Assembly (NCBI RefSeq): GCF_900086985.1
Contig: NZ_LT593974.1
Span: 248,001-312,000, forward strand
Direction: 5' to 3'
Source: Halomonas sp. HL-93
GTDB lineage: Bacteria > Pseudomonadota > Gammaproteobacteria > Pseudomonadales > Halomonadaceae
Length of the DNA: 64,000 nucleotides
Both the position numbers and the translations under genes were made by a program. The notes beneath the pieces were generated by a model. The model was given only the letters and a program-made list of their open reading frames with translations, was not told the origin of the DNA and did no database searches. This document shows, piece after piece, positions 1 through 64,000 of the stretch. Each line of letters opens with the position of its first letter. Position 1 is the first letter of the stretch.

Positions 1-1
1 G

Positions 2-463
2 CTATTTGATCGCATTGGGCAAGTAGCTGACGGCGGTAAGTCGCTTGAGCAAGCGGTGCACGATGTGATCACTGATCTGCGCGCCAAGCGGGAGCCGATC
101 CCCGGTTATGGCCACCCGCTACACAAAGAACGCGACCCACGCGTGGATGCGCTGTTTAACGTGGCTCGCGAGGCAGGTGCAGACCTACGCTATGTAGCTA
201 TCGCCGAAGCCGTTGAAAACGCCATTCCCGAGATCGTTGGCAAAACACTGAAGCTGAATGTCTCGGCGGCGATCCCTGCGGTGTTGCTGGGTGCAGGTTT
301 CCCACTCAAAGCGCTGAGAGGTGTGCCGTTATTGGCCCGCACCGCTGGCCTTATCGCCCATCTGCTGGAAGAGTCCGAACAGCCGTGTGGCTTTGCGCTC
401 TCCTACCAAGCGGCCCAACAGGTCGAATACACCGGTGAAGTTCCGCCGGGTTTCAAGCGCTAG
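2..463 (+). CDS. Citryl-CoA lyase-like protein (citrate synthase family), 3' part only
   Basis: The reading frame is open from the left edge, so the N-terminal part lies outside the window. The visible ~153 residues carry the citrate-synthase-family His motif GYGHPLHKERDPR near the start of the fragment and the late helical segment ARTAGLIAHLLEE. This wording is typical of stand-alone citryl-CoA lyases (cleavage of citryl-CoA to acetyl-CoA and oxaloacetate) rather than of full-length citrate synthase. Where many such lyases have NVDGA, this one reads NVSAA, so the residue expected to correspond to the citrate synthase Asp is Ser. It ends 11 bp before a family III CoA-transferase, a pairing that suggests the two act on the same CoA ester. 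The true substrate cannot be told; a related C-C lyase acting on another CoA thioester is possible. Confidence 0.7.
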   Translation, partial: LFDRIGQVADGGKSLEQAVHDVITDLRAKREPIPGYGHPLHKERDPRVDALFNVAREAGADLRYVAIAEAVENAIPEIVGKTLKLNVSAAIPAVLLGAGFPLKALRGVPLLARTAGLIAHLLEESEQPCGFALSYQAAQQVEYTGEVPPGFKR

Positions 464-474
464 GAGAGTAGCTC

Positions 475-1617
475 ATGAGCAAAGTACTCGACGGTATTAC
501 GGTTATTGAGCAGGGCACGTTCATTACTGGGCCAGCGGCTGGAATGTTGTTGGCCGATCTAGGCGCCAACGTGATCAAGGTGGAAATGCCGGGTAAGGGC
601 GATCCATTCCGGGCGTTTAAGGGCGGGCTATACAGTCCGCACTACCAGACTTACAACCGAAACAAACGCAGCATTGCGCTGAATACGAAAGAGCCCGAAG
701 ATCTCGAAACGTTTGACGCACTGATTCGTGATGCTGACGTTTATATCCAGAATTTCCGCCCCGGCACCGCGGAGCGGCTGGGAGCCGGTGAGAGTCGCTT
801 AAGGACCATGAACCCAGGGCTTATTTATTGTGCCATTAGTGGTTTTGGGCAAGACGGCCCCTATGCGGCGCGCCCCAGCTACGACACGGTGGCCCAGGCG
901 GCGAGTGGTTTTTTGAAGCTCTTGATTAACCCAGCAAACCCACGGGTCGTGGGGCCCGCGATGGCCGATGCGATGTCGGGCTTCTATGCCGCCTATGGCA
1001 TTCTTGGTGCACTGGTGGAGCGTGGCCGCACTGGTAAAGGTCGCCGGGTAGACGTCTCCATGCTTGAGGCGATGTGCCACTTTAACCTTGATGCTTTTAC
1101 CCATTACCTATCTGAAAACGAGGTGATGGGGCCTTACAGCCGTCCTCAGGTGTCTCAGTCCTACGTAATGGAGTGCGCCGACGGTAAATGGGTGGCGCTG
1201 CATATGTCCTCCCCCGAGAAGTTTTGGCAGGGCTTGGCGAACGCCATGGAGTATCCGGAGCTGCTGCAGGATGGACGCTTTGCGACACGCGAAGGGCGCA
1301 TCGATAACCAGGAACAGATGATCGAGGTGCTCAAACAAGTATTCAAGCGCCATGACCGGACCACCTGGTGCCAACGCTTGGAAGCCGAGGATGTGCCCCA
1401 CGCGCCGATGTACGACACCGATGAAGTGCTGGAAGACCCGCAGGTGAAGCACCTGCAACTGGAGGTGAGTACCCAGCACCCCACGATAGGCACTTTCCGA
1501 ACGGTTCGATCGCCAGTGTCTTACGACGGTGTCAGGCCGCTAGAGGTGAGCGCGCCCCCTATTTTGAACGAGCATCATGATGAAATCATTCAAGAGCTGA
1601 AATTGCGCAAGCGCTGA
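475..1617 (+). CDS. CaiB/BaiF family III CoA-transferase
   Basis: A 380-residue protein of normal length for the family III (formyl-CoA transferase/CaiB) fold, which moves CoA between carboxylic acids through an enzyme-bound aspartyl thioester. Visible hallmarks are the N-terminal GPAAGMLLADLGANVIKVE, the FRPGTAERLG segment near residue 95, LIYCAISGFGQDGPY near 117-130 and the AMADAMSGFYAAYG segment, where D165 is the expected nucleophile. ATG 475 follows GGAGAG at 463-468. It lies 11 bp after the citryl-CoA lyase-like gene, so the two are probably one operon: the transferase would make the CoA ester that the lyase splits. The acid substrate is unknown. Confidence 0.85.
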   Translation: MSKVLDGITVIEQGTFITGPAAGMLLADLGANVIKVEMPGKGDPFRAFKGGLYSPHYQTYNRNKRSIALNTKEPEDLETFDALIRDADVYIQNFRPGTAERLGAGESRLRTMNPGLIYCAISGFGQDGPYAARPSYDTVAQAASGFLKLLINPANPRVVGPAMADAMSGFYAAYGILGALVERGRTGKGRRVDVSMLEAMCHFNLDAFTHYLSENEVMGPYSRPQVSQSYVMECADGKWVALHMSSPEKFWQGLANAMEYPELLQDGRFATREGRIDNQEQMIEVLKQVFKRHDRTTWCQRLEAEDVPHAPMYDTDEVLEDPQVKHLQLEVSTQHPTIGTFRTVRSPVSYDGVRPLEVSAPPILNEHHDEIIQELKLRKR

Positions 1618-1668
1618 ATGAACCGTATCGCCGCGTTTAAGTGACAACTAATAACAAATCATCGTCAG

Positions 1669-1696
1669 TGGAGTGTCTAGCTGACACAACACTCCA
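1669..1696 (+). promoter_or_regulatory. Stem-loop or operator upstream of the dioxygenase gene
   Basis: TGGAGTGT (1669-1676) pairs perfectly with ACACTCCA (1689-1696). Inside it sits a second, overlapping inverted repeat, GTGTC (1673-1677) with GACAC (1683-1687). No T-run follows, so it is not a classical terminator. It ends 14 bp before ATG 1711 and could be a regulator site or an mRNA hairpin between the CoA-transferase and dioxygenase genes. Confidence 0.4.
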
Positions 1697-1710
1697 TAGG
1701 AGCGTTAATC

Positions 1711-2652
1711 ATGTTCGACCTGCCCAGGAAAGAAGACATCGTCAACCATGGCATTCCCTCAACACCAGACGACATTACCGATATTGTCATCAAGGCATTT
1801 AGTCATACTCAAGATGACCGATTGAGGGAAATTCTTACGAGTTTGGTTAAGCACCTGCATGCGTTCGGGCGCGAGGTGAAGCTGACCGAGGAGGAGTTCA
1901 CCGCCGCTATTAATGCCGTTACGCGCTTGGGCCATCTCACCAAAGATCGCCATAACGAGACCATGGTGATGTCGGATGCCCTGGGGTTCTCCACGCTGGT
2001 GATGATTATGAATCAAGACCGGACTGACGAGCAGATCTCTCCCGCGCTGCTGGGTCCGTTCTATACCCGCAAAGATCCGGAGTATCCGCTGGGGACCAAT
2101 ATTGCCCGCGATAAGCCCCGTGAGAACGACATTCCTCTATTTGTCTCGGGGCAGGTTAAAAGCCGCGATGGGCAACCGCTAGCCAATGCGCTTGTGGAAG
2201 TGTGGCAGGCTTCGCCGGAAGGGTTGTACGAAAATCAGGACGACCGTCAGCCACATATGAATCTGCGTGGCAAATTTCACACTGATGATAACGGCCACTA
2301 TCACTTCCGCACGCTAAGGCCCGCCAGCTACCCCATTCCTACCCATGGCCTAGTGGGTGACATGCTACAAGCGCAGGGTCGTCACCCGTTTCGGGCGGCG
2401 CATATTCACTTCTGCGTTTCTGCAGAAGGCCACCAGACATTGGTGACGCAGATTTTCCCCAAAGATGACTTATTCATCGAGTCTGACTGTGTGTTTGGGG
2501 TGACCAGCGCCGATTTAGCCATGGATTTTCCTATGCATAACGATGGCAACGCCCCTGACGCTGATGTGATGGGCCCTTACAGCACACTCACCGCTGATTT
2601 TGACCTGTCGCCCGGCGAGTCACGCCTACCAGAATCCCCCATTGGTTCTTAA
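1711..2652 (+). CDS. Intradiol ring-cleavage dioxygenase (catechol/hydroxyquinol 1,2-dioxygenase family)
   Basis: A 313-residue non-haem Fe(III) dioxygenase that opens catechol-type rings between the two hydroxyl carbons. The N-terminal ~115 residues form the helical dimerisation domain of the catechol/hydroxyquinol class, ending in GPFYTRKDPEYPLG. The beta-sandwich domain carries the four expected iron ligands: Y173 (GLYENQD), Y207 (SYPIP), H231 and H233 (AAHIHF). ATG 1711 follows TAGGAG (1697-1702). The N-terminal domain rules out the protocatechuate 3,4-dioxygenase class; hydroxyquinol 1,2-dioxygenase seems the closer match, but the exact substrate is not decided here. No muconate cycloisomerase or maleylacetate reductase gene lies nearby, so the pathway around it is incomplete within the window. 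Confidence 0.85.
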   Translation: MFDLPRKEDIVNHGIPSTPDDITDIVIKAFSHTQDDRLREILTSLVKHLHAFGREVKLTEEEFTAAINAVTRLGHLTKDRHNETMVMSDALGFSTLVMIMNQDRTDEQISPALLGPFYTRKDPEYPLGTNIARDKPRENDIPLFVSGQVKSRDGQPLANALVEVWQASPEGLYENQDDRQPHMNLRGKFHTDDNGHYHFRTLRPASYPIPTHGLVGDMLQAQGRHPFRAAHIHFCVSAEGHQTLVTQIFPKDDLFIESDCVFGVTSADLAMDFPMHNDGNAPDADVMGPYSTLTADFDLSPGESRLPESPIGS

Positions 2653-2716
2653 ACCGATGAGCTGACCGATCTAACCGATGGACGCACAACAATAACGTCA
2701 ACAAAAGAGTCATAAC

Positions 2717-3826
2717 ATGAAACTAATTACTACCATCGCCAAGCCTCGCCCTGCCATGACATTGAGCGCGTTAGCCTTATCCATGGCTATCGCACCCTCG
2801 CCAGTGAATGCCCAGGAAGTGATCAACCTAACCGTTGGCTCAAGCCATCCGACAACGATTCCTTGGGTGGGTATGATTCCGGATGTGTTCATTAAAAAGG
2901 TGAACGAGGTCTTGGAAGAAGAAGGCGAGTACCAAGTCAATTGGACCGAAGCCTACGCCGGCCAGCTTTATGGCACCAACGCCACGCTTACTTCTATTCA
3001 AGACGGCATTGCCGATATTGGTTGGGTGTTCAGCTATCTGGAAGGGTCACGGATGCCACTATCGCAGATCAGCGCCTATACCCCGTTCACCACCAGCGAC
3101 CCGGAGCTGATGCTTGAAGTGATGAACGATCTGGTGCGCTCGGAGCCCGCATTTCGGGCAGAGTGGGAAGATCATGACTTGGTCTTCTTGGGCGCTACCG
3201 CCTCGGATACCTACGATATTTATACCGACTTCCCCGTTGAGAGCCTCGACGACCTGGATGGTGCGCGGATTTCCGCCCCTGGTGTGTTGGGTGTGTGGTT
3301 AGAGCCGGTTGGCTCGGTGCCGGTAGACGGTACCTTGGCCAGTTACTACACGGATATTCAGACTGGGGTCTCCCAAGGAGTGGTGGGGCTAGCCACCGGT
3401 AACCTGTCCGCGCGTGTTTATGAGGTCGCGCCTTACATTACCCAGGCAAATCTCGGCGTGGTGTTTTCGGGTGGCTTGGCCATCAATCAGTTCACTTGGG
3501 ATGGTTTACCCGAGTCTGTGCAAGACGCGCTAATGCAAGCGGGTGAAACCTATACCCTGGCGCACGGCCGTGATTTAGCCGAGCGCTACGAAAGCTCACT
3601 TGAACGTATGGTCGAGCTGGGGGCCGAGCAAAGCACACCGGTACAAATCAATACGCTTTCCGACGAGGAGCGTCAGGAGTGGATTGACGGTATGCCGGAC
3701 TTGGCGAACCAGTGGATCGAGCGAAACGAAGAGCGCGGCTTACCCGCCAGAGAGCTACTCGAAACGTACATGGACGCCATGCGTGAGCGCGGACATGAGC
3801 CTGAACGGGCTTGGGACCAGGAATAA
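2717..3826 (+). CDS. TRAP transporter solute-binding protein (DctP family)
   Basis: A 369-residue periplasmic binding protein. Residues 1-32 form a signal peptide with a hydrophobic core (LSALALSMAIA) and likely cleavage after VNA. The mature part has the DctP-type ligand-binding layout, with YAGQLYGTNATLTSIQDGIADIG early and the LDDLDGARISAPG segment in the middle that usually holds the carboxylate-binding region. It is the first gene of dctP-dctQ-dctM. A strong stem-loop lies between it and the small permease gene. The ligand is presumably an organic acid used by the flanking CoA-transferase, lyase or dioxygenase; this is inferred from location only. Confidence 0.85.
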   Translation: MKLITTIAKPRPAMTLSALALSMAIAPSPVNAQEVINLTVGSSHPTTIPWVGMIPDVFIKKVNEVLEEEGEYQVNWTEAYAGQLYGTNATLTSIQDGIADIGWVFSYLEGSRMPLSQISAYTPFTTSDPELMLEVMNDLVRSEPAFRAEWEDHDLVFLGATASDTYDIYTDFPVESLDDLDGARISAPGVLGVWLEPVGSVPVDGTLASYYTDIQTGVSQGVVGLATGNLSARVYEVAPYITQANLGVVFSGGLAINQFTWDGLPESVQDALMQAGETYTLAHGRDLAERYESSLERMVELGAEQSTPVQINTLSDEERQEWIDGMPDLANQWIERNEERGLPARELLETYMDAMRERGHEPERAWDQE

Positions 3827-3862
3827 CACCTGACCGGTCTTGTGATTCAACTCAATGTCAGG

Positions 3863-3890
3863 ATTCTGCCCGTTAGCAGGCGGGCAGAAT
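3863..3890 (+). terminator. Intergenic stem-loop after dctP
   Basis: ATTCTGCCCG (3863-3872) pairs perfectly with CGGGCAGAAT (3881-3890) around an 8-nt loop. No T-run follows, and the dctQ ribosome-binding site begins right after. It is better read as an mRNA-stabilising or partial attenuation hairpin that leaves more binding-protein than permease message. Confidence 0.6.
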
Positions 3891-3907
3891 GCCAGGAGTA
3901 GCGGGCA

Positions 3908-4489
3908 ATGTCTTTTTCTCTGAAGACTCTAATTCTGGGGCGCAGGTGGGGCCACGGCCAGCACAATAGCCTGTTTGGTTATCTAGTGGACGGTCTCAAT
4001 GCCATCGGTTCCCTACTGATCTTCGCCATTATGGCGATGATTGTTATCGATGTACTGTCGCGAAACCTCTTCAACCTCCCGATTGCTGGGGTGGCCGAAC
4101 TGGTCGCGGCCTCCATCGTGATGATCGTGTTTCTACAATTGCCGGGCACCCTGAGACACAACCGCATGGCCCAGGCAGATATCTTTATCGCCGGTTTTAC
4201 GGAAAAGCATCCTCGCCTTGGCCACCTGGTGCAGTGTGTGTTCTTTTTGGCGGGGGCCTACATGCTCTATATCGTCTTTACCGGCACGTTGCCCACCTTC
4301 CTACGCGCTTGGGAGCGCAACCAGTTCATGGGCGTGGAGGGGGTGTTCACCTTTCCGGTTTGGCCCATCCGTTTTGTCATCATTAGCTGCGCTGCGATCA
4401 CCGTCGCTCAGTACCTGCTGCTGTCACTTCAGTCTTTGTGGCTGGCCTGGCGTGGGCAAGTCAGTCTGACTGAGGAGGTCAAGCAATGA
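3908..4489 (+). CDS. TRAP transporter small permease (DctQ family)
   Basis: A 193-residue inner-membrane protein with about four hydrophobic segments (near residues 30-52, 65-85, 105-127 and 155-180), the usual DctQ topology. The segment PIAGVAELVAASIVMIVFLQLPGTLRHNRMAQAD is characteristic: the DctQ family has an Arg/His-rich cytoplasmic turn after the second helix. It lies between dctP and dctM and overlaps dctM by 4 bp (ATGA), so the subunits are translationally coupled. With DctM it forms the Na+-coupled importer. Confidence 0.85.
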   Translation: MSFSLKTLILGRRWGHGQHNSLFGYLVDGLNAIGSLLIFAIMAMIVIDVLSRNLFNLPIAGVAELVAASIVMIVFLQLPGTLRHNRMAQADIFIAGFTEKHPRLGHLVQCVFFLAGAYMLYIVFTGTLPTFLRAWERNQFMGVEGVFTFPVWPIRFVIISCAAITVAQYLLLSLQSLWLAWRGQVSLTEEVKQ

Positions 4490-5808
4490 CAGGTCTTGAA
4501 ATCGGCATGATCGCCGTTGTACTCATGCTGGCACTCATCTACTTTGGCATGCACATTAGCATCGCACTGATGCTGGTCTCGTTTTTGGCAATTTCTGCCT
4601 TGCGCAACCCGGAACTGGCGACACGCATGGTGGCTGCCGCCGCCAACGATTCGCTGGGAAGCTACCTCTACGGGGTGGTGCCTTTGTTTGTCTTGATGGG
4701 GCTGCTGGTGGTGATATCCGGTGTGGGCCGGGACACATTTGATGTCTTCCAGTGGTTTACCCGCAAAATACGCGGCGGCTTAGGCATTGCCACCGTGGGC
4801 GCCAATGGTATTTTTGCCTCGATCACTGGGATTAGTGTGGCGTCGGCGGCGGTGTTCACTAAGGTGGCCGTGCCGGAAATGCGCCGCCATGGCTACACGT
4901 CCAAGTTTTCGGTGGGCGTTGTGGCCGGCAGTTCTGTACTGGGCATGCTCATTCCCCCCTCGTTACTAATGATTGTTTATGGCGTACTTGCCGAGCAGTC
5001 TGTCGGGCGGATGTTTATTGCCGGTATTATTCCCGGCATTTTGTTGGCGGTGTCATTTTGTCTGGTCATTTTACTGCTTGCTTACTTCCGGCCAAGTTTT
5101 ATGCTGCAGCCGCAGGGGGCGGTGGAAGATACCGTGGTAATGGATGAAACACCGCTGTCGCTGTTTCTTAAGCTCGTGCCTATTTTCGCGCTGATGCTGC
5201 TGGTACTGGGTGGGCTTTATTCAGGGTTCTTTACCCCGACAGAAGCGGGTGGGGTAGGTGCCTTTGGCGCGCTGTTGTTGGCGCTGCTCAAGCGGCGTCT
5301 GAGTCCATCAAAGTTTTATCAAGTCCTCGGCGAAACGGGCTATGTGGCCGTCTCGATACTGTTTTTGATTCTTGCAGCGTCGCTCTACAGCCGGATGCTC
5401 TCTCTGACCGGGTTACCGTTAGCGATTGCCCAGTGGGTAACAGCGATGGAGCTCACGGCCTACCATTTCCTATTCCTCTACCTGCTCGTTGTTATCCTTA
5501 TGGGCTGTATTATCGATTCAGTTTCGATCATGTTGATCGTACTGCCCATCGTACTGCCCATCGCCCAGTTTTTCGGTATGGACTTGATCTGGTTTGGGGT
5601 CCTTACAGTCGTCGCGGTAGAGATAGGTTTGATTACGCCGCCGTTCGGTATATCGGTTTATACGGTAAAAGCCGCGCTTGATGACCGTACAGTGCCTGTA
5701 AAGGAAATATTTAAAGGCGTCGTGCCTTTCTTTGCGGCAATGATGTTTGTGTTGTTGATCCTGGCACTGTTCCCAGTGCTATCCACCTACTTAGCGTATC
5801 GCTACTAA
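4486..5808 (+). CDS. TRAP transporter large permease (DctM family)
   Basis: A 440-residue polytopic membrane protein with the ~12 helices of DctM, the ion-coupled transport subunit of TRAP systems. Family features include LYGVVPLFVLMGLLVVISG, SITGISVASAAVFTKVAVPEM, GVVAGSSVLGMLIPPSLLMIVYG and the closing VEIGLITPPFGISVY. It overlaps dctQ by 4 bp, and a reductase gene follows 36 bp later, so the operon likely continues. A short internal duplication (VLPIVLPI near residue 350) is normal for this family. Confidence 0.9.
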   Translation: MTGLEIGMIAVVLMLALIYFGMHISIALMLVSFLAISALRNPELATRMVAAAANDSLGSYLYGVVPLFVLMGLLVVISGVGRDTFDVFQWFTRKIRGGLGIATVGANGIFASITGISVASAAVFTKVAVPEMRRHGYTSKFSVGVVAGSSVLGMLIPPSLLMIVYGVLAEQSVGRMFIAGIIPGILLAVSFCLVILLLAYFRPSFMLQPQGAVEDTVVMDETPLSLFLKLVPIFALMLLVLGGLYSGFFTPTEAGGVGAFGALLLALLKRRLSPSKFYQVLGETGYVAVSILFLILAASLYSRMLSLTGLPLAIAQWVTAMELTAYHFLFLYLLVVILMGCIIDSVSIMLIVLPIVLPIAQFFGMDLIWFGVLTVVAVEIGLITPPFGISVYTVKAALDDRTVPVKEIFKGVVPFFAAMMFVLLILALFPVLSTYLAYRY

Positions 5809-5844
5809 GCTCACCGCGCCCAAGTAAGAGAAAGGAGAATCATA

Positions 5845-6444
5845 ATGACACCAGGTGTACTGGGTAGCCCAGCGCTGAAACAGTTGTTTATTGACGCTCG
5901 AACACACGCATACTGGCAGCAACGGTCAGTTAGTGACGATACGCTGCGTGAGCTGTATGACGTAATGAAAATGGCGCCGACGAGTGTGAATTGCAGCCCA
6001 TTACGTATCCTCTTTCTGCGCACCCGGCAGGCTAAAGAGAAGCTGCTGCCGGCCCTGAAAGAGGGCAATCATCGTAAAGTGGAGGAGGCCCCGGTAACGG
6101 CAATATTGGCCTATGACAGGCGTTTTCATGAACACTTGCCAGCATTGTTTCCCCATGCAGATGCCAAAGCGTGGTTTGTCGGTAATGAGCCCTATCGTGA
6201 AGAGACCGCTTTTCGTAACAGTAGCCTACAAGGCGGCTATTTCATTCTCGCCGCGCGTGCCCTGGGGCTGGATGTTGGCCCTTTGTCAGGCTTTGATAAC
6301 GACAAGGTAGATGATCTTTTTTTCGCCGATGATGGCACCCACTACCGCAGCAACTTTCTGTGCAACCTGGGGTACGGTGACGATACGAAACTGCACCCTC
6401 GTAGCCCCAGGTTGGCATTCGAACAAGCTTGCCAACTGCTGTAG
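5845..6444 (+). CDS. RutE/HadB-like nitroreductase-family reductase (malonic semialdehyde reductase type)
   Basis: A 199-residue FMN-dependent nitroreductase-fold protein. The N-terminal [35 protein letters not shown] and the later [27 protein letters not shown] match the RutE/HadB group, whose best-known member reduces malonic semialdehyde to 3-hydroxypropionate. ATG 5845 follows AAAGGAGA (5829-5836). The rest of the rut pyrimidine pathway is absent, so here it more likely handles an aldehyde or nitro/quinone product of the upstream pathway. It is the last gene of the plus-strand block; the next gene converges on it. Confidence 0.75.
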
Positions 6445-6579
6445 TGGTCCATCCATCAAAAATGGGCGGCCAGGTAAATAGGTAGCGAGTAATGGGCCTT
6501 AACAATGGTCGTCAGTGATGACGTTATTCGTTACTCCTCAGCTTATTATCGGGGAGCTAACGAACTCCAGTTAACTGGC

Positions 6580-7101
6580 TTACGGGTAGTAAGAAGGTGT
6601 TGACTGGAGAGATGAAAAACCAATTATCATGATAGAGGTAAAGATGATTGTGATGAGCACTATGCCTACTTTAACATTATCGCTGGGTGCAGGAGGCTGT
6701 TGTCCGTAGCTATTGTCACCTTTCGTTCCAGGGGCAAACAAGAGAACTAACATTAATATAATATTGGCAATAGGAAAAAAGGCTGCCAAGACCCACCAGC
6801 CAGTGGCATCAAGATCATTTAGACGCCTAATGGGAATAATGAAGTTCATCACCAGGGCGACTCCGCCTATTAAGAACGTTATAAAGGTCATTAATATGGT
6901 GATGCCGTCGCGATGAAGTATCAGACCAGTGCTGATGGTGAGTAGAATTGCCAAGGCGGGCAGTAAGTTAATGAGGTTGAAAAACAGCAAAAAGTGCAGT
7001 CGCCCTATTCTGCCGCTACCTGCGAACAATTTTGGGGTAGTTTCTTTTTCTGAGCTAACCTCTTCCTGTGAAGAAGTGTTTTCGAGAGTTGACTCGTTCA
7101 T
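6580..7101 (-). CDS. DUF805 family membrane protein
   Basis: A 173-residue inner-membrane protein of unknown function. An N-terminal ~25 acidic and polar residues precede GRIGRLHFLLFFNLINLLPALAIL, followed by further helices and the DUF805 signature IRRLNDLDATGWWVLAAFFPIANIILMLVLLFAPGTKGDNSYG. Unlike the shortest DUF805 proteins it has one more hydrophobic segment at the C-terminus (about residues 143-162). The gene and its flanks are visibly richer in A and T than the surrounding catabolic genes, which may mean separate acquisition. It converges on the RutE-like gene and has no obvious partner. Confidence 0.75.
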   Translation of the reverse strand: MNESTLENTSSQEEVSSEKETTPKLFAGSGRIGRLHFLLFFNLINLLPALAILLTISTGLILHRDGITILMTFITFLIGGVALVMNFIIPIRRLNDLDATGWWVLAAFFPIANIILMLVLLFAPGTKGDNSYGQQPPAPSDNVKVGIVLITIIFTSIMIIGFSSLQSTPSYYP

Positions 7102-7578
7102 TTCAGGTTCTCTTGATTTCTAAAATCGTGTGTGCCCCGTCGCCTTCAGTTAAACCCGTAACGTATAGCGAAGGCATTATTGTGCGGACCACCCGTGGCC
7201 GCTACTTAAAGCCAGTTCTTTGCTTTTTCTTTATTTCCTAAAGAGCCGATGGCGCTAGCAGTTTAGTCTTTGATGCGTTCTAGGCTGCTAACGTTGTTAA
7301 ATGCACTGATAGGAAGTGTTTATAAATTCTTAGGGTGGCTGCGAAAAAGCGAAAGCTACCATACGGAAAAAATACAGATTAGGGAACGCCTAACGTTAAA
7401 GAGACAGAAAACTCGTACGCAATGTAAGAAATATCTTACATATTTAGGAGTGATGTAGATAAATGCATGGTTTATTTTTTCGTGATAGAACAGCGCTAGA
7501 CGCTACTATGTGCAGTGACTTAAGTACGTAACAGGTTATGCCGTTATAGTGTGTGTTTTTTTAGAAACGGAGAAGCCG
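7102..7578. other. AT-rich intergenic stretch without a convincing gene
   Basis: Between the DUF805 gene and the nitroreductase. A 62-codon open frame at 7270-7458 (plus) has no clear ribosome-binding site, no recognisable domain and overlaps a 20-bp palindrome, so I do not call it as a gene. The only structured element I see is that palindrome (listed separately). Confidence 0.5.
7422..7441. promoter_or_regulatory. 20-bp palindrome, candidate operator upstream of the nitroreductase
   Basis: ATGTAAGAAATATCTTACAT: perfect 8-bp arms (7422-7429 and 7434-7441) around AATA. The symmetry and length resemble TetR- or MarR-type operators. It lies 137 bp upstream of the nitroreductase start. No regulator gene is adjacent, so the protein that binds is unknown. 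Confidence 0.45.
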
Positions 7579-8310
7579 ATGAACGACGTTATCAAGCTGC
7601 TAACCTCACACCGCTCGATCCGCAAATTTGAGCAGCGGGAAATGCCGGAGGGACTGCTTGTCGAATTAATCCGCGCGGGGCAAGCGGCTGCCACCTCTAG
7701 CCATATTCAGGCCTACAGTGTGATGCGTGTCACTGACATGGCTATCCGGGATCAGTTGGTTGAGCTAACCGGCGGCCAGGGCTATGTGGCGAGCTGCAGT
7801 GAGTTTTTGGTGTTTTGTGCCGATATGAAGCGCCCGCTTGAGGCTGCCGAGCGCACCGGTGAAGATGTGGTAAGCGGCATGACCGAGCAGTTGCTGGTCG
7901 CCACGGTGGATGTATCGCTGGTGGCGCAAAATGTGGCCATCGCGGCGGAGTCGGAAGGGCTTGGCATCTGCTATATCGGTGGGATACGCAATAATCCCCA
8001 GGCCGTCAGTGACCTGTTGGACCTGCCGACGCATGTCTACCCGGTATTTGGCATGTGCATCGGCTATCCCGCTCATGACCCCGATGTTAAGCCCCGTCTA
8101 CCGGTTGAAGCGGTGCTCAAAGAAAATCATTACCGCGACGACATTGAACAAGTGGCAGCCTTTGATCAAACCATGCAGGCTTACTATCAGGCCCGCAAAG
8201 GCGGCAACAAAGACACGGACTGGTCGCACAACCTAACGCCGTTGTTCACGCAGAAGCTGCGCCCACACATGCGTGAATTTCTGATCGAGAAAGGATTTAA
8301 GATGAAGTGA
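7579..8310 (+). CDS. NfsA-like NAD(P)H nitroreductase / FMN reductase
   Basis: A 243-residue flavoprotein. The N-terminal LLTSHRSIRKFEQREMPEGLLVELIRAGQAAATSSHIQAYSV is the group-A (NfsA-type) nitroreductase signature with FMN-binding Arg residues (HRSIRKF), and MCIGYPAHDPDVKPRLPVEAVLKENHY is the usual late segment. Length fits NfsA (about 240). ATG 7579 is chosen over an in-frame GTG 30 bp upstream because GGAG (7569-7572) stands at the right distance. NfsA-type enzymes reduce nitroaromatics and quinones by two electrons. It converges on a flavin reductase-like gene, with a short repeat array in between. Confidence 0.8.
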   Translation: MNDVIKLLTSHRSIRKFEQREMPEGLLVELIRAGQAAATSSHIQAYSVMRVTDMAIRDQLVELTGGQGYVASCSEFLVFCADMKRPLEAAERTGEDVVSGMTEQLLVATVDVSLVAQNVAIAAESEGLGICYIGGIRNNPQAVSDLLDLPTHVYPVFGMCIGYPAHDPDVKPRLPVEAVLKENHYRDDIEQVAAFDQTMQAYYQARKGGNKDTDWSHNLTPLFTQKLRPHMREFLIEKGFKMK

Positions 8311-8361
8311 GGGCACACCTGCTGACGGTAAGCCAAGGTAGTTGCTTCTCTCTGCCAACCC

Positions 8362-8418
8362 GCAATTGGACGGTTGCTTAGCCAGCAATTAGACGGTGTG
8401 ATAGCCCGCAATTGGACG
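8362..8418. repeat. Three-copy direct repeat with exact 23-bp period
   Basis: GCAATTGGACG at 8362-8372, GCAATTAGACG at 8385-8395 and GCAATTGGACG at 8408-8418. The starts are exactly 23 bp apart, and the shared core extends two bases to the left (C before each copy). The array lies between the 3' ends of two convergent genes, so it is not a promoter for either. It resembles iterons or the multiple terminal repeats at insertion-sequence ends (for example IS21-type), but no transposase is present. Confidence 0.6.
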
Positions 8419-8455
8419 CTGCGCAGAGGCAAGCTATGGGCACGGCTTATCTACC

Positions 8456-9019
8456 TTAGACAAGCATCGACGGTTTGAACAATGCAGTACGGTCGATGGT
8501 GTTGCCTGACAGCAGGAACTCCCCCATGCCCCGGTAATGCAGTGATTCTTCATTATCTGCCGAGGGAGCCGCATGGGCTTTAACGACCTCAAAGATAAAC
8601 AGGTTGTAGGGTTCAATCATGGCGTCATCGTAAAGCCTGCACTCGAAAGACGCATAGCACTCTTCGATCAGTGGCGCACCGACCTTGGAGGCTTTGCCAG
8701 GGGTAAGGCCAAACGCTTTGAACTTGTCGACTTCGCTACCGGAGCAGTTGCCGATACCCACCACCATATCGACAAGCGACGCGGCAGGAATATTGATGAC
8801 ACATTCCCCGCTATTAAGCACAAGCTCGTGGGAGTGATTTCCGGCAGCGATAACGCACCCGATGAGCGAGGGCAAAAACGCCATGACCGTATGCCAACCC
8901 ATGGTCATGATGTTGGTTTGTTGTCGCCATTGCGATGAGACCAGCACAATCGGGCCAGGCTCAAGAAAGTGCCTGATATTCGAGACAGGAAAATCTTCCT
9001 TCATAATCGGTTGTGGCAT
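8456..9019 (-). CDS. Flavin reductase-like (FMN-binding split-barrel) protein
   Basis: A 187-residue protein of the flavin reductase/split-barrel family. The N-terminal PGPIVLVSSQWRQQTNIMTMGWHTVMAFLPSLIGCVIAAGNHSHELVLNSGECVINIPAASLVDMVVGIGNCSG has the usual order: strand, T/S-rich FMN-binding turn, then the NIP motif. Such proteins supply reduced flavin or reduce other substrates. Start at 9019 is preceded by GGAGG on the minus strand (complement of 9026-9030). A transporter remnant lies just upstream on the same strand. Whether it partners a monooxygenase cannot be told; none is adjacent. Confidence 0.75.
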   Translation of the reverse strand: MPQPIMKEDFPVSNIRHFLEPGPIVLVSSQWRQQTNIMTMGWHTVMAFLPSLIGCVIAAGNHSHELVLNSGECVINIPAASLVDMVVGIGNCSGSEVDKFKAFGLTPGKASKVGAPLIEECYASFECRLYDDAMIEPYNLFIFEVVKAHAAPSADNEESLHYRGMGEFLLSGNTIDRTALFKPSMLV

Positions 9020-9042
9020 AAACGACCTCCGATTAGATGGGG

Positions 9043-9141
9043 TTAGGCAGTCGGGCGGCGCATCAAGGTCATCAATACCCCGGCACCGATTAAGCTACCT
9101 GCGCCGCAGCGATGAAGCAGTCTCCGAAACTTGGCGGTCAT
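9043..9141 (-). pseudogene. Possible remnant of a LysE/RhtB-type exporter C-terminus
   Basis: A 32-codon minus-strand reading ends in LLHRCGAGSLIGAGVLMTLM, then RRPTA and a stop. This looks like the last amphipathic turn and final helix of LysE/RhtB amino-acid exporters. Nothing upstream in frame continues the family, so if real it is the tail of a deleted gene. The evidence is one short peptide, so confidence is low. Confidence 0.3.
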
Positions 9142-9441
9142 TAGTTGTCGGCTTATAGTGATAGAAAACTGATTGTAAGGGATAGCACCGATGCAGTAGA
9201 TGCATCTGGGGAAAAGGCGCCAAATGCGTTTCTGTTGGGTTAGTTCTAGGCCGCTAGTGCCGTGATGCAGTGAGCCAAGAATAATTCCGCACTAAGCTCC
9301 TGCTCAGCGAACCATTTGTTAAGCGTAACCTGATTTTTTGTCAGTGCAAACGCTCAGTTTATTTATGCATTGTTAATACACTATAGGTCGGTGAGTGATT
9401 TATGCCGATCAATAACAATGAGTAATATCACTGAGGTCGAC
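9142..9441. other. Intergenic stretch upstream of the second CoA-transferase
   Basis: No convincing gene. It holds the divergent promoter region between the flavin reductase side (minus) and the CoA-transferase (plus), plus possible decayed sequence continuing from the exporter remnant. I see no strong palindrome or promoter that I would place with confidence. Confidence 0.4.
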
Positions 9442-10671
9442 ATGTCTTCCCCGTTCGAAAACATCCGCGTTGTTGATGCTACCCACGTATTGGCCGGCCC
9501 CTTTGCTACCTACCAGATGGCGGTGCTGGGTGCAGACGTGATCAAGGTTGAGTCACCCAACGATCCTGATCAAGCGCGTATGCAAGGGACTGACCGCGCG
9601 CTCAATGACCAGGGGCTGGGCACTGCCTTTATGTCACAAGCCAGCAATAAGAAAGCCGTGGCGATCGATTTTAAAAACACTGCCGGACGTGACGCGTTAA
9701 AGAAGCTACTCGTTACTGCGGACGTATTTGTCGAAAACTACCGACCAGGGGCATTAGAGAAGCTTGGATTGGGCTATGAAACGCTTAAAAAGCTCAACCC
9801 CAAGCTGATCTACTGCTCCATTTCCGCTTTTGGCAGCACCGGCCCCCGCCGGGAGCTCACCGCTTACGATAATGTTATCCAAGCCTACTCGGGCATGATG
9901 GCGATGACTGGCGACCAGCATACCGGCCCGCTAAAAAGTGGCGCGCCGGTGGTGGATTATGCTACCGGCACTACGGCCGCGTTTGCCATCTCAACGGCCC
10001 TGTTTCAGCGGGAACGCAACGGCGGTAAAGGACAGTTTGTGGATGTATCGATGTCTGAGACGGCGCTTATGCTCTCCAGCCCCTACTTAACGGCGTTGCT
10101 ATGGAACGGCAAAAAACCAGAGCCCAAAGGCAATACCTTTCCCTTCGCCACCATTGGCTGCTACCAAGCGTCTGATCAGCCGTTAATGATTGCCGCCTCT
10201 AACTTGACTCAGCAAAAACGCTTATGGACGGCCCTGGGTAGGGAGGACATGATTAAACAGAATAATAATCAACGCCTTGATAACCACGCTGAGGAAGCAA
10301 AGGTGATAGCCGAGATTATTAGCACGATGACCGCCGATTACTGGGAAGCGTTTTTGCAGAAACGAAGGATTCCGGCTTCACGAATTAGGCGACTAGAAGA
10401 AACACTTGCGGATCCGCACGTTCATTCAAGGGGCGTCTTGCGTACTCAGCCGCTAAGCCCTGACGCTGAACATGAGCTAACTGTGCCGGTGTCAGCGTTT
10501 TGCATGTCCGAGGGCACCCGGGGCATTACGTCACCACCGCAAAAAGTGGGCGCTCAAACCGCCGAGGTACTGATGAGCTTAGGTTATTCAAAGCAGGATT
10601 TAGCGGCACTTATCGCAGATGGTGCAATAAGCGGGCCTTTAGAGAGGGGCGGTTCAGGAGATCGGTCTTGA
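9442..10671 (+). CDS. CaiB/BaiF family III CoA-transferase (second copy)
   Basis: A 409-residue family III CoA-transferase starting at ATG 9442, favoured over in-frame starts at 9370 and 9418 because homologues begin at about this point and GAGG (9433-9436) precedes it. Motifs: HVLAGPFATYQMAVLGADVIKVE (about 15-37), ENYRPGALEKLGLGYETLKKLNPKLIYCSISAFG (about 98-131) and VVDYATGTTAAFAI with D172 as the expected catalytic Asp. It opens the large plus-strand catabolic block and likely loads CoA on the acid imported by the nearby Tct system. Only distantly similar to the first CoA-transferase, so the two are not a recent duplication. Confidence 0.85.
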   Translation: MSSPFENIRVVDATHVLAGPFATYQMAVLGADVIKVESPNDPDQARMQGTDRALNDQGLGTAFMSQASNKKAVAIDFKNTAGRDALKKLLVTADVFVENYRPGALEKLGLGYETLKKLNPKLIYCSISAFGSTGPRRELTAYDNVIQAYSGMMAMTGDQHTGPLKSGAPVVDYATGTTAAFAISTALFQRERNGGKGQFVDVSMSETALMLSSPYLTALLWNGKKPEPKGNTFPFATIGCYQASDQPLMIAASNLTQQKRLWTALGREDMIKQNNNQRLDNHAEEAKVIAEIISTMTADYWEAFLQKRRIPASRIRRLEETLADPHVHSRGVLRTQPLSPDAEHELTVPVSAFCMSEGTRGITSPPQKVGAQTAEVLMSLGYSKQDLAALIADGAISGPLERGGSGDRS

Positions 10672-12047
10672 ATAACACCATGGCTAAACCGCTTGAGCGC
10701 CTGGCCCAGACTGCTGATCACTGGAACACCCGCCCGCTAGATGCTGAAATTGACTGGGCCGCTCGTCGGGCACTGCTGGACTGGTTCGCCACCACGCTAC
10801 CGGGGTGCCGCCAAGCACCGGCCACGCTACTATCTGACGCCTTTGCCGCCACTCGTGGGGAGGGCAGGGCGGTGTGTTATGTGGATGGGCGTCTGGGGTC
10901 GCCACGTTACGCCGCTTTGCTAAATGCCACGGCGAGCCACACCGTTGAGTTTGACGACATCTTCAAGGATGGCGGCTACCACCCAGGTAGTTCAACGATT
11001 GCGGCTGCATTGGCCGTTGCGCAAGATACCCAGGCTACCCGTGAGCAGCTTCATCGGGCCATTATTGGCGGATATGAAGTGGGCTGCCGCATTGCTCTCG
11101 CCATACAGCCAAGCCACTATCGCTTCTGGCACACCTCCGCCACGGTGGGCACCATTGGGTCGGCGGTCTCAACTGCGATGCTGCTCGGCGCCACTTCAAA
11201 GCAAATCGCACACGCCATAGCGCTGGCCAGTAGCTTTGCCGGCGGGCATCAGCAGAACTTGCAGGGCGAGGGCATGGCCAAAGCACTGCATGCCGGCCAC
11301 GCCGCTGATGCAGGGTTGATGGCCGGAATGGCCGCGGCAAAAGGGGTAACCGCATCGCTTGACAGTCTACATGCCAGCAATGGATTTGCGGCTGCCACTA
11401 GCGACTCAAATGGCAATTGGGACGCAGCGCTAGAGGGGCTTGATGACTGGACACCGATTACCCGCATGACGGTGAAAAACCATGGCTGTTGCGGCCATAT
11501 TTTTCCCGCGCTGGATGGCTTGAAAGCACTGCAAGCCTCCGCGCCCATTATAGCGGAGAGCATTGAATCCATCCATATCGAAGGCTACGGCGCGACCTAC
11601 TCGATGTGCAATCGTCCTACCCCTTCATCAGCTCAAGAGGCGCGCTTCAGTATTCAGTACTGTATCGCCGCTTACTTGGTGCTGGGCAAGGTTAGGCTGC
11701 AAGCCTTCGAGCCGCCGGCGCTGGAAGATGCTCGTATCCGCGCGTTAATGCCCAAGGTGAGTGTCGCAGAACGCGCCGATATTGCGGCCCGATACCCCCG
11801 CCAGCGGATGGCCAATATTATCGTCACCACCGTCGATGGCAATAGCTACCAACATTGGCAAGAAACACGAAAAGGGGATCCTGAGGATCCCATGACCGAC
11901 GCTGAACTGCTCGAAAAATATCAGGAGCTAGTAAGTAACTTGCTATCAGCTTCCTCACGGCAAGCGCTTCAATACACCGTGATGTCAACTAACTTACTGC
12001 CAGGGGCGTTTGAGTTGCATGGTTTCGAGACTCCAACAATAAGTTAA
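10668..12047 (+). CDS. MmgE/PrpD family protein
   Basis: About 459 residues of the MmgE/PrpD fold, which includes 2-methylcitrate dehydratase and cis-aconitate decarboxylase. Visible segments are the N-terminal LERLAQTADHWNTR, HTVEFDDIFKDGGYHPGSSTIAAALAVAQ (the conserved H..D region), GYEVGCRIALAI, ASSFAGGHQQNLQGEGMAKALHAGHAADAGL and KNHGCCGHIFPALDGL. TTG 10668 is preferred: AGGAG (10656-10660) lies 7 bp before it, while ATG 10680 would be 19 bp away. The TTG overlaps the stop of the CoA-transferase, implying coupled translation. The family handles tri- and dicarboxylic acids, which suits the Tct transporter nearby; the reaction is unknown. Confidence 0.8.
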   Translation: MNNTMAKPLERLAQTADHWNTRPLDAEIDWAARRALLDWFATTLPGCRQAPATLLSDAFAATRGEGRAVCYVDGRLGSPRYAALLNATASHTVEFDDIFKDGGYHPGSSTIAAALAVAQDTQATREQLHRAIIGGYEVGCRIALAIQPSHYRFWHTSATVGTIGSAVSTAMLLGATSKQIAHAIALASSFAGGHQQNLQGEGMAKALHAGHAADAGLMAGMAAAKGVTASLDSLHASNGFAAATSDSNGNWDAALEGLDDWTPITRMTVKNHGCCGHIFPALDGLKALQASAPIIAESIESIHIEGYGATYSMCNRPTPSSAQEARFSIQYCIAAYLVLGKVRLQAFEPPALEDARIRALMPKVSVAERADIAARYPRQRMANIIVTTVDGNSYQHWQETRKGDPEDPMTDAELLEKYQELVSNLLSASSRQALQYTVMSTNLLPGAFELHGFETPTIS

Positions 12048-12109
12048 TCAACCCCCAATGTATCGTTGGTGGTCGATAACTTTAGGCTGTGCCAGCATTC
12101 ATTAAGTGA

Positions 12110-12121
12110 TAGTGATCACTA
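12110..12121. promoter_or_regulatory. Palindromic operator candidate upstream of tctC
   Basis: TAGTGATCACTA is a perfect 12-bp palindrome 34 bp before the tctC ATG, in a spot suited to a repressor or activator. The LysR gene at the far end of the block is one candidate regulator, but the motif does not look like a LysR T-N11-A box, so a GntR- or IclR-type regulator elsewhere is equally possible. Confidence 0.35.
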
Positions 12122-12154
12122 CCATTACAAAAGTATTCAATAATGAGGTAGAAA

Positions 12155-13138
12155 ATGTTTAAAGATAAAAAGAAGTTTGCATCCCTTGTTCTATCGAGCA
12201 TTGCCGCTACGTCATTTATGTCAGCAAGCACCTTGGCAACTGCTAATGACGGTGAGTGGCCTCAGGATGACGTTCGGGTGATTATGCACACCAAAGCAGG
12301 TGGTTCTGCCGATGTCTTTATGCGAACACTTGCAGAGTCATTAGAGTCCCAGACTGGCCAGTCGATTACAGTGATTAATTCGCCCGGCGGTGGAGGTGCC
12401 AGTCAAATGACGCGGGTACGCGCTGCTGAGCCTGATGGCTTAACGCTGGGTATAAATACGCTTTCACACTTCACCGGCATGCTAACGAACTTGGAAGGCG
12501 TGTTTTCCATTGACGACTTTGAGTGGATAGCGACTGCACAGTCTGATCCCAACTTAATCTGGACGCGTACCGACTCACCAATAGACGATCTAGATGCATT
12601 AATTGAAGCAGCCGAGCAAAGCGATGAAAAAGTTACCGTCGGTGGATTTGGGTCGCAAGGCTCCACTCAGCATATTGGACTTAGCATGCTCGAAAATGTT
12701 GCCGATGTAGAGTTTGAGTGGGTTCCTTTCAATTCAACGCCTGATATTGTTTCGGCTGTGCTGGGCGGACATGTTGATGTGGGTATGTCCAACTTAAGCG
12801 GAGCTCAGTCCTACTTTGAAGCGGATCGCTTAAAGGGGCTTGGGGTGCATGGGGAGGATCGTTTAGATGGCCTCCCCGATGTTGCTACTTTTGAAGAGCA
12901 GGGCTACAACGTCGACTCAAGCTGGGTGCAGGTGAGGGGGGTATTTGGCCCAGCTGGTATCCCTATGGAAACACAACAGCAAATTGCTGATGCGTTTCAC
13001 GAAGCCATGCAGACCGAGCATTACCAAGACTATGCGCGTAGCGCTGGGGTTACCGACTCGTCGATGGGGCCAGAAGAGTTCACCGAGTTTGCCAGTCAAA
13101 TTAGTGAAACAGCTCAGAAAGAGCTAGATAAAGACTAA
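12155..13138 (+). CDS. tctC: Tripartite tricarboxylate transporter substrate-binding protein (TctC/Bug family)
   Basis: A 327-residue periplasmic binding protein with a signal peptide (FASLVLSSIAATSFMSASTLA, cleavage near residue 30). The Bug-family ligand-binding loops are recognisable: WPQDDVRVIMHTKAGGSADVFMRTLAESLE early and VINSPGGGGASQMTRV soon after. The usual proline-glycine turn (PGGGSD) reads HTKAGGSAD here, a divergence that may bear on the ligand. Its membrane partners TctB and TctA are encoded 6.7 kb downstream, after four metabolic genes, so the transporter is split around the pathway it feeds. Known ligands in the family include citrate, adipate, terephthalate and nicotinate. 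Confidence 0.85.
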   Translation: MFKDKKKFASLVLSSIAATSFMSASTLATANDGEWPQDDVRVIMHTKAGGSADVFMRTLAESLESQTGQSITVINSPGGGGASQMTRVRAAEPDGLTLGINTLSHFTGMLTNLEGVFSIDDFEWIATAQSDPNLIWTRTDSPIDDLDALIEAAEQSDEKVTVGGFGSQGSTQHIGLSMLENVADVEFEWVPFNSTPDIVSAVLGGHVDVGMSNLSGAQSYFEADRLKGLGVHGEDRLDGLPDVATFEEQGYNVDSSWVQVRGVFGPAGIPMETQQQIADAFHEAMQTEHYQDYARSAGVTDSSMGPEEFTEFASQISETAQKELDKD

Positions 13139-13161
13139 TAAAATTTTGGCTATTTAAAAAG

Positions 13162-13189
13162 ATAGGCGGCGAATTTTTTCGTCGCCTAT
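13162..13189 (+). terminator. Stem-loop after tctC
   Basis: ATAGGCGGCGAA (13162-13173) pairs with TTCGTCGCCTAT (13178-13189) around TTTT, 12 bp with one G-U. The downstream tract is not a clean T-run, so it may be a weak terminator or a 3'-protecting hairpin for the binding-protein message. Confidence 0.6.
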
Positions 13190-13366
13190 TAATGCCTTGA
13201 ACGATAAATTATTTGCCTCTCCTTTTTTACTATCCTTCTTTTTTTCATAACAATTTAATAGGCATCCCCTTATTTTTAATTAATTGTGGAAGTGGGGGTT
13301 TATTGACAAGATTGTTATCTGTGTTTTTTTAATTTCGTGAATAACAACTTATTATAGGATGTTTTT

Positions 13367-14164
13367 ATGACTCAAGATTCGTTAGTGTCCTGTTCTATTC
13401 AAAACGGCATTGCTCTGCTAACGCTAAATCGCCCCGACAAGCGCAACGCTATGAGCGATGCTATGCGCGCTGAGTTAGTGGCCCATTTACTTGATCTTCG
13501 TACTGACCGCTCGGTACGCGCCGTTGTACTAACCGGAAGTGGCAAAGGGTTTTGCGCGGGCGGTGATATCGCGGGTATGAAAACGCGCATGGAAGCCGAC
13601 CCCGCCACCGTTGGCTTTAACGGCTGGGAGCGCCAGCAGGGCGTTCACTACGCAGCGAGCCTGCTGCTGAATTTACCCATTCCGACGGTGGCGGCTGTGA
13701 ACGGCGCCGCCGCAGGCTTGGGCGCAGATTTAGCGCTCTCCTGCGATTTCGTGATTGCCTCTGACTATGCCCACTTTACCTGGGCTTATATTGCCCGCGG
13801 GCTGATTCCAGACGGCGGTGGCATGTACTTCTTGCCACGCCGGGTAGGGCTAGCACGCGCCAAAGCGCTGATCTTTAGCGGTCGGCGGGTCAATGCCGAT
13901 GAGGCGCTGCAGCTCGGGATTGCTGATCAGCGCTGTAGTGCTGATGAATTGCTTAGCACCGCCCACACCATGGCGGAAGAGATGAGCAGCGGGTCACGCA
14001 CGGCGGTGGCGTTGACCAAATCGATTATTAATAAAAGCTACGAAATGTCTGAAAGCCAAGTGTTCGCCGAAGGCAGTAAAGCGCAGGGCATCTGCTACAC
14101 CTCCGAAGAGCACCGTGCCTCGGTGCAGGCATTCCTTGATCGTATGAAGGAGGCTCCACAATGA
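13367..14164 (+). CDS. Enoyl-CoA hydratase/isomerase family protein (PaaG/Eci-like active site)
   Basis: A 265-residue crotonase-fold protein. The oxyanion-hole segments GSGKGFCAGGDIAGM (about 50-64) and AAVNGAAAGLGADLALSCDF (about 108-127) are intact. The two catalytic glutamates of classical hydratases are not: the first position reads Asp (ADLAL) and the second region reads AYIARGLIPDGGG. The PDGGG motif with a single Asp is typical of isomerases such as PaaG and Eci. It may therefore shift a double bond or isomerise a ring-derived CoA ester, not hydrate. A TTGACA at 13303-13308 suggests its own promoter. Overlaps the next gene by 4 bp (ATGA). Confidence 0.8.
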   Translation: MTQDSLVSCSIQNGIALLTLNRPDKRNAMSDAMRAELVAHLLDLRTDRSVRAVVLTGSGKGFCAGGDIAGMKTRMEADPATVGFNGWERQQGVHYAASLLLNLPIPTVAAVNGAAAGLGADLALSCDFVIASDYAHFTWAYIARGLIPDGGGMYFLPRRVGLARAKALIFSGRRVNADEALQLGIADQRCSADELLSTAHTMAEEMSSGSRTAVALTKSIINKSYEMSESQVFAEGSKAQGICYTSEEHRASVQAFLDRMKEAPQ

Positions 14165-16287
14165 GCCAGATCCACGCCCTCCTAAATCCTAAGAGTATCG
14201 CGGTTATCGGTGCCTCCGCAGACCCCAAAAAAACCTCCGGGTTGCCAGTCTCTTATTTGCTTAAGCACGGTTTTAAAGGCCCGATTTACCCGGTTAACCC
14301 GAAAGCCACCGAGATTCAGGGGCTGACCTGTTACCCCAGTGTCGAAGCACTGCCCGAAGCGCCCGATGTTGGTCTTGTGCTGCTGAATGCCAAGCGCAGT
14401 ATCGACGCCGTGCGCTCCCTGGCCAAGATGGGCTGCCAAGCGGCGGTGGTATTGGCCAGCGGCTATGCCGAGGCTGGCGAGGAAGGCTTGGCGCTGCAGG
14501 ATGAGTTAAAAGAGGCCGCAGGCTCCATGCGACTCCTCGGCCCTAATACCATCGGGTTGGTTAATTTATCGGCAGGCATTCCGCTCTCCGCCAGCGGTGC
14601 GCTGGAAGTTAGCGAACTGCCCAAGGGCAGTGTCGCGGTGGTTTCCCAAAGTGGCGGCATTCTGGGCGCGCTTCTGTCGCGGGCCGCTGGGCGTGGCATT
14701 GGTTTATCGTCGCTGATTGCCACCAGTAATGAGGTGGATTTGGAAGTCAGCGATTTTGTTGACTACTTGGTTGATGATCCGAACACCAAGGTGATTGCGC
14801 TCTATCTGGAGAGCGTTCGTCACCCGGCGCGTTTCCGTGAGGTTGCCCTGCGCGCGCGGGCGGCGGGCAAGCCGCTGGTGGTCTTCAAAATTGGCCGTTC
14901 CGAAGCCGGGGCCAGCGCAGCAAGCTCTCACACCGGTGCCCTGGCGGGGGAAGACCGGGTTTACGATGCCTTCTTCAGTGAGTTGGGGGTTATCCGGGTT
15001 AATACCTTTGACGAGTTCTTGGACGTGCCTGCGGTACTCGTTGCTGGCCGCCAACTGGCCGGGCGTCGGGTTGCGGTGCTGACCTCAACCGGGGGCGCCG
15101 GTACGCTGATTGCCGATAGCCTCGGCGTCAACGGCTTTGATACGCCCGCGCCTGATCATGCTACGGCAGAAAAACTGCGCGCCTTGCAAGGCGATACGCC
15201 GACCGCGCTAGACCGTAACCCCATTGATGTGACGCTGGCGGGGCTGCAGCCTGACTTGCTGCGCCAAGCTATTCGTATACTGCTGGAAAGCGATAGCTAC
15301 GACGCCTTGATCGTGATTATTGGTTCCTCCGGGTTGGCGATGCCCGACCTTGTCGTGGGGGCCATCAGTGACAGCCTGGCGACCAACAATAAGCCGCTCC
15401 TGGCCTACGTTAGCCCTTACGCCCCAGGTACGCTGCAGCGCTTGAATCGTGCCTCGATCCCCGGCTTTAGCTCACCGGAGAGCTGCAGCGCGGTGCTGGA
15501 AGCACTGCACTTTATCGGCAGGCCTTTGCTTGGCGGCGGTGAGTCGCCCCAGGTAGCGCTACCCAATTTAACTGCCTTGCCTAAGGGCTCAATTGACGAG
15601 GCCACGGCGAAACAACTGTTCGCCCAGGCAGGCATTAACGTACCGCCCAGCCGGGTGGTGCACAGCCGCGAAGAGGCGGAACGCGCGGCCAAAGAGCTGG
15701 ACGCCCCCGTGGTGCTCAAGGTGATGGATGCCAGCCTGATGCACAAAAGCGATATTGGTGGCGTTGCACTGCATTTAAATGCCGAGACGATTGGTCAGCG
15801 GTTTGATCAGATGGTGAGCGACGTTGAAGCCCAGGTTGCACGCCGCCCTGATACCTTCCTGGTGGAAGCCATGGTGACAGGTGGGCATGAGCTGATCCTC
15901 GGCGCTAACCGTGATGCGTTAGGGACGGCGATTCTGCTGGGTGCAGGTGGGGTCACGGCGGAGCTGTTTAAGGATACGACGATTCGCCTCTTACCTGAAC
16001 AAGCGCCAGAGCAGGGCGGCCTAACCCTGGAGCAGGCGCGGGAAATGATGCAGCAGCTAACGACTTGGCCACTACTCGATGGCTATCGCGGTGCGCCACG
16101 GCGTGATACCGAAGCGCTTGCCCAAGCGATTGTCGCCTTCTCAGCCTTGGCCGCTGGGTTAGGTGACCGTCTGACCACTGCTGAAATTAATCCGCTGTTT
16201 GTGATGCCGGAAGGCCAAGGTGTTGTGGCCGCTGATGCGGTACTGGTAATTGAGGGTGGCGTGGAAGGAGGTGGCGCCCATGGCTGA
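14161..16287 (+). CDS. ADP-forming acyl-CoA synthetase (acetate-CoA ligase family, fused alpha/beta)
   Basis: A 708-residue fused NDP-forming acyl-CoA synthetase. Order: CoA-binding Rossmann domain (about 1-130, LLNPKSIAVIGASADPKKTSGLPVSYLL), succinyl-CoA-ligase-like domains (about 140-460) with the phosphohistidine candidate H257 in SSHTGALAGED, then an ATP-grasp domain (about 480-700; VVLKVMDASLMHKSDIGGVAL, EAMVTGGHELILGANRD, ATAEINPLFV). It makes or consumes acyl-CoA with ADP/ATP exchange. Set between crotonase and FadB-type genes with overlapping ends, it probably activates the imported acid or recovers ATP from the final acyl-CoA. Confidence 0.85.
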   Translation: MSQIHALLNPKSIAVIGASADPKKTSGLPVSYLLKHGFKGPIYPVNPKATEIQGLTCYPSVEALPEAPDVGLVLLNAKRSIDAVRSLAKMGCQAAVVLASGYAEAGEEGLALQDELKEAAGSMRLLGPNTIGLVNLSAGIPLSASGALEVSELPKGSVAVVSQSGGILGALLSRAAGRGIGLSSLIATSNEVDLEVSDFVDYLVDDPNTKVIALYLESVRHPARFREVALRARAAGKPLVVFKIGRSEAGASAASSHTGALAGEDRVYDAFFSELGVIRVNTFDEFLDVPAVLVAGRQLAGRRVAVLTSTGGAGTLIADSLGVNGFDTPAPDHATAEKLRALQGDTPTALDRNPIDVTLAGLQPDLLRQAIRILLESDSYDALIVIIGSSGLAMPDLVVGAISDSLATNNKPLLAYVSPYAPGTLQRLNRASIPGFSSPESCSAVLEALHFIGRPLLGGGESPQVALPNLTALPKGSIDEATAKQLFAQAGINVPPSRVVHSREEAERAAKELDAPVVLKVMDASLMHKSDIGGVALHLNAETIGQRFDQMVSDVEAQVARRPDTFLVEAMVTGGHELILGANRDALGTAILLGAGGVTAELFKDTTIRLLPEQAPEQGGLTLEQAREMMQQLTTWPLLDGYRGAPRRDTEALAQAIVAFSALAAGLGDRLTTAEINPLFVMPEGQGVVAADAVLVIEGGVEGGGAHG

Positions 16288-18391
16288 TTCATCCATCATT
16301 TCACCCACCACGGGCCGGGTGCACCTTAGCCAGGAAGGGCAAATTGCTATTATCACCCTGGATAACCCGCCGGTGAATAGCAGCAACGACGCGGTGCGCC
16401 GGGGCATTTTGGCTGCTTTGGAGAAGATTGATACGCAGCAGAGTCGCGCCGTGGTGCTGATGGGCAAAGGCCCGAACCTAATGGCGGGGGCCGACCTGCG
16501 CGAGTTGGCGCACGAGCCCACGGAACCAACGCTGCCCCAGGTCACCGGCGCGCTTAGCGCTTTTCCACTACCGGTGATTGCGGTGATTAGCGGCCATACC
16601 CTGGGGGGCGGCTTGGAGCTGGCATTGGCCTGCGATAGCCGCATCGCCACCCCCACCGCGCTGCTAGGCCTGCCTGAAGTTACGGTAGGCGTGATCCCTG
16701 GTGCAGGTGGCACCCAGCGCCTGCCCCGGGTGGTGGGCCTGCCCAAGGCGCTGGAGATGATTGTCTCCGGTAAACCTATTACGGCGGTTGAAGCTCACCA
16801 CCTGGGGTTGGTCGATGAGCTGCTCCAGGCCGCCCAGGGGGAAGCCCGCGGGGACGAGCAGGAAGCAGAGGTAGTAAAGGCGGTAGTGGCTTATGCCAAC
16901 CGCTATCAGGGCGGCAAACAACCGCTGGCAGCGCGCGACGTGCCTCCAGCGGATGCGCAAGCACTGCAAGCCTATATTGATAAGCTGCTAAAGCGCGCCC
17001 GTGGTTTGCCTGCCGCACCGGTCGCCGCCGAGATGGTAATGAAAGCGGCCACGCTCAGTTTTAGCGCCGCGATTGCCGAAGAGCGGGCCCAGTTTTTGGC
17101 CCTGCGCGGCAGCGAGTCGGCCCAAGCGCTGCGCTATCTGTTTTTTGCCGAGCGCGAAAAACCCTTTGTGCCCACCCAGCCGGTTAAGGCCGCGCCCATC
17201 ACACGCATTTCAGTGGTAGGTGCAGGTACCATGGGCAGCGGGATTGCCCTTTGTGCACTTAATGCAGGCTATAGCGTCGATCTGGTGGAGTTAAATGAGC
17301 AGGCGCTTAAAGCGGGGGTGGCGCGGATTACTCAGGCGTTGGATGAAGGGGTTAAACGTCAGCGGTTAACCCAGGCGCAGCGTGATGACGCGCTATCCCG
17401 CCTGAAGCCTACTCAGGATTTACCCGAGGTGGCCGGTACTGACCTGGTCATTGAAGCCATTGTGGAAGACTTGGCCATCAAGCGCTCACTGTTTGCCGAT
17501 TTGGCCCAGTGGGTTAGCGAAAGCACGCTGCTGGCCAGCAATACCTCCTACCTGGATATCGAGCAGATTGCCGAGGGTATTGCCCACCCGGATCGGGTAC
17601 TGGGGCTGCATTTTTTCAGTCCTGCCGAGCGCATGCCGTTAATGGAGATCGTGCGCTGTAAAGCCACCAGCGAGCAGACCTTGAGCACCGCCGTGAGCGT
17701 TACGCGGCGGCTTAAGAAAAAAGCGATCGTGGTCGCCAATTCCTGGGGCTTTGTGGGCAACCGGCTCTACGCCGCCTATCGGCGCCAGTGCGAGTTCATG
17801 CTCGAAGAGGGAGCCAGCCCCGAGCAAGTCGATGCCGCTCTTGAAGCTTATGGCTTCGCCATGGGGCCTTTTAAAGTGGCGGATATGTCCGGATTGGATG
17901 TCGCCTGGAAAATGCGCCAGCAAACCGCCGACACTCGCCACCTTAGGCGCTATGTGGGCATACCAGATCGGATCTGCGAAGCGGGTCGTTTAGGGCGCAA
18001 AACCGGCAGCGGTTATTACCGCTATGACGACTCAAAGCGGCCGACTTCTGACCCGGAAGTCACCCAGATAATCGAACGTTACCGGGAAGAGCACGCCATC
18101 ACGCCACAAGCCTTTAGTGAGCAGGACATCCAGCAGCGCGCTGTGCTTGCCTTGATCAACGAGGCCCTGCTTTTACTGGAAGAGGGCGTGTGCCGGCGGC
18201 CTGTGGATATTGATATTGCCTTGGTCAATGGCTACGGCTTCCCACGCTGGCGAGGCGGGCCTCTCTTTATTGCCCGCCAGATGAGTGGTAGCCAACTGGA
18301 GAGTGAGCTGGACAAGTTGGCTGAAACCAGTGGTAAAGGCCACCAGCGTGCAAACCCGCAGAGCTTGAAAGTTCAGGATTTCGAGGAGTGA
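16280..18391 (+). CDS. Bifunctional enoyl-CoA hydratase / 3-hydroxyacyl-CoA dehydrogenase (FadB/FadJ-like)
   Basis: About 703 residues from ATG 16280, which follows GGAGGT (16267-16272) and overlaps the synthetase stop by 8 bp. The N-terminal crotonase domain keeps both catalytic Glu regions (GGGLELALACD and LGLPEVTVGVIPGAGGTQRLP), so it should be a true hydratase, unlike the stand-alone crotonase upstream. The dehydrogenase half has the NAD-binding ISVVGAGTMGSGIALCALNAG (about 310-330), the HFFSPAERMPLMEIV active-site segment and NSWGFVGNRLY, then a second C-terminal helical domain. It catalyses the two middle steps of beta-oxidation and feeds the thiolase encoded next. Confidence 0.9.
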   Translation: MADSSIISPTTGRVHLSQEGQIAIITLDNPPVNSSNDAVRRGILAALEKIDTQQSRAVVLMGKGPNLMAGADLRELAHEPTEPTLPQVTGALSAFPLPVIAVISGHTLGGGLELALACDSRIATPTALLGLPEVTVGVIPGAGGTQRLPRVVGLPKALEMIVSGKPITAVEAHHLGLVDELLQAAQGEARGDEQEAEVVKAVVAYANRYQGGKQPLAARDVPPADAQALQAYIDKLLKRARGLPAAPVAAEMVMKAATLSFSAAIAEERAQFLALRGSESAQALRYLFFAEREKPFVPTQPVKAAPITRISVVGAGTMGSGIALCALNAGYSVDLVELNEQALKAGVARITQALDEGVKRQRLTQAQRDDALSRLKPTQDLPEVAGTDLVIEAIVEDLAIKRSLFADLAQWVSESTLLASNTSYLDIEQIAEGIAHPDRVLGLHFFSPAERMPLMEIVRCKATSEQTLSTAVSVTRRLKKKAIVVANSWGFVGNRLYAAYRRQCEFMLEEGASPEQVDAALEAYGFAMGPFKVADMSGLDVAWKMRQQTADTRHLRRYVGIPDRICEAGRLGRKTGSGYYRYDDSKRPTSDPEVTQIIERYREEHAITPQAFSEQDIQQRAVLALINEALLLLEEGVCRRPVDIDIALVNGYGFPRWRGGPLFIARQMSGSQLESELDKLAETSGKGHQRANPQSLKVQDFEE

Positions 18392-18396
18392 GCATC

Positions 18397-19611
18397 ATGA
18401 CCGATGCATTGATTTGCGATGCGGTTCGTACCCCATTTGGGCGTTTTAACGGCGCACTATCTTCCATTCGAGCCGATGATTTAGGAGCCTTACCCATCCA
18501 AGCGTTAATGGACCGCCATGAACAACTGGAGTGGGACAAAATTGATGAAGTGATTTTTGGCTGTGCCAACCAAGCGGGGGAAGATAACCGCAACGTGGCG
18601 CGTATGTCGGCGCTGTTAGCAGGACTTCCGACAAGTGTGCCGGGCGTTACGCTTAACCGACTATGCGGCTCTGGCCTGGATGCGGTGGGTAGTGCTGCCC
18701 GAGCCTTGCGCTGTGGAGAAGCGCAGTTAATGATTGCGGGTGGCGTTGAAAGCATGAGCCGTTCACCGTATGTCATGGGTAAAGCCGATAAGCCCTTTTC
18801 TCGTGCTCAGAAACTGGAGGACACGACCATCGGTTGGCGGTTGATCAACCCTAAGATGAAAGCCGCACATGGCGTCGATGCCTTACCTCAGACGGCTGAG
18901 AATGTGGCCGAGGAAGAAGGGGTTTCACGCAGTGATCAGGATGCCTTTGCGCTACGCAGTCAACAGCGCTGGCAGGCTGCTCAGGAAGCGGGTTTCTTTG
19001 CTAAAGAAATCATACCTGTGACCGTTTCGCAACGGCGTCAGTCAGATATCATTGTGGAAACGGATGAGCACCCGCGCCCTGAAACAACCTTGAAAGTGTT
19101 AAACGACCTGCGTGGCGTCGTAAAAGAGGACGGCACTGTAACTGCTGGCAACGCTTCAGGAATTAACGATGGTGCCTGCGCCTTGCTGTTGGCTAACCCA
19201 CAAGCAGTAAAACGTTTTGGATTAAGTCCTCGCGCGCGAGTTGTGGCCATGGCCACGGCGGGGGTTGCCCCCAAGGTTATGGGAATGGGCCCCGTGCCTG
19301 CCGTGGAGAAAATCTTGCGGATTTCAGGCTTGAGTCTGGAAAAAATGGATGTCATTGAGCTGAATGAGGCATTTGCGGCTCAAGCGTTGGCCGTATGCCG
19401 CCGTCTGGGTATAGCAGACGACGACCCTAGAGTTAACCCCAACGGAGGCGCTATTGCGCTTGGCCACCCCTTAGGTGCCTCGGGAGCAAGGTTGGTAACA
19501 ACGGCGTTGAATCAACTGGAAAACATAGAGGGCCGCTATGCACTCTGTACCATGTGTGTAGGGGTCGGGCAGGGAATTGCGCTAATTGTTGAACGGTTAA
19601 GAGGCGGATAA
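18397..19611 (+). CDS. Acetyl-CoA acyltransferase (thiolase), PcaF-like
   Basis: A 404-residue thiolase. N-terminal DALICDAVRTPFGRFNGALSSIRADDLGALPIQALMDR is the pattern of 3-oxoadipyl-CoA thiolases (PcaF/PaaJ). The acyl-accepting Cys lies in NRLCGSGLDAVGS (C90), the catalytic His in NPNGGAIALGHPLGASGARL and the second Cys in CTMCVGVGQG. ATG 18397 is taken because GAGGAG (18382-18387) precedes it; a GTG at 18388 overlaps the previous stop. Together with the FadB-like enzyme it completes a beta-oxidation turn, and the PcaF resemblance hints at a dicarboxylic substrate. The final gene before tctB. Confidence 0.88.
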   Translation: MTDALICDAVRTPFGRFNGALSSIRADDLGALPIQALMDRHEQLEWDKIDEVIFGCANQAGEDNRNVARMSALLAGLPTSVPGVTLNRLCGSGLDAVGSAARALRCGEAQLMIAGGVESMSRSPYVMGKADKPFSRAQKLEDTTIGWRLINPKMKAAHGVDALPQTAENVAEEEGVSRSDQDAFALRSQQRWQAAQEAGFFAKEIIPVTVSQRRQSDIIVETDEHPRPETTLKVLNDLRGVVKEDGTVTAGNASGINDGACALLLANPQAVKRFGLSPRARVVAMATAGVAPKVMGMGPVPAVEKILRISGLSLEKMDVIELNEAFAAQALAVCRRLGIADDDPRVNPNGGAIALGHPLGASGARLVTTALNQLENIEGRYALCTMCVGVGQGIALIVERLRGG

Positions 19612-19853
19612 AAATATCTACTGATTTTATCGCTCTTTAGTCATGTCGATTATCCTTTAGTGGTATTTCAGCCTAATGTTAGCGGTGGCCAAGCCTGATA
19701 AATGGTCAGTTTTCCTTTTGGCCACCCTGCGCCATGATTAATTGAGACACAGCACTTAGCAATGCCGTGCTGAGTAATACAGTGTTAATAAAAATAAGTA
19801 TGGTGGCGCTTTTTACTACGCCAATTATTAACTATAAAAACTGGAGTTTGCCA

Positions 19854-20357
19854 ATGCGAAATGATATCCCAGATGCTCCTTTAAGCGAAGGTAAGCATGA
19901 GGAACTCAACATAAGAAAAAAGTGGCTAGAACAGGCGGTTTATCTTTTACTATTAGTTGCGACTGCTTTCTACGTAAGAGAAGCCCACAATCTACCCAAT
20001 TACGGCGACGCTGGTTATGTGGGGGCCAGCGGCTTTCCGTTATTAGTTTCATTACTAATCGGTGTTTCTATCGTTTTGTTAATGATTATTAATATATTGA
20101 GTAAGCCAAAAAAAGAAAGTGAGCTTACTATTGGGATAAGACGACCTTTTCAAGTGATGCTGGCCGTTATGGTGATGACCACCTCCGTGTTCCTGCTTGA
20201 ATGGACTGGGCTGATTGTGGCGATTATGTTTCTCGCTTTTTTAATAATGAAAGTCGGAGGGGAAACACGTTACTCACTATTGCTCACGTTGCCACCGTTG
20301 TTGTCTCTTGGTATTTATGCCGTTTTTGTACTTTTGCTTGGCGTCTATTTCGATTGA
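19854..20357 (+). CDS. tctB: Tripartite tricarboxylate transporter small membrane subunit (TctB)
   Basis: A 167-residue membrane protein with about four helices, as expected for TctB. ATG 19854 follows CTGGAG (19841-19846); an in-frame start at 19767 would add an odd hydrophobic stretch without a ribosome-binding site. The segment AREAHNLPNYGDAGYVGASGFPLLV-like (beginning VREAHNLP) is the periplasmic loop after helix one, typical for the family. Followed by tctA after 9 bp. Confidence 0.82.
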   Translation: MRNDIPDAPLSEGKHEELNIRKKWLEQAVYLLLLVATAFYVREAHNLPNYGDAGYVGASGFPLLVSLLIGVSIVLLMIINILSKPKKESELTIGIRRPFQVMLAVMVMTTSVFLLEWTGLIVAIMFLAFLIMKVGGETRYSLLLTLPPLLSLGIYAVFVLLLGVYFD

Positions 20358-20366
20358 GGTTGAAAA

Positions 20367-21863
20367 ATGCTTGATAATCTTTTAATAGGGCTGAATGCTT
20401 TTGCAGACCCAATGGTGCTTTTAGGGTTGGTTGCGGGGGCTTTTATTGGCTATTTAATTGGTGCTATTCCCGGATTGGGGCCAAGTTTGGGAATCGCCTT
20501 GATGATCCCTTTTACTTACAATATGGATCCAATTGTCTCTATCGTCATGCTAGTTGCGCTATTTGCCGCTGCTGAGTACGGCGGAGCTATTTCAGGCATA
20601 TTGCTAAATTCTCCAGGCACTGCTGCAGCGGTGGCAACAGCCTGGGATGGCTACCCCCTTACCAAGCAGGGTAAAGCCGGTATTGCGCTGAACATCTCGA
20701 TTATTTCATCGGGGATCGGCATTTTTGTCAGTACCATAATGCTGTTTTTAACCGCCGTGCCGCTCTCAGAGTATGCGTTGAACTTTGGGCCTTCGGCCTA
20801 CTTTGCGCTCGCTCTGTTGGGGTTGAGTCTGGTGTCGAGCTTTTCCTCAGGTTCATTGCTAAAAGGTGCCCTGGCGATGGGTATTGGTCTTGCATTGGCC
20901 ACTATCGGTTTGGATGATCAAACTGGCGTTCCGCGTTTTAGCTACCATCCAGATTTTTTTGAAGGGCTGCCGCTAGTGCCTGTGCTACTTGGTTTGTTTG
21001 CCCTTTCAGAAGTGCTTTTCATGATTGAGGCGGGAGCAAGCCATAAAGTCAAAAACCAACCCATGAGCGGAATTTTAGAGGTGCCCTTTAAAACCTTTTA
21101 TAAGATGAAATATCTGTTTTTACGTAGCTCATTAATCGGCTATTTTGTTGGCGTAATTCCTGGTGCAGGGGCCTCAATTGGCTCTTTCATCTCCTATGCG
21201 GTCGCTAAGCGTTTTTCAAAGCAGCCTGAGTTGTTTGGCAAGGGCAGCTATGAGGGGATAGCGGCTTCTGAAACAGCCAATAATGCTTCGGTTTCAGGTT
21301 CCTTGTCGCCGTTGCTAGCGTTGGGGATTCCGGGCTCCGCTACCACGGCCATTATGATCGGCGCCTTGATGATCCATGGGGTACAACCAGGTCCATTGCT
21401 TTTCACTACGGATCCTGAAATTCCTTATACTGTTTTTGTTTCGCTCTGGTTCAGTGTGCCTATCATGGTCTTTATTGGTCTAGCAGGTGCGCGGTTTTGG
21501 GCGAAAGTGGCGGACATTCCCCGTCCGGCGATTGCGGCTATTGTGGCATCGATTAGTTTAATCGGCGCTTATGCATCAACGAGCTCAATGTTCCCGGTCT
21601 ATGTGACGCTAACGTTTGGGGTGGTTGGCTATGTGCTGCGTAAAGCTAATATTCCTTTGGCGCCTATCATCCTGGCACTGGTATTGGGCGAAATGTTGGA
21701 AACGAACTTGCGCCGTGCGCTTTCGGTATCCAACGGTGATGTGACCACCTTTATTACCAATCCTCTCAGTGGGACGCTACTGCTCATTGCAGTTCTCTCC
21801 TTTTTACTCCCTGCCTTTGGTATGTTTCGCAAAAAAGTAAAAGGGTATCGGCGCGCTAACTAA
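20367..21863 (+). CDS. tctA: Tripartite tricarboxylate transporter large membrane subunit (TctA)
   Basis: A 498-residue polytopic protein with about 11-12 helices. TctA signatures are clear: GAFIGYLIGAIPGLGPSLGIALMIPFTYNMDP near residue 25-55, EYGGAISGILLNSPGTAAAVATAWDGYPL near 75-105, and the repeated element VIPGAGASIGSFISYAVAKRFSK followed by GIAASETANNASVSGSLSPLLALGIPGSATTAIMIG. It is the transport channel of the Na+- or H+-dependent TctABC importer. Its binding protein is encoded 7 kb upstream. Confidence 0.9.
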   Translation: MLDNLLIGLNAFADPMVLLGLVAGAFIGYLIGAIPGLGPSLGIALMIPFTYNMDPIVSIVMLVALFAAAEYGGAISGILLNSPGTAAAVATAWDGYPLTKQGKAGIALNISIISSGIGIFVSTIMLFLTAVPLSEYALNFGPSAYFALALLGLSLVSSFSSGSLLKGALAMGIGLALATIGLDDQTGVPRFSYHPDFFEGLPLVPVLLGLFALSEVLFMIEAGASHKVKNQPMSGILEVPFKTFYKMKYLFLRSSLIGYFVGVIPGAGASIGSFISYAVAKRFSKQPELFGKGSYEGIAASETANNASVSGSLSPLLALGIPGSATTAIMIGALMIHGVQPGPLLFTTDPEIPYTVFVSLWFSVPIMVFIGLAGARFWAKVADIPRPAIAAIVASISLIGAYASTSSMFPVYVTLTFGVVGYVLRKANIPLAPIILALVLGEMLETNLRRALSVSNGDVTTFITNPLSGTLLLIAVLSFLLPAFGMFRKKVKGYRRAN

Positions 21864-21911
21864 TAAAATGTCCTAGAAAGTAGATGCGATTGACAAGGAG
21901 GTCGGCGTGCC

Positions 21912-23126
21912 ATGCAAGAAGAAGGCGAACAACAAGAAGATATGCATCAAAGAGGGGTAAGAAAAGCCTTTACCTGTATTTGTTTAAGCTTAGGCACCGC
22001 CTTTCTGGTACAAACCATGTTGCTGGTGGCGGTGCCGCTGGCGGGCATTGAGCTAGGTGCAACGCCGTTAATACTGGGCTTGATCGTTAGTGCTCCCTAT
22101 GTCTTGCCGCTGTTGCTGGCATTGCCCTTTGGCTCGCTTGTTGCGAGATTAGGTAGCCCCCGTACGCTTCAGATGGGCGCGGTGTCTATGATCACCGGGA
22201 CCGGTTTATTGGTTTTGGTGCCTGGTTTTTGGGGGTTGATCACGGGGCAGATGGTGATTGGTTTGGCGCAGCTGATGATGATTATCTCAGCCCAAACAGC
22301 GATCACTTATCTAGGGCAGGGTACAGCACTGGAAAAATACTTTGGCTGGTACACCACCTATTTATCGATTGGTCAGATGCTGGGGCCGCTATTGGCGGGC
22401 TGGATTATCGATTATCGAGGTGGCCCCAGTGCCGCCTTCTATGGCGCTTTTTTATTCTCTTTAATGTCGCTGGTGTCGTTGTTGATGGCTAATCAGCGTT
22501 CATCAAAAGGGAGGCAACCTCGTGACGGCTTGCTGGTCAGCGTAGGGCAGCAATGGCAACTACTGAAAACCTCTCTAGGCGTAAAGTTATCGCTGATTAT
22601 TTCCCTTGCTGCGATGCTGGCATTGGGCGCCCACGGCAGCTACTTTCCTGTTTATCTTGAAAGTTTGGCGCTTTCAGGCACCACGATTGGGCTATTAGTC
22701 AGCCTGCGTGCACTTGCTTCCATGGCCATCAGGCCGTTTACCAGTACGATTGTCGGCCTGCTTCGTGGTCGATATGCCACCATGTCGCTCACTCTGCTAT
22801 TCATGGCGCTGGGTTTAATGCTGGTAGGTGTCACGGGCAATGTCTATTGGCTATGTCTGTTTTCAATTCTGGTGGGGCTGGGGGTAGGGCTTTCTCAGCC
22901 ACTCTCTATGGTGGTCATCGCAGAATCGGTGCCGGAACGTCAGCGCGCCCATGCCTTGGCGGTTCGTTTGATGGCTAACAGGGCCATGCAGTTTGTCGCG
23001 CCGCTATTATTGGGGATTATTACCCAGCTTGGCGGCTTTACGCTGGCGTATTTTGCCTGCGGGGTACTGCTGCTGTTGCATTGGCTGCTGTTTCAACGGC
23101 TGAGAAGACAACACGCTATTCAATAA
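21912..23126 (+). CDS. Major facilitator superfamily transporter
   Basis: A 404-residue protein with about 12 hydrophobic helices and the usual MFS cytoplasmic loop after helix two (PFGSLVARLGSPRTLQMG). ATG 21912 lies 9 bp after a strong AAGGAGGT (21895-21902). The first ~15 residues are unusually rich in Glu and Gln (QEEGEQQED). It sits at the end of the catabolic block and may export a by-product or import a related substrate; the sequence does not reveal which. Confidence 0.8.
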   Translation: MQEEGEQQEDMHQRGVRKAFTCICLSLGTAFLVQTMLLVAVPLAGIELGATPLILGLIVSAPYVLPLLLALPFGSLVARLGSPRTLQMGAVSMITGTGLLVLVPGFWGLITGQMVIGLAQLMMIISAQTAITYLGQGTALEKYFGWYTTYLSIGQMLGPLLAGWIIDYRGGPSAAFYGAFLFSLMSLVSLLMANQRSSKGRQPRDGLLVSVGQQWQLLKTSLGVKLSLIISLAAMLALGAHGSYFPVYLESLALSGTTIGLLVSLRALASMAIRPFTSTIVGLLRGRYATMSLTLLFMALGLMLVGVTGNVYWLCLFSILVGLGVGLSQPLSMVVIAESVPERQRAHALAVRLMANRAMQFVAPLLLGIITQLGGFTLAYFACGVLLLLHWLLFQRLRRQHAIQ

Positions 23127-23133
23127 TACCCAG

Positions 23134-24033
23134 TTATTCGGATTGGCCTAAGGGGTGGCCGATCAGCGCCTTCATCCACTCAAGAAACTTAATCAGTGCA
23201 TCCGATGGGCGGGCATCTTTCGGCCATGTCAGGTAGTAGGCTTCGCCTGTACGGCAAACCGTGTCTGACAAGGCGACAAAATTTCCTTCCTGTAGCTGGC
23301 GTTCGACAAACACTTTAATCGCGATGGCGCAGCCAATATTCATCGACGCCGCTTCATAAGCTAACGCCGAGTTATCGAATTTCATGCCAGCGTCTGGATC
23401 AATGCCATCTAAACCGCTTTTCGCCAGCCATGTCTTCCAGTCATCTGGGCGAGCCATGGAGTGCAACAGGCGTACCTTGGCAACCTCGTCTTTAGCAAGG
23501 TCTTCGCTTTTCCATAAAGCCGCTGACACAATCGGGATCAGCTCTATGTCCACCAGTTTCTCAGCATGAAGCCCTGGCCAGTCTCCATGCCCGGAGCGGA
23601 TCGCAGCATCAACGCCTTGGGTCTGAAAATCAACGGGCTTTAAAGAAGAAGAAAGCTTGACCTCAAGTAGCGGGTTTTTAGCGTGAAAATCAGCCAGTCT
23701 GGGGATTAGCCAGCGTTGCGAAAAAGTTGTGTAGGACTGGATAGAAAGCACATCGCGCTGATTTTTACGTGACACTTTGCGAGACGCGTTTTCAAGTTCG
23801 CGGAAGGCATTTTTAACACCCGCGTAAAGCTCCGCGCCCTCCTGGGTAAGCTCAATCCCACGATGCAGTCGGGTGAACAATGCTACGCCAAGATAATCTT
23901 CCAGCACCTTGACTTGGCGACTAACCGCTACCTGGGATACATGCAGTTCATCTGCCGCACGAGTTAGGCTGCGAAGACGGGCGGCTACCTCAAACGCTCT
24001 TAGCGGATTGAGGGGGAGTAGTGATTGACTCAT
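23134..24033 (-). CDS. LysR-family regulator (GcvA-like)
   Basis: About 299 residues, starting at 24033 (MSQSLLPLNPLRAFEVAARL), which matches the usual LysR N-terminus and has a GGGGGAG-like site upstream. The winged-helix domain spans residues 8-66 (LTRAADELHVSQVAVSRQVKVLEDYLGVALFTRLHRGIELTQEG); the effector domain is of the GcvA type. It converges on the MFS gene, so it could control the preceding tct/beta-oxidation block. The same frame stays open 264 bp further upstream without a start codon (see separate entry). Confidence 0.85.
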   Translation of the reverse strand: MSQSLLPLNPLRAFEVAARLRSLTRAADELHVSQVAVSRQVKVLEDYLGVALFTRLHRGIELTQEGAELYAGVKNAFRELENASRKVSRKNQRDVLSIQSYTTFSQRWLIPRLADFHAKNPLLEVKLSSSLKPVDFQTQGVDAAIRSGHGDWPGLHAEKLVDIELIPIVSAALWKSEDLAKDEVAKVRLLHSMARPDDWKTWLAKSGLDGIDPDAGMKFDNSALAYEAASMNIGCAIAIKVFVERQLQEGNFVALSDTVCRTGEAYYLTWPKDARPSDALIKFLEWMKALIGHPLGQSE

Positions 24034-24354
24034 AAGGTTACCAACGGTGCCGCTGACAGCTGAGGTGTGGGTGAGTGCTGCTGCATAACAATACATTAAC
24101 ACTCTGATAGTAACCCAATGGCTAGTGTGAATCGAGGCTGGCGAGGGGGCTTTGCTGACGTACGTAACGTCTGCCGAGTGGTTAAAGGTGACACCCTGCT
24201 TTGGCCGGTCATCGACGGTTAGCTCGAATACATCAGGACGGGAGTAGTGCTTGATTACATCAACGTTGTAGCTCGTCTGAACGAGCTGGGTTGAAAATCA
24301 CCGAAAGAGGCAGTTAATAAACGTAACCGTGAATCGAAATTGTCACGCACCTAA
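24034..24354. other. Intergenic stretch with a coding-like fragment in the LysR frame
   Basis: On the minus strand the LysR frame is free of stops from 24033 up to a TGA at 24298-24300. The part 24103-24297 reads smoothly (for example TSYNVDVIKHYSRPDVFELT and then VDDRPKQGVTFNHSADVTYV) with codon third positions like real genes, yet contains no usable start. I do not recognise the family. It could be a gene fragment left by a rearrangement or a chance open stretch. Confidence 0.35.
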
Positions 24355-24355
24355 A

Positions 24356-24370
24356 TGATATGTTATATCA
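24356..24370. promoter_or_regulatory. Candidate Zur box upstream of the DUF1826 gene
   Basis: TGATATGTTATATCA, with perfect arms TGATAT and ATATCA around GTT. It contains the ATGTTATA half-site of gammaproteobacterial Zur boxes; the second half fits less well. It lies 125 bp before ATG 24495. Support comes mainly from the zinc-related genes that follow. Confidence 0.5.
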
Positions 24371-24494
24371 TAGCTATTTTTTGAGAGTGAATGTTAACTA
24401 TCCGATTTGCTCCCCTTAGCGCTGGCGATTCTTACGCTCGCCGCTTCACAAGCTAATACCAGTTATTTTCTTAAGAACGTTTCAGGAGTCATTT

Positions 24495-25148
24495 ATGTCT
24501 TCCCTACTGCCCGCCACTCAGTGGACGCTGCCAGACCATGCCGCCGGTGATAATGACATCAGCGTGTTGCCGCGCATCTTTGAAGACGCCATTAACATCG
24601 CGATCTTCCAGCGTCCTCTGCCTGCCGATATCGCCTTCAGCGCCCAGGCTCAGTGCCAAACGGATCGCGCCTGGCAATATAGCTGGCTTGGCCATCCTGA
24701 TGAAGCCTTCTCCGCTGACCTGCTTCGCCACCTGCCCGCCCCGGAGGCGGCAACCCCGCTGGTTGAGGATATGGCGACGATTGCCGAAGCGGTCGCCTTT
24801 CTGTTCGATACCCAAACCGTCGGTATTCGCTTGCGCCTGCTTAATAGTGCCATGTGCCCGCGCTTTCACTGCGATAACCTCCCCGTGCGCATGGTAACTA
24901 CCTATTTCGGCCCGGGCAGTGAATGGCTGCCAGAGTACGCCATTAACCGTGAAGGCCTGGGCGCGCCGCACCCTGACCGGCCCGATATCGCAACCGACAC
25001 CGCCGCCATTCAACGCCTTTCACCGGGTGATATCGCATTAATCAAAGGAAGTGGTTGGGTTGGCTGCGAAGAGCGAGGCCTGGTGCATAGAAGCCCGGCG
25101 TTGGAAAACGGTAGCAAACGGCTGCTGATGAGTATTGATCCTGCTTAG
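24495..25148 (+). CDS. DUF1826 family protein, possible Fe(II)/2-oxoglutarate oxygenase fold
   Basis: A 217-residue soluble protein of the DUF1826 family, often seen beside COG0523 genes in zinc-response loci. The C-terminal half has RFHCDNLPVRMVTTYFGPGSEWL, then SPGDIALIKGSGW, then GLVHRSPALENGSKRLLMSID. Read as a double-stranded beta-helix oxygenase, H125-x-D127, H198 and R209 fit the Fe(II)-binding facial triad and the 2-oxoglutarate-binding Arg about 11 residues later. This assignment is my inference; the family has no function I know of. ATG 24495 follows CAGGAG (24482-24487). It lies upstream of the zinc-island operon and probably has its own Zur-controlled promoter. Confidence 0.75.
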   Translation: MSSLLPATQWTLPDHAAGDNDISVLPRIFEDAINIAIFQRPLPADIAFSAQAQCQTDRAWQYSWLGHPDEAFSADLLRHLPAPEAATPLVEDMATIAEAVAFLFDTQTVGIRLRLLNSAMCPRFHCDNLPVRMVTTYFGPGSEWLPEYAINREGLGAPHPDRPDIATDTAAIQRLSPGDIALIKGSGWVGCEERGLVHRSPALENGSKRLLMSIDPA

Positions 25149-25221
25149 GCATTGCCTGATTAGGGTTGTCCCCCGGTGTCAGGGTAGTTGTCGCCTGTGT
25201 GTTTCATAGGGCTAGCTAAGA

Positions 25222-25244
25222 GTTATGTTATAATGTAACAATAA
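25222..25244. promoter_or_regulatory. Zur box overlapping the -10 element of the cysS operon
   Basis: The core TGTTATAATGTAACA (25226-25240) has perfect TGTTA/TAACA arms and matches the gammaproteobacterial Zur consensus (ATGTTATAnTATAACAT type) at about 17 of 23 positions over 25222-25244. A perfect TATAAT (25229-25234) is buried inside, so binding would block RNA polymerase. It lies 57 bp before the cysS ATG. Confidence 0.75.
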
Positions 25245-25300
25245 AGGTTAAATGGTTTTTATGAATAGCTTGGCTAGCTTATTCCCACCGTGGAGACGAC

Positions 25301-26737
25301 ATGACGGCGCCAATTCGCCTCTATAACACGCTGACGCGCGCTAAAGATCCGCTTCGCACCGAACGCCCCGACCGGGTGACCCTGTATGTCTGCGGCCCTA
25401 CGGTTTACAACTTCGCGCATATCGGCAATGCCCGCCCAGCGGTGGTGTTTGACGTCCTTGCGCGCCTGATGCGCCACGACTACCCAGAGGTGGTCTACGC
25501 GCGCAATTTTACCGATGTGGATGACAAGATTAATGCCGCCGCGGCAGAAGCCGGCGTGCCGATTGGGGTGATCACCGAACGCTATATTGAGGCCTACCAT
25601 CAGGATATGCAGGCGCTGGACGTACTGCCGCCGGATATAGAGCCCCGGGTGACCGCGCATATCCCCGATATTGTTGATCTTATCGAAACGCTAATCACCC
25701 GCGGCCATGCTTATGTGGCCCAGGGACATGTGCTGTTTGATGTGGCTTCTTATCCTGCGTATGGGGCGCTGTCGGGTCGCCGCCCGGAGGATATGCTGGC
25801 CGGCGCCCGGGTCGAAGTCGCCCCTTACAAGCGTAACCCCCTGGACTTCGTGCTGTGGAAACCTTCAACGCCCGAAATGCCTAGCTGGCAGAGCCCCTGG
25901 GGTCGCGGACGCCCCGGCTGGCACGTGGAGTGCACGGCAATGATCGGTCAGCACTTGGGGCATACCCTCGATATTCACGGCGGCGGTCAGGATCTGATCT
26001 TTCCTCACCACGAGAACGAAATTGCCCAGGGCACCTGCGCCCATGGCGCCCTTTACTGCCATACCTGGGTGCACAACAGCTTTATCACCGTTGAAGGGCA
26101 GAAGATGTCCAAGTCCCTCGGCAACGTACTGTTGGTGCGTGATCTGCTCAGTCAGGCGCCCGGCGAAGCGATCCGCTTTGCGCTTCTGGCGACCCACTAT
26201 CACCACCCGCTGGATTGGAATGCCCGGCGGTTGGCCCAGGCACGGCAAACCCTGGCGCGCTGGTACCGCCGCCTAGCCGCGGCCACTGGGGATGAGCAGG
26301 CTGAAGGGGAGCAGAATGAGTGGAAGAGCGTAGCGCCGGATGCCGAGGTGCTGGAAGCGCTGCGGGATGACCTCAATGTGCCCCGTGTTATCAGCCGTCT
26401 GCACGAGCTATCAAGCGCCATTGGCGATGCCGCCAATGAAGAAGATGCCCGGTTAGCCGCCCAACGGCTGCGTGCCTCTGCTGGCCTGGTCGGCTTGTTA
26501 CAGCAACCGGCAGCAAGCGCCTTAAACGCCCTGCGGGAATTACCGGATCAGGCCTCGCCACCAAGGCTGCCCGCCAGCCGGGTGGAGGCGCTGGTGGCAG
26601 AACGCCACCAGGCCCGCCTGCAGCGCGATTTTGCCCAGGCAGATGCCTTGCGCCAGACCCTGGAAGCGGCCGGCGTTGTGATCCACGACACCCCACAGGG
26701 CACCCAGTGGCAGTTCGCCGACGAGGTGGTGGTATGA
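25301..26737 (+). CDS. cysS: Cysteinyl-tRNA synthetase, zinc-island paralogue
   Basis: A 478-residue class I aminoacyl-tRNA synthetase charging tRNA-Cys. Landmarks: CGPTVYN at 31-37, the HIGH-type motif HIGN at 40-43, and KMSKS at 268-272. The active-site zinc ligands of this enzyme are all kept: C31, C211 (WHVEC), H236 and E240 (FPHHENE). HIGNARP is a wording I associate with alphaproteobacterial CysRS, which may point to transfer. ATG 25301 follows GGAG. Its place behind a Zur box and beside other zinc-starvation paralogues suggests a stand-in for the housekeeping CysRS; a housekeeping copy is expected elsewhere but cannot be seen here. Confidence 0.88.
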   Translation: MTAPIRLYNTLTRAKDPLRTERPDRVTLYVCGPTVYNFAHIGNARPAVVFDVLARLMRHDYPEVVYARNFTDVDDKINAAAAEAGVPIGVITERYIEAYHQDMQALDVLPPDIEPRVTAHIPDIVDLIETLITRGHAYVAQGHVLFDVASYPAYGALSGRRPEDMLAGARVEVAPYKRNPLDFVLWKPSTPEMPSWQSPWGRGRPGWHVECTAMIGQHLGHTLDIHGGGQDLIFPHHENEIAQGTCAHGALYCHTWVHNSFITVEGQKMSKSLGNVLLVRDLLSQAPGEAIRFALLATHYHHPLDWNARRLAQARQTLARWYRRLAAATGDEQAEGEQNEWKSVAPDAEVLEALRDDLNVPRVISRLHELSSAIGDAANEEDARLAAQRLRASAGLVGLLQQPAASALNALRELPDQASPPRLPASRVEALVAERHQARLQRDFAQADALRQTLEAAGVVIHDTPQGTQWQFADEVVV

Positions 26738-26752
26738 GCAAGGAGGCGCGTA

Positions 26753-27874
26753 ATGCAACACTATGATGTGATTATCGTTGGGGCTGGCCCGGCCGGGGTA
26801 GGCTTGGCCACCCTGCTGGCAAAACTGCCCGATCTCGACTACACCCTGCTGGAAGGCGGGCGTATCGGTGAGTCGCTGCGCCGCTGGCCCGCACAAACGC
26901 GCTTGATCACCCCCTCTTTCTACAGCAACCCCTTCGGCCTGGCCGATCTCAACGCCGTGGATGCCTGGAGTTCGCCCGCCCTATATTGCGGTGTGGAGCA
27001 CCCCAGCGGCGCCCAGTACGCCGACTACTTAAGCTTTATTGCCCAGCAGCACGCGTTACCTATCCTCGAAGGCTGGCAAGTGCAGCAGGTAGCGCCAGCG
27101 GCCGACGGCGGCTTTATCGTCAGCGGCGAACAGGGCGAGCTGCACACCCGCTTTCTGGTATGGGCCACCGGGGAGTATCAGTTTCCCGAGCTGGCGCCGT
27201 TCCCCGGGGCTAGTTGGTGCCCCCACTATGCCGAGGTGGAAAACTGGGCAGACTTTACCGCCCCCCGCTATACGGTGATCGGCGGCTACGAAAGTGGCGT
27301 CGATGCGGCAGTCAACCTGGTGCAGCTAGGGCGCTCGGTGCGTCTGCTGGTGCGCAAATCCTCCTGGGATCCCAGCAGCCCCCACGATCCCAGCCTGTCG
27401 CTGTCACCCTACACACGCAGTCGCCTGGATGAGGCGGTCAACACTGGGCGGCTGGAGATCGTCTTCGGTGCGGATATTGTCGAGGTCATGGCCAATGCGG
27501 ACAGCGGTTTTAGTGTCCACGCCGCTGATGGCCGCCAGTGGGCCTGCGAGCAGCCCCCCATTCTGGGCACCGGCTTTCTCAGCGGCGGTGGCGCCACCCA
27601 GATCGATGCGCTGTGGGAGTGGGATGCGAAGGGGCAGGTCATGCTCACCGAGCTGGACGAATCCACCTTAACGCCAGGGCTGTTTTTAGTCGGCCCCCAG
27701 GTGCGCCACGACCCACAAATCTACTGCTTTATCTACAAGTTTCGCCAGCGTTTCAGCATGATCGCCACCTGTTTGGCCGAGCGCTTGGACATTGACGCCT
27801 GGGTGCTGGAAGAGGATAACCAGGTATGGGGCGCGTTCGGTAATCAAGAGTGCTGCGAGGATTGCCAATGTTAA
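26753..27874 (+). CDS. FAD/NAD(P)-dependent oxidoreductase with Cys-rich C-terminal tail
   Basis: A 373-residue flavoprotein resembling flavin monooxygenase- or thioredoxin-reductase-like oxidoreductases. The FAD site is DVIIVGAGPAGVGLATLLAKL (residues 4-24); the second dinucleotide site reads YTVIGGYESGVDAAVNLVQLG (about 173-193). The protein ends in QECCEDCQC, four Cys in the last seven residues, a possible metal- or thiol-handling tail. It lies 15 bp after cysS with a strong AAGGAGG and overlaps the permease gene by 7 bp, so it belongs to the zinc-island operon. The substrate is unknown; reduction or oxidation of a metal-binding thiol, or of the permease's cargo, are possibilities. Confidence 0.7.
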   Translation: MQHYDVIIVGAGPAGVGLATLLAKLPDLDYTLLEGGRIGESLRRWPAQTRLITPSFYSNPFGLADLNAVDAWSSPALYCGVEHPSGAQYADYLSFIAQQHALPILEGWQVQQVAPAADGGFIVSGEQGELHTRFLVWATGEYQFPELAPFPGASWCPHYAEVENWADFTAPRYTVIGGYESGVDAAVNLVQLGRSVRLLVRKSSWDPSSPHDPSLSLSPYTRSRLDEAVNTGRLEIVFGADIVEVMANADSGFSVHAADGRQWACEQPPILGTGFLSGGGATQIDALWEWDAKGQVMLTELDESTLTPGLFLVGPQVRHDPQIYCFIYKFRQRFSMIATCLAERLDIDAWVLEEDNQVWGAFGNQECCEDCQC

Positions 27875-28881
27875 CCCTGTCCTCCCGCGACCGCTTACCC
27901 GCTGCCACGCTGACCTCCAGCCTGCTGGTGATCGCTATTATTATCGGCGCGCTACTCGGCCACTTCGCCCCCACCCGTGGGCAGTGGTTGGGCGATAACG
28001 TCGATGCCACGCTGCTTACCATGATTGGTCTGCTGTTCTTCAGCGTGCGTTTAGACGTGCTGGCCCGGCAGGCGAGTAATCTGCGCTTTATGGTTATCGC
28101 CATCACGGCTAACTTCATTGTCGTGCCTTTGATTGGCTATGGGGTGGCGTCGCTGTTTATGTCCGCGCACCCACTGCTGATGGTGGGGCTAGTGATCTAC
28201 TTTATGTCGCCCTGCACCGACTGGTTTCTAGGCTTTACCCGCCTTTCCGGTGGCAATGTCGCCCTCGGCATGGCGCTGATACCGATTAATATGGCGCTAC
28301 AGCTGCTGCTTTACCCGGTCTATTTGCAGTGGTTTACGCCGCATACGGGAACGGTTGATCCCCAGCTAATCGGCACCACCCTGCTGCACTGGTTTTTGCT
28401 GCCCGCGATTGCCGCCCTAACGCTGCACCACACGTTGCGTTTTATGCTTGGCGAGCAGCGTTTTGAGCAGTGCCTAACCTTTGCAGACCGCGCTACCCCC
28501 TGGGTGATTGCCTTGCTGGTGCTGCAGATATTCGCCGGTAATATCGCGGCGATCCTGGCGCACCGCTATGTGTTTGCCTGGCTGTTGCTGTCGGTGTTTG
28601 TGTTTTTTGTGCTGACGTTTGTGCTTAGCGAAGTGATCAGCCGCGGCTGCCGCCTGGCGTACCCCGAGCACGCGCTCCTCACCATGACCATCGCCGCCCG
28701 CAATGCGCCGCTGATGCTGGCGGTGACCATGACGGTACTGCCCGGCCAGCCGCTCATCTATGCCGCTCTGGTGATAGGCATGTTAGTGGAGTTCCCCCAC
28801 TTAACGCTGCTGCGTCGCATCCTGCTGGCGCTCAGGCGTCGCCGGGCTCAAGCAAGCAGCGCCATTGATTCCCCCTCTTGA
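27868..28881 (+). CDS. Acr3/BASS-superfamily permease ('arsenic resistance protein' type)
   Basis: About 337 residues and roughly ten hydrophobic helices, of the bile acid:Na+ symporter/Acr3 superfamily. The segment [37 protein letters not shown] contains the conserved Cys-bearing discontinuous helix expected in Acr3-like carriers. ATG 27868 ([17 protein letters not shown]) has GCGAGG upstream and overlaps the FAD protein by 7 bp. No arsR, arsC or arsH is present, and the neighbours are zinc-starvation genes, so arsenite export is not the likely role. Transport of a metal complex or of a product of the FAD enzyme fits the context better, but is inference. Confidence 0.72.
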
Positions 28882-28897
28882 TAACGAGTTTTACGCG

Positions 28898-30904
28898 ATG
28901 ACCTTGTCCACCTCAGACATGCCCACATTAGAACAGGCAGTCACTGTTACGCTGCCGGATGGCGCCAAACGCCACTTTGACCACCCGGTTAGCGTCGCCC
29001 AGGTGGCGCACGCCATTGGCCCGGGGCTTTCGAAACAGACGCTGGCCGGCAGGCTCGATGGTCGCCTGGTCGATGCCTGCGAGGTGATTGATCACGATGC
29101 CCAGCTGCAGATCATTACCCCCAAAGATGACGAAGGGCTAGCGATTATCCGCCACTCCTGCGCTCACCTGGTCGGTCATGCCGTCAAGCAGCTGTACCCC
29201 AGCGCCATGATGGTGATTGGCCCGGTGATTGACGATGGTTTCTACTACGATATCGCCTTTGAGCGCCCCTTTACCCCCAGCGACCTCGCCGCCATCGAAG
29301 CGCGCATGCATGAGCTGATCGCCCAGGAGTATGAGGTGGTAAAGCGCATGACCCCGCGGGATGAGGCGGCCGAGCTATTTAAGGCGCGCGGTGAGACCTA
29401 CAAGCAGCGCCTAATCGAAGAGATGCCCGAGGAGGTCACTAGCGTAGGGCTGTATATCCACCAAGAGTATGTGGATATGTGCCGTGGCCCCCACGTGCCC
29501 AATACCCGCTTTCTCAAGGCGTTCAAACTGACCAAGCTGGCCGGTGCCTACTGGCGGGGCGATGCCAACAACGAGCAGCTACAGCGCATCTACGGCACCG
29601 CCTGGGCGGATAAAAAGCAGCTCAAGGCCTATCTGCAGCACCTTGAAGAGGCGGAAAAGCGTGACCACCGACGTTTGGGTCGCGGCCTGGATCTGTTTCA
29701 CTTTCAGGAAGATGCGCCAGGCGCGGTGTTCTGGCACCCACGGGGCTGGGCCGTGTTCCAGGAGTTGATCGCCTATATGCGCTGTCGCCAGCAAGCGGCG
29801 GGCTATGTGGAGGTTAACTCCCCCGATGTGATGGATCGTAGCCTGTGGGAAATCTCCGGCCACTGGCACAACTATCGCGAGCATATGTTCACCACCGAGA
29901 CCGAGGATGGCCGCTCGCTGGCGCTCAAACCGATGAACTGCCCCGGCAGCGTGCTGCTCTACCGCCACGGTTTAAAGAGCTACCGCGACCTGCCCATTCG
30001 CATGGGCGAGTTTGGCAAGGTGCACCGCTACGAGCCCTCCGGCGCGCTCCATGGGTTGCTCCGGGTGCGCCACTTTACCCAGGACGACGCCCATATCTAC
30101 TGCACCCCCGGCCAGATGGATGCCGAGTGCCGGGATGTGGTGGCCCTGGTGCTGGATATCTACCGCCAGTTCGGCTTTGAGGATGTGCGCATCAAGCTCT
30201 CTACCCGGCCGGAAAACCGCATGGGCGACGATGCCAGCTGGGATTTGCTGGAAGGCGCGCTGGAGCAGTCATTGACGGGTATGGGCCTGGCCTATGAGCT
30301 CAACCCCGGTGAAGGGGCTTTCTACGGCCCTAAACTGGAGTTTGTGCTACGCGACGCCATTGGCCGCGACTGGCAGTGCGGAACGCTTCAGGTGGATATG
30401 AACCTGCCCGAGCGTTTTGGCCTTGAGTATGTGGATGAAGATGGCAAGCGCAAGCGCCCCGTGATGCTGCACCGGGCGCTGTTTGGCTCACTTGAGCGCT
30501 TTATTGGCATTCTTATTGAGCACTATGCGGGTAAGCTCCCGGCCTGGCTGGCGCCGGTGCAGGCGGTGGTGCTGTCGATCACCGACGAACATACTGCCTA
30601 TGCCCAGGAGGTGGCGCAGCTCCTCAACGGGGCAGGCGTGCGCACCGAGGTGGATGTGCGCAACGAGAAGATCGGTTACAAAATCCGTGAGCAAACCCTG
30701 CAGCGCATCCCCTTTTTACTGGTGGCGGGCGCCAAGGAGCGTGACGCGGGCAGTATTGCTCTACGTACTCGTGAGGGTGAAGACATGGGCGTACTCCCCA
30801 TTCAGCAAGCGGTAACGTTTCTGTTAGACAAAGTTCAAATGCCGGATGCCCCTGAAAATCGTGCTGCCCAGCAGCGCCTGCTTGAACGGTTGACCGCTGT
30901 TTAG
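28898..30904 (+). CDS. thrS: Threonyl-tRNA synthetase, zinc-island paralogue
   Basis: A 668-residue class II synthetase with TGS domain (about 10-75), editing domain (HLVGH, H90/H94, and C195/H199 in DMCRGPH), catalytic core and C-terminal anticodon-binding domain (from about 560). The active-site zinc ligands C348 (NCPG), H399 (DDAHIYC) and H525 (MLHRA) are all present, so the enzyme should still bind zinc and proof-read serine. ATG 28898 is taken; an in-frame TTG at 28865 and ATG at 28919 are alternatives. A rpsL/infC-type neighbourhood of the housekeeping thrS (infC-rpmI-rplT) is absent, which supports a second copy. Confidence 0.9.
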
Positions 30905-30935
30905 CATGACAGGCGACATCGCTAATTTTTATTTT

Positions 30936-30947
30936 ACGTTATAACGT
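30936..30947. promoter_or_regulatory. Candidate Zur-like palindrome upstream of dksA
   Basis: ACGTTATAACGT, a perfect 12-bp palindrome 24 bp before the dksA ATG, containing the GTTATA core of Zur half-sites in both directions. Spacing differs from the full consensus. It could also simply overlap a -10 element. Confidence 0.4.
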
Positions 30948-30970
30948 TTACTTCAGGGCGAGATTAATCT

Positions 30971-31435
30971 ATGCACGACCAAGGCATAAAAGCCAAAGAA
31001 CAGCGTGTTGCTGCTGATAAAACGTGGGCAGAGAAGCTACTGGCGATGCCTGCCAGTGACTATATGAACGCCGAGCAGTTGGCATTTTTCCGCCAGCGGC
31101 TGCTCGACGAGCGTGCCGAAATAGAGGCGCACTTAAAGGAGATGAAGGACGTTATCGCCTCCCACGAGCGCGATAGCGACGAATCGGATCAAGCTTCTTT
31201 TGAGGAGGAACTGCGCCTGGCCTTGAGGCAAGCGGATCGCGAGAGCCGCTTGCTCAACAACATTGAGTCAGCCTTAAAGCGCATTGAGAACGGCGACTAT
31301 GGCTACTGCGAAGAGACCGGCGAGCCTATTGGCCTAGCCCGGCTAATGTTTAGGCCCACTGCGAAGCTCTGTATTGAGGCGAAAGAGCGCCAGGAACAAC
31401 AGGAACACCATTATCGCAAAGCACGCTGGGAGTAG
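30971..31435 (+). CDS. dksA2: DksA-family transcription factor lacking two zinc ligands (DksA2 type)
   Basis: A 154-residue RNA polymerase-binding factor of the stringent response. The coiled coil (about 35-105) has the acidic tip D70-x-x-D73-x-A75 needed for action with ppGpp. The globular zinc-finger region reads YCEETG...LCIEAK: C113, T116, C134, A137. Two of the four zinc Cys are thus replaced by Thr and Ala, the same pattern known from Pseudomonas aeruginosa DksA2, which works without zinc. This is the clearest single sign that the island serves zinc starvation. It lies 66 bp after thrS with a palindrome between, and 6 bp before the COG0523 gene. Confidence 0.88.
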   Translation: MHDQGIKAKEQRVAADKTWAEKLLAMPASDYMNAEQLAFFRQRLLDERAEIEAHLKEMKDVIASHERDSDESDQASFEEELRLALRQADRESRLLNNIESALKRIENGDYGYCEETGEPIGLARLMFRPTAKLCIEAKERQEQQEHHYRKARWE

Positions 31436-31441
31436 GGTGTT

Positions 31442-32533
31442 ATGCAGGAACCGTCATTAATACCGGTCAACCTACTGACCGGCTTCTTAGGCAGCGGCAA
31501 AACCACACTGCTCAATCGCTGGGTTCACCAAACCTCCATGCACAACACCCTGGTGGTGATCAATGAGTTTGGTGCCATCGGGTTGGATCATCAACTGATC
31601 ACCCAAAGCGATGAGCAGGCGGTGATCGAAATGAGTAGCGGCTGCTTATGCTGCACGCTACGTGGGGATTTGAGCCGAACCCTGCAACAAGCGCTTGAAG
31701 ACCTGGAAGCACAAGATAAACCCTTGCCTGCTCGGGTGGTGATTGAGACCACAGGGCTGGCGGAGCCTACGTCTTTGCTGCAACTGTTGATGACGGATCA
31801 CTGGCTGGCGCACCGCTTTAAGCTGGATAGCGTGGTGTGCTGCGTGGATGCGGCCAATGGTATGGCAACGCTTAACGCCCACCAGGAGTCGCAACAGCAA
31901 ATCGCGGTAGCCGATAAGTTATTAATCACCAAAACCGACCTGGCGAGCGAAGACGGCGTTTCCCAGTTAGCAAATCAGCTGGCTAAGTTGAACCCCGCAG
32001 CGGAGCAATGGCAGGTGATCAACGGCGAACTCTCGGCAGATTTGCTGGTGGGGGCGGGGGTGCATGGTGGCGACACCAAGGGGTTCCAGGTGGATCGATG
32101 GCTCAAAGCCGATAGCTACGCCTTGCATCAGGCCGATACTCGTCCAGCCGCTTTTTCTGCTCCGCTGAAGAATTCGCCATTGAGCCCACATAAGCCCGAT
32201 GTGCTTTCCCATCACGGCGCTAACATTAATGCCTTCTGTTTTAGTGTGAGCGAGCTTATTGAGCCTGCGGCCCTGGAGGGGTGGCTAGACATTTTGATGT
32301 CGTTAATGGGCGACAAAATGCTGCGCATTAAAGCTATTGTGCACCTCACTGATCGGGATACACCGCTAGCGCTACATGGCGTGCAGCATATTTTTCATCC
32401 GCCTGCGCCCCTGCCAGCCAACAGTGTGAGCGACCGGGTATCACGCTTTGTGTTTATTACCCAAAACGTTGCGCCCGAAAGCGTGGCCGAGCTCTACAAC
32501 TTTTTCCACTCCTCCCAAGAGGTAGCCCAATGA
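31442..32533 (+). CDS. COG0523/CobW-family GTPase, putative zinc metallochaperone (ZigA type)
   Basis: A 363-residue G3E GTPase. Walker A is GFLGSGKTT (14-22), the family metal site is GCLCC (67-71), and the nucleotide specificity motif reads ITKTD. A CobW C-terminal domain follows (HGVQHIFHPP, FVFITQNV). Zur-regulated members are thought to deliver zinc to client proteins under shortage. The long His-rich linker of some relatives is absent here. Position between dksA2 and folE2, overlapping folE2 by 4 bp, strongly supports a zinc role over a cobalamin role. Confidence 0.88.
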   Translation: MQEPSLIPVNLLTGFLGSGKTTLLNRWVHQTSMHNTLVVINEFGAIGLDHQLITQSDEQAVIEMSSGCLCCTLRGDLSRTLQQALEDLEAQDKPLPARVVIETTGLAEPTSLLQLLMTDHWLAHRFKLDSVVCCVDAANGMATLNAHQESQQQIAVADKLLITKTDLASEDGVSQLANQLAKLNPAAEQWQVINGELSADLLVGAGVHGGDTKGFQVDRWLKADSYALHQADTRPAAFSAPLKNSPLSPHKPDVLSHHGANINAFCFSVSELIEPAALEGWLDILMSLMGDKMLRIKAIVHLTDRDTPLALHGVQHIFHPPAPLPANSVSDRVSRFVFITQNVAPESVAELYNFFHSSQEVAQ

Positions 32534-33420
32534 CCGTTTTAACCTTACCCGATGTCGCAAGCCAAACCACCCGCTTAACGAGCACACTGACGTGGGTAGG
32601 GATGGAGGGCATTGCGCTACCTATCCGGCTAGGGGTGAGCGGTGTAAACGCCAAAATTGCGGCAGGGGTTAGCCTTGAGGATCCCGAGGCGCGGGGTATT
32701 CATATGTCGCGTCTCTACTTGGCGTTGCAGCCTTTAGAGGAAGCGCCGCTGACCCTCCCGGTGATAAAAGAGGTGTTGAAAACCTTTATCGCGAGTCAAG
32801 AAGGGCTCTCCCAGCACGCCTATCTTAGCGTCGAGGGTGAGCTGCTACTCAAGCGTGAAGCGCTGATCAGCCCATTGGCTGGGTGGAAAAGCTACCCTTT
32901 TACACTGCGCTGCCAGCTAACCCCTGAGGGTTTTCAAGCCGAGCTGGGGCTGACAGTGGGGTATTCGTCTACCTGCCCCTGCTCAGCGGCGTTGGCGCGG
33001 CAATTGGTTCAACAAGCCTTTGAGGAGGACTTTTCGGAAATACCGTTAACCCAGTCGGCGGTATCGGCATGGCTGGGGAGTGAAGAGGGTATATTAGCCA
33101 CGCCCCACAGCCAGCGCAGCAGCGTCGAATGCCGTTTGCGCCTAGCTGAGGCGGATAACGATGAGCTGCCCATTGAGGGGTTGATCGACCATATCGAAAA
33201 GGCGCTAGGTACTGCACTGCAAACCGCCGTGAAGCGCATTGACGAGCAGGCGTTTGCCCTCGCCAACGGGCAAAACCTGATGTTCTGCGAAGACGCGGCA
33301 AGGCGTGTAGATAAGGCCCTGCGGCAATCACCGGGGGTCACCGGGTTTCAGCTCAAGGTGGTGCATGCTGAAAGCCTGCACGCCCACAATGCAGTGGCGT
33401 GCAGCGAGTGGAATTGGTGA
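32530..33420 (+). CDS. folE2: GTP cyclohydrolase IB (FolE2)
   Basis: A 296-residue enzyme making 7,8-dihydroneopterin triphosphate for folate and related cofactors. It is the type IB enzyme, which can use metals other than zinc, so cells use it when the zinc-dependent FolE fails. Landmarks: ARGIHMSRLY (55-64) and the metal-site Cys in GYSSTCPCSAAL (C149). Start ATG 32530 overlaps the GTPase stop (ATGA), so the two are co-translated. Last gene of the zinc island; a 211-bp gap without features follows. Confidence 0.93.
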   Translation: MTVLTLPDVASQTTRLTSTLTWVGMEGIALPIRLGVSGVNAKIAAGVSLEDPEARGIHMSRLYLALQPLEEAPLTLPVIKEVLKTFIASQEGLSQHAYLSVEGELLLKREALISPLAGWKSYPFTLRCQLTPEGFQAELGLTVGYSSTCPCSAALARQLVQQAFEEDFSEIPLTQSAVSAWLGSEEGILATPHSQRSSVECRLRLAEADNDELPIEGLIDHIEKALGTALQTAVKRIDEQAFALANGQNLMFCEDAARRVDKALRQSPGVTGFQLKVVHAESLHAHNAVACSEWNW

Positions 33421-33631
33421 ACGTGCATGGGCTTGCTTGGCGCACGGGCGGCTGAACGATTGTTGGCCTTCCGTGCAGCGCTTGTTGAGGATCAATAACG
33501 AAACGCACCCAGGAAGCCACTAGCCATTGTCCTCCAACATGGCACCAACCAATTTCTCAGGCGGCATTTTTTGCGTTTGGCATATCGCTTACCTAGTCTG
33601 AAGAAGAATATTCAACAGCAGGGATGCGGCA

Positions 33632-34096
33632 ATGAATGTTTCCAACTTCTTTTCACAATCAGATGCTCGCCGTTCGCTATGGGCCGCCGCGCTAGCAGGT
33701 GCGGGCATTATGGCGGGTGTTGACGAAATCGTCTTTCACCAGTTGCTTCAGTGGCATCATTTTTTCGACCGCTCGACCCCCATGATAGGCATCGTCTCGG
33801 ATGGCTTATTACATGCAGCCGAGCTGCTGGCCATTGTGATAGGTGTCATTTTATTAATCGATCTCTCCCAACGAAAGCGCCTGGCCAAGGCGTGGGCCTG
33901 GTCCGGGTTCTTTTTAGGCATGGGGGGCTTTCAGCTGTTTGATGGCATTGTTAGCCATAAGATTTTGCGCATTCACCAAATCCGCTACGGGGTGGACCCG
34001 CTGCTCTATGACCTTACCTGGAACGCCGCCGCCGTGGTGCTATTGCTGATCGGTGGGTGGCTCTATCATCGCGCCAAGCGCAGGAACCCCGTATGA
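33632..34096 (+). CDS. DUF2243 family membrane protein
   Basis: A 154-residue protein with four predicted helices (about 16-33, 62-80, 88-106, 125-145) and conserved His-rich turns (VFHQLLQWHHFF and HKILRIHQIRYG). DUF2243 proteins have no firm function; they often neighbour CtaG-like oxidase-assembly genes, as here, where the two genes overlap by 4 bp (ATGA). A role in copper or haem delivery to a respiratory oxidase is suggested by this pairing only. ATG 33632 follows CAGGGATG-like weak site. Confidence 0.7.
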   Translation: MNVSNFFSQSDARRSLWAAALAGAGIMAGVDEIVFHQLLQWHHFFDRSTPMIGIVSDGLLHAAELLAIVIGVILLIDLSQRKRLAKAWAWSGFFLGMGGFQLFDGIVSHKILRIHQIRYGVDPLLYDLTWNAAAVVLLLIGGWLYHRAKRRNPV

Positions 34097-34932
34097 ACAT
34101 GCCGGCCCCGGCAGACGTGGGCTGGCTTTTAGCGTGGGCGCCGCTAATTGTCGTCGTGCTGTTGACGTGGGGGTACTTGGCAGCTGCCTATGCGCAGCGT
34201 TCTACGGCAGCGGGGTGGAGCGGCTGGCGTTGCGGCTTTTTCATCATAGGAAGTCTGCTGTTGGCGATTGCCCTGATGCCTCCGATGATGGACTGGGCTC
34301 ACCACGACTTGCGTGGCCATATGGCAGCACACTTGTTGATTGGCATGGTGGCCCCTCTGGCGTGGGTGTTGGCGGCGCCTGTGTCGTTATTGCTGCGCAG
34401 CCTGCCGCAAGCGGGAGGGCGCAGGCTTGTTGACGTATTGCATAGCAGGCCATTGCAGGTGGTGACGCATCCAGTAAGCGCGCTGTTCCTCAATATCGGC
34501 GGTATGTACGCCCTCTATTTAACGCCGCTTTATGCCGCCTCGTTACATAGTCCGTTGCTGCACTATTGGCTGCACGTGCATTTTTTGCTGGCGGGGTATC
34601 TATTCTGCTGGGCTATCCTGGCAGGGCCAGATGTCTCACCCCACCGCTTGAGCCTTCGCTTTCGGTTGGTGGTGCTGTTTATATCCATCGCCGCCCATAG
34701 CCTGTTAGGTAAGCTGATGTACGGCTATGGCTGGCCACGGGGAACCGCTCATGGGCAAGAAAACATTCAGGCCGCCGCGCAGTGGATGTATTACGGCGGC
34801 GACCTGGCAGAAATGCTACTGGCAATGGTGCTGTTGAGCGTTTGGTTACGTCAATCACCCAGGCATCGTGAGAGGTTATTGGCCAGCGACTCGCTTAGAA
34901 GCCGCCAGCACATACAAAAACTCAAGCCCTAG
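34093..34932 (+). CDS. Caa3-type cytochrome c oxidase assembly protein (CtaG family)
   Basis: About 279 residues with seven hydrophobic segments, of the caa3_CtaG family linked to copper-centre assembly of haem-copper oxidases. Typical elements are WAHHDLRGHMAAHLLIGMVAPLAWVLAAP and LHSPLLHYWLHVHFLLAGYLFCWAI, which place His residues within or near helices, and PHRLSLRFRLVVLF. ATG 34093 is chosen because it overlaps the DUF2243 stop. The last 57 bp overlap, tail to tail, the agmatinase gene on the other strand, an unusually long convergent overlap. No oxidase subunit gene is in view. Confidence 0.78.
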   Translation: MNMPAPADVGWLLAWAPLIVVVLLTWGYLAAAYAQRSTAAGWSGWRCGFFIIGSLLLAIALMPPMMDWAHHDLRGHMAAHLLIGMVAPLAWVLAAPVSLLLRSLPQAGGRRLVDVLHSRPLQVVTHPVSALFLNIGGMYALYLTPLYAASLHSPLLHYWLHVHFLLAGYLFCWAILAGPDVSPHRLSLRFRLVVLFISIAAHSLLGKLMYGYGWPRGTAHGQENIQAAAQWMYYGGDLAEMLLAMVLLSVWLRQSPRHRERLLASDSLRSRQHIQKLKP

Positions 34933-35805
34933 CGTTGCAGCGGCAAGCGAGGTGATCTCGCCGTGGTCGTAGGCGGGGTTCACTTCCACCACATCCATTC
35001 CTATCAAGTCCATACCCACCATGCCGCGAATCACTTTCAGCATAAAATCGGTCGACATGCCGCCGCAGACCGGCGTGCCCGTACCGGGCGCATAGGCGGG
35101 GTCAAGGCCGTCGATGTCCAGGCTCACGTAGACCGGGTGGTGGCCCACGCGAGCGCGAATGCGCTCCAGCACTGCCGCGGCACCGTGTTCGTTGACCCAG
35201 TCAGCCTCTAGCACCTCAAAAGGATGGTTGTGGCGGTCGTAGCTTGTGCGTATGCCAATTTGCAGCGAGTGCTCAGGCACCAGCAGGCCTTCTTTTAAGG
35301 CATGGTGGAAAATGGTGCCGTGGTCAAAGCGCGTGCCGTGCTCGTAGGTATCGGTATGGGCATCAAGGTGTATTAGGGCCAGCGGGCCATGTTCACGGGC
35401 ATGCGCGCGTAGCAGCGGCAGGGTGATGTAGTGGTCACCGCCCAGCGTCAGCATCTTTTTGCCCGCCTTTAGCCAGCGCATGGCGTGGGTTTCCAGGTTA
35501 TCGACCAGGCTTTCGGGCTCGCCATAGGCGTAGTCAACGTTACCTGCATCGCACACGTTTAAGCGTTCTGGCAGAGCGAAATCCCACGGCCAGCGTTTGC
35601 CTTCCCAAATCAGGTTGGCGGTACTTTGGCGAATCGCGTTCGGCCCCATGCGGGTGCCCGACCGGCCCGAGCAGGCAAGGTCAAACGGCACGCCGCTAAC
35701 CACTACCTCTGCATCGGTGGCCTGCGGGTCGGTGGCCTTGGGGACACCCATAAAGGTCGAGATAACGTCACCGAACAAGCTTGGCATCAAGGGCGATGGG
35801 TTCAC
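34876..35805 (-). CDS. speB: Agmatinase (arginase/ureohydrolase family)
   Basis: A 309-residue ureohydrolase that would convert agmatine to putrescine and urea. The binuclear Mn(II) site motifs are present: GGDHY (around 122), LIHLDAHTDTYE (around 145-155) and YVSLDIDGLDPAYAPGTGTPVCGG (around 225-248). The family includes guanidinobutyrase and other ureohydrolases, so substrate is tentative. A LysR regulator is divergently encoded 117 bp away and likely controls it. Confidence 0.85.
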   Translation of the reverse strand: MNPSPLMPSLFGDVISTFMGVPKATDPQATDAEVVVSGVPFDLACSGRSGTRMGPNAIRQSTANLIWEGKRWPWDFALPERLNVCDAGNVDYAYGEPESLVDNLETHAMRWLKAGKKMLTLGGDHYITLPLLRAHAREHGPLALIHLDAHTDTYEHGTRFDHGTIFHHALKEGLLVPEHSLQIGIRTSYDRHNHPFEVLEADWVNEHGAAAVLERIRARVGHHPVYVSLDIDGLDPAYAPGTGTPVCGGMSTDFMLKVIRGMVGMDLIGMDVVEVNPAYDHGEITSLAAATLGLEFLYVLAASKRVAGQ

Positions 35806-35885
35806 CGAAAGCGTCTCCTAAGCGATTAACTAACCAACAGGCGCTGACAATAACGGAGTGTTCGTAATCGATGAAATGAATGTTT

Positions 35886-35901
35886 AGAATGAAACCATTC
35901 T
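35886..35901. promoter_or_regulatory. Inverted repeat between agmatinase and LysR genes
   Basis: AGAATGAAACCATTCT: perfect 6-bp arms around AAAC, 22 bp before the LysR start in the shared divergent promoter region. Position and size suit a LysR recognition site for autoregulation and for control of speB. Confidence 0.45.
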
Positions 35902-35922
35902 TTGTATGAATAGCGAGCTACA

Positions 35923-36867
35923 ATGCGCACGCTTCGCCACTTTGACCTTAATCTGCTGTTGGTGTTTGAGACGCTGATGCGTGAGCGTCATGTCACGCGG
36001 GCGGCAGAAAAGCTACATTTAAGCCAGCCAGCCATCAGCCACGCGTTGAAGCGGCTACGCGAGGCACTGGACGACCCGCTGCTGGTGCGCACTGAAAACG
36101 GCTTACAGCCAACGCCCAGGGCGCAGGCGCTTTTGCCGGTGGTGCAACAGGCACTTGCCGCGCTGCAGAAAGGTTTGGCACCGCCTGCAATCTTCTCACC
36201 AAGCGCCACTACCCGGCGCTTTACCCTGGCTACCACCGATTATTTTGAAGAGGTCATGTACCCGGAATTTCTTCGCCAACTGCTTAACATCGCCCCAGGG
36301 GTTCGCTTTGCCATCGAGCTGATTACTCCTGAGGTGATTAGCGATGCCTTGGAGCAGCGTCAAGTGGATATGGTGGTTGGGTTGGATAGCCAGCACAGCT
36401 TGCCCAGCGGGGTGATACAAACGCCGTGGATGAAAGAAGCGCTGGTATGCCTGGCGGCTACCCATAACGACCGCGTCGGCGATACGCTGGCGTTGGAGCA
36501 GTTTGCCCGCCAGCCCCATGTGGAGCTCGCGGATATTAGTGGAATGCTGCCGAGCAATATCGACAGCTGTCTGGCGCGGCATGGCTTACAGCGGCGCGTG
36601 ATGTCCAAAAACCTGAACTACATTGCCGGTGCCAGGGTGGTGGCGCTGACGGATGCCATTATGACGCTGCCGCGCCAAATGGCCGAGCGCTTTAGTGCTA
36701 TGCTGCCGGTTCGATTGGTTTCGCCGCCAAGCGAGTTACCCGCGTTGAACATGACGCTGATCCAGCACGGGCTATATGCTAACGACCCTGACATTGTATG
36801 GTTAGAGCAGCAGTTGGTCGCGTTTGCCGAGACGTTTACTCAGGCAACGGTTGAATCAAAGGTTTAA
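35923..36867 (+). CDS. LysR-family transcriptional regulator
   Basis: A 314-residue regulator. The helix-turn-helix covers residues 5-65 (LNLLLVFETLMRERHVTRAAEKLHLSQPAISHALKRLREALDDPLLVRTENGLQPTPRA), of the NodD/LinR-like style starting with RHFDLNLL. The effector-binding domain follows. Divergent from agmatinase, with an inverted repeat between them, which suggests control of agmatine or guanidino-compound use. The effector is not known. Confidence 0.85.
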   Translation: MRTLRHFDLNLLLVFETLMRERHVTRAAEKLHLSQPAISHALKRLREALDDPLLVRTENGLQPTPRAQALLPVVQQALAALQKGLAPPAIFSPSATTRRFTLATTDYFEEVMYPEFLRQLLNIAPGVRFAIELITPEVISDALEQRQVDMVVGLDSQHSLPSGVIQTPWMKEALVCLAATHNDRVGDTLALEQFARQPHVELADISGMLPSNIDSCLARHGLQRRVMSKNLNYIAGARVVALTDAIMTLPRQMAERFSAMLPVRLVSPPSELPALNMTLIQHGLYANDPDIVWLEQQLVAFAETFTQATVESKV

Positions 36868-37005
36868 TCGTCGCGGGTGGTTTCGCCTTAAGATTTACAT
36901 GTGTCCGAGCGTTAGGCGGTGACGCCCGCCCTATGAATTGTTAGCGTTATTGATTGCCAGCGGCCATATCGACGTTTTATCGAGCCTCAACAAAGGAGAA
37001 TAAAA

Positions 37006-38580
37006 GTGAAAATTGGCGCACCGAAGGAAAGTGCCCGGGGGGAGGCGCGCGTCGCGCTCACCCCCGAGAGCGCCCAACATATCCAAAAGCTGGGCCACGA
37101 ATGCCTGATTGAAGCCGGCGCCGGTGAGGCAGCGGGCTTTAATGATGACGCTTATCGCAACGCGGGCGTCAGCGTGGTGGACGGCGCCGAGGCGCTCTGG
37201 CGCGACGCCGAGGTGGTCATTAAAGTCCGCGAGCCTTCCGACGCAGAAGTAACGTTACTGCGCGAAGGACAAACGCTGATTGCCTTCTTCTGGCCCGCAC
37301 AAAACGAGGCGTTGCTGGAAGCCTGCAAGGCCCAGGGCGCGACCGTCATCGCGATGGACATGGTGCCGCGCATTTCCCGGGCACAGAAGATGGACGCGCT
37401 GTCGTCCATGGCCAATATCGCGGGCTACCGCGCGGTCATTGAAGCGGGCAACAACTTTGGCCGCTTTTTCACCGGGCAGGTAACGGCGGCTGGCAAGGTG
37501 CCGCCTGCCAAAGTGCTGGTGGTCGGGGCTGGCGTGGCTGGCCTGGCGGCGATTGGTACGGCGACCAGCCTGGGCGCGGTTGTGCGCGCCTTCGATGTGC
37601 GTCCCGAAGTGTCCGAGCAAATCGAATCCATGGGCGCAGAGTTCCTGTTCCTCGAGTTTGACGAGAAGACCCAGGATGGCGCCGAGAGCGGTGGCTATGC
37701 GGCACCCTCAAGCCCAGAGTTCCGCGAGAAGCAGCTTGCCTGTTTCCGCGAGCAAGCACCGGATGTTGATATTGTCATCACCACCGCGCTGATTCCCGGC
37801 AAGCCCGCCCCCAAGCTGTGGCTTGAGGATATGGTCGCGGCGATGAAGCCCGGCTCGGTGATTATCGACCTGGCGGCCGAGAAAGGCGGTAACTGCGATC
37901 TAACCAAGCCCGACGAGCGGGTAGTGACTGATAACGGCGTGGTGGTGGTTGGCTACACCGATTTCCCCTCGCGCATGGCGACTCAGTCGTCGCTGCTTTA
38001 CGCCACCAACATCCGCCACATGTTGACCGATCTAACGCCTGAAAAAGACGGCGTGATCAACCACAACATGGACGACGACGTGGTCCGTGGCGCGACAGTG
38101 ACCCACCAGGGCGAAGTGACCTTCCCGCCACCGCCGCCCAAGGTGAAAGCGATTGGCGCGGCCAAACCCAAGAAGAAAGAGAAGGAGCCCACGCCGGAGG
38201 AGAGAAAGGCCGCCGAGCACGCGGCGTTCAAGGCGCAAACCAAGCGTCAGGTGGGTTTGTTGGCCGCAGGGGGCGCGCTGATGCTGCTGCTCGGCCAGGT
38301 GGCGCCGACCTCATTCATGCAGCATTTCATCGTGTTCGTGCTGGCCTGCTTCATCGGTTTCCAGGTGATCTGGAACGTCAGCCACTCGCTGCACACACCC
38401 TTGATGGCCGTGACCAATGCGATTTCGGGCATCATCATTCTCGGCGCGATTTTGCAGATCGGCACGAGTAGCGTGATCGTGGGCATATTAGCCGCCATCT
38501 CGGTGCTGATTGCGTCCATCAATATTGTCGGTGGCTTCCTGGTGACACGCCGGATGCTTGCCATGTTCCAAAAATCCTAA
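37006..38580 (+). CDS. pntA: NAD(P)+ transhydrogenase (Re/Si-specific), alpha subunit
   Basis: A 524-residue subunit of the proton-translocating transhydrogenase. The NAD(H)-binding domain I spans about 1-380 ([23 protein letters not shown] at the start, [32 protein letters not shown] near 165-200, [18 protein letters not shown] near 325). A charged linker rich in Lys, Glu and Pro (about 385-410) leads to four C-terminal helices. GTG 37006 follows AAAGGAGA (36990-36997). Uses the proton gradient to make NADPH from NADH. Followed 16 bp later by pntB. Confidence 0.93.
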
Positions 38581-38596
38581 GCAGCGGAGAAACGAT

Positions 38597-40039
38597 ATGT
38601 TAGGTCAAGGATTCGTATCTGCTGCGGCGATCGCGGCAAGCGTTTTGTTCATCCTCTCGTTGGGGGGATTAAGTAACCAGGAAAAAGCCAAGCGAGCGGT
38701 GTGGTACGGCATCGTCGGCATGGCGGTTGCGGTCTTCTTTACCGCCTTTGGTCCAGGAATCGGTGGCTACTGGTGGCTGATCCCGATGATGATCATCGGC
38801 GCCGGCATCGGCGTTTACCTGGCGGGCAAGGTCGAGATGACCGAAATGCCCCAGCTGGTGGCCGCCCTGCACAGCTTTGTCGGCCTGGCGGCGGTGTTCG
38901 TCGCCTGGAGCGCGGACCTGGAGCGCCGCCGGGTAATGGCGGCGCAGGCAGCGGACGCCTCCATGGAGCAGTTTTCCGCTTTTGCAGCGCTGGTGGCCAC
39001 GAAAGCACCTGACGAGCTGATGTTCCTGCAAATCGAGGTGGTGTTCGCCATCTTTATCGGTGCGGTCACCTTCACTGGCTCGGTCATCGCCTTCGGTAAG
39101 CTAGCGGGCAAGGTCGATGGCAAACCCCGTCAGCTGCCCGGTGGGCATATGCTCAACGCCGGGGCGGCTGCGGTGTCGCTGCTGCTGGCGATTCTGTACC
39201 TCAACGGCGCGGGCTTCTGGACGCTGATCCTGCTGGCGGCGCTTTCGTTCTTTATCGGCTACCACCTGATCATGGGCATCGGCGGGGCGGATATGCCGGT
39301 CGTGGTCTCCATGCTCAACAGCTATTCCGGCTGGGCGGCGGCGGCCGTCGGCTTTACGCTGTCGAACGACCTGCTGATCGTCACCGGCGCCCTGGTGGGC
39401 TCTTCCGGTGCGATTCTGTCGTACATCATGTGCAAGGCGATGAACCGCAACTTTATCAACGTCATTCTGGGCGGCTTTGGCGGCAGCCAAGGGCCAGCGG
39501 CGGAGATTGAAGGCGAGCAGGTGGCGATTGATGCCGGTGGCGTTGCCAGCGCGCTTAACGACGCCGACAGCGTGATTATCGTGCCGGGCTATGGCATGGC
39601 GGTGGCTCAGGCGCAAAGCGCGGTGAGCGACCTGGTTCGCAAGCTGCGCGCGGCCGGTAAAGAGGTGCGTTTTGGTATCCACCCGGTGGCGGGGCGTTTG
39701 CCGGGGCACATGAATGTGCTGCTGGCCGAGGCCAAGGTGCCCTACGATATCGTGCTGGAAATGGACGAAATCAATGATGATTTCGCTTCGACCGATGTGG
39801 TGATCGTGATTGGCTCCAACGACATCGTCAATCCGGCCGCCGAGGAAGACCCCAACAGCCCGATCGCTGGCATGCCGGTGTTGAAGGTCTGGGAAGCCAA
39901 GCAGGTATTTATCTGCAAGCGCGGCCAGGGGACCGGCTACTCGGGTATCGAGAACCCGCTGTTCTTCAAGGAAAACAGCCGCATGTTCTACGGCGATGCC
40001 CGAGATAGCCTGAATACGCTGTTGCCGTTGGTTGAGTAG
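38597..40039 (+). CDS. pntB: NAD(P)+ transhydrogenase (Re/Si-specific), beta subunit
   Basis: A 480-residue subunit from ATG 38597. The first ~290 residues hold the membrane domain ([36 protein letters not shown] and further helices); the C-terminal NADP(H)-binding domain III contains [41 protein letters not shown] and [28 protein letters not shown]. It pairs with pntA to form the proton-pumping enzyme. A perfect terminator follows. Confidence 0.93.
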
Positions 40040-40080
40040 CCTTTAGCGACTCATGCAACGATTGAACTGTTAAGTACTGA

Positions 40081-40107
40081 GCCCGCGATCGATCGCGGGC
40101 TTTTTTT
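40081..40107 (+). terminator. Rho-independent terminator of pntAB
   Basis: GCCCGCGATCGATCGCGGGC is a perfect 20-bp palindrome followed directly by seven T. It lies 41 bp after the pntB stop. Because the palindrome is complete, the hairpin loop must form from its central GATC bases. Confidence 0.92.
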
Positions 40108-40191
40108 ATCATTACTATCCAACCGATGGCTGCATGCAACCCGCTTGCCTGCTATGTTCACTAACCGCTTCTTCTGCTGAATGTACCCACC

Positions 40192-41949
40192 ATGACCCAA
40201 CGCCCTAATCCCCGTGTATTGCTGCGCTTGCTGGGTCTGCTGCGCCCTTATCGTCTGCGCCTGGCGTTGGCTGGTCTGGCGCTGTTATTGGCGTCGGGCA
40301 GCGTGTTGTTGCTGGGCAATGGGCTACGACTGGTCATCGACCGCGGTTTTCTGGCGGCGGATGATCAGGCGCTGGCCCAGACACTTGGTTTGATGCTGGC
40401 CGTGGTAACGGTGCTGGCGATGGCCTCCGCGTTGCGTTATTACCAGGTCACCTGGATTGGCGAGCGCCTGGCGGCCGACCTGCGTCAGCGCGTGTTTGAC
40501 CACTTGCTTAGCCTGGAGCCGAGCTTTTTCGAGAGCGCCAGTGACGGTCGTGCCGCCGGGGAAATCGCTTCGCGTCTAACCGCAGATACGAGTGTGTTGC
40601 AGAGCCTGTTTGGCTCCTCGGTATCGTTGGCCCTGCGCAATGTGGTGATGCTTATCGGTGCGGTGGTGTTAATGCTGATCACCCAGCCGTGGCTGTCGGC
40701 GATGGTGCTGGTGGGTATCCCGGCCACGCTGCTGCCGATCGTGTGGTATGGCCGCCGGGTGCGGCGACTTTCACGCACCAGTCAGGACCGGGTCGCCGAA
40801 CTTGGCCGCTATGCCGAAGAGGCGCTGAGCGGTATCCAAACGCTCCAGGCGTTTACCCACGAAGCGGAGGATAAAACCCATTATGGTCAGCGCGTGGAAC
40901 AGGCGTTTGGCAGTGCCGTGGAGCGTACCCAGCAGCGCGCCTGGCTGACCGGTATCGCTATGCTGGTGGTGTTTGCCGCCGTAGGGCTAATGCTCTGGCA
41001 GGGTGGTCAGGCGGTGTTGGCCGGCACCATGAGCGCGGGTGAACTTTCGGCGTTTATTTTTTATGCGGTATTAGCGGCAGGGGCCATTGCCACGCTGGCA
41101 GAAGTGGCGGGGGATGTGCAGCGCGCGGCAGGCGCGGCGGAGCGGCTGCTGGAGCTGCTTGATACCCAGCCCGCTATCCAGTCGCCCGCAAACCCGCATG
41201 CCCTGCCTAACCCGCCGCGTGGCGAGATTACGCTGAAAAATATTAGCTTCACCTACCCCGGCCGGGAAACACCAGCGCTTGAAGGGTTTGATCTGCATAT
41301 CCAGCCGGGGGAACGGGTGGCCGTGGTAGGGCCTTCAGGGGCGGGCAAGAGCACGCTCTTGGCACTGCTGTTGCGCTTTTATGACCCATGCCACGGGCGC
41401 ATTACGCTTGATGGCATGGACATCCGCACCCTGGACCTTGCCGCTCTACGCGGCACTATGGGGCTGGTGGCCCAAGAGCCGGTGCTGTTCAGCGGCTCGG
41501 TGGCTGACAATCTACGCTATGGTGACCCTGACGCGACAAGCGAAAGGCTGCGAATTGCCGCTCAGGATGCCAGCGCCCTGGATTTCATCGACGCGCTTCC
41601 CCAGGGCTTTGATACCCCGCTTGGCCCGGGTGGCGTGCAGCTTTCCGGCGGTCAGCGCCAGCGCCTCGCCATTGCCCGCGCACTGCTCAAAGACCCCGCC
41701 GTGCTGTTGCTGGATGAAGCCACCAGTGCTTTGGATGCGGAGAGTGAGCGTCTGGTGCAACAGGCGCTGGACCGGTTGATGGTCGGGCGCACCAGTATCG
41801 TGATTGCCCACCGGCTGGCCACGGTAATCGCCGCCGACCGCCTGCTGGTGCTCGACGGCGGCCGGTTAGTGGCGGCGGGGACGCACAGTGAACTGATCAA
41901 CTCCAGTGCGCTTTATCGCCATCTCGCAGCGTTGCAGTTTGGCGGTTAA
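40192..41949 (+). CDS. ABC exporter, fused permease and ATPase (MsbA/LmrA-like)
   Basis: A 585-residue half-transporter that should work as a homodimer. Six helices fill about residues 20-310 and the nucleotide-binding domain about 345-580: Walker A GPSGAGKST, signature LSGGQRQRLAIARAL, Walker B VLLLDEATSALD and the switch His in IVIAHRLATV. It resembles lipid or multidrug exporters of the MsbA type. It stands alone after the pntAB terminator; the substrate cannot be inferred. The essential msbA normally neighbours lpxK, which is absent, so this is likely a paralogue. Confidence 0.88.
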   Translation: MTQRPNPRVLLRLLGLLRPYRLRLALAGLALLLASGSVLLLGNGLRLVIDRGFLAADDQALAQTLGLMLAVVTVLAMASALRYYQVTWIGERLAADLRQRVFDHLLSLEPSFFESASDGRAAGEIASRLTADTSVLQSLFGSSVSLALRNVVMLIGAVVLMLITQPWLSAMVLVGIPATLLPIVWYGRRVRRLSRTSQDRVAELGRYAEEALSGIQTLQAFTHEAEDKTHYGQRVEQAFGSAVERTQQRAWLTGIAMLVVFAAVGLMLWQGGQAVLAGTMSAGELSAFIFYAVLAAGAIATLAEVAGDVQRAAGAAERLLELLDTQPAIQSPANPHALPNPPRGEITLKNISFTYPGRETPALEGFDLHIQPGERVAVVGPSGAGKSTLLALLLRFYDPCHGRITLDGMDIRTLDLAALRGTMGLVAQEPVLFSGSVADNLRYGDPDATSERLRIAAQDASALDFIDALPQGFDTPLGPGGVQLSGGQRQRLAIARALLKDPAVLLLDEATSALDAESERLVQQALDRLMVGRTSIVIAHRLATVIAADRLLVLDGGRLVAAGTHSELINSSALYRHLAALQFGG

Positions 41950-42028
41950 ACGTTATAAAACGGTGGATAGATCAATCATCGTCGTTACCCAGTAGCGCCT
42001 CCAAAGTTGCTCAAGCCGGAGAATGTCC

Positions 42029-43039
42029 ATGTCGAGCTTTTTTCACCGCCTCAGCGCCGTTAACGCCCCGTCTATTGGCCTTGGCTGCATGAATCTTTCC
42101 CACGGTTACGGCCAGCAAGTGCCCGAGCAGGAGGCGCTGCGCACTCTTGATGCGGCGTTCGATATGGGCTATCGCCACTTTGATACCGCAACGCTATACG
42201 GCGCCACCGCCAACGAAACCCTGCTCGGCCGAGCGCTGAAGGGCAAGCGTGCGTATGTACTGCTGGCCAGCAAGTGCGGCATGGCGATTGAGTCGGCTTC
42301 GGGGAAACGGGTGATTGACGGGCACCCTGACACGCTGCGCCGCCAGTGCGATGCCAGTCTCAAACGTCTGCAAACCGACCATATCGACATGTATTACTTA
42401 CACCGGCTCGACCGACAAGTGCCTATTGAGGAGAGCGTCGGCGCCCTCGCTCGGCTGGTCGATGAGGGTAAGATTGGCAGCATTGGACTATCGGAGATTT
42501 CCGCGGCTACCTTGCGTCGAGCACGCCAGGAAGCCCCGATTGGCGCTGTTCAGTCGGAGTACTCGCTGTGGACGCGCAACCCCGAAATTGCCCTGCTAGA
42601 CGCCTGCCGCGAGGCGGGGACGGCGCTGGTGGCATTTAGCCCGCTCGGACGCGGTTTTTTAGCCGGGGCGGTTACCGATCCCAGCCGTTTGCCGGAGGGC
42701 GATATGCGCCGCCACATGCCGCGCTTCAGCGCGGATAATTTTGCCCATAATCGGGCGCTGCTCGAAGGTGTGTCACGCCTAGCCGAGTCGTTGGGCGTCA
42801 CGTCTGCGCAACTGGCGTTGGCATGGGTAAAAGCCCAAGGCGACGATGTAATACCCATTCCTGGTTCGACATCGCTTGACCATATTCGCGAAAATCTGGC
42901 GTCCGAGACACTGTCTCTGGAGGCTAACACCTGCCAACAGTTGACCGCCATGTTGACGCCCGGGCAAGTGGCTGGCGGTCGTTACAGTGACACACAGCAG
43001 GCCGATATCGACACGGAAGAATTCCCTATCACTGTGTAA
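42029..43039 (+). CDS. Aldo/keto reductase
   Basis: A 336-residue TIM-barrel NADPH-dependent oxidoreductase of the YajO/IolS-like aldo/keto reductase group. The catalytic tetrad is visible: Asp in YRHFDTATLYG, Tyr in the same segment, Lys in LLASKCG and His in MYYLHRLD. The C-terminal cofactor site reads VIPIPGSTSLDHIRENL. ATG 42029 is chosen because CCGGAG (42016-42021) precedes it; another ATG lies 6 bp upstream. Physiological aldehyde or ketone unknown. Confidence 0.87.
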   Translation: MSSFFHRLSAVNAPSIGLGCMNLSHGYGQQVPEQEALRTLDAAFDMGYRHFDTATLYGATANETLLGRALKGKRAYVLLASKCGMAIESASGKRVIDGHPDTLRRQCDASLKRLQTDHIDMYYLHRLDRQVPIEESVGALARLVDEGKIGSIGLSEISAATLRRARQEAPIGAVQSEYSLWTRNPEIALLDACREAGTALVAFSPLGRGFLAGAVTDPSRLPEGDMRRHMPRFSADNFAHNRALLEGVSRLAESLGVTSAQLALAWVKAQGDDVIPIPGSTSLDHIRENLASETLSLEANTCQQLTAMLTPGQVAGGRYSDTQQADIDTEEFPITV

Positions 43040-45512
<2,473 letters not shown>

Positions 45513-45531
45513 GTGACCCCGTGATCGATAA

Positions 45532-45562
45532 GGGCGCTGCCATCAGGCAGCGCCCTTTTTTT
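45532..45562 (+). terminator. Rho-independent terminator of katG
   Basis: GGGCGCTGCC (45532-45541), loop ATCA, GGCAGCGCCC (45546-45555), then seven T. It begins 20 bp after the katG stop and lies in the gap before the convergent nsrR-like gene. Confidence 0.93.
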
Positions 45563-45590
45563 ATCGCTGCGTTTTGTCGCTCAGGGCTGG

Positions 45591-46043
45591 CTAGGCTGTT
45601 ATGTCCAGCGCAGGGATGCGCAATAGCTGGCGTAGCTGAGGCAGTCGCTCTTCCAGCAAGTCTGCCAGGGTGTAGCGGTCCAGCACTGCAAAAAATGCCT
45701 CAAGGGCATCGTTGAGCACCGGCGGTAAGCGGCAGGCGGGGGTGATCACGCAGGCGTTTTTATCGCGAAAGCATTCCACCAGGCCAAATTCGGGTTCGGT
45801 ATCGCGCACCAGCGCGCCCAGCCGGATAGTGGCCGGGTCGCGCTTCAGCCACAGGCCGCCGTTTTTGCCGCGCAGGGCGGTGAGATAGCCTTTTTGATTG
45901 AGCTCCTGGACGATCTTCATCACGTGATGGCGCGAGACGTTATAGGTCGAGGCGATTTCGTCGATCGTCGCGCGCTCCTCGCCTTTCACCGCCAGGTACA
46001 GCAGCACGCGAATGGAGTAATCGGTAAAACTGGTCAGGTGCAT
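45591..46043 (-). CDS. nsrR: Rrf2-family regulator, NsrR-like
   Basis: A 150-residue winged-helix regulator. The N-terminal MHLTSFTDYSIRVLLYLAVKGEERATIDEIASTYNVSRHHVMKIVQELNQKGYL is typical of NsrR. Three Fe-S ligand candidates, C91, C98 and C104, have NsrR spacing (ECFRDKNACVITPACRL). NsrR senses nitric oxide through its Fe-S cluster and represses hmp; the hmp gene is divergently encoded 208 bp away with an NsrR-like operator before it. Confidence 0.88.
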   Translation of the reverse strand: MHLTSFTDYSIRVLLYLAVKGEERATIDEIASTYNVSRHHVMKIVQELNQKGYLTALRGKNGGLWLKRDPATIRLGALVRDTEPEFGLVECFRDKNACVITPACRLPPVLNDALEAFFAVLDRYTLADLLEERLPQLRQLLRIPALDITA

Positions 46044-46185
46044 AAGCAGTCCGCGCGGGTCGAATGGCTCAAACCATCATTGTACGGTGAATCGGGACCA
46101 AGGCGAAGCGCGTCCAGGACGTGTTTCAACGCGGGGGAGTCGAGCGCTGTGGCAGATTGTCGCTATGGATTGGCGGGCATATTTA

Positions 46186-46208
46186 AAGATGTATTATGGA
46201 TACTACTT
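46186..46208. promoter_or_regulatory. NsrR-like operator upstream of hmp
   Basis: An 11-1-11 imperfect inverted repeat: left half AAGATGTATTA, centre T, right half GGATACTACTT, with 7 of 11 positions symmetric. The left half matches the AAGATGyATTT half-site known for NsrR. It ends 43 bp before the hmp ATG. Confidence 0.55.
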
Positions 46209-46251
46209 TAATAAAAAGACACGTCGTATCACCCAATCCGCGAGGCTCACC

Positions 46252-47430
46252 ATGCTGACTCAAGACCAAGAAGCGTTAATTGCCGCCACCGCTCCCGTCG
46301 TGGCGGAACACTTGAATACCATCACCCAGCGTTTTTACCCGCTGATGTTTGAGCGCTACCCGAGTGTGAAGCCGCTGTTCAATCAGGTTCACCAGCAAAA
46401 CGGCGCGCAACCAAGGGCGTTGGCAGGCGCTGTATTGGCTTACGTGGGGATTCGTCAGGACCCGGCCAAAGCGCGCCAAACACTCGAAACGGTCGTCAAT
46501 AAGCACGTGTCGCTGGGCATCGAGCCCTATCAATACCCGATTGTCGGTGAGTGTCTGATGATGGCGATAGGCGAGGTATTGGGCGACGCCGTCACCCCTG
46601 AAATCGCCGATGCATGGAGCGCGCTGTACCAGGAATTAGCCGACCTGCTGATCGATCTGGAAGAAAAACGCTACCAGGAATTTGAACAACGTGAGGGTGG
46701 CTGGCGGGGCACGCGGCGCTTCCATGTGGCGGATAGTCAGCAGGAAAGCGCGGTAATTCGCTCGTTTATCCTGGAGCCCGAAGACGGCGGTCCGGTGGCT
46801 GAGCATGCCCCTGGCCAGTATATCGGCGTCAAGGTGACTATCGATGGCGAGCCGGTACATCGCCACTACAGTTTATCAGCAACGCCCAACGGTCGGGCCT
46901 ATCGGCTGTCTATCAAGCGCGAAAGCGACGGTCGCGTCAGCCGATACTTCCACGACCAGTTAGCCAATGGTGGGGTGGTTGAGCTGCTTCCCCCGGCGGG
47001 CGAGATGACGCTGGTACCCGGCGACGCCCCGCTGATGTTGATCAGCGGCGGTGTGGGCCAGACCCCACTGTTGCCGATGGCCAAACAAGCACTTGGTCAA
47101 GGGCGCCGGGTGGTTTATCTGCACGCGGCACAAACCCCTGAGTATTGGGCCTTTGCCGATGAGCTACGCGCGCTTGAAAAGGCTTACCCAGAACAGTTCA
47201 AACTGGTCACCGTGTTTGAACAAAGCGCTGAGGGCGATCATCAAGGGCGCATTAATCAGGCGCTATTGGCCGACTATTTACCCGAAGGCGCGCACTGCTA
47301 CTTCGTTGGTCCCCACGGCATGATGGAAGTCGTCGAGCAGTCGCTCAAGCAACTGGGCGTGGCGGAATCGCACCGCCATTACGAACACTTCGGTCCTGCC
47401 ATGCCCCTTAACGCGGTTAACGCTGCCTAA
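46252..47430 (+). CDS. hmp: Flavohaemoglobin, nitric oxide dioxygenase
   Basis: A 392-residue flavohaemoprotein that turns nitric oxide and O2 into nitrate with NAD(P)H. The N-terminal globin (about 1-140) starts LTQDQEALIAATAPVVAEHLNTITQRFYPLMF; the proximal His lies in VVNKHVSLGI (around H85). The FAD domain has HRHYSLSATPNGRAYRLSIKRE and the NAD domain LISGGVGQTPLLPMAKQAL. ATG 46252 is the normal Hmp start; upstream in-frame codons would read through the operator. Its stop overlaps that of pxpC, on the opposite strand, by 4 bp. Confidence 0.94.
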   Translation: MLTQDQEALIAATAPVVAEHLNTITQRFYPLMFERYPSVKPLFNQVHQQNGAQPRALAGAVLAYVGIRQDPAKARQTLETVVNKHVSLGIEPYQYPIVGECLMMAIGEVLGDAVTPEIADAWSALYQELADLLIDLEEKRYQEFEQREGGWRGTRRFHVADSQQESAVIRSFILEPEDGGPVAEHAPGQYIGVKVTIDGEPVHRHYSLSATPNGRAYRLSIKRESDGRVSRYFHDQLANGGVVELLPPAGEMTLVPGDAPLMLISGGVGQTPLLPMAKQALGQGRRVVYLHAAQTPEYWAFADELRALEKAYPEQFKLVTVFEQSAEGDHQGRINQALLADYLPEGAHCYFVGPHGMMEVVEQSLKQLGVAESHRHYEHFGPAMPLNAVNAA

Positions 47431-48362
47431 GCAGTAGCCCACTGGGCGTGTTGCCGACGGTAGTCGGCCTGGGCGTGGCTGGCGCTGACCGGCATCAGCC
47501 ACACCTCGGTGCCGGGCAGGCATTGCGCCAGCGCCGCGCAGGCGCTCGGCGTCAATGCCCCCAGGCGCGGGTAGCCGCCAATGGTCTGGCGGTCGTTCAT
47601 CAATACAATGGGCTGGCCGTCGGGGGGTACCTGCACCGCCCCCAGCGGTATGCCTTCCGAAACGATGCCGGTCAGGGTTCCGCTGAGTACCGGACCGGTT
47701 AACCGTACGCCCATGCGGTCGGCGCGGTTATCCACCTGCCAGGGCGTGTTGAACGCCTGATAAAGGCTGCGGCCGGAAAAGCTCGACGCCTGGGACCCCA
47801 GGACCATGGGCAGGCGACAGCCTGACGTCGGCATCACCGGCCCAACCCCATCAGGCAGCGTGCGCGAGGAATGGTCGTTGCCCTGCCAGGTTAAACGCTC
47901 GCCCGCCTTGAGTGGCTGTCCGTCTTCGTTGAGGCCGCCCAGTTGCTCGCGCGCGGTGCAGGCGCGACTGCCCAGTACCTCGGGTGCGTTGAGCCCCCCG
48001 GGAAACGCCAAATAGGCACGCAGGCCATGGCGAGGCTGCTGAAATACCAATTGCTGACCTGAGCGCAGGGTAAAGCTGGCGTTCGGCGCCAGCGGTTGGC
48101 CGTCCACCGTCGCGGCTAAATCAGCGCCGGTCAGCGCCAGCGTAATTTCGCCGTGGGCTTTTAGTGTCAGGCCTCCGCCCATGACGATTTCCAGCGCCGC
48201 GCTGTTCAGCGGGTTGCCCAATAGCCAGTTGGCCCAGTAAAACGCGATCCAGTCGGCGGCGCCGCCTTGAGTCACGCCCAAATGGCCGACGCCGAAGCGA
48301 CCGGCATCCTGAATCAGCGCCAGCGGGCCTGCTTGTTTGACCTCCAACATGGCTTGGCTCAC
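47427..48362 (-). CDS. pxpC: 5-oxoprolinase subunit C (biotin-dependent carboxyltransferase-like, KipA)
   Basis: A 311-residue subunit of the bacterial ATP-dependent 5-oxoprolinase PxpABC, which opens pyroglutamate to glutamate. Family features: the N-terminal VKQAGPLALIQDAGRFGVGHLGVTQGGAADWIAFYWANWLLGNP and IVLMNDRQTIGGYPRLGALTP near the C-terminus. It overlaps pxpB by 4 bp, so the three genes form one translationally coupled operon transcribed leftwards (pxpA, pxpB, pxpC). Confidence 0.92.
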   Translation of the reverse strand: MSQAMLEVKQAGPLALIQDAGRFGVGHLGVTQGGAADWIAFYWANWLLGNPLNSAALEIVMGGGLTLKAHGEITLALTGADLAATVDGQPLAPNASFTLRSGQQLVFQQPRHGLRAYLAFPGGLNAPEVLGSRACTAREQLGGLNEDGQPLKAGERLTWQGNDHSSRTLPDGVGPVMPTSGCRLPMVLGSQASSFSGRSLYQAFNTPWQVDNRADRMGVRLTGPVLSGTLTGIVSEGIPLGAVQVPPDGQPIVLMNDRQTIGGYPRLGALTPSACAALAQCLPGTEVWLMPVSASHAQADYRRQHAQWATA

Positions 48363-49078
48363 GGGCGTTCCTCCATGGGCGTGGTATCGCCGCCCTGGTC
48401 CTCGAACTCGGCGCGGGAAATCGACCGAAAGCGCACGCTATCGCCGGGGCGCAATAACGGCTCGCCGCGTTTGGCGTGTTCAAATAGTGGTACGGCGGTG
48501 CGCCCCAGCAGGTTCCAGCCGCCGGGCGAGGGCAGCGGATAAATAGCGGTTTGGCGATCGGCGATGCCCACACTACCTGCAGCCACGTGACGCCTCGGGG
48601 TCGTCAGGCGCGGGGTGGCGATGGCGTCATCCACCAACCCCATGAACCCGTATCCCGGCGCAAACCCCAGCGCAAACACGCAGTACTCATCCTGGCAGTG
48701 CTGGTCGATAAGCTCGGCAATGCTCATTCCCGCCCGCTTGGCCACCCGCGCAAGGTCGGGCCCGACGCTCTCGTCATACCACACGGGAATTTCATGGCGT
48801 TGGCCTTGCCGGGTATCGGCGGGCGACAGGTCGGCCAGAGCGTCTCGAGCGCGTGCCAGGGCTTCCGCGTGGCTGAGCTGGCGGCAGTCGTAGTGCAGCA
48901 ATAGCGTGGTGTAGGACGGCAGCAGGTCGACCAGCGTCTCGCCAAAGGCATCGCGCAGCGCATGGTCGGCGGCCAGAATCCAGGCCATGTTGGTGACGTC
49001 GATGGTATCGAACAGCCTCACCATCAAGGCTTCCATGCCAGCGGTTTCAATGCATCGTTTTTCAATACGTCGTTTCAC
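48359..49078 (-). CDS. pxpB: 5-oxoprolinase subunit B (KipI)
   Basis: A 239-residue subunit. Recognisable segments are [81 protein letters not shown] and the closing [15 protein letters not shown]. It pairs with PxpC. Both ends overlap the neighbouring pxp genes by 4 bp. The KipI name comes from a Bacillus sporulation kinase inhibitor of the same family; here the metabolic role is far more likely. Confidence 0.92.
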
Positions 49079-49827
49079 GCCGACTCCAGGTCGTTGAACG
49101 CCTCGCGAATGGCGCGCACTGCGGCCACCGATTCAGGGTTGTCGCCGTGCACGCAGAGCGTGTCGCAGGGCAAGGCTAGCGAGGTGCTGTCGCGGGCGGT
49201 GAGCGGCTCGCCCTTGGCCAGCATGACGGCCTGGTCAACGATGGTGGTCTGGTCGTGGTGGACGGCGTCGGGAAGCCGCCGCGAGGCCAGGTGGCCGTTG
49301 GCTTCGTAGGAGCGGTCGGCAAAGGTTTCAAACCAGATGGTGAGGCCCAGCTTGTCGGCCAGTTCGCGATGCGGTTCAGGGTTGGCGGTGGCCATCACCA
49401 TCAGCGGCAGACGGGCGTCGAAGGCGCGCACCGCGCGCATCACCCCTTCGAGCAGCGCCGGGTTGGCGGCCATATCGTTGTACATGGCACCGTGGGGTTT
49501 GACATAGCTGAGCTGGGTGCCCTCCGCCTGGCAGATACCCGCCAGGGCGCCCATTTGATAGAGCACCATATCCTCGACTTCGCCGGGCGAACAGGCCATG
49601 GAGCGGCGGCCGAATCCCATCAAATCCGGGTAGCCCGGGTGCGCGCCGATACGCACCTTGTGCTTGGCCGCCAGCCTGACCGTTCGGCGCATGACGTGCG
49701 GGTCGGAGGCATGGTAGCCGCAGGCGATGTTGGCGCAATCGACATGGGGCATGACCTCGTCGTCCAGGCCGATCGACCAGTTGCCAAAACTCTCGCCCAT
49801 ATCGCAGTTGAGTAGCGGAAGGGTCAT
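49075..49827 (-). CDS. pxpA: 5-oxoprolinase subunit A (LamB/YcsF family)
   Basis: A 250-residue TIM-barrel-like subunit. The N-terminal [44 protein letters not shown] and [16 protein letters not shown] are diagnostic of LamB/YcsF. First gene of the pxpA-pxpB-pxpC operon; a GGAGG-type site precedes it (complement of 49830-49834). The divergent TRAP transporter 280 bp away may import its substrate. Confidence 0.93.
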
Positions 49828-50105
49828 GGGGCCTCCTGTTGTTATTCACGCGCCTGTCGAGCGACGAATTAGCGCGTCATCGAATCTCTATTCACTATAT
49901 GGACGGGGTGCCGTCCCTGCCAGGCGTTTTGGGCGTCGCCAAGGGTATCGTGCTGTTATGCCGTGGAAAAAGGGTTGACGCACAAGCACTGTAAGATTAT
50001 CAACGACACTACGCTATAGCTTAAAGGTGATGAAAAAGCACCGCCTACGTCAAGCTCGCAATAACATGACGCAACATCACAATATCGATAAGAGGGCTTT
50101 TGATT

Positions 50106-51089
50106 ATGCGTACGTCCATTGCAACACCACTTATTTTAGCCACAGCGTGCAGCCTCGCCGCGTCTGCCCAGGCCGCCGAATGGACAATGGCAACGCCTTA
50201 TGGCGACGCCAGTTTCCATACTAAAAACACCAAACAATTTGCCGAAGATGTCGCCGAGGCAACCGATGATGAGTTGACCATCAACGTGCAAAGCGGGGGC
50301 TCCCTTGTGTCCCACGGTGAGATCAAGCCATCGGTGCGCCGCGGTACCATCGATGCGGGGGAAGTGTTTCTCTCGGTACTCTCCAATGACGACCCGATTT
50401 TTGAGGTCGATACCCTGCCTGGCGTTGCAGGTGGCTACGATGAGGCTTACGCGCTTTGGGAAGCGACCAAACCAATGATTACCGAGCTATTCGAGGAAGA
50501 AGGTTTGATTCCGCTTTACGCGGTTGCCTGGCCTGCCCAGGGCATATACACCGACGAGTAATTGAGCGATCCGGAGCAGTTCGACGGTTTGCGCGTGCGT
50601 GCGCCCAACATCAATACCCAACGGTTTATCGAAAACCTGGGTGGCAGCCCTACCGAAACGGAAGAGTCGGACATTCCTACGGCGTTTAGCACTGGCCGTG
50701 TAGATGCCATGATTACCTCAAGCTCCACGGGCAACTCAATGTCGGCCTGGGACTATGTCTCGCATTACACCGATGCCAACCTGTGGCTGCCGAAAAATAT
50801 CGTGTTTATCAGCCAGCGCAGCTTTGATGCATTGGATGAAGATACCCAGGAAGCGCTGTTAGAGGCGGCTGAGAAAGCTGAAGAACGTGGCTGGGAAATG
50901 AGTCGTGAAGACAACGAAGCCAGTCTTGCCAAGCTTGAAGAAGAAGGCATTACCGTTGCTGAGCCCAACGACGCCGTCTCTGAGGCGTTGCAGGAAGCAG
51001 GCGATGAGCTGTTCGCTGATTGGGAATCGCGCGCCGATGACCAAGCCAAGGAAGCGCTTGAGTCTTACCGTGACCAGCTCGACGATTGA
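50106..51089 (+). pseudogene. TRAP solute-binding protein (DctP family) broken by an in-frame TAA
   Basis: One continuous DctP reading frame is split by TAA at 50559-50561. The first part (152 codons) has a signal peptide (IATPLILATACSLAASAQA) and ends IYTDE; the second resumes in the same frame at once with LSDPEQFDGLRVRAPNINTQRFIENLG, the expected central ligand-binding segment. No base is missing or added: GAG TAA TTG is the only defect, and a single change (for example from GAA) explains it. Re-initiation at TTG 50562 would give only half a binding protein without signal peptide. It may be a true nonsense mutation, a sequencing error, or rarely readthrough. Confidence 0.85.
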
Positions 51090-51099
51090 GGCACCCATC

Positions 51100-51131
51100 A
51101 AGCGGTGCAGGGGGCTACCCTTGCACCGCTT
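51100..51131 (+). terminator. Stem-loop after the second dctP
   Basis: Positions 51100-51113 pair with 51118-51131 (14 bp with one G-U) around GCTA; outer arms AAGCGGTGCA and TGCACCGCTT. No T-run. It lies between the binding-protein and small-permease genes, as in the first TRAP operon. Confidence 0.65.
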
Positions 51132-51152
51132 TGCGCGTAAGAGGCCGAAGCC

Positions 51153-51716
51153 ATGACATTCAAATTCGATAAGCTCTATCGGCTGGGCGCTTGGGGGGCT
51201 GCGCTTTGCATGATAGCGATTTGCGCGCTGATAGCGTTTCAGGTGTTTTTTCGCATGGTCGATGCACTGTTAGTGATGGCGGGTATCGCACGGCTAAACA
51301 TTAGCATTACTGGCGTCTCTGAAATGGCGTCTTACCTGCTGGTGGGCGCTACCTTCTTGGGGTTGGCGTATACCTTCGTTCACCATGCGCATATACGCAT
51401 GACACTGCTGATTTCACGTTTGCCCTCGGTGTTACGGGTGTGGTTCGAGGTATTTGGCTTGATCGTTGCCATTACGCTAAGCCTATTGCTTTGCTACGGA
51501 CTGATTGCGTTGGCCCGCGAGAGCCTGGCGTATAACGATGTCTCCTCTGGTTTTATGTCGATTCCATTGTGGATCCCGCAAACCGTGCTAGCCACCAGCG
51601 TTGCCTTGCTGTGTCTGGCGTTGATTGAGGCGCTGCTGATGGCGTTGCGCATTGCGGCCCAGGATCCTTCGCGTTTTCGCGAGGTAATGGCCCGCGATGA
51701 ACGCGACGAACCCTGA
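51153..51716 (+). CDS. TRAP transporter small permease (DctQ family)
   Basis: A 187-residue membrane protein with four hydrophobic segments. The family turn is seen in MASYLLVGATFLGLAYTFVHHAHIRMTLLISRLP (about 57-90). It differs from many DctQ proteins by a short extra hydrophobic insertion after helix one (MVDALLVMAGIARLNISITGVSE). Followed 24 bp later by the large permease gene. Both membrane subunits are intact although the binding-protein gene is broken. Confidence 0.83.
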   Translation: MTFKFDKLYRLGAWGAALCMIAICALIAFQVFFRMVDALLVMAGIARLNISITGVSEMASYLLVGATFLGLAYTFVHHAHIRMTLLISRLPSVLRVWFEVFGLIVAITLSLLLCYGLIALARESLAYNDVSSGFMSIPLWIPQTVLATSVALLCLALIEALLMALRIAAQDPSRFREVMARDERDEP

Positions 51717-51740
51717 TCCTCATTTTGTTGGAGACACCTC

Positions 51741-53045
51741 GTGCTATTACTTAGCGTAGTCACCGTTTTAACCCTGCTTGTGCTGTTGGGCAGCGGCGTG
51801 TGGATCGCCTTTGCGCTGATTGGCACCGCCTGGATGGCGCTGGCCATGTTCAGCACTTTTGACCCAGGCTCCGTGTTGGCATCGGATTTTTGGGGGGCCA
51901 GCTATGGCTGGGACTTAACCGCGTTGCCAATGTTTATCTGGATGGGGGAGATACTGTTCCGCTCGGGGCTTGCCGATAACATGTTTCGTGGGCTTTCGCC
52001 CTGGCTAAACCGTTTCCCCGGACGTTTGCTACACACCAATATTATCGGCAGCGGTATGTTCGCAGCGGTTTGCGGTTCGTCGGCGGCCACCTGTGCCACC
52101 GTAGGCAAGATGACCCTGCCGGAGCTTGAGCGGCGCGGCTACGACAGCAACATGGCGATTGGCACCCTGGCGAGCGCCTCGACGCTTGGGCTGCTGATTC
52201 CGCCGTCTATCGTGCTCATCGTCTACGGCGTGGTGACCGAGCAATCTATCTCACGACTTTTCATGGCGGGGATTGGCCCGGGTATCATGATCCTGGCGCT
52301 GTTCATGGGGTATCTGGTGCTGTGGTCACTGCTCAAGGGAAATCGCGAGGGACTCACCGGCGAAGACGAATCGAGCATGAGCTTTGCCGAAAAGCTGCGT
52401 AACACCTGGTCGTTGATACCCATCCTGCTGTTGATAGGTGGGATTATCGTATCGATTTACGGCGGGCTGGCGTCGCCCACCGAGGCGGCGGCAGTCGGCG
52501 TGGTGTTGTCGATGCTGATCGCTCGCTGGAACGGACATTTCAACCGCGATATCTTTCAAGACTCACTTTTTGCGGCGGTACGCACGGCGTGTATGATCGC
52601 CTTCATCATTGCCGGGGCGTCGTTTCTTACCTCGGCCATGGGCTTTACCCAGGTGCCGATGAAACTGGCGCAAGCGATTGGCGAAATGGGGCTTTCACCT
52701 ACCATGCTGCTGGTGGCGTTAACCTTGCTGCTGCTGGTGATGGGCTGCTTTTTGGACGGCATTTCACTGATTTTGCTAGTGACGGCGATCATAATGCCGC
52801 TGGTGGAAACCGCCGGTTTTGACCTGATCTGGTTTGGCATTTACTTGGTGATCGTGGTCGAAATGTCGCAGATTACTCCGCCCGTGGGTTTCAATCTGTT
52901 TGTGATACAGGGCCTCACCGGCAAGGATATTTTGACCATCACCAAAGCCACGCTGCCGTTCTTTCTGCTAATGCTGGTGGCGATTGCCTTGATGCACGCT
53001 TTTCCAAACATTGCGCTTTACCTTCCCTACGCAATGAATCGGTAA
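51741..53045 (+). CDS. TRAP transporter large permease (DctM family)
   Basis: A 434-residue DctM protein with about 12 helices. Hallmarks: ALPMFIWMGEILFRSGLADNMFRGLSPWLNRFPGRLLHTNIIGSGMFAAVCGSSAATCATVGKMTLPE, GLLIPPSIVLIVYGVVTEQSISRLFMAGIGPG and VVEMSQITPPVGFNLFVIQGL. GTG 51741 follows TTGGAG (51729-51734). It ends 14 bp from the convergent HDOD-GGDEF gene. The ligand may be 5-oxoproline or a related acid, judged from the divergent pxp operon. Confidence 0.88.
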   Translation: MLLLSVVTVLTLLVLLGSGVWIAFALIGTAWMALAMFSTFDPGSVLASDFWGASYGWDLTALPMFIWMGEILFRSGLADNMFRGLSPWLNRFPGRLLHTNIIGSGMFAAVCGSSAATCATVGKMTLPELERRGYDSNMAIGTLASASTLGLLIPPSIVLIVYGVVTEQSISRLFMAGIGPGIMILALFMGYLVLWSLLKGNREGLTGEDESSMSFAEKLRNTWSLIPILLLIGGIIVSIYGGLASPTEAAAVGVVLSMLIARWNGHFNRDIFQDSLFAAVRTACMIAFIIAGASFLTSAMGFTQVPMKLAQAIGEMGLSPTMLLVALTLLLLVMGCFLDGISLILLVTAIIMPLVETAGFDLIWFGIYLVIVVEMSQITPPVGFNLFVIQGLTGKDILTITKATLPFFLLMLVAIALMHAFPNIALYLPYAMNR

Positions 53046-53059
53046 GCTGGGCGTCTTGC

Positions 53060-54592
53060 TTACTGATGTCCGTAAATGGAAATGCCGCTGCGCCCGGTGT
53101 GCTTGATGAAGTACATGCTTTGGTCGGCGGCATCGATAAGTTCTCGGCCGGTTTCAAAACCGCCGTCGCTCAGGCAGGCAATGCCAATCGACACAGACAC
53201 GAAAAGCGGCGTGCCCTCGATTGTTTCCATCGGTGTTTCTTTCAGGCGCTTGGCAATGCGCTTGGCGAAGCGGTACGCCCCTTTGGCGAACTCATCGGGA
53301 AGAATAATCAAAAACTCTTCGCCGCCGTAGCGGCCGGCTAAATCGCCTTCGCGGACCAGCGAGCCCAACACTTGGCCAAAGCGCTCCAATACGCGGTCGC
53401 CGGTTTGATGACCAAAGCGGTCGTTGAGTTTTTTGAAGTGGTCGAGATCGATAAAGACCACCGACATGGTGCGGTCTTGCTCCCGACAAAGCTCAAAACG
53501 CCGATTTAACTGCTCCTCCAGCCAAGCCCGGTTGGCAAGCCCGGTGAGCGTATCACGCCGGCTACGCTCCTCCAGTTCGGTTTGGCGCTGGCGCAGGCAC
53601 TCCAGTTCTTCCTGCTGGGCGTCTAAACGCGCATTGAGTGCAAGTGTTTGTTGGAAGAGCAGCTGCTGCGCTTGAATAATCAACGCTTCGTTGTCGTGCG
53701 CTGACGGCATCGTGAGCTCGAACAGGTCTGCCAGTGTTGGCAGCTGACGTTGTACGTTGTTCAATAAATCTTTCAGCGAGATATTGGGTGTGGTGCCCAA
53801 AGACTTAAGTTGCCGTATGAGCGTAACAAGGGCCTGGCTTGGATTATCCGATAGCCAGGCATCGGCGATCGGGCCCGAGAGGCGTAAGCAGAGCAGGTAT
53901 GTATCCGTTTGCGCGGTAATCTCATGGTGACTGTCACTGATCGCTTGGGCCAGTGAAACAGGTACGCCCCATTTAGCCGCGAGCCAGCCCCCTACGGAGG
54001 GGTGGTCACAGCCAAAACGTGTGCGCTCGCCTTGGCTGATCTGCGCGTGAGAACGGGGGATGCTATCGTACAGTTCATGAGCATCCTTGGGGTAAACCGC
54101 TAATAACGCCAGCATGCCGATGTCTTGGAGTAGCGCGGCGGTAAATACAAAGCTTGCGCGGTCGGGACACAGCTGCTCGGCGAGATAGCGTGCCGCAATG
54201 GCGGAGACGATGGAGCGCCCCCAAATACGCTGAATGTGATCATCTGCACGTCGGTCGCGCCAAAGGCTAAAACTCATCACCGCGGCGAGTGTGGCGTCCA
54301 GGCCCAGCCGAGACGTCGCCTCAAGACACGAATGCGCTTCTGTATGGTGACGCGCATAAAACGCACTATTGGCAAGAGAAATCAGCCGCAGCGTCAACGC
54401 CGGGTCTTGCTCAATGGCATGGCCGTAATCGTTCAAGGTGGCATCGGGGCATCCGGCGACTTCTAATACGCGAATCGCAACCGTCGGTAGTGTTGGCAGC
54501 TTAGTGCATTGCGTCAAGTCACTCTGCAAAAAATCAGGCAGGGCGGGTGTAGCCAGCTGCTCTGTGTTATCACTAATGATAATGCCCGTCAT
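53060..54592 (-). CDS. HDOD-GGDEF protein, probable diguanylate cyclase
   Basis: A 510-residue cytoplasmic signalling protein. An HDOD domain (about 30-235; LPTLPTVAIRVLEVAGCPDATLNDYGHAIEQDPALTLRLISLANSAFY) is followed by a coiled-coil (about 300-345, LDAQQEELECLRQRQTELEER) and a GGDEF domain (about 345-510). The active site reads GGEEF and the RxxD inhibitory site (REGD) lies five residues before it, so the protein should make cyclic-di-GMP with product feedback. Divergent from a GGDEF-EAL gene, with 168 bp between the starts. Confidence 0.88.
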   Translation of the reverse strand: MTGIIISDNTEQLATPALPDFLQSDLTQCTKLPTLPTVAIRVLEVAGCPDATLNDYGHAIEQDPALTLRLISLANSAFYARHHTEAHSCLEATSRLGLDATLAAVMSFSLWRDRRADDHIQRIWGRSIVSAIAARYLAEQLCPDRASFVFTAALLQDIGMLALLAVYPKDAHELYDSIPRSHAQISQGERTRFGCDHPSVGGWLAAKWGVPVSLAQAISDSHHEITAQTDTYLLCLRLSGPIADAWLSDNPSQALVTLIRQLKSLGTTPNISLKDLLNNVQRQLPTLADLFELTMPSAHDNEALIIQAQQLLFQQTLALNARLDAQQEELECLRQRQTELEERSRRDTLTGLANRAWLEEQLNRRFELCREQDRTMSVVFIDLDHFKKLNDRFGHQTGDRVLERFGQVLGSLVREGDLAGRYGGEEFLIILPDEFAKGAYRFAKRIAKRLKETPMETIEGTPLFVSVSIGIACLSDGGFETGRELIDAADQSMYFIKHTGRSGISIYGHQ

Positions 54593-54760
54593 ATTGGCTC
54601 CTCTTATGTTACTAGCTTAGAGCCCCGGCTATTATTTTTCACCTTATATTGTTAGAAGGTTGGCTAATACCTTGGACGGATACAGCGATTCTCAAGTAAT
54701 CGTTTAGTAGGAGTGCTTCACCGTCAAGGCACTTCAAGATAAGCTGAGTTAAACAGGGCA

Positions 54761-57451
54761 GTGAGTAACGCAATGCACACGGGGATCGAAGCGGCGGATA
54801 TCTTTCGGCAGTTGGCTGAAGGCATGGGGCAGACGGGCACGCCCCAGTTTTATCCAACGCTGGTGGAGCGGCTGTCCAATCTGCTGGGCGTTGACCATGT
54901 ATTTGTCGCCAGCGTCAGCGAAGAGAACTGTGCGCAAACGTTGGCGGTTTGGTCAAATGGCCGTCATCTACCCAATATTACCTATTCTCTGGCCGGCACT
55001 CCCTGCGAGAGCGTGGTGGGGCACGCGCCTTGTCTTTACTCTTGCGGCGTGCAACGCCGCTTTCCACACGACCATTTACTTGAAGAGCTTGGGGCCGAGA
55101 GCTATATGGGCATGCCGTTATTCGCCAGCGACGGCACGCCCATTGGCTTACTGGCGCTGCTTAAAAATTCGCCCATGTCACTGGATGGCCTAGCCAGCGA
55201 AGTGCTGAGTATCGTGGCGGCTCAAGCCGGTGCGGAGCTGGGGCGTCAGCAGGCGGAGGCGGCGCTTAAGAACAGCGAGGCAGCGGCTCTGGAAAGCGAG
55301 CGGCGTTTGGATACGCTCCTCAATCATCTTCCGGGCATGGCGTATCGCTGTCGAAACGATGACGACTGGACGATGGAGTTGGTCAGTCAGGGTGCTTATT
55401 CACTCACCGGTTACCACCCACATGAACTGGTAGGCAACCAGCTCATCAGCTTCGCCGAACTGACACATGCCCAGGATGCATCGCGAGTGTTTCATGAGGT
55501 GCAGAAGGCCATTGATGATAAACGCCCTTACCAAGTGATTTATCGACTTCATCATCGCGATGGCCGTTTACGCTGGATGTGGGAGCAAGGCCAAGCGGTG
55601 TTTGATGAGGCAGGCGACGTTGCTTGCCTGGAAGGGTTTATCTCCGATGTTACCGATAATCACGAGGCACAGCGCGTTCAACAAGCGGTAATGCAGGTAG
55701 CCTCAACGGTTACTTCCCGCGTGGGTGATGATTACTTTCAGCAGTTAATCGGTACCCTGGTGGAGCTGTTGGATGCCGATGGTGGCTTTATTGCGGTGCT
55801 CAATCGGCCTTCCCACGAGGCCACCGAGCGTTCCCGTTTGGCGGCCACTGTCAGTACGGTGAGCGTCATCGCTGACGGTGAGCCTCTCAGAAATCAGACC
55901 TTTGTGTTGAGTGGGTCGCCCAGCGAACAAGTGGTCAGCGAACGCGAGGCCGTGGCCCACAGTGGTCAATACAAGCCGATTCCGGGAAAAGCGATTCAAG
56001 CACAGGCCTGGATAGGCCGCCGCTTGGACAACGCCGATGGCGAAGCAATTGGGGTGATGATGGTGTTCTACCGCGAGCCGCTCAACACCAACGCTTTTGC
56101 GACCTCTGTACTGCGCATTTTATCAACCGGGGCCTCGGCTGAGTTGGAACGCCGACGTGACCAGCGCCGCATGTACCAGCTGGCTTATATTGATGGCACT
56201 ACGGGACTTGCGAACCGTGTGCGCTTTATGGAAGTTCAAGCCAATATGCTGCGCGAGGCCGCCCAAAAGCATCACTCGCTACGCTTGATCCTGCTCGATA
56301 TTCGCCGCTTTAAAGAAATCAATGATACTCACGGTCATCAGGTGGGTGACCAATTGTTGGCCACCATCGCAGGCCGTTTGCAGCATGCCATTCCAGAAGG
56401 CAGCACCTTGGCACGCTTATCCGGTGATGAATTTGCGATACTCGTGACCAACCCTAGCGAAGCGCAATTGACCGCTACGTTGGACGGCCTATGCGACGCG
56501 GTAGGTAAAACCATTCGGCTGGAGCACAATGCCTTCAACCTGGAAGTGAGTATCGGTTTTGCTTGCTACCCAACCGATGCTTCGGTGGCCGGTGAGCTAT
56601 TCAAAGCTGCCAGTATTGCCTTGCATCACGCTAAGCGCGATGGCGGCGTATGCCCCTTTAGCCATGACATGATGCGTCTTCAGCGGCGTCGCCAGAAAAT
56701 GGCAGAGCGTTTGCATCAAGCCGTGGTTGATAATCGCCTGTCACTTTGTTATCAGCCACAAGTGAATCTCGAGACCGGCCAACTGACCGGTGCTGAGGCG
56801 CTGTGCCGATGGTACGAACCTGGTTGGGGCTGGATCAGCCCCGGTGAGTTTATTCCTCTAGCGGAGGAGCGAGGGCTGATTCGGGTGTTAGGCGATTGGG
56901 TGCTAGCGGAAGCCTCAAGGCAATTGGGCGTATGGCGGGCTCAGGGAAAGACCTTGCCAGGGCGGCTTTCGATTAACATCGCCGCCCAGCAGTTTGCCGA
57001 CCCGCAGTTGGCTTCGCATATCGCCGACATCACCCAAGACGTGCCCGCATCGGCATTGGCGTTGGAGCTTACCGAAAGTGACTTTATGCGTGACCCCGAC
57101 CAAGCGGTCGCGATTACCCAGGCGATGCGTGCAGCGGGATATGCGCTGTATATTGATGACTTTGGCACGGGATATTCATCGCTCTCTTATCTGCGACGTT
57201 TCGCACCCGACGCGCTTAAAATCGATATCTCGTTCGTACGCGACATGCTCGACAATCAGCATGATCGCGCTATCGTGCAGACCATTATTGCCATGGCCAA
57301 AGCGCTTGAAATGAAAACCTTGGCTGAAGGGGTGGAGCATCAGGAGCAGGCCACACTGCTGGCCGATATGGGTTGCCTTGAAGCGCAGGGGTTTTTATTT
57401 GGTCGCCCCCAGCCAGCCGATGAATTTGCCGCCGAGTGGTTAGCTCGCTAG
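54761..57451 (+). CDS. GAF-PAS-GAF-GGDEF-EAL cyclic-di-GMP protein
   Basis: An 896-residue protein: GAF-like domain (about 20-165), PAS with PAC (about 180-305, LNHLPGMAYRCRNDDDWTMELVSQGAYSLTGYHPHELVG), second GAF-like domain (about 310-465), GGDEF (about 470-630) and EAL (about 645-890). The cyclase motif is SGDEF without an RxxD inhibitory site, so cyclase activity is uncertain. The EAL domain looks competent: EALCRW, the E in LELTESDF, DDFGTGYSSLSYL and LAEGVE. It is likely a phosphodiesterase tuned by sensory domains. Start GTG 54761 or ATG 54773; neither has a strong ribosome-binding site. Its stop overlaps the next gene's stop by 4 bp. Confidence 0.88.
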   Translation: MSNAMHTGIEAADIFRQLAEGMGQTGTPQFYPTLVERLSNLLGVDHVFVASVSEENCAQTLAVWSNGRHLPNITYSLAGTPCESVVGHAPCLYSCGVQRRFPHDHLLEELGAESYMGMPLFASDGTPIGLLALLKNSPMSLDGLASEVLSIVAAQAGAELGRQQAEAALKNSEAAALESERRLDTLLNHLPGMAYRCRNDDDWTMELVSQGAYSLTGYHPHELVGNQLISFAELTHAQDASRVFHEVQKAIDDKRPYQVIYRLHHRDGRLRWMWEQGQAVFDEAGDVACLEGFISDVTDNHEAQRVQQAVMQVASTVTSRVGDDYFQQLIGTLVELLDADGGFIAVLNRPSHEATERSRLAATVSTVSVIADGEPLRNQTFVLSGSPSEQVVSEREAVAHSGQYKPIPGKAIQAQAWIGRRLDNADGEAIGVMMVFYREPLNTNAFATSVLRILSTGASAELERRRDQRRMYQLAYIDGTTGLANRVRFMEVQANMLREAAQKHHSLRLILLDIRRFKEINDTHGHQVGDQLLATIAGRLQHAIPEGSTLARLSGDEFAILVTNPSEAQLTATLDGLCDAVGKTIRLEHNAFNLEVSIGFACYPTDASVAGELFKAASIALHHAKRDGGVCPFSHDMMRLQRRRQKMAERLHQAVVDNRLSLCYQPQVNLETGQLTGAEALCRWYEPGWGWISPGEFIPLAEERGLIRVLGDWVLAEASRQLGVWRAQGKTLPGRLSINIAAQQFADPQLASHIADITQDVPASALALELTESDFMRDPDQAVAITQAMRAAGYALYIDDFGTGYSSLSYLRRFAPDALKIDISFVRDMLDNQHDRAIVQTIIAMAKALEMKTLAEGVEHQEQATLLADMGCLEAQGFLFGRPQPADEFAAEWLAR

Positions 57452-58194
57452 CCGCTTAGTGCCTGCCAAATCAGATTAAAGCCGACCAAAAACATGGCCA
57501 GAATCACCAGGCGGTAAAACAGCGCTTCGTTGACGCGGCTTTGTAGCCAAAGGCCGTTGCGTACGCCGATCCAGGCGATGGGTACCAGCACTAGCGAGGC
57601 CCAGGCGCTGGTCACGTTAATCTCGCCAAGCCACATGTACGGCGCCAGCTTGATCACGTTGACCACGGCAAAGGTGACGGCGCAGGTGGCGATAAAGGTT
57701 TCTTTCGACAGCTTACGCGGCAGCAGGTACACGTTCAGCGGCGGTGCCCCCGCATGGGCCATGAAGCTGGTAAACCCGCAGACGCTCGCCGCAGGCAACG
57801 CCCAGCGGGCGGAAATCGGCTTCTTGGCGACGGGTTTCAGCAGCATATAGGTGGCGAATAGCAAGGTGATCACGCCGAGCGTCAGGCGCAAGCCCTGTTC
57901 GCTCAGGCTGTCGAACAGCAGCGTCCCTACCGCCACGCCGATAAACAGCCCCGGCACAAAGCGCCATACCTCGGCCACCGCCTGCCTGCCCCACCACGCC
58001 TTCACCGCAAACACATCCATTACCAGTAACAGCGGTAATAAAAGGCCCGCCGCCTGCGCCGGGCTGATCGCCAGCGCCATCAACGGCACCGACAGCGTGC
58101 CGAAACCACCCGCAAAGCCGCCTTTGGAAACGCCGGTGAGGTAGACCGAAAACACAATCAGTAGCCAGGCGATGAGGGAGTAGTCGGGGAGCAT
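57448..58194 (-). CDS. TauE/SafE family membrane permease
   Basis: A 248-residue protein with about seven to eight helices, of the TauE/SafE (sulfite exporter) family. The two family repeats are seen in GVSKGGFAGGFGTLSVPLMALAISPAQAAGLLLPLLLVMD near the N-terminus and SFMAHAGAPPLNVYLLPRKLSKETFIATCAVTFAVVNVIK in the second half. Such proteins move sulfite, sulfoacetate or other organic anions. It stands alone, tail to tail with the GGDEF-EAL gene; no sulfonate gene is near. Confidence 0.82.
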   Translation of the reverse strand: MLPDYSLIAWLLIVFSVYLTGVSKGGFAGGFGTLSVPLMALAISPAQAAGLLLPLLLVMDVFAVKAWWGRQAVAEVWRFVPGLFIGVAVGTLLFDSLSEQGLRLTLGVITLLFATYMLLKPVAKKPISARWALPAASVCGFTSFMAHAGAPPLNVYLLPRKLSKETFIATCAVTFAVVNVIKLAPYMWLGEINVTSAWASLVLVPIAWIGVRNGLWLQSRVNEALFYRLVILAMFLVGFNLIWQALSG

Positions 58195-58221
58195 AGGTCT
58201 CTCTCGATTTTAGCGGTCAAT

Positions 58222-58245
58222 AAAAAGCCCCGCATTAAGCGGGGC
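58222..58245 (-). terminator. Rho-independent terminator of the rpiR-iolG-iolB operon
   Basis: Read on the minus strand: GCCCCGC, loop TTAAT, GCGGGGC (arms 58239-58245 and 58227-58233), then five T (58226-58222). It lies 50 bp past the iolB stop. Confidence 0.88.
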
Positions 58246-58294
58246 ACGACAGCATAGCACTAGATAAATGTTAGCGGGCAAATGGTGTGGCGGT

Positions 58295-59098
58295 TTAAGA
58301 CTGCATCAACCACTCGTGGTCGGGGTCATTATGAAACTTCCACACGCGTTTAGGGCCCGCCATCACGTTCAAGTAATAAAGCGAGTAGCCGTGAGCCGCG
58401 CCCACTGGGTGGTAGCCTTTGGGCACCAGCACACAGCAGCCGTTTTCGACCGCCATGGTCTCATCAAGGCTGCGGTCATCGGTGTAGACACGCTGAAAGG
58501 CAAAACCCTGAGCGGGGTTAATACGGTGGTAGTAGGTTTCTTCCAGCAGCGACTCATGGGGTAAGTTATCCACATCGTGTTTGTGGGGCGGATAACTCGA
58601 CCAGTTACCCGCGGGTGTGAATACTTCCACCACCAGCAGGCTATCGGCGGGCTCGGTTTCCGGCAAAATATCGTGCACATGGCGGGTGTTGGTGCCCTGG
58701 CCACGGGTGCTCTGCTTGATGTTGTCAGGCGCGATCAGCCTGGGGGCGTGATTGCCATGCCCAGGGGCGGCGCACACCGCTAGCTCTAGATCCGTTGTCG
58801 CTTCCACCGCGTAGCTAACCCCATTGGGCAGATAAACCGCGTAGGGCGGGATTTGCTCAAAGATATCCATGCGCTCGCCGATATCTTCAAAGCGGTGCTC
58901 GCCGCAGGTCACCGTGGCGAGCCCGGTGAGCAGCACCAGACAGACTTCATGGTTATCGCTGCTGGCCTCCAGGCGCTGACCTTTGGCGAGTGTGTGCACC
59001 CGGAAGCCAACGTGCGTCCAGCCAGCAGACTTCGGGGTAACGTCGATCACGGTGCCTTGGGCATCTGGGGCGGTGGGGTGAACCAGTAGTGAAGCCAT
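58295..59098 (-). CDS. iolB: 5-deoxy-glucuronate isomerase
   Basis: A 267-residue cupin-fold enzyme of myo-inositol breakdown, converting 5-deoxy-D-glucuronate to 2-deoxy-5-keto-D-gluconate. IolB features: the metal-binding WSSYPPHKHDVDNLPHESLLEETYYHRINP segment (about 164-194) and GCCVLVPKGYHPVGAAHGYSLYYLNVMAGP. It starts 11 bp after the iolG stop, so the two are one operon. The other iol genes (iolC, iolD, iolE) are not in the window and may lie beyond the right edge. Confidence 0.93.
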   Translation of the reverse strand: MASLLVHPTAPDAQGTVIDVTPKSAGWTHVGFRVHTLAKGQRLEASSDNHEVCLVLLTGLATVTCGEHRFEDIGERMDIFEQIPPYAVYLPNGVSYAVEATTDLELAVCAAPGHGNHAPRLIAPDNIKQSTRGQGTNTRHVHDILPETEPADSLLVVEVFTPAGNWSSYPPHKHDVDNLPHESLLEETYYHRINPAQGFAFQRVYTDDRSLDETMAVENGCCVLVPKGYHPVGAAHGYSLYYLNVMAGPKRVWKFHNDPDHEWLMQS

Positions 59099-59109
59099 AG
59101 GTTGCTCCT

Positions 59110-60117
59110 TTATTTATCAAGGTCGGCATCAGCCTGAAGCAGGATTTTGCGGCCTCCGCGCATCGAACGTTCTGCTGCGTCGGCGAGGCGCAATGCTTCC
59201 AAGCCATCCTGGGCGCCTGCAAGAGGGGCACGCTTTTCGCGCCAAGCATCGACAAAGTCGCCAATCTCTAATCGATAAGCCTCGGCGTAGCGTTCTAAGA
59301 AAAACCACTTGGGTTTCTCTTCCACTTGGCCTGCTTCACCAGTGAAGCGTAGACGGGTGTCGCTTTCGTTTTGTGCTTGGAGCATGCCTTGGCTACCAAA
59401 GGCTTCGATGCGTTGATCGTAGCCGTAGCAGGCGCGCCGTGAGTTGCTGATTTGGCAGAGCTTGCCACTGGCGGTGGTGAGCGTGACCATGGCGGTATCT
59501 ATATCCCCCGCTTCGCCAATGGCTGGGTCGATAATGCTACTGCCGACGGCAAAAACACTCTCGATGGGTTCATCAAGTAGCCAGCGCGCCATGTCCAGAT
59601 CGTGGATCATCATGTCCCGGAACAGGCCGCCGGACTCAGCCACATACTCGGCAGGCGGGGGAGAGGGGTCGCGGCTAATAATTGTCAGCGTTTCAAGTGC
59701 GCCAATACGCCCTTCGGTAATCGCTTTTTTCAGTGCTGCAAACTGAGGATCGTGGCGGCGGTTAAAGCCTAGTGCACAGGTCACAGGATGCTCACTGAGT
59801 ACCTGCAGAGCATCTCGCGTACGCGCTAAATCCAGGGCGATGGGTTTTTCGCACAGTACGGCTTTGCCAGAACGGGCGGCACGTTCCAGATACTCCGCAT
59901 GAGTAGGCGTGCTGGAGGCAATCAGGACGGCATCAATGGTGTCGTCTGAAAATATCTCATCAACGGAAACCGCATTGCTACCGTACTGTTCGGCCAGAGC
60001 TTCCGCGGCGGGCTGGTGAAAATCGGCCACGGCGGCCAGCGTAACGTTCGGGTGTGAGTGAATGGCCTGGGCATGCACCTTGCCGATGCGGCCAGCGCCG
60101 ATAAGCGCGAGTTTCAT
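59110..60117 (-). CDS. iolG: Inositol 2-dehydrogenase
   Basis: A 335-residue Gfo/Idh/MocA-family NAD-dependent dehydrogenase that oxidises myo-inositol to 2-keto-inositol, the first step of the pathway. The NAD site is KLALIGAGRIGKVHAQAIHSHPN at the N-terminus; the family motif EKPIALD lies near residue 95, and the catalytic Lys/Asp/His set is suggested by GGLFRDMMIHDLDMARWLLDEP. Between rpiR and iolB in the same minus-strand operon; 32 bp separate it from the regulator gene. Confidence 0.92.
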   Translation of the reverse strand: MKLALIGAGRIGKVHAQAIHSHPNVTLAAVADFHQPAAEALAEQYGSNAVSVDEIFSDDTIDAVLIASSTPTHAEYLERAARSGKAVLCEKPIALDLARTRDALQVLSEHPVTCALGFNRRHDPQFAALKKAITEGRIGALETLTIISRDPSPPPAEYVAESGGLFRDMMIHDLDMARWLLDEPIESVFAVGSSIIDPAIGEAGDIDTAMVTLTTASGKLCQISNSRRACYGYDQRIEAFGSQGMLQAQNESDTRLRFTGEAGQVEEKPKWFFLERYAEAYRLEIGDFVDAWREKRAPLAGAQDGLEALRLADAAERSMRGGRKILLQADADLDK

Positions 60118-60149
60118 AAGCTCTCCTGCGTTGTTGTTAGTGTTGGCGT

Positions 60150-61007
60150 CTAGGCCTTGCGCTGTTTTTCCTGTCCTTTATCACGTGTTTTGTCCTGCCT
60201 CACGCCCAAACCAATCGCTAAGGCTTGTGTTAGGCAAAGCGAAGCGGTCAAACCACGAAAACTCTTTACCTCGGCTTCATTAACCACGAAGACCACATTG
60301 GCGAAGCGAGCGAGCGGGCTAAGGTTGGAATCGGTAATTACCACTATAGGTAGCCCGCGCTGTTGGGCGTCTTCACAGGCTTTTTGGCTCTCTTCGGCGT
60401 AGGGCGAAAAGCTAATCGTCAAAAGGGCATCATGTTGACTCATGGCACGCAGTTGCTCGCCGTACATGCCTCCCAAGCCGCTGACGAGTAAGGCGGGTTT
60501 GTCCACATGGGCCAGGGCATAGGTCATATAGCTCGCCACCACAAAGCTGCGTCTAGCGCCCATCACGTGAATAGCCTGGGCTTTTTCAAAGATATCCAGC
60601 GCTTTCTCTAAATTTGCCGGGTCGATACGGCTAGGTAGTTGCTCCAGTACGGCCCGGTTGGCGTCGGCAAACTCCCACAGGAGCTGAGTACTGTCTGGAG
60701 TTTCTCCGGTAGCGCTACGGACTGCGCGAATACGTTCGGTGTAGTTGGGTAGCTCGTCCACCAGGCGGCTGCGAAACAGCTGCTGCATTTCAGAAAAACC
60801 GTTAAAGCCCAGGCTATTGGCCAAGCGAATCAGGGTGGAGGGCGTGACCTCCGCCTGCTGGGCAATTTTCGCTACGGTGGCCAGCGCAACTTCCTGTGGG
60901 TGGTCGAGCATGAAGCGCGCGGTTTGCTGCAGCCGCTTACTTAGCGTGGCGTACTCGGCCGTGATCAGCGTTTCAAGCTCGCTGTAGCTTTGGGGCGGTT
61001 GTGGCAT
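60150..61007 (-). CDS. MurR/RpiR-family regulator, probable inositol regulator
   Basis: A 285-residue regulator with an N-terminal RpiR helix-turn-helix (about 10-85; LSKRLQQTARFMLDHPQEVALATVAKIAQQAEVTPSTLIRLANSLGFNGFSEMQQLFR) and a C-terminal SIS sugar-phosphate domain (about 120-265; AIHVMGARRSFVVASYMTYALAHVDKPALLVSG). First gene of the iol operon and divergent from the ABC transporter, so it probably represses both directions and responds to an inositol-pathway intermediate. The last residues are highly charged (RQDKTRDKGQEKQRKA). Confidence 0.88.
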   Translation of the reverse strand: MPQPPQSYSELETLITAEYATLSKRLQQTARFMLDHPQEVALATVAKIAQQAEVTPSTLIRLANSLGFNGFSEMQQLFRSRLVDELPNYTERIRAVRSATGETPDSTQLLWEFADANRAVLEQLPSRIDPANLEKALDIFEKAQAIHVMGARRSFVVASYMTYALAHVDKPALLVSGLGGMYGEQLRAMSQHDALLTISFSPYAEESQKACEDAQQRGLPIVVITDSNLSPLARFANVVFVVNEAEVKSFRGLTASLCLTQALAIGLGVRQDKTRDKGQEKQRKA

Positions 61008-61079
61008 AGAAAAATTCCTCGGCGGTTAGGCATCCATCGCGCCGCAAAGTGGCAAGTTGCTCTGCAGTCTAGTTGATTG

Positions 61080-61153
61080 AAATAAATATTCCATTTATAC
61101 CAAAGTATAGAATAAATAATTTGCTGGTTTTGGTTTTTAGAATCTATATTCCA
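61080..61153. promoter_or_regulatory. Pair of RpiR/IolR-type operator candidates
   Basis: AGAA-N6-TTCC at 61140-61153 and AAAA-N6-TTCC at 61080-61093 resemble the GGAA-N6-TTCC motif described for IolR of the RpiR family in Caulobacter (one and two mismatches). The two share TATTCCAT and are exactly 60 bp apart, in the promoter region between rpiR and the ABC binding-protein gene. Confidence 0.45.
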
Positions 61154-61215
61154 TAGTGCAAAAGCACTCCACGTCTCACAACAACCAACAAAGACAACGT
61201 AAGAGGACATCAACA

Positions 61216-62145
61216 ATGGCACGCTTATCAACATGGTTACTCACTGCCGCCGCCGCTAGTTTCATCAGCACCACCTACGCTGATGAAAGCCGGTTTGTCA
61301 TGGTGACGCATGGCATTCCTTCGGATCCTTTCTGGTCGGTGGTGAAAAATGGTGCGGAAGATGCCGCTGATTTGGTAGGTGCGCGTCTGGAATATCGCGC
61401 GCCTTCCTCTTTTGACATGGCCAAAATGCAGCAGCTTGTCGATGCAGCGATTGCGTCAGACCCCGATGGACTGATTGTGTCGTTTACGGATGAAGACGCA
61501 CTGGGCGATGTGATACAGGAAGCCTCCGACAGCGGTATTCCCGTGATTACCATTAACTCGGGCGGCGATGTGTCGGGAGACTACGGTGCTCGCTTACATA
61601 TAGGCCAGAGTGAATACGAAGCCGGCAAGCAAGCCGCAGAACGCATGCAGGAAAAGGGCGTCGAGAAGGGGCTTTGCATCAATCACGAGCAAGGTAATCA
61701 GGGACTTGACCAGCGCTGTGATGGGTTCATTGAAGGCTTTGATGGCAATGCTGAGCAGCTCGCCACCAGTCATGACCCGACCGAAATTCGCAACGCTATC
61801 ATCGCCTACCTAAATGACAACGATGATATTCGCGGTCTGCTCACGCTTGGCTCTTTAGCAGCGGAACCCATGATTCGTGCCATGCGAGAGCAAGGTGCTA
61901 CCGACATGTTCACGTTAGGCACCTTTGATTTGTCGCCCGGTATTCTAGAAGCGCTGGAGCAAGAGGAACTCGATTTTGCGATCGACCAGCAACAGTACAT
62001 GCAGGGTTACCTGCCGGTTATGTTCCTCGACCAATACGTCAAAAATGGTTTGCTACCCGCTGGGGATGTGGCGACCGGTCCTGGCTTCGTGACGTCAGAT
62101 AATGCGGCGCAAGTAATGGAGCTGAGCGAACAAGGTATCCGTTAA
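61216..62145 (+). CDS. Sugar ABC transporter substrate-binding protein (probable inositol-binding)
   Basis: A 309-residue periplasmic protein of the ribose-binding (type I) fold. Signal peptide: residues 1-22 ([19 protein letters not shown]). Features: [62 protein letters not shown] and the C-terminal [20 protein letters not shown] 61216 follows AAGAGGA (61201-61207); a start at 61156 would add a basic 20-residue leader and pass through the operator area. Being divergent from iolG/iolB and their regulator, it most likely binds myo-inositol or a related sugar. Confidence 0.85.
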
Positions 62146-62160
62146 GCACCCGACAATGAA

Positions 62161-62183
62161 CAGGCTTGGCTCAGCCAAGCCTG
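62161..62183 (+). terminator. Stem-loop between binding-protein and permease genes
   Basis: CAGGCTTGGC (62161-62170), loop TCA, GCCAAGCCTG (62174-62183): a perfect 10-bp stem directly before the permease ribosome-binding site. No T-run, so a message-stabilising or partial attenuation role is more likely than full termination. Confidence 0.7.
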
Positions 62184-62194
62184 AGGAGCGAATC

Positions 62195-63331
62195 ATGACT
62201 GCTACCCCTTCAGCCGATCAAACCCCGCCAGCGCAAACTATAGAAAGCAGCGATGAGCGGATTCAACGTATTCCTATGTGGAAGAAAGCGCTCAGTCGTC
62301 CGGAATTAGGTGCGCTTGCCGGCACGGTATTGGTACTGGCCTTTTTTATTGTCGCCTCCCGGGGTACCGGCATGTTTACCCCTTCAGGCGTTCTCAACTT
62401 TCTTGAAGTGTCCGCTCAGTTGGGGATTATCGCGACCGCTGCGGCGTTATTGATGATAGGCGGTGAATTCGACCTGTCGATTGGCTCAATGATTGGTTTG
62501 GCAGGGATCCTTATTGCCATTCCCGCCGTTGAATACGGCTGGCCACTCTGGTCGGCGATTATGCTTGCCCTCTCGTGCGCCGCCTTGGTTGGCTGGTTCA
62601 ATGGGTACCTGGTTAACCGCACTGGATTGCCATCTTTTATTGTCACGCTTGGGTTTCTTTTTATCCTTCGTGGCTTGGCAATTGGTATTAGCCGTTTGCT
62701 GACAGGCCGCACTCAAGTGGGCGGAATTCAAGACCACGCTGAAGGAGACTGGCTGGCAACCCTCTTTACCGGTGAGGTGGGTAATGGACTTTTTGTGTGG
62801 CTCGCTGACCAGGGGCTGATGGCGACAAATTTCGCTGGCAACCCCGTTGTTTCCGGTATTCCTGTCTCCATTGTGTGGTGGCTGGGTTTGACCGCGGTAG
62901 CGACATGGGTACTGCTTTGCACGCCCTATGGGAATTGGATTTTTGCCAGCGGCGGTGATGCCAATGCGGCTCGCAACTCCGGTGTGCCCGTGCACCGCGT
63001 CAAAATCTCGTTATTCATGTTCACTGCTCTGTGCGCAACGATCTTTGCCTGCCTGCAAGTGATGGATACGGGCTCAGCTGATACCAGCCGTGGTCTGCTT
63101 AAAGAGCTGGAGGCAATTATTGCGGTTGTCATCGGTGGGGCTTTGTTGACTGGCGGCTATGGGTCGGCCATTGGGGCCGCGCTGGGGGCATTGATCTTTG
63201 GCATGGTGCAAATGGGGATCTTCTACACCGGAGTGAATACCGACTGGTTTGAGGTTTTTTTAGGCGTAATGCTGCTGGTTGCCGTGTTGTTTAACAACTT
63301 TATGCGCAAAAAGGCGATGGAGGCCAAATAA
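62195..63331 (+). CDS. Sugar ABC transporter permease (RbsC/BPD_transp_2 family)
   Basis: A 378-residue membrane protein with 8-10 helices. After ~40 polar residues come [24 protein letters not shown] and the family motif [52 protein letters not shown] and [34 protein letters not shown] are also typical. ATG 62195 is chosen because TGAGGAG (62182-62188) precedes it; that site partly overlaps the hairpin stem, so folding could limit translation of the permease. Confidence 0.9.
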
Positions 63332-63332
63332 T

Positions 63333-64000
63333 ATGACATCTCTCACGCCCATGATCGAAATGCGCAATGTCAGTAAGCACTTTGGCAGCGTCATCGCGTT
63401 AAGCGATATCTCTATGCAGGTTTATGCAGGCCAGGTGATGTGCCTGCTTGGGGATAACGGTGCGGGTAAGTCGACGCTGATTAAAACGCTGTCTGGCGTC
63501 CATCGCCCTACCCACGGTGAGTTGCTACTGGATGGTAAGACCGTTTACTTCAAATCTCCTGCCTACGCCTTGGATGCGGGCATCGCCACGGTCTTCCAAG
63601 ACCTGGCAATGATTCCCCTGATGTCGATTACCCGTAACTTCTTTATGGGCCGCGAGCCAACGGTGGGCTGGGGGCCGTTCAAGCGTATCAATTGGAAATA
63701 CGCTGACCAGATTGCCAAAGCGGAAATGGCAAAAATCGGTATTGATGTGCGTGACCCAAGCCAGCCGGTGGGCACACTTTCCGGCGGTGAGCGCCAATGC
63801 GTGGCGATTGCCAGAGCCGTTTATTTCGGCGCCAAAGTGTTGATTCTGGATGAGCCAACGTCAGCACTTGGGGTCAAGCAAGCCTCCGTGGTCTTACGCT
63901 ATATCGCCAAAGCGCGTGCCGATGGTCTGGCGGTGATCTTTATTACCCACAATGTTCACCATGCCTTCCCGGTGGCTGATGCGTTCACCCTGCTGTCGCG
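63333..64000 (+). CDS. Sugar ABC transporter ATP-binding protein, 5' part only
   Basis: About 222 residues are visible before the window ends in open frame. Walker A is [10 protein letters not shown] (about 36-45), the signature [15 protein letters not shown] and Walker [13 protein letters not shown], followed by the His switch FITHNVHHA. It resembles FrcA/single-domain sugar ATPases; whether a second ATPase domain follows, as in RbsA, cannot be seen. It begins 1 bp after the permease stop. ATG 63333 is the only sensible start. Confidence 0.9.

Follow-up and report, generated by a model that had tools for sequence, protein, structure and literature searches.

Zinc is not redox-active, and the recurrence in zinc loci of a flavoenzyme with strong induction therefore calls for an explanation. 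What, then, would a FAD enzyme and an Acr3/BASS-like permease do in the middle of a bacterial zinc-starvation island? We analyzed this question for an island that lies in a stretch of 64,000 nucleotides, referred to here as the window.

Island layout and second gene copies

Eight genes, DUF1826-cysS2-FAD-permease-thrS2-dksA2-COG0523-folE2, lie where the original prediction had placed them, with open reading frame calls and Pfam and NCBIfam assignments in agreement, and all eight are on the plus strand in the open reading frame listing (Table 1). Also correct were the 15-bp gap between cysS2 and the FAD gene and the 7-bp overlap between the FAD and permease genes, the latter with ATG 27868 as the permease start. 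The permease open frame extends from GTG 27850, and that of thrS2 from TTG 28865. FolE2 is the type of GTP cyclohydrolase that works without zinc. The 64-kb window contained no tRNA genes and gave no Rfam match at the gathering threshold.

Table 1. Genes, predicted boxes, and conserved cysteine codons of the island, with positions in the window
Feature	Position	Strand	Evidence
Zur-like box heading DUF1826	24357..24374	+	15/18 to palindromic consensus
DUF1826 protein	24495..25148	+	PF08856 3.5e-49
Zur-like box heading cysS2-FAD-permease-thrS2	25222..25239	+	16/18 to palindromic consensus
cysS2, second cysteinyl-tRNA synthetase	25301..26737	+	TIGR00435 485.8 bits, cut-off 340
FAD enzyme, Pyr_redox_3 fold, 3d1c family	26753..27874	+	PF13738 1.7e-87
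Cys325 codon, in C-x-IYKFR-x-RF	27725..27727	+	motif in 19/19 family members
Codons of C-terminal cysteine tail CCEDCQC	27851..27871	+	conserved in family comparison
Acr3/BASS-like permease	27868..28881	+	SBF 5.4e-14; acr3 model (TIGR00832) 64.5 bits, cut-off 282.8
Permease Cys122 codon (PCTDW)	28213..28215	+	invariant in 8/8 aligned permeases
thrS2, second threonyl-tRNA synthetase	28898..30904	+	TIGR00418 703 bits, cut-off 383.65
Weak Zur-like palindrome heading dksA2-COG0523-folE2	30936..30947	+	perfect 12-bp palindrome
dksA2	30971..31435	+	TIGR02420 122.2 bits, cut-off 115.5
COG0523 GTPase	31442..32533	+	PF02492 (cobW) 3.6e-46
folE2	32530..33420	+	NF010200 304 bits, cut-off 215

Both synthetase genes are indeed second copies, with one further copy of each elsewhere in the genome (44% identity for cysS2, 62% for thrS2). 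In alignments at the known ligand positions, both proteins keep the zinc-ligand residues as in the main copies and are therefore not zinc-free spares; the ligand loss that would mark a zinc-free replacement synthetase was not seen. Thus, while the assignment of the island to zinc shortage stands, the description of CysRS and ThrRS as "spare" enzymes does not hold in the zinc-free sense. DksA2, by contrast, is ligand-poor as proposed, having lost two of the four cysteines of the canonical DksA zinc finger.

The gene set matches that of known Zur-regulated clusters, including the one on Klebsiella pLVPK, for which COG0523, DUF1826, CysRS/ThrRS paralogs, DksA, and FolE2 have been described (Haas et al. 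2009, PMC2770081); in the available part of that text, neither the FAD enzyme nor its transporter is mentioned. The Klebsiella cluster analyzed here has a FeoB-like protein in place of the Acr3-like permease. A conserved gene order in other zinc loci, suggested as a check on the original prediction, was found with variations. Other Halomonas/Vreelandella loci also show modified versions of the island order.

Predicted Zur control

The two stronger Zur-like boxes stand ahead of DUF1826 and of the cysS2-FAD-permease-thrS2 unit, and no site of at least 15/18 appeared when the 64-kb window was simulated 60 times with a Markov model. Given the recurring gene order and the absence of such boxes from the simulations, the island is therefore more than chance. 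The identical 18 letters of the cysS2 box are also present upstream of cysS2 in three other Halomonas loci (L003, L004, and L008). In the scan of the window, the palindrome ahead of dksA2 does not reach 13/18; loci L003, L004, and L006 have 13/18 sites in front of this gene. A looser 13-bp Zur pattern, allowing up to three mismatches, gave 62 matches in the window against a shuffle mean of 71.66, which is no excess; this pattern is too loose, and the island sites are set apart by the longer consensus only.

In the whole genome, 12 sites have at most two mismatches to the 14-bp core, the DUF1826 box among them; two are in the island, and the contexts of eight others were examined. The same box is found elsewhere at two znu loci and at a zinT gene. 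There are two FUR-family genes, the second of which adjoins hisI and was read as zur. Gene content and predicted boxes together bear out the zinc-starvation island, and the FAD and permease genes are expected to be coexpressed with it.

A flavoprotein family tied to zinc loci

Judged by sequence similarity, the FAD gene is a member of an unnamed flavoprotein family present in Pseudomonadota, Bacillota, Cyanobacteria, and haloarchaea. Its product aligns over its full length (residues 1-373, E 1.7e-63) with a Staphylococcus aureus relative of solved structure, PDB 3d1c. We compared 19 members, one to three per lineage. Halomonas loci L003-L006 and L008 and a second E. faecalis record (L023) were set aside as near-copies, L009-L016 for low identity or shortness, and the Haloarcula copy L069 owing to an in-frame stop codon; one of 499 Klebsiella plasmid records was retained, and plasmid matches from E. 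coli, Enterobacter, and Pantoea were left out.

The C-x-IYKFR-x-RF motif is present in all 19 members, and from the fold we infer that its cysteine, Cys325, lies near the flavin. Counted by eye, the second and third tail cysteines occur in 19/19 and the full CC-x(2-4)-C-x-C pattern in 17/19. A zinc-starvation gene or Zur-like box lies near 18 of the 19 genes, two loci (L021 and L080) being counted by their boxes alone; the remaining locus, L072, showed no box and no recognized zinc gene. In Bacillota, all five scored loci carry a Bacillus-type Zur box of 18-20/20, a level reached in none of 200 simulations for each locus. The family is rare, being found in 2/151 genomes of the bacterial family, in 2/194 and 4/390 genomes of two order draws (which overlap and differ in threshold), and in 1/398 genomes of the phylum draw, that one being the genome studied here, with few candidates scored per genome.

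The S. aureus locus probably corresponds to SA2370-SA2369-SA2368 (NWMN_2483-2481), an apparent operon. By RNA-seq, these genes were induced 152-fold (the FAD gene), 83-fold (its transporter), and 43-fold by calprotectin (PMC5480029 Table 1), a treatment that is not zinc-specific, as an iron-limitation response to it was also reported (PMC5480029). Like the island, this operon combines a FAD enzyme of the same family, bearing the same kind of tail, with an overlapping transporter gene; a COG0523 gene follows, and a 20/20 Bacillus-type Zur box precedes. Unlike the island, it lacks cysS and thrS, and the transporter role falls to a Gate protein that has no GTPase domain. No functional study of the FAD enzyme or of the pair was found among the matches listed in the open-licence literature.

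Outside the family, the nearest solved relatives are the YpdA/Bdr bacillithiol disulfide reductases (PDB 7a76 and 7a7b), likewise two-dinucleotide-domain flavoproteins. The FAD enzyme is not one of them (TIGR04018, 74.8 against a cut-off of 339.9 bits): in the first glycine motif, at the site of the active cysteine of YpdA, the family has Ala14 (10/10 rows), and it carries the C-terminal tail in addition. Assignment as an ArsO flavin monooxygenase was also rejected (NF040505, 42.2 against 425 bits), as was a class B flavin monooxygenase, whose motif is FxGxxxH; the window protein has FxG-x5-H, and FxG is absent in S. aureus.

An exchangeable transporter partner

The transporter next to the FAD gene is a FeoB-like Gate protein in 8/19 loci, an Acr3-like permease in 5/19, and another transporter in 2/19, and four FAD genes have none adjacent. 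One FAD gene adjoins a gene of the ammonium-transporter family, and another a siderophore-type FecCD permease. In the FAD tree, the Acr3-like pairing appears in two separate places. From these comparisons, the permease is an interchangeable partner of the FAD family. Nine Gate proteins have five invariant cysteines in common, and the permease has one.

Searching 369 genomes with the permease profile alone identified two other genomes, in both of which the permease adjoins a FAD family gene preceded by a Zur-like box (18/18 in one, 16/18 in the other). This recurrence of FAD gene and permease in zinc loci from separate searches rules them out as chance neighbors, and the pair looks, by its genomic distribution, like a real Zur-linked module rather than a chance insertion. 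The proposed locked pair thus has a tie to zinc loci well outside this genome. Its pairing is not obligate, given the other or missing transporters and the two zinc islands (L055 and L056) in which the permease has no adjacent FAD gene.

The permease belongs to the same fold family as ACR3 arsenite efflux permeases and has their PCT cysteine motif. It stands in a zinc context, and of two distant relatives (∼34% identity), one is in a mercury/arsenic cassette and the other beside a CDF-ArsR pair.

Possible role of the FAD-permease pair

Since distant bacteria and archaea have relatives of the pair in their zinc-emergency islands, its job is probably an unnamed step in getting or freeing scarce zinc, and the chemistry we favor would take up or release metal by way of thiols, driven by NAD(P)H. 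The best explanation, to which we give close to an even chance, is a Zur-repressed island in which the FAD enzyme and permease handle zinc by thiol chemistry, with the tail as acceptor. What can be read from the DNA is the set of genes, their boxes, and the link of FAD enzyme and permease to zinc loci across the family; the mechanism built on these may be pictured as follows. When zinc falls, Zur would leave its boxes, and both members of the pair would be made with the rest of the island. The permease would carry a soft-metal species, either as such or in a thiol complex, along a path with the conserved cysteine. Drawing on NAD(P)H, the cytosolic FAD enzyme would keep its own Cys325 and CC-x-C-x-C tail, and perhaps the permease cysteine, in the reduced state; alternatively, it would reduce the ligand sulfur of the complex being brought in. 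The tail would act as acceptor and hand zinc on, with the COG0523 GTPase of the island as a possible recipient. In other loci, the cysteine-rich, FeoB-like Gate protein would take the part of the permease. We know of no BASS or Acr3 protein that moves zinc.

BASS carriers do move organic anions, which suggests another reading, in which the FAD enzyme, acting as an oxygenase or in tailoring, makes or breaks down a small metallophore that the permease exports or imports. A FecCD permease follows the FAD gene in G060, in a locus that also has a TonB receptor and a Suc_Fer-like protein, and an AspA-type deacylase gene follows the FAD-permease genes in L024 and lies near the FAD gene in L073. However, the commonest partner is the FeoB-like Gate protein, a metal-ion type of transporter, the FxGxxxH spacing of flavin monooxygenases is not kept, and a nonsystematic look at the loci read recognized no metallophore synthase. 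We consider this reading rather unlikely.

The FeoB-like partners would also fit a pair whose task is to import a different divalent metal (iron, cobalt, or manganese), or to maintain it in reduced form, for tolerant enzymes when zinc is short. FolE2 in the island, an annotated carbonate dehydratase in the Klebsiella relative, and a hexapeptide-fold gene resembling gamma carbonic anhydrase in L005 are consistent with this, as are reports that zinc-starved cells can substitute cobalt (PMC11340326) and that cobalt mitigates zinc starvation (PMC13083405). Yet an Acr3/BASS permease is an unlikely carrier of iron or cobalt, and the boxes resemble those of Zur; in our view, this explanation is unlikely.

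Zur islands collect spare enzymes (PMC2770081), and the two genes might be independent zinc-sparing genes that share Zur control by chance, each replacing a zinc-dependent function. The isolated permeases of L055 and L056 and the 4/19 FAD genes without an adjacent transporter agree with this. Against it, FAD and transporter genes overlap or abut in several lineages and with two unrelated transporter types, and the FAD-BASS pairing is seen in two separate places, so that we regard such independence as improbable. Arsenic or mercury detoxification is unlikely because none of the eight island genes belongs to ars or mer families and the acr3 and ArsO scores fall far below the cut-offs, which rejects the permease as an ACR3 arsenite exporter (TIGR00832, Table 1); a role in anti-phage defense was likewise rejected, PADLOC giving no match for the FAD enzyme or permease.

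Should the pair act on zinc or on zinc-thiol complexes, as we propose, it would constitute an unrecognized step of the zinc-starvation response that is present in S. aureus too; the S. aureus member has a solved structure (3d1c), and the step is therefore testable now. The swap of a FeoB-like for an Acr3-like partner narrows the species that may be transported. More broadly, and more tentatively, the family may represent an unnamed zinc-starvation module, widespread among bacteria and archaea, in which an NAD(P)H-dependent, cysteine-tailed flavoprotein would be coupled to an exchangeable transporter (FeoB-like Gate, Acr3-like, perhaps Amt) for redox-driven gathering or release of zinc.

Matches in phage records

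No relative was confirmed in the viral collection. The phage collection gave three matches, all in records marked 'UNVERIFIED', of which the 283-kb record and an E. faecalis one are apparently host DNA, the former from S. aureus. The FAD protein of the 283-kb record aligns without difference to 3d1c over 368 residues.

The island and its Zur-like boxes

The gene list and coordinates originally predicted for the island (DUF1826-cysS2-FAD-permease-thrS2-dksA2-COG0523-folE2) were borne out, with eight genes on the plus strand, as were the 15-bp gap between cysS2 and the gene for the FAD enzyme and, given the permease start in the table, the 7-bp overlap of FAD and permease genes. The host genome, a single contig of 4.14 Mb, contains one other cysS (44% identical to cysS2) and one other thrS (62% identical to thrS2). 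DksA2 is indeed ligand-poor, retaining two of the four cysteines. The products of cysS2 and thrS2 are not zinc-free substitutes: aligned with the other genomic copies, both keep the zinc-ligand residues, at what we take to be the CysRS and ThrRS ligand positions, and are thus extra copies. G+C content reaches 63% in the 2-kb bin that covers FAD together with the 3' part of cysS2 and the 5' part of the permease gene, versus 55% and 59% in the flanking bins, a rise compatible with separate acquisition.

Coordinates of features in the window, the host genome (G000) and fetched loci (L)
Feature	Coordinates	Strand	Remark
Island, eight genes	window 24495-33420	+	
Zur-type palindrome	window 24357		15/18
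Zur-type palindrome	window 25222		16/18
Permease start	window 27868	+	ATG
thrS2 start	window 28898	+	ATG, most likely
Elevated G+C bin	window 26001-28000		
Zur-like box heading zinT	G000:C1:3667331-3667344 (L049 local 3032)		two mismatches
Zur-like box by chelatase-like gene	G000:C1:1645950-1645963 (L046 local 4951)		one mismatch
YibE/F arrangement, E. faecalis	L019:3744-4814 and 1112-2176		19/20 box
folE2 over two frames	L073:3171-4129		
AspA/AstE-type deacylase gene	L024:468-1370		Pfam
AspA/AstE-type deacylase gene	L073:6683-7573		Pfam
FAD gene, Haloarcula halophila plasmid	L069:5900-7060		in-frame stop

Two palindromes in the window matched the Zur-type consensus, as we assume it to be, at the scores tabulated; no site of at least 15/18 arose when the 64-kb window was simulated 60 times with a Markov model, and a shorter, looser pattern showed no excess over shuffles. 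A weaker perfect palindrome precedes dksA2. Genome-wide, a 14-bp core with at most two mismatches occurred at 12 sites, two of them in the island, versus one site for the reversed pattern. One perfect site separates an ABC-3 permease/ATPase pair from a znuA gene, a second znu set has a site at its head, and another site precedes zinT, which encodes a histidine-rich stretch. A further box, between genes for a periplasmic binding protein and a chelatase-like protein with cobW downstream, hints at a zinc-cobalt/cobalamin link. Since four more of the 10 sites inspected, near a relaxase-like gene and others, had no evident zinc link, part of the 12 are probably due to chance. There are two FUR-family genes, and the one adjoining hisI (PRA-CH) is read as zur; Zur control of the island is likely. 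By eye, zinT look-alikes were also seen beside znu genes in L005 (Halomonas/Vreelandella) and L057.

Conserved gene order in other zinc loci was found, with variations: the island recurs in records named Halomonas and Vreelandella. The L005 version runs on from znu genes (znuA and permease). Its DUF1826 and FAD genes have no cysS2 between them, and a gene for a hexapeptide-fold, gamma-carbonic-anhydrase-like protein, also present in L008, sits between permease and thrS. FAD-permease adjacency is kept in all six Halomonas/Vreelandella loci fetched (L003-L008). Passages of a 2009 paper (PMC2770081) describe Zur-linked clusters with the same spare enzymes, including that of Klebsiella plasmid pLVPK.

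A flavoprotein family in zinc-starvation loci

Relatives of the FAD enzyme, sought in plasmids, phage records and genomes, were found on Klebsiella and other enterobacterial plasmids and in Acaryochloris, Paracoccus, Paenibacillus, staphylococci, E. faecalis and haloarchaea. All 19 proteins compared contain C-[FY]-[IV]-YKFR-x-RF, and 17 end in a CC-x(2-4)-C-x-C tail, whose second and third cysteines occur in 19/19; these tail counts were made by eye because a computed pattern allowed too short a gap, giving 12 (relaxed) or 11 (strict).

A zinc-starvation gene or Zur-like box lies near FAD in 18 of the 19 loci, L072 being the single exception. By Pfam, COG0523 is a neighbor in S. aureus, S. epidermidis, S. 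arlettae, Paenibacillus, Paracoccus, Halocatena and Haloferax; ZigA is annotated nearby on the Klebsiella and two Acaryochloris plasmids, cysS and part of folE2 occur in L073, and hisI with a Zur-like box occurs in L079. Boxes placed E. faecalis, L024, L080 (16/18) and L021 (15/18; ambiguous, with siderophore-type neighbors) among the zinc-linked loci. In Bacillota, the genes of all five loci scored are preceded by a box matching at 18-20 of 20 positions, and none of at least 18 appeared in 200 simulations per locus. The L073 folE2, spread over two frames, is broken or mis-sequenced. Two of the loci also carry an AspA/AstE-type deacylase gene, located behind FAD-permease in L024 and near FAD within the L073 zinc island; it may encode a further zinc-enzyme paralog linked to Zur. 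The Haloarcula halophila FAD gene is unannotated in its record.

Exchangeable transporter partners

Counting transporters adjoining FAD or one small gene away, we found a Gate (FeoB-like) protein in 8/19 loci (in Halocatena from its annotation and Gate protein alignment A4), an Acr3-like permease in five, an ammonium-transporter family protein, followed by FAD, in E. faecalis and a FecCD permease in L021. Four loci have no adjacent recognized transporter; one, L073, has an unassigned 93-residue frame in that place. In Klebsiella, Acaryochloris (pREC2), Paenibacillus and haloarchaea the Gate proteins include a GTPase domain of the FeoB type; it is absent in three staphylococci. Five cysteines are invariant in an alignment of nine Gate proteins and one, in PCTDW, in an alignment of eight permeases. 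In E. faecalis, a YibE/F gene lies divergent across a Zur box.

Among 369 genomes of the class, the permease profile retrieved two others, both with a FAD family gene alongside and an upstream box of 18/18 or 16/18. Within the same bacterial family, G060 and G012 have the permease between COG0523 and thrS, with Zur-like boxes and no adjoining FAD gene, and G105 has a permease fragment near znuA. A FUR-family gene (5.5e-6) precedes COG0523 in G060; its look-alike in G012 had no Pfam match at 1e-5. In the FAD tree, the Klebsiella protein, whose partner is FeoB-like, is the sister of the window's clade (99/98), and Acr3-like pairing requires two changes, forced by well-supported branches. Neither a family-wide tie of this flavoprotein to exchangeable transporters across bacteria and archaea nor the Acr3-like version of the pair was found in the open-licence literature, among the matches listed.

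Calprotectin induction in S. aureus and possible chemistry

The FAD protein of S. aureus locus L022 showed no difference from PDB 3d1c over 368 aligned residues. In that locus, a 20/20 box is followed by FAD, a Gate protein and COG0523. Part of a 2017 report (PMC5480029) gives calprotectin induction of SA2370 (FAD-dependent oxidoreductase), SA2369 (hypothetical) and SA2368 (COG0523 GTPase) as 152-, 83- and 43-fold; from gene order and labels, we infer that these are the three L022 genes. No study of what the FAD enzyme does was found in the open-licence literature, among the matches listed.

The fold class, the co-occurrence and the conserved cysteines are established. Judging from its two-domain flavoprotein fold, the enzyme would use NAD(P)H. 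Among solved proteins from other families, the YpdA/Bdr disulfide reductases come nearest; this favors thiol or disulfide chemistry over oxygenation, though the match is partial. The FAD tail and the cysteine-bearing transporters suggest a thiol role, and the COG0523 gene within the same island points to a possible zinc hand-over. The L022 and L023 (E. faecalis) records (OR844989.1 and OR846637.1) were deposited as unverified phage contigs and are apparently bacterial host DNA.
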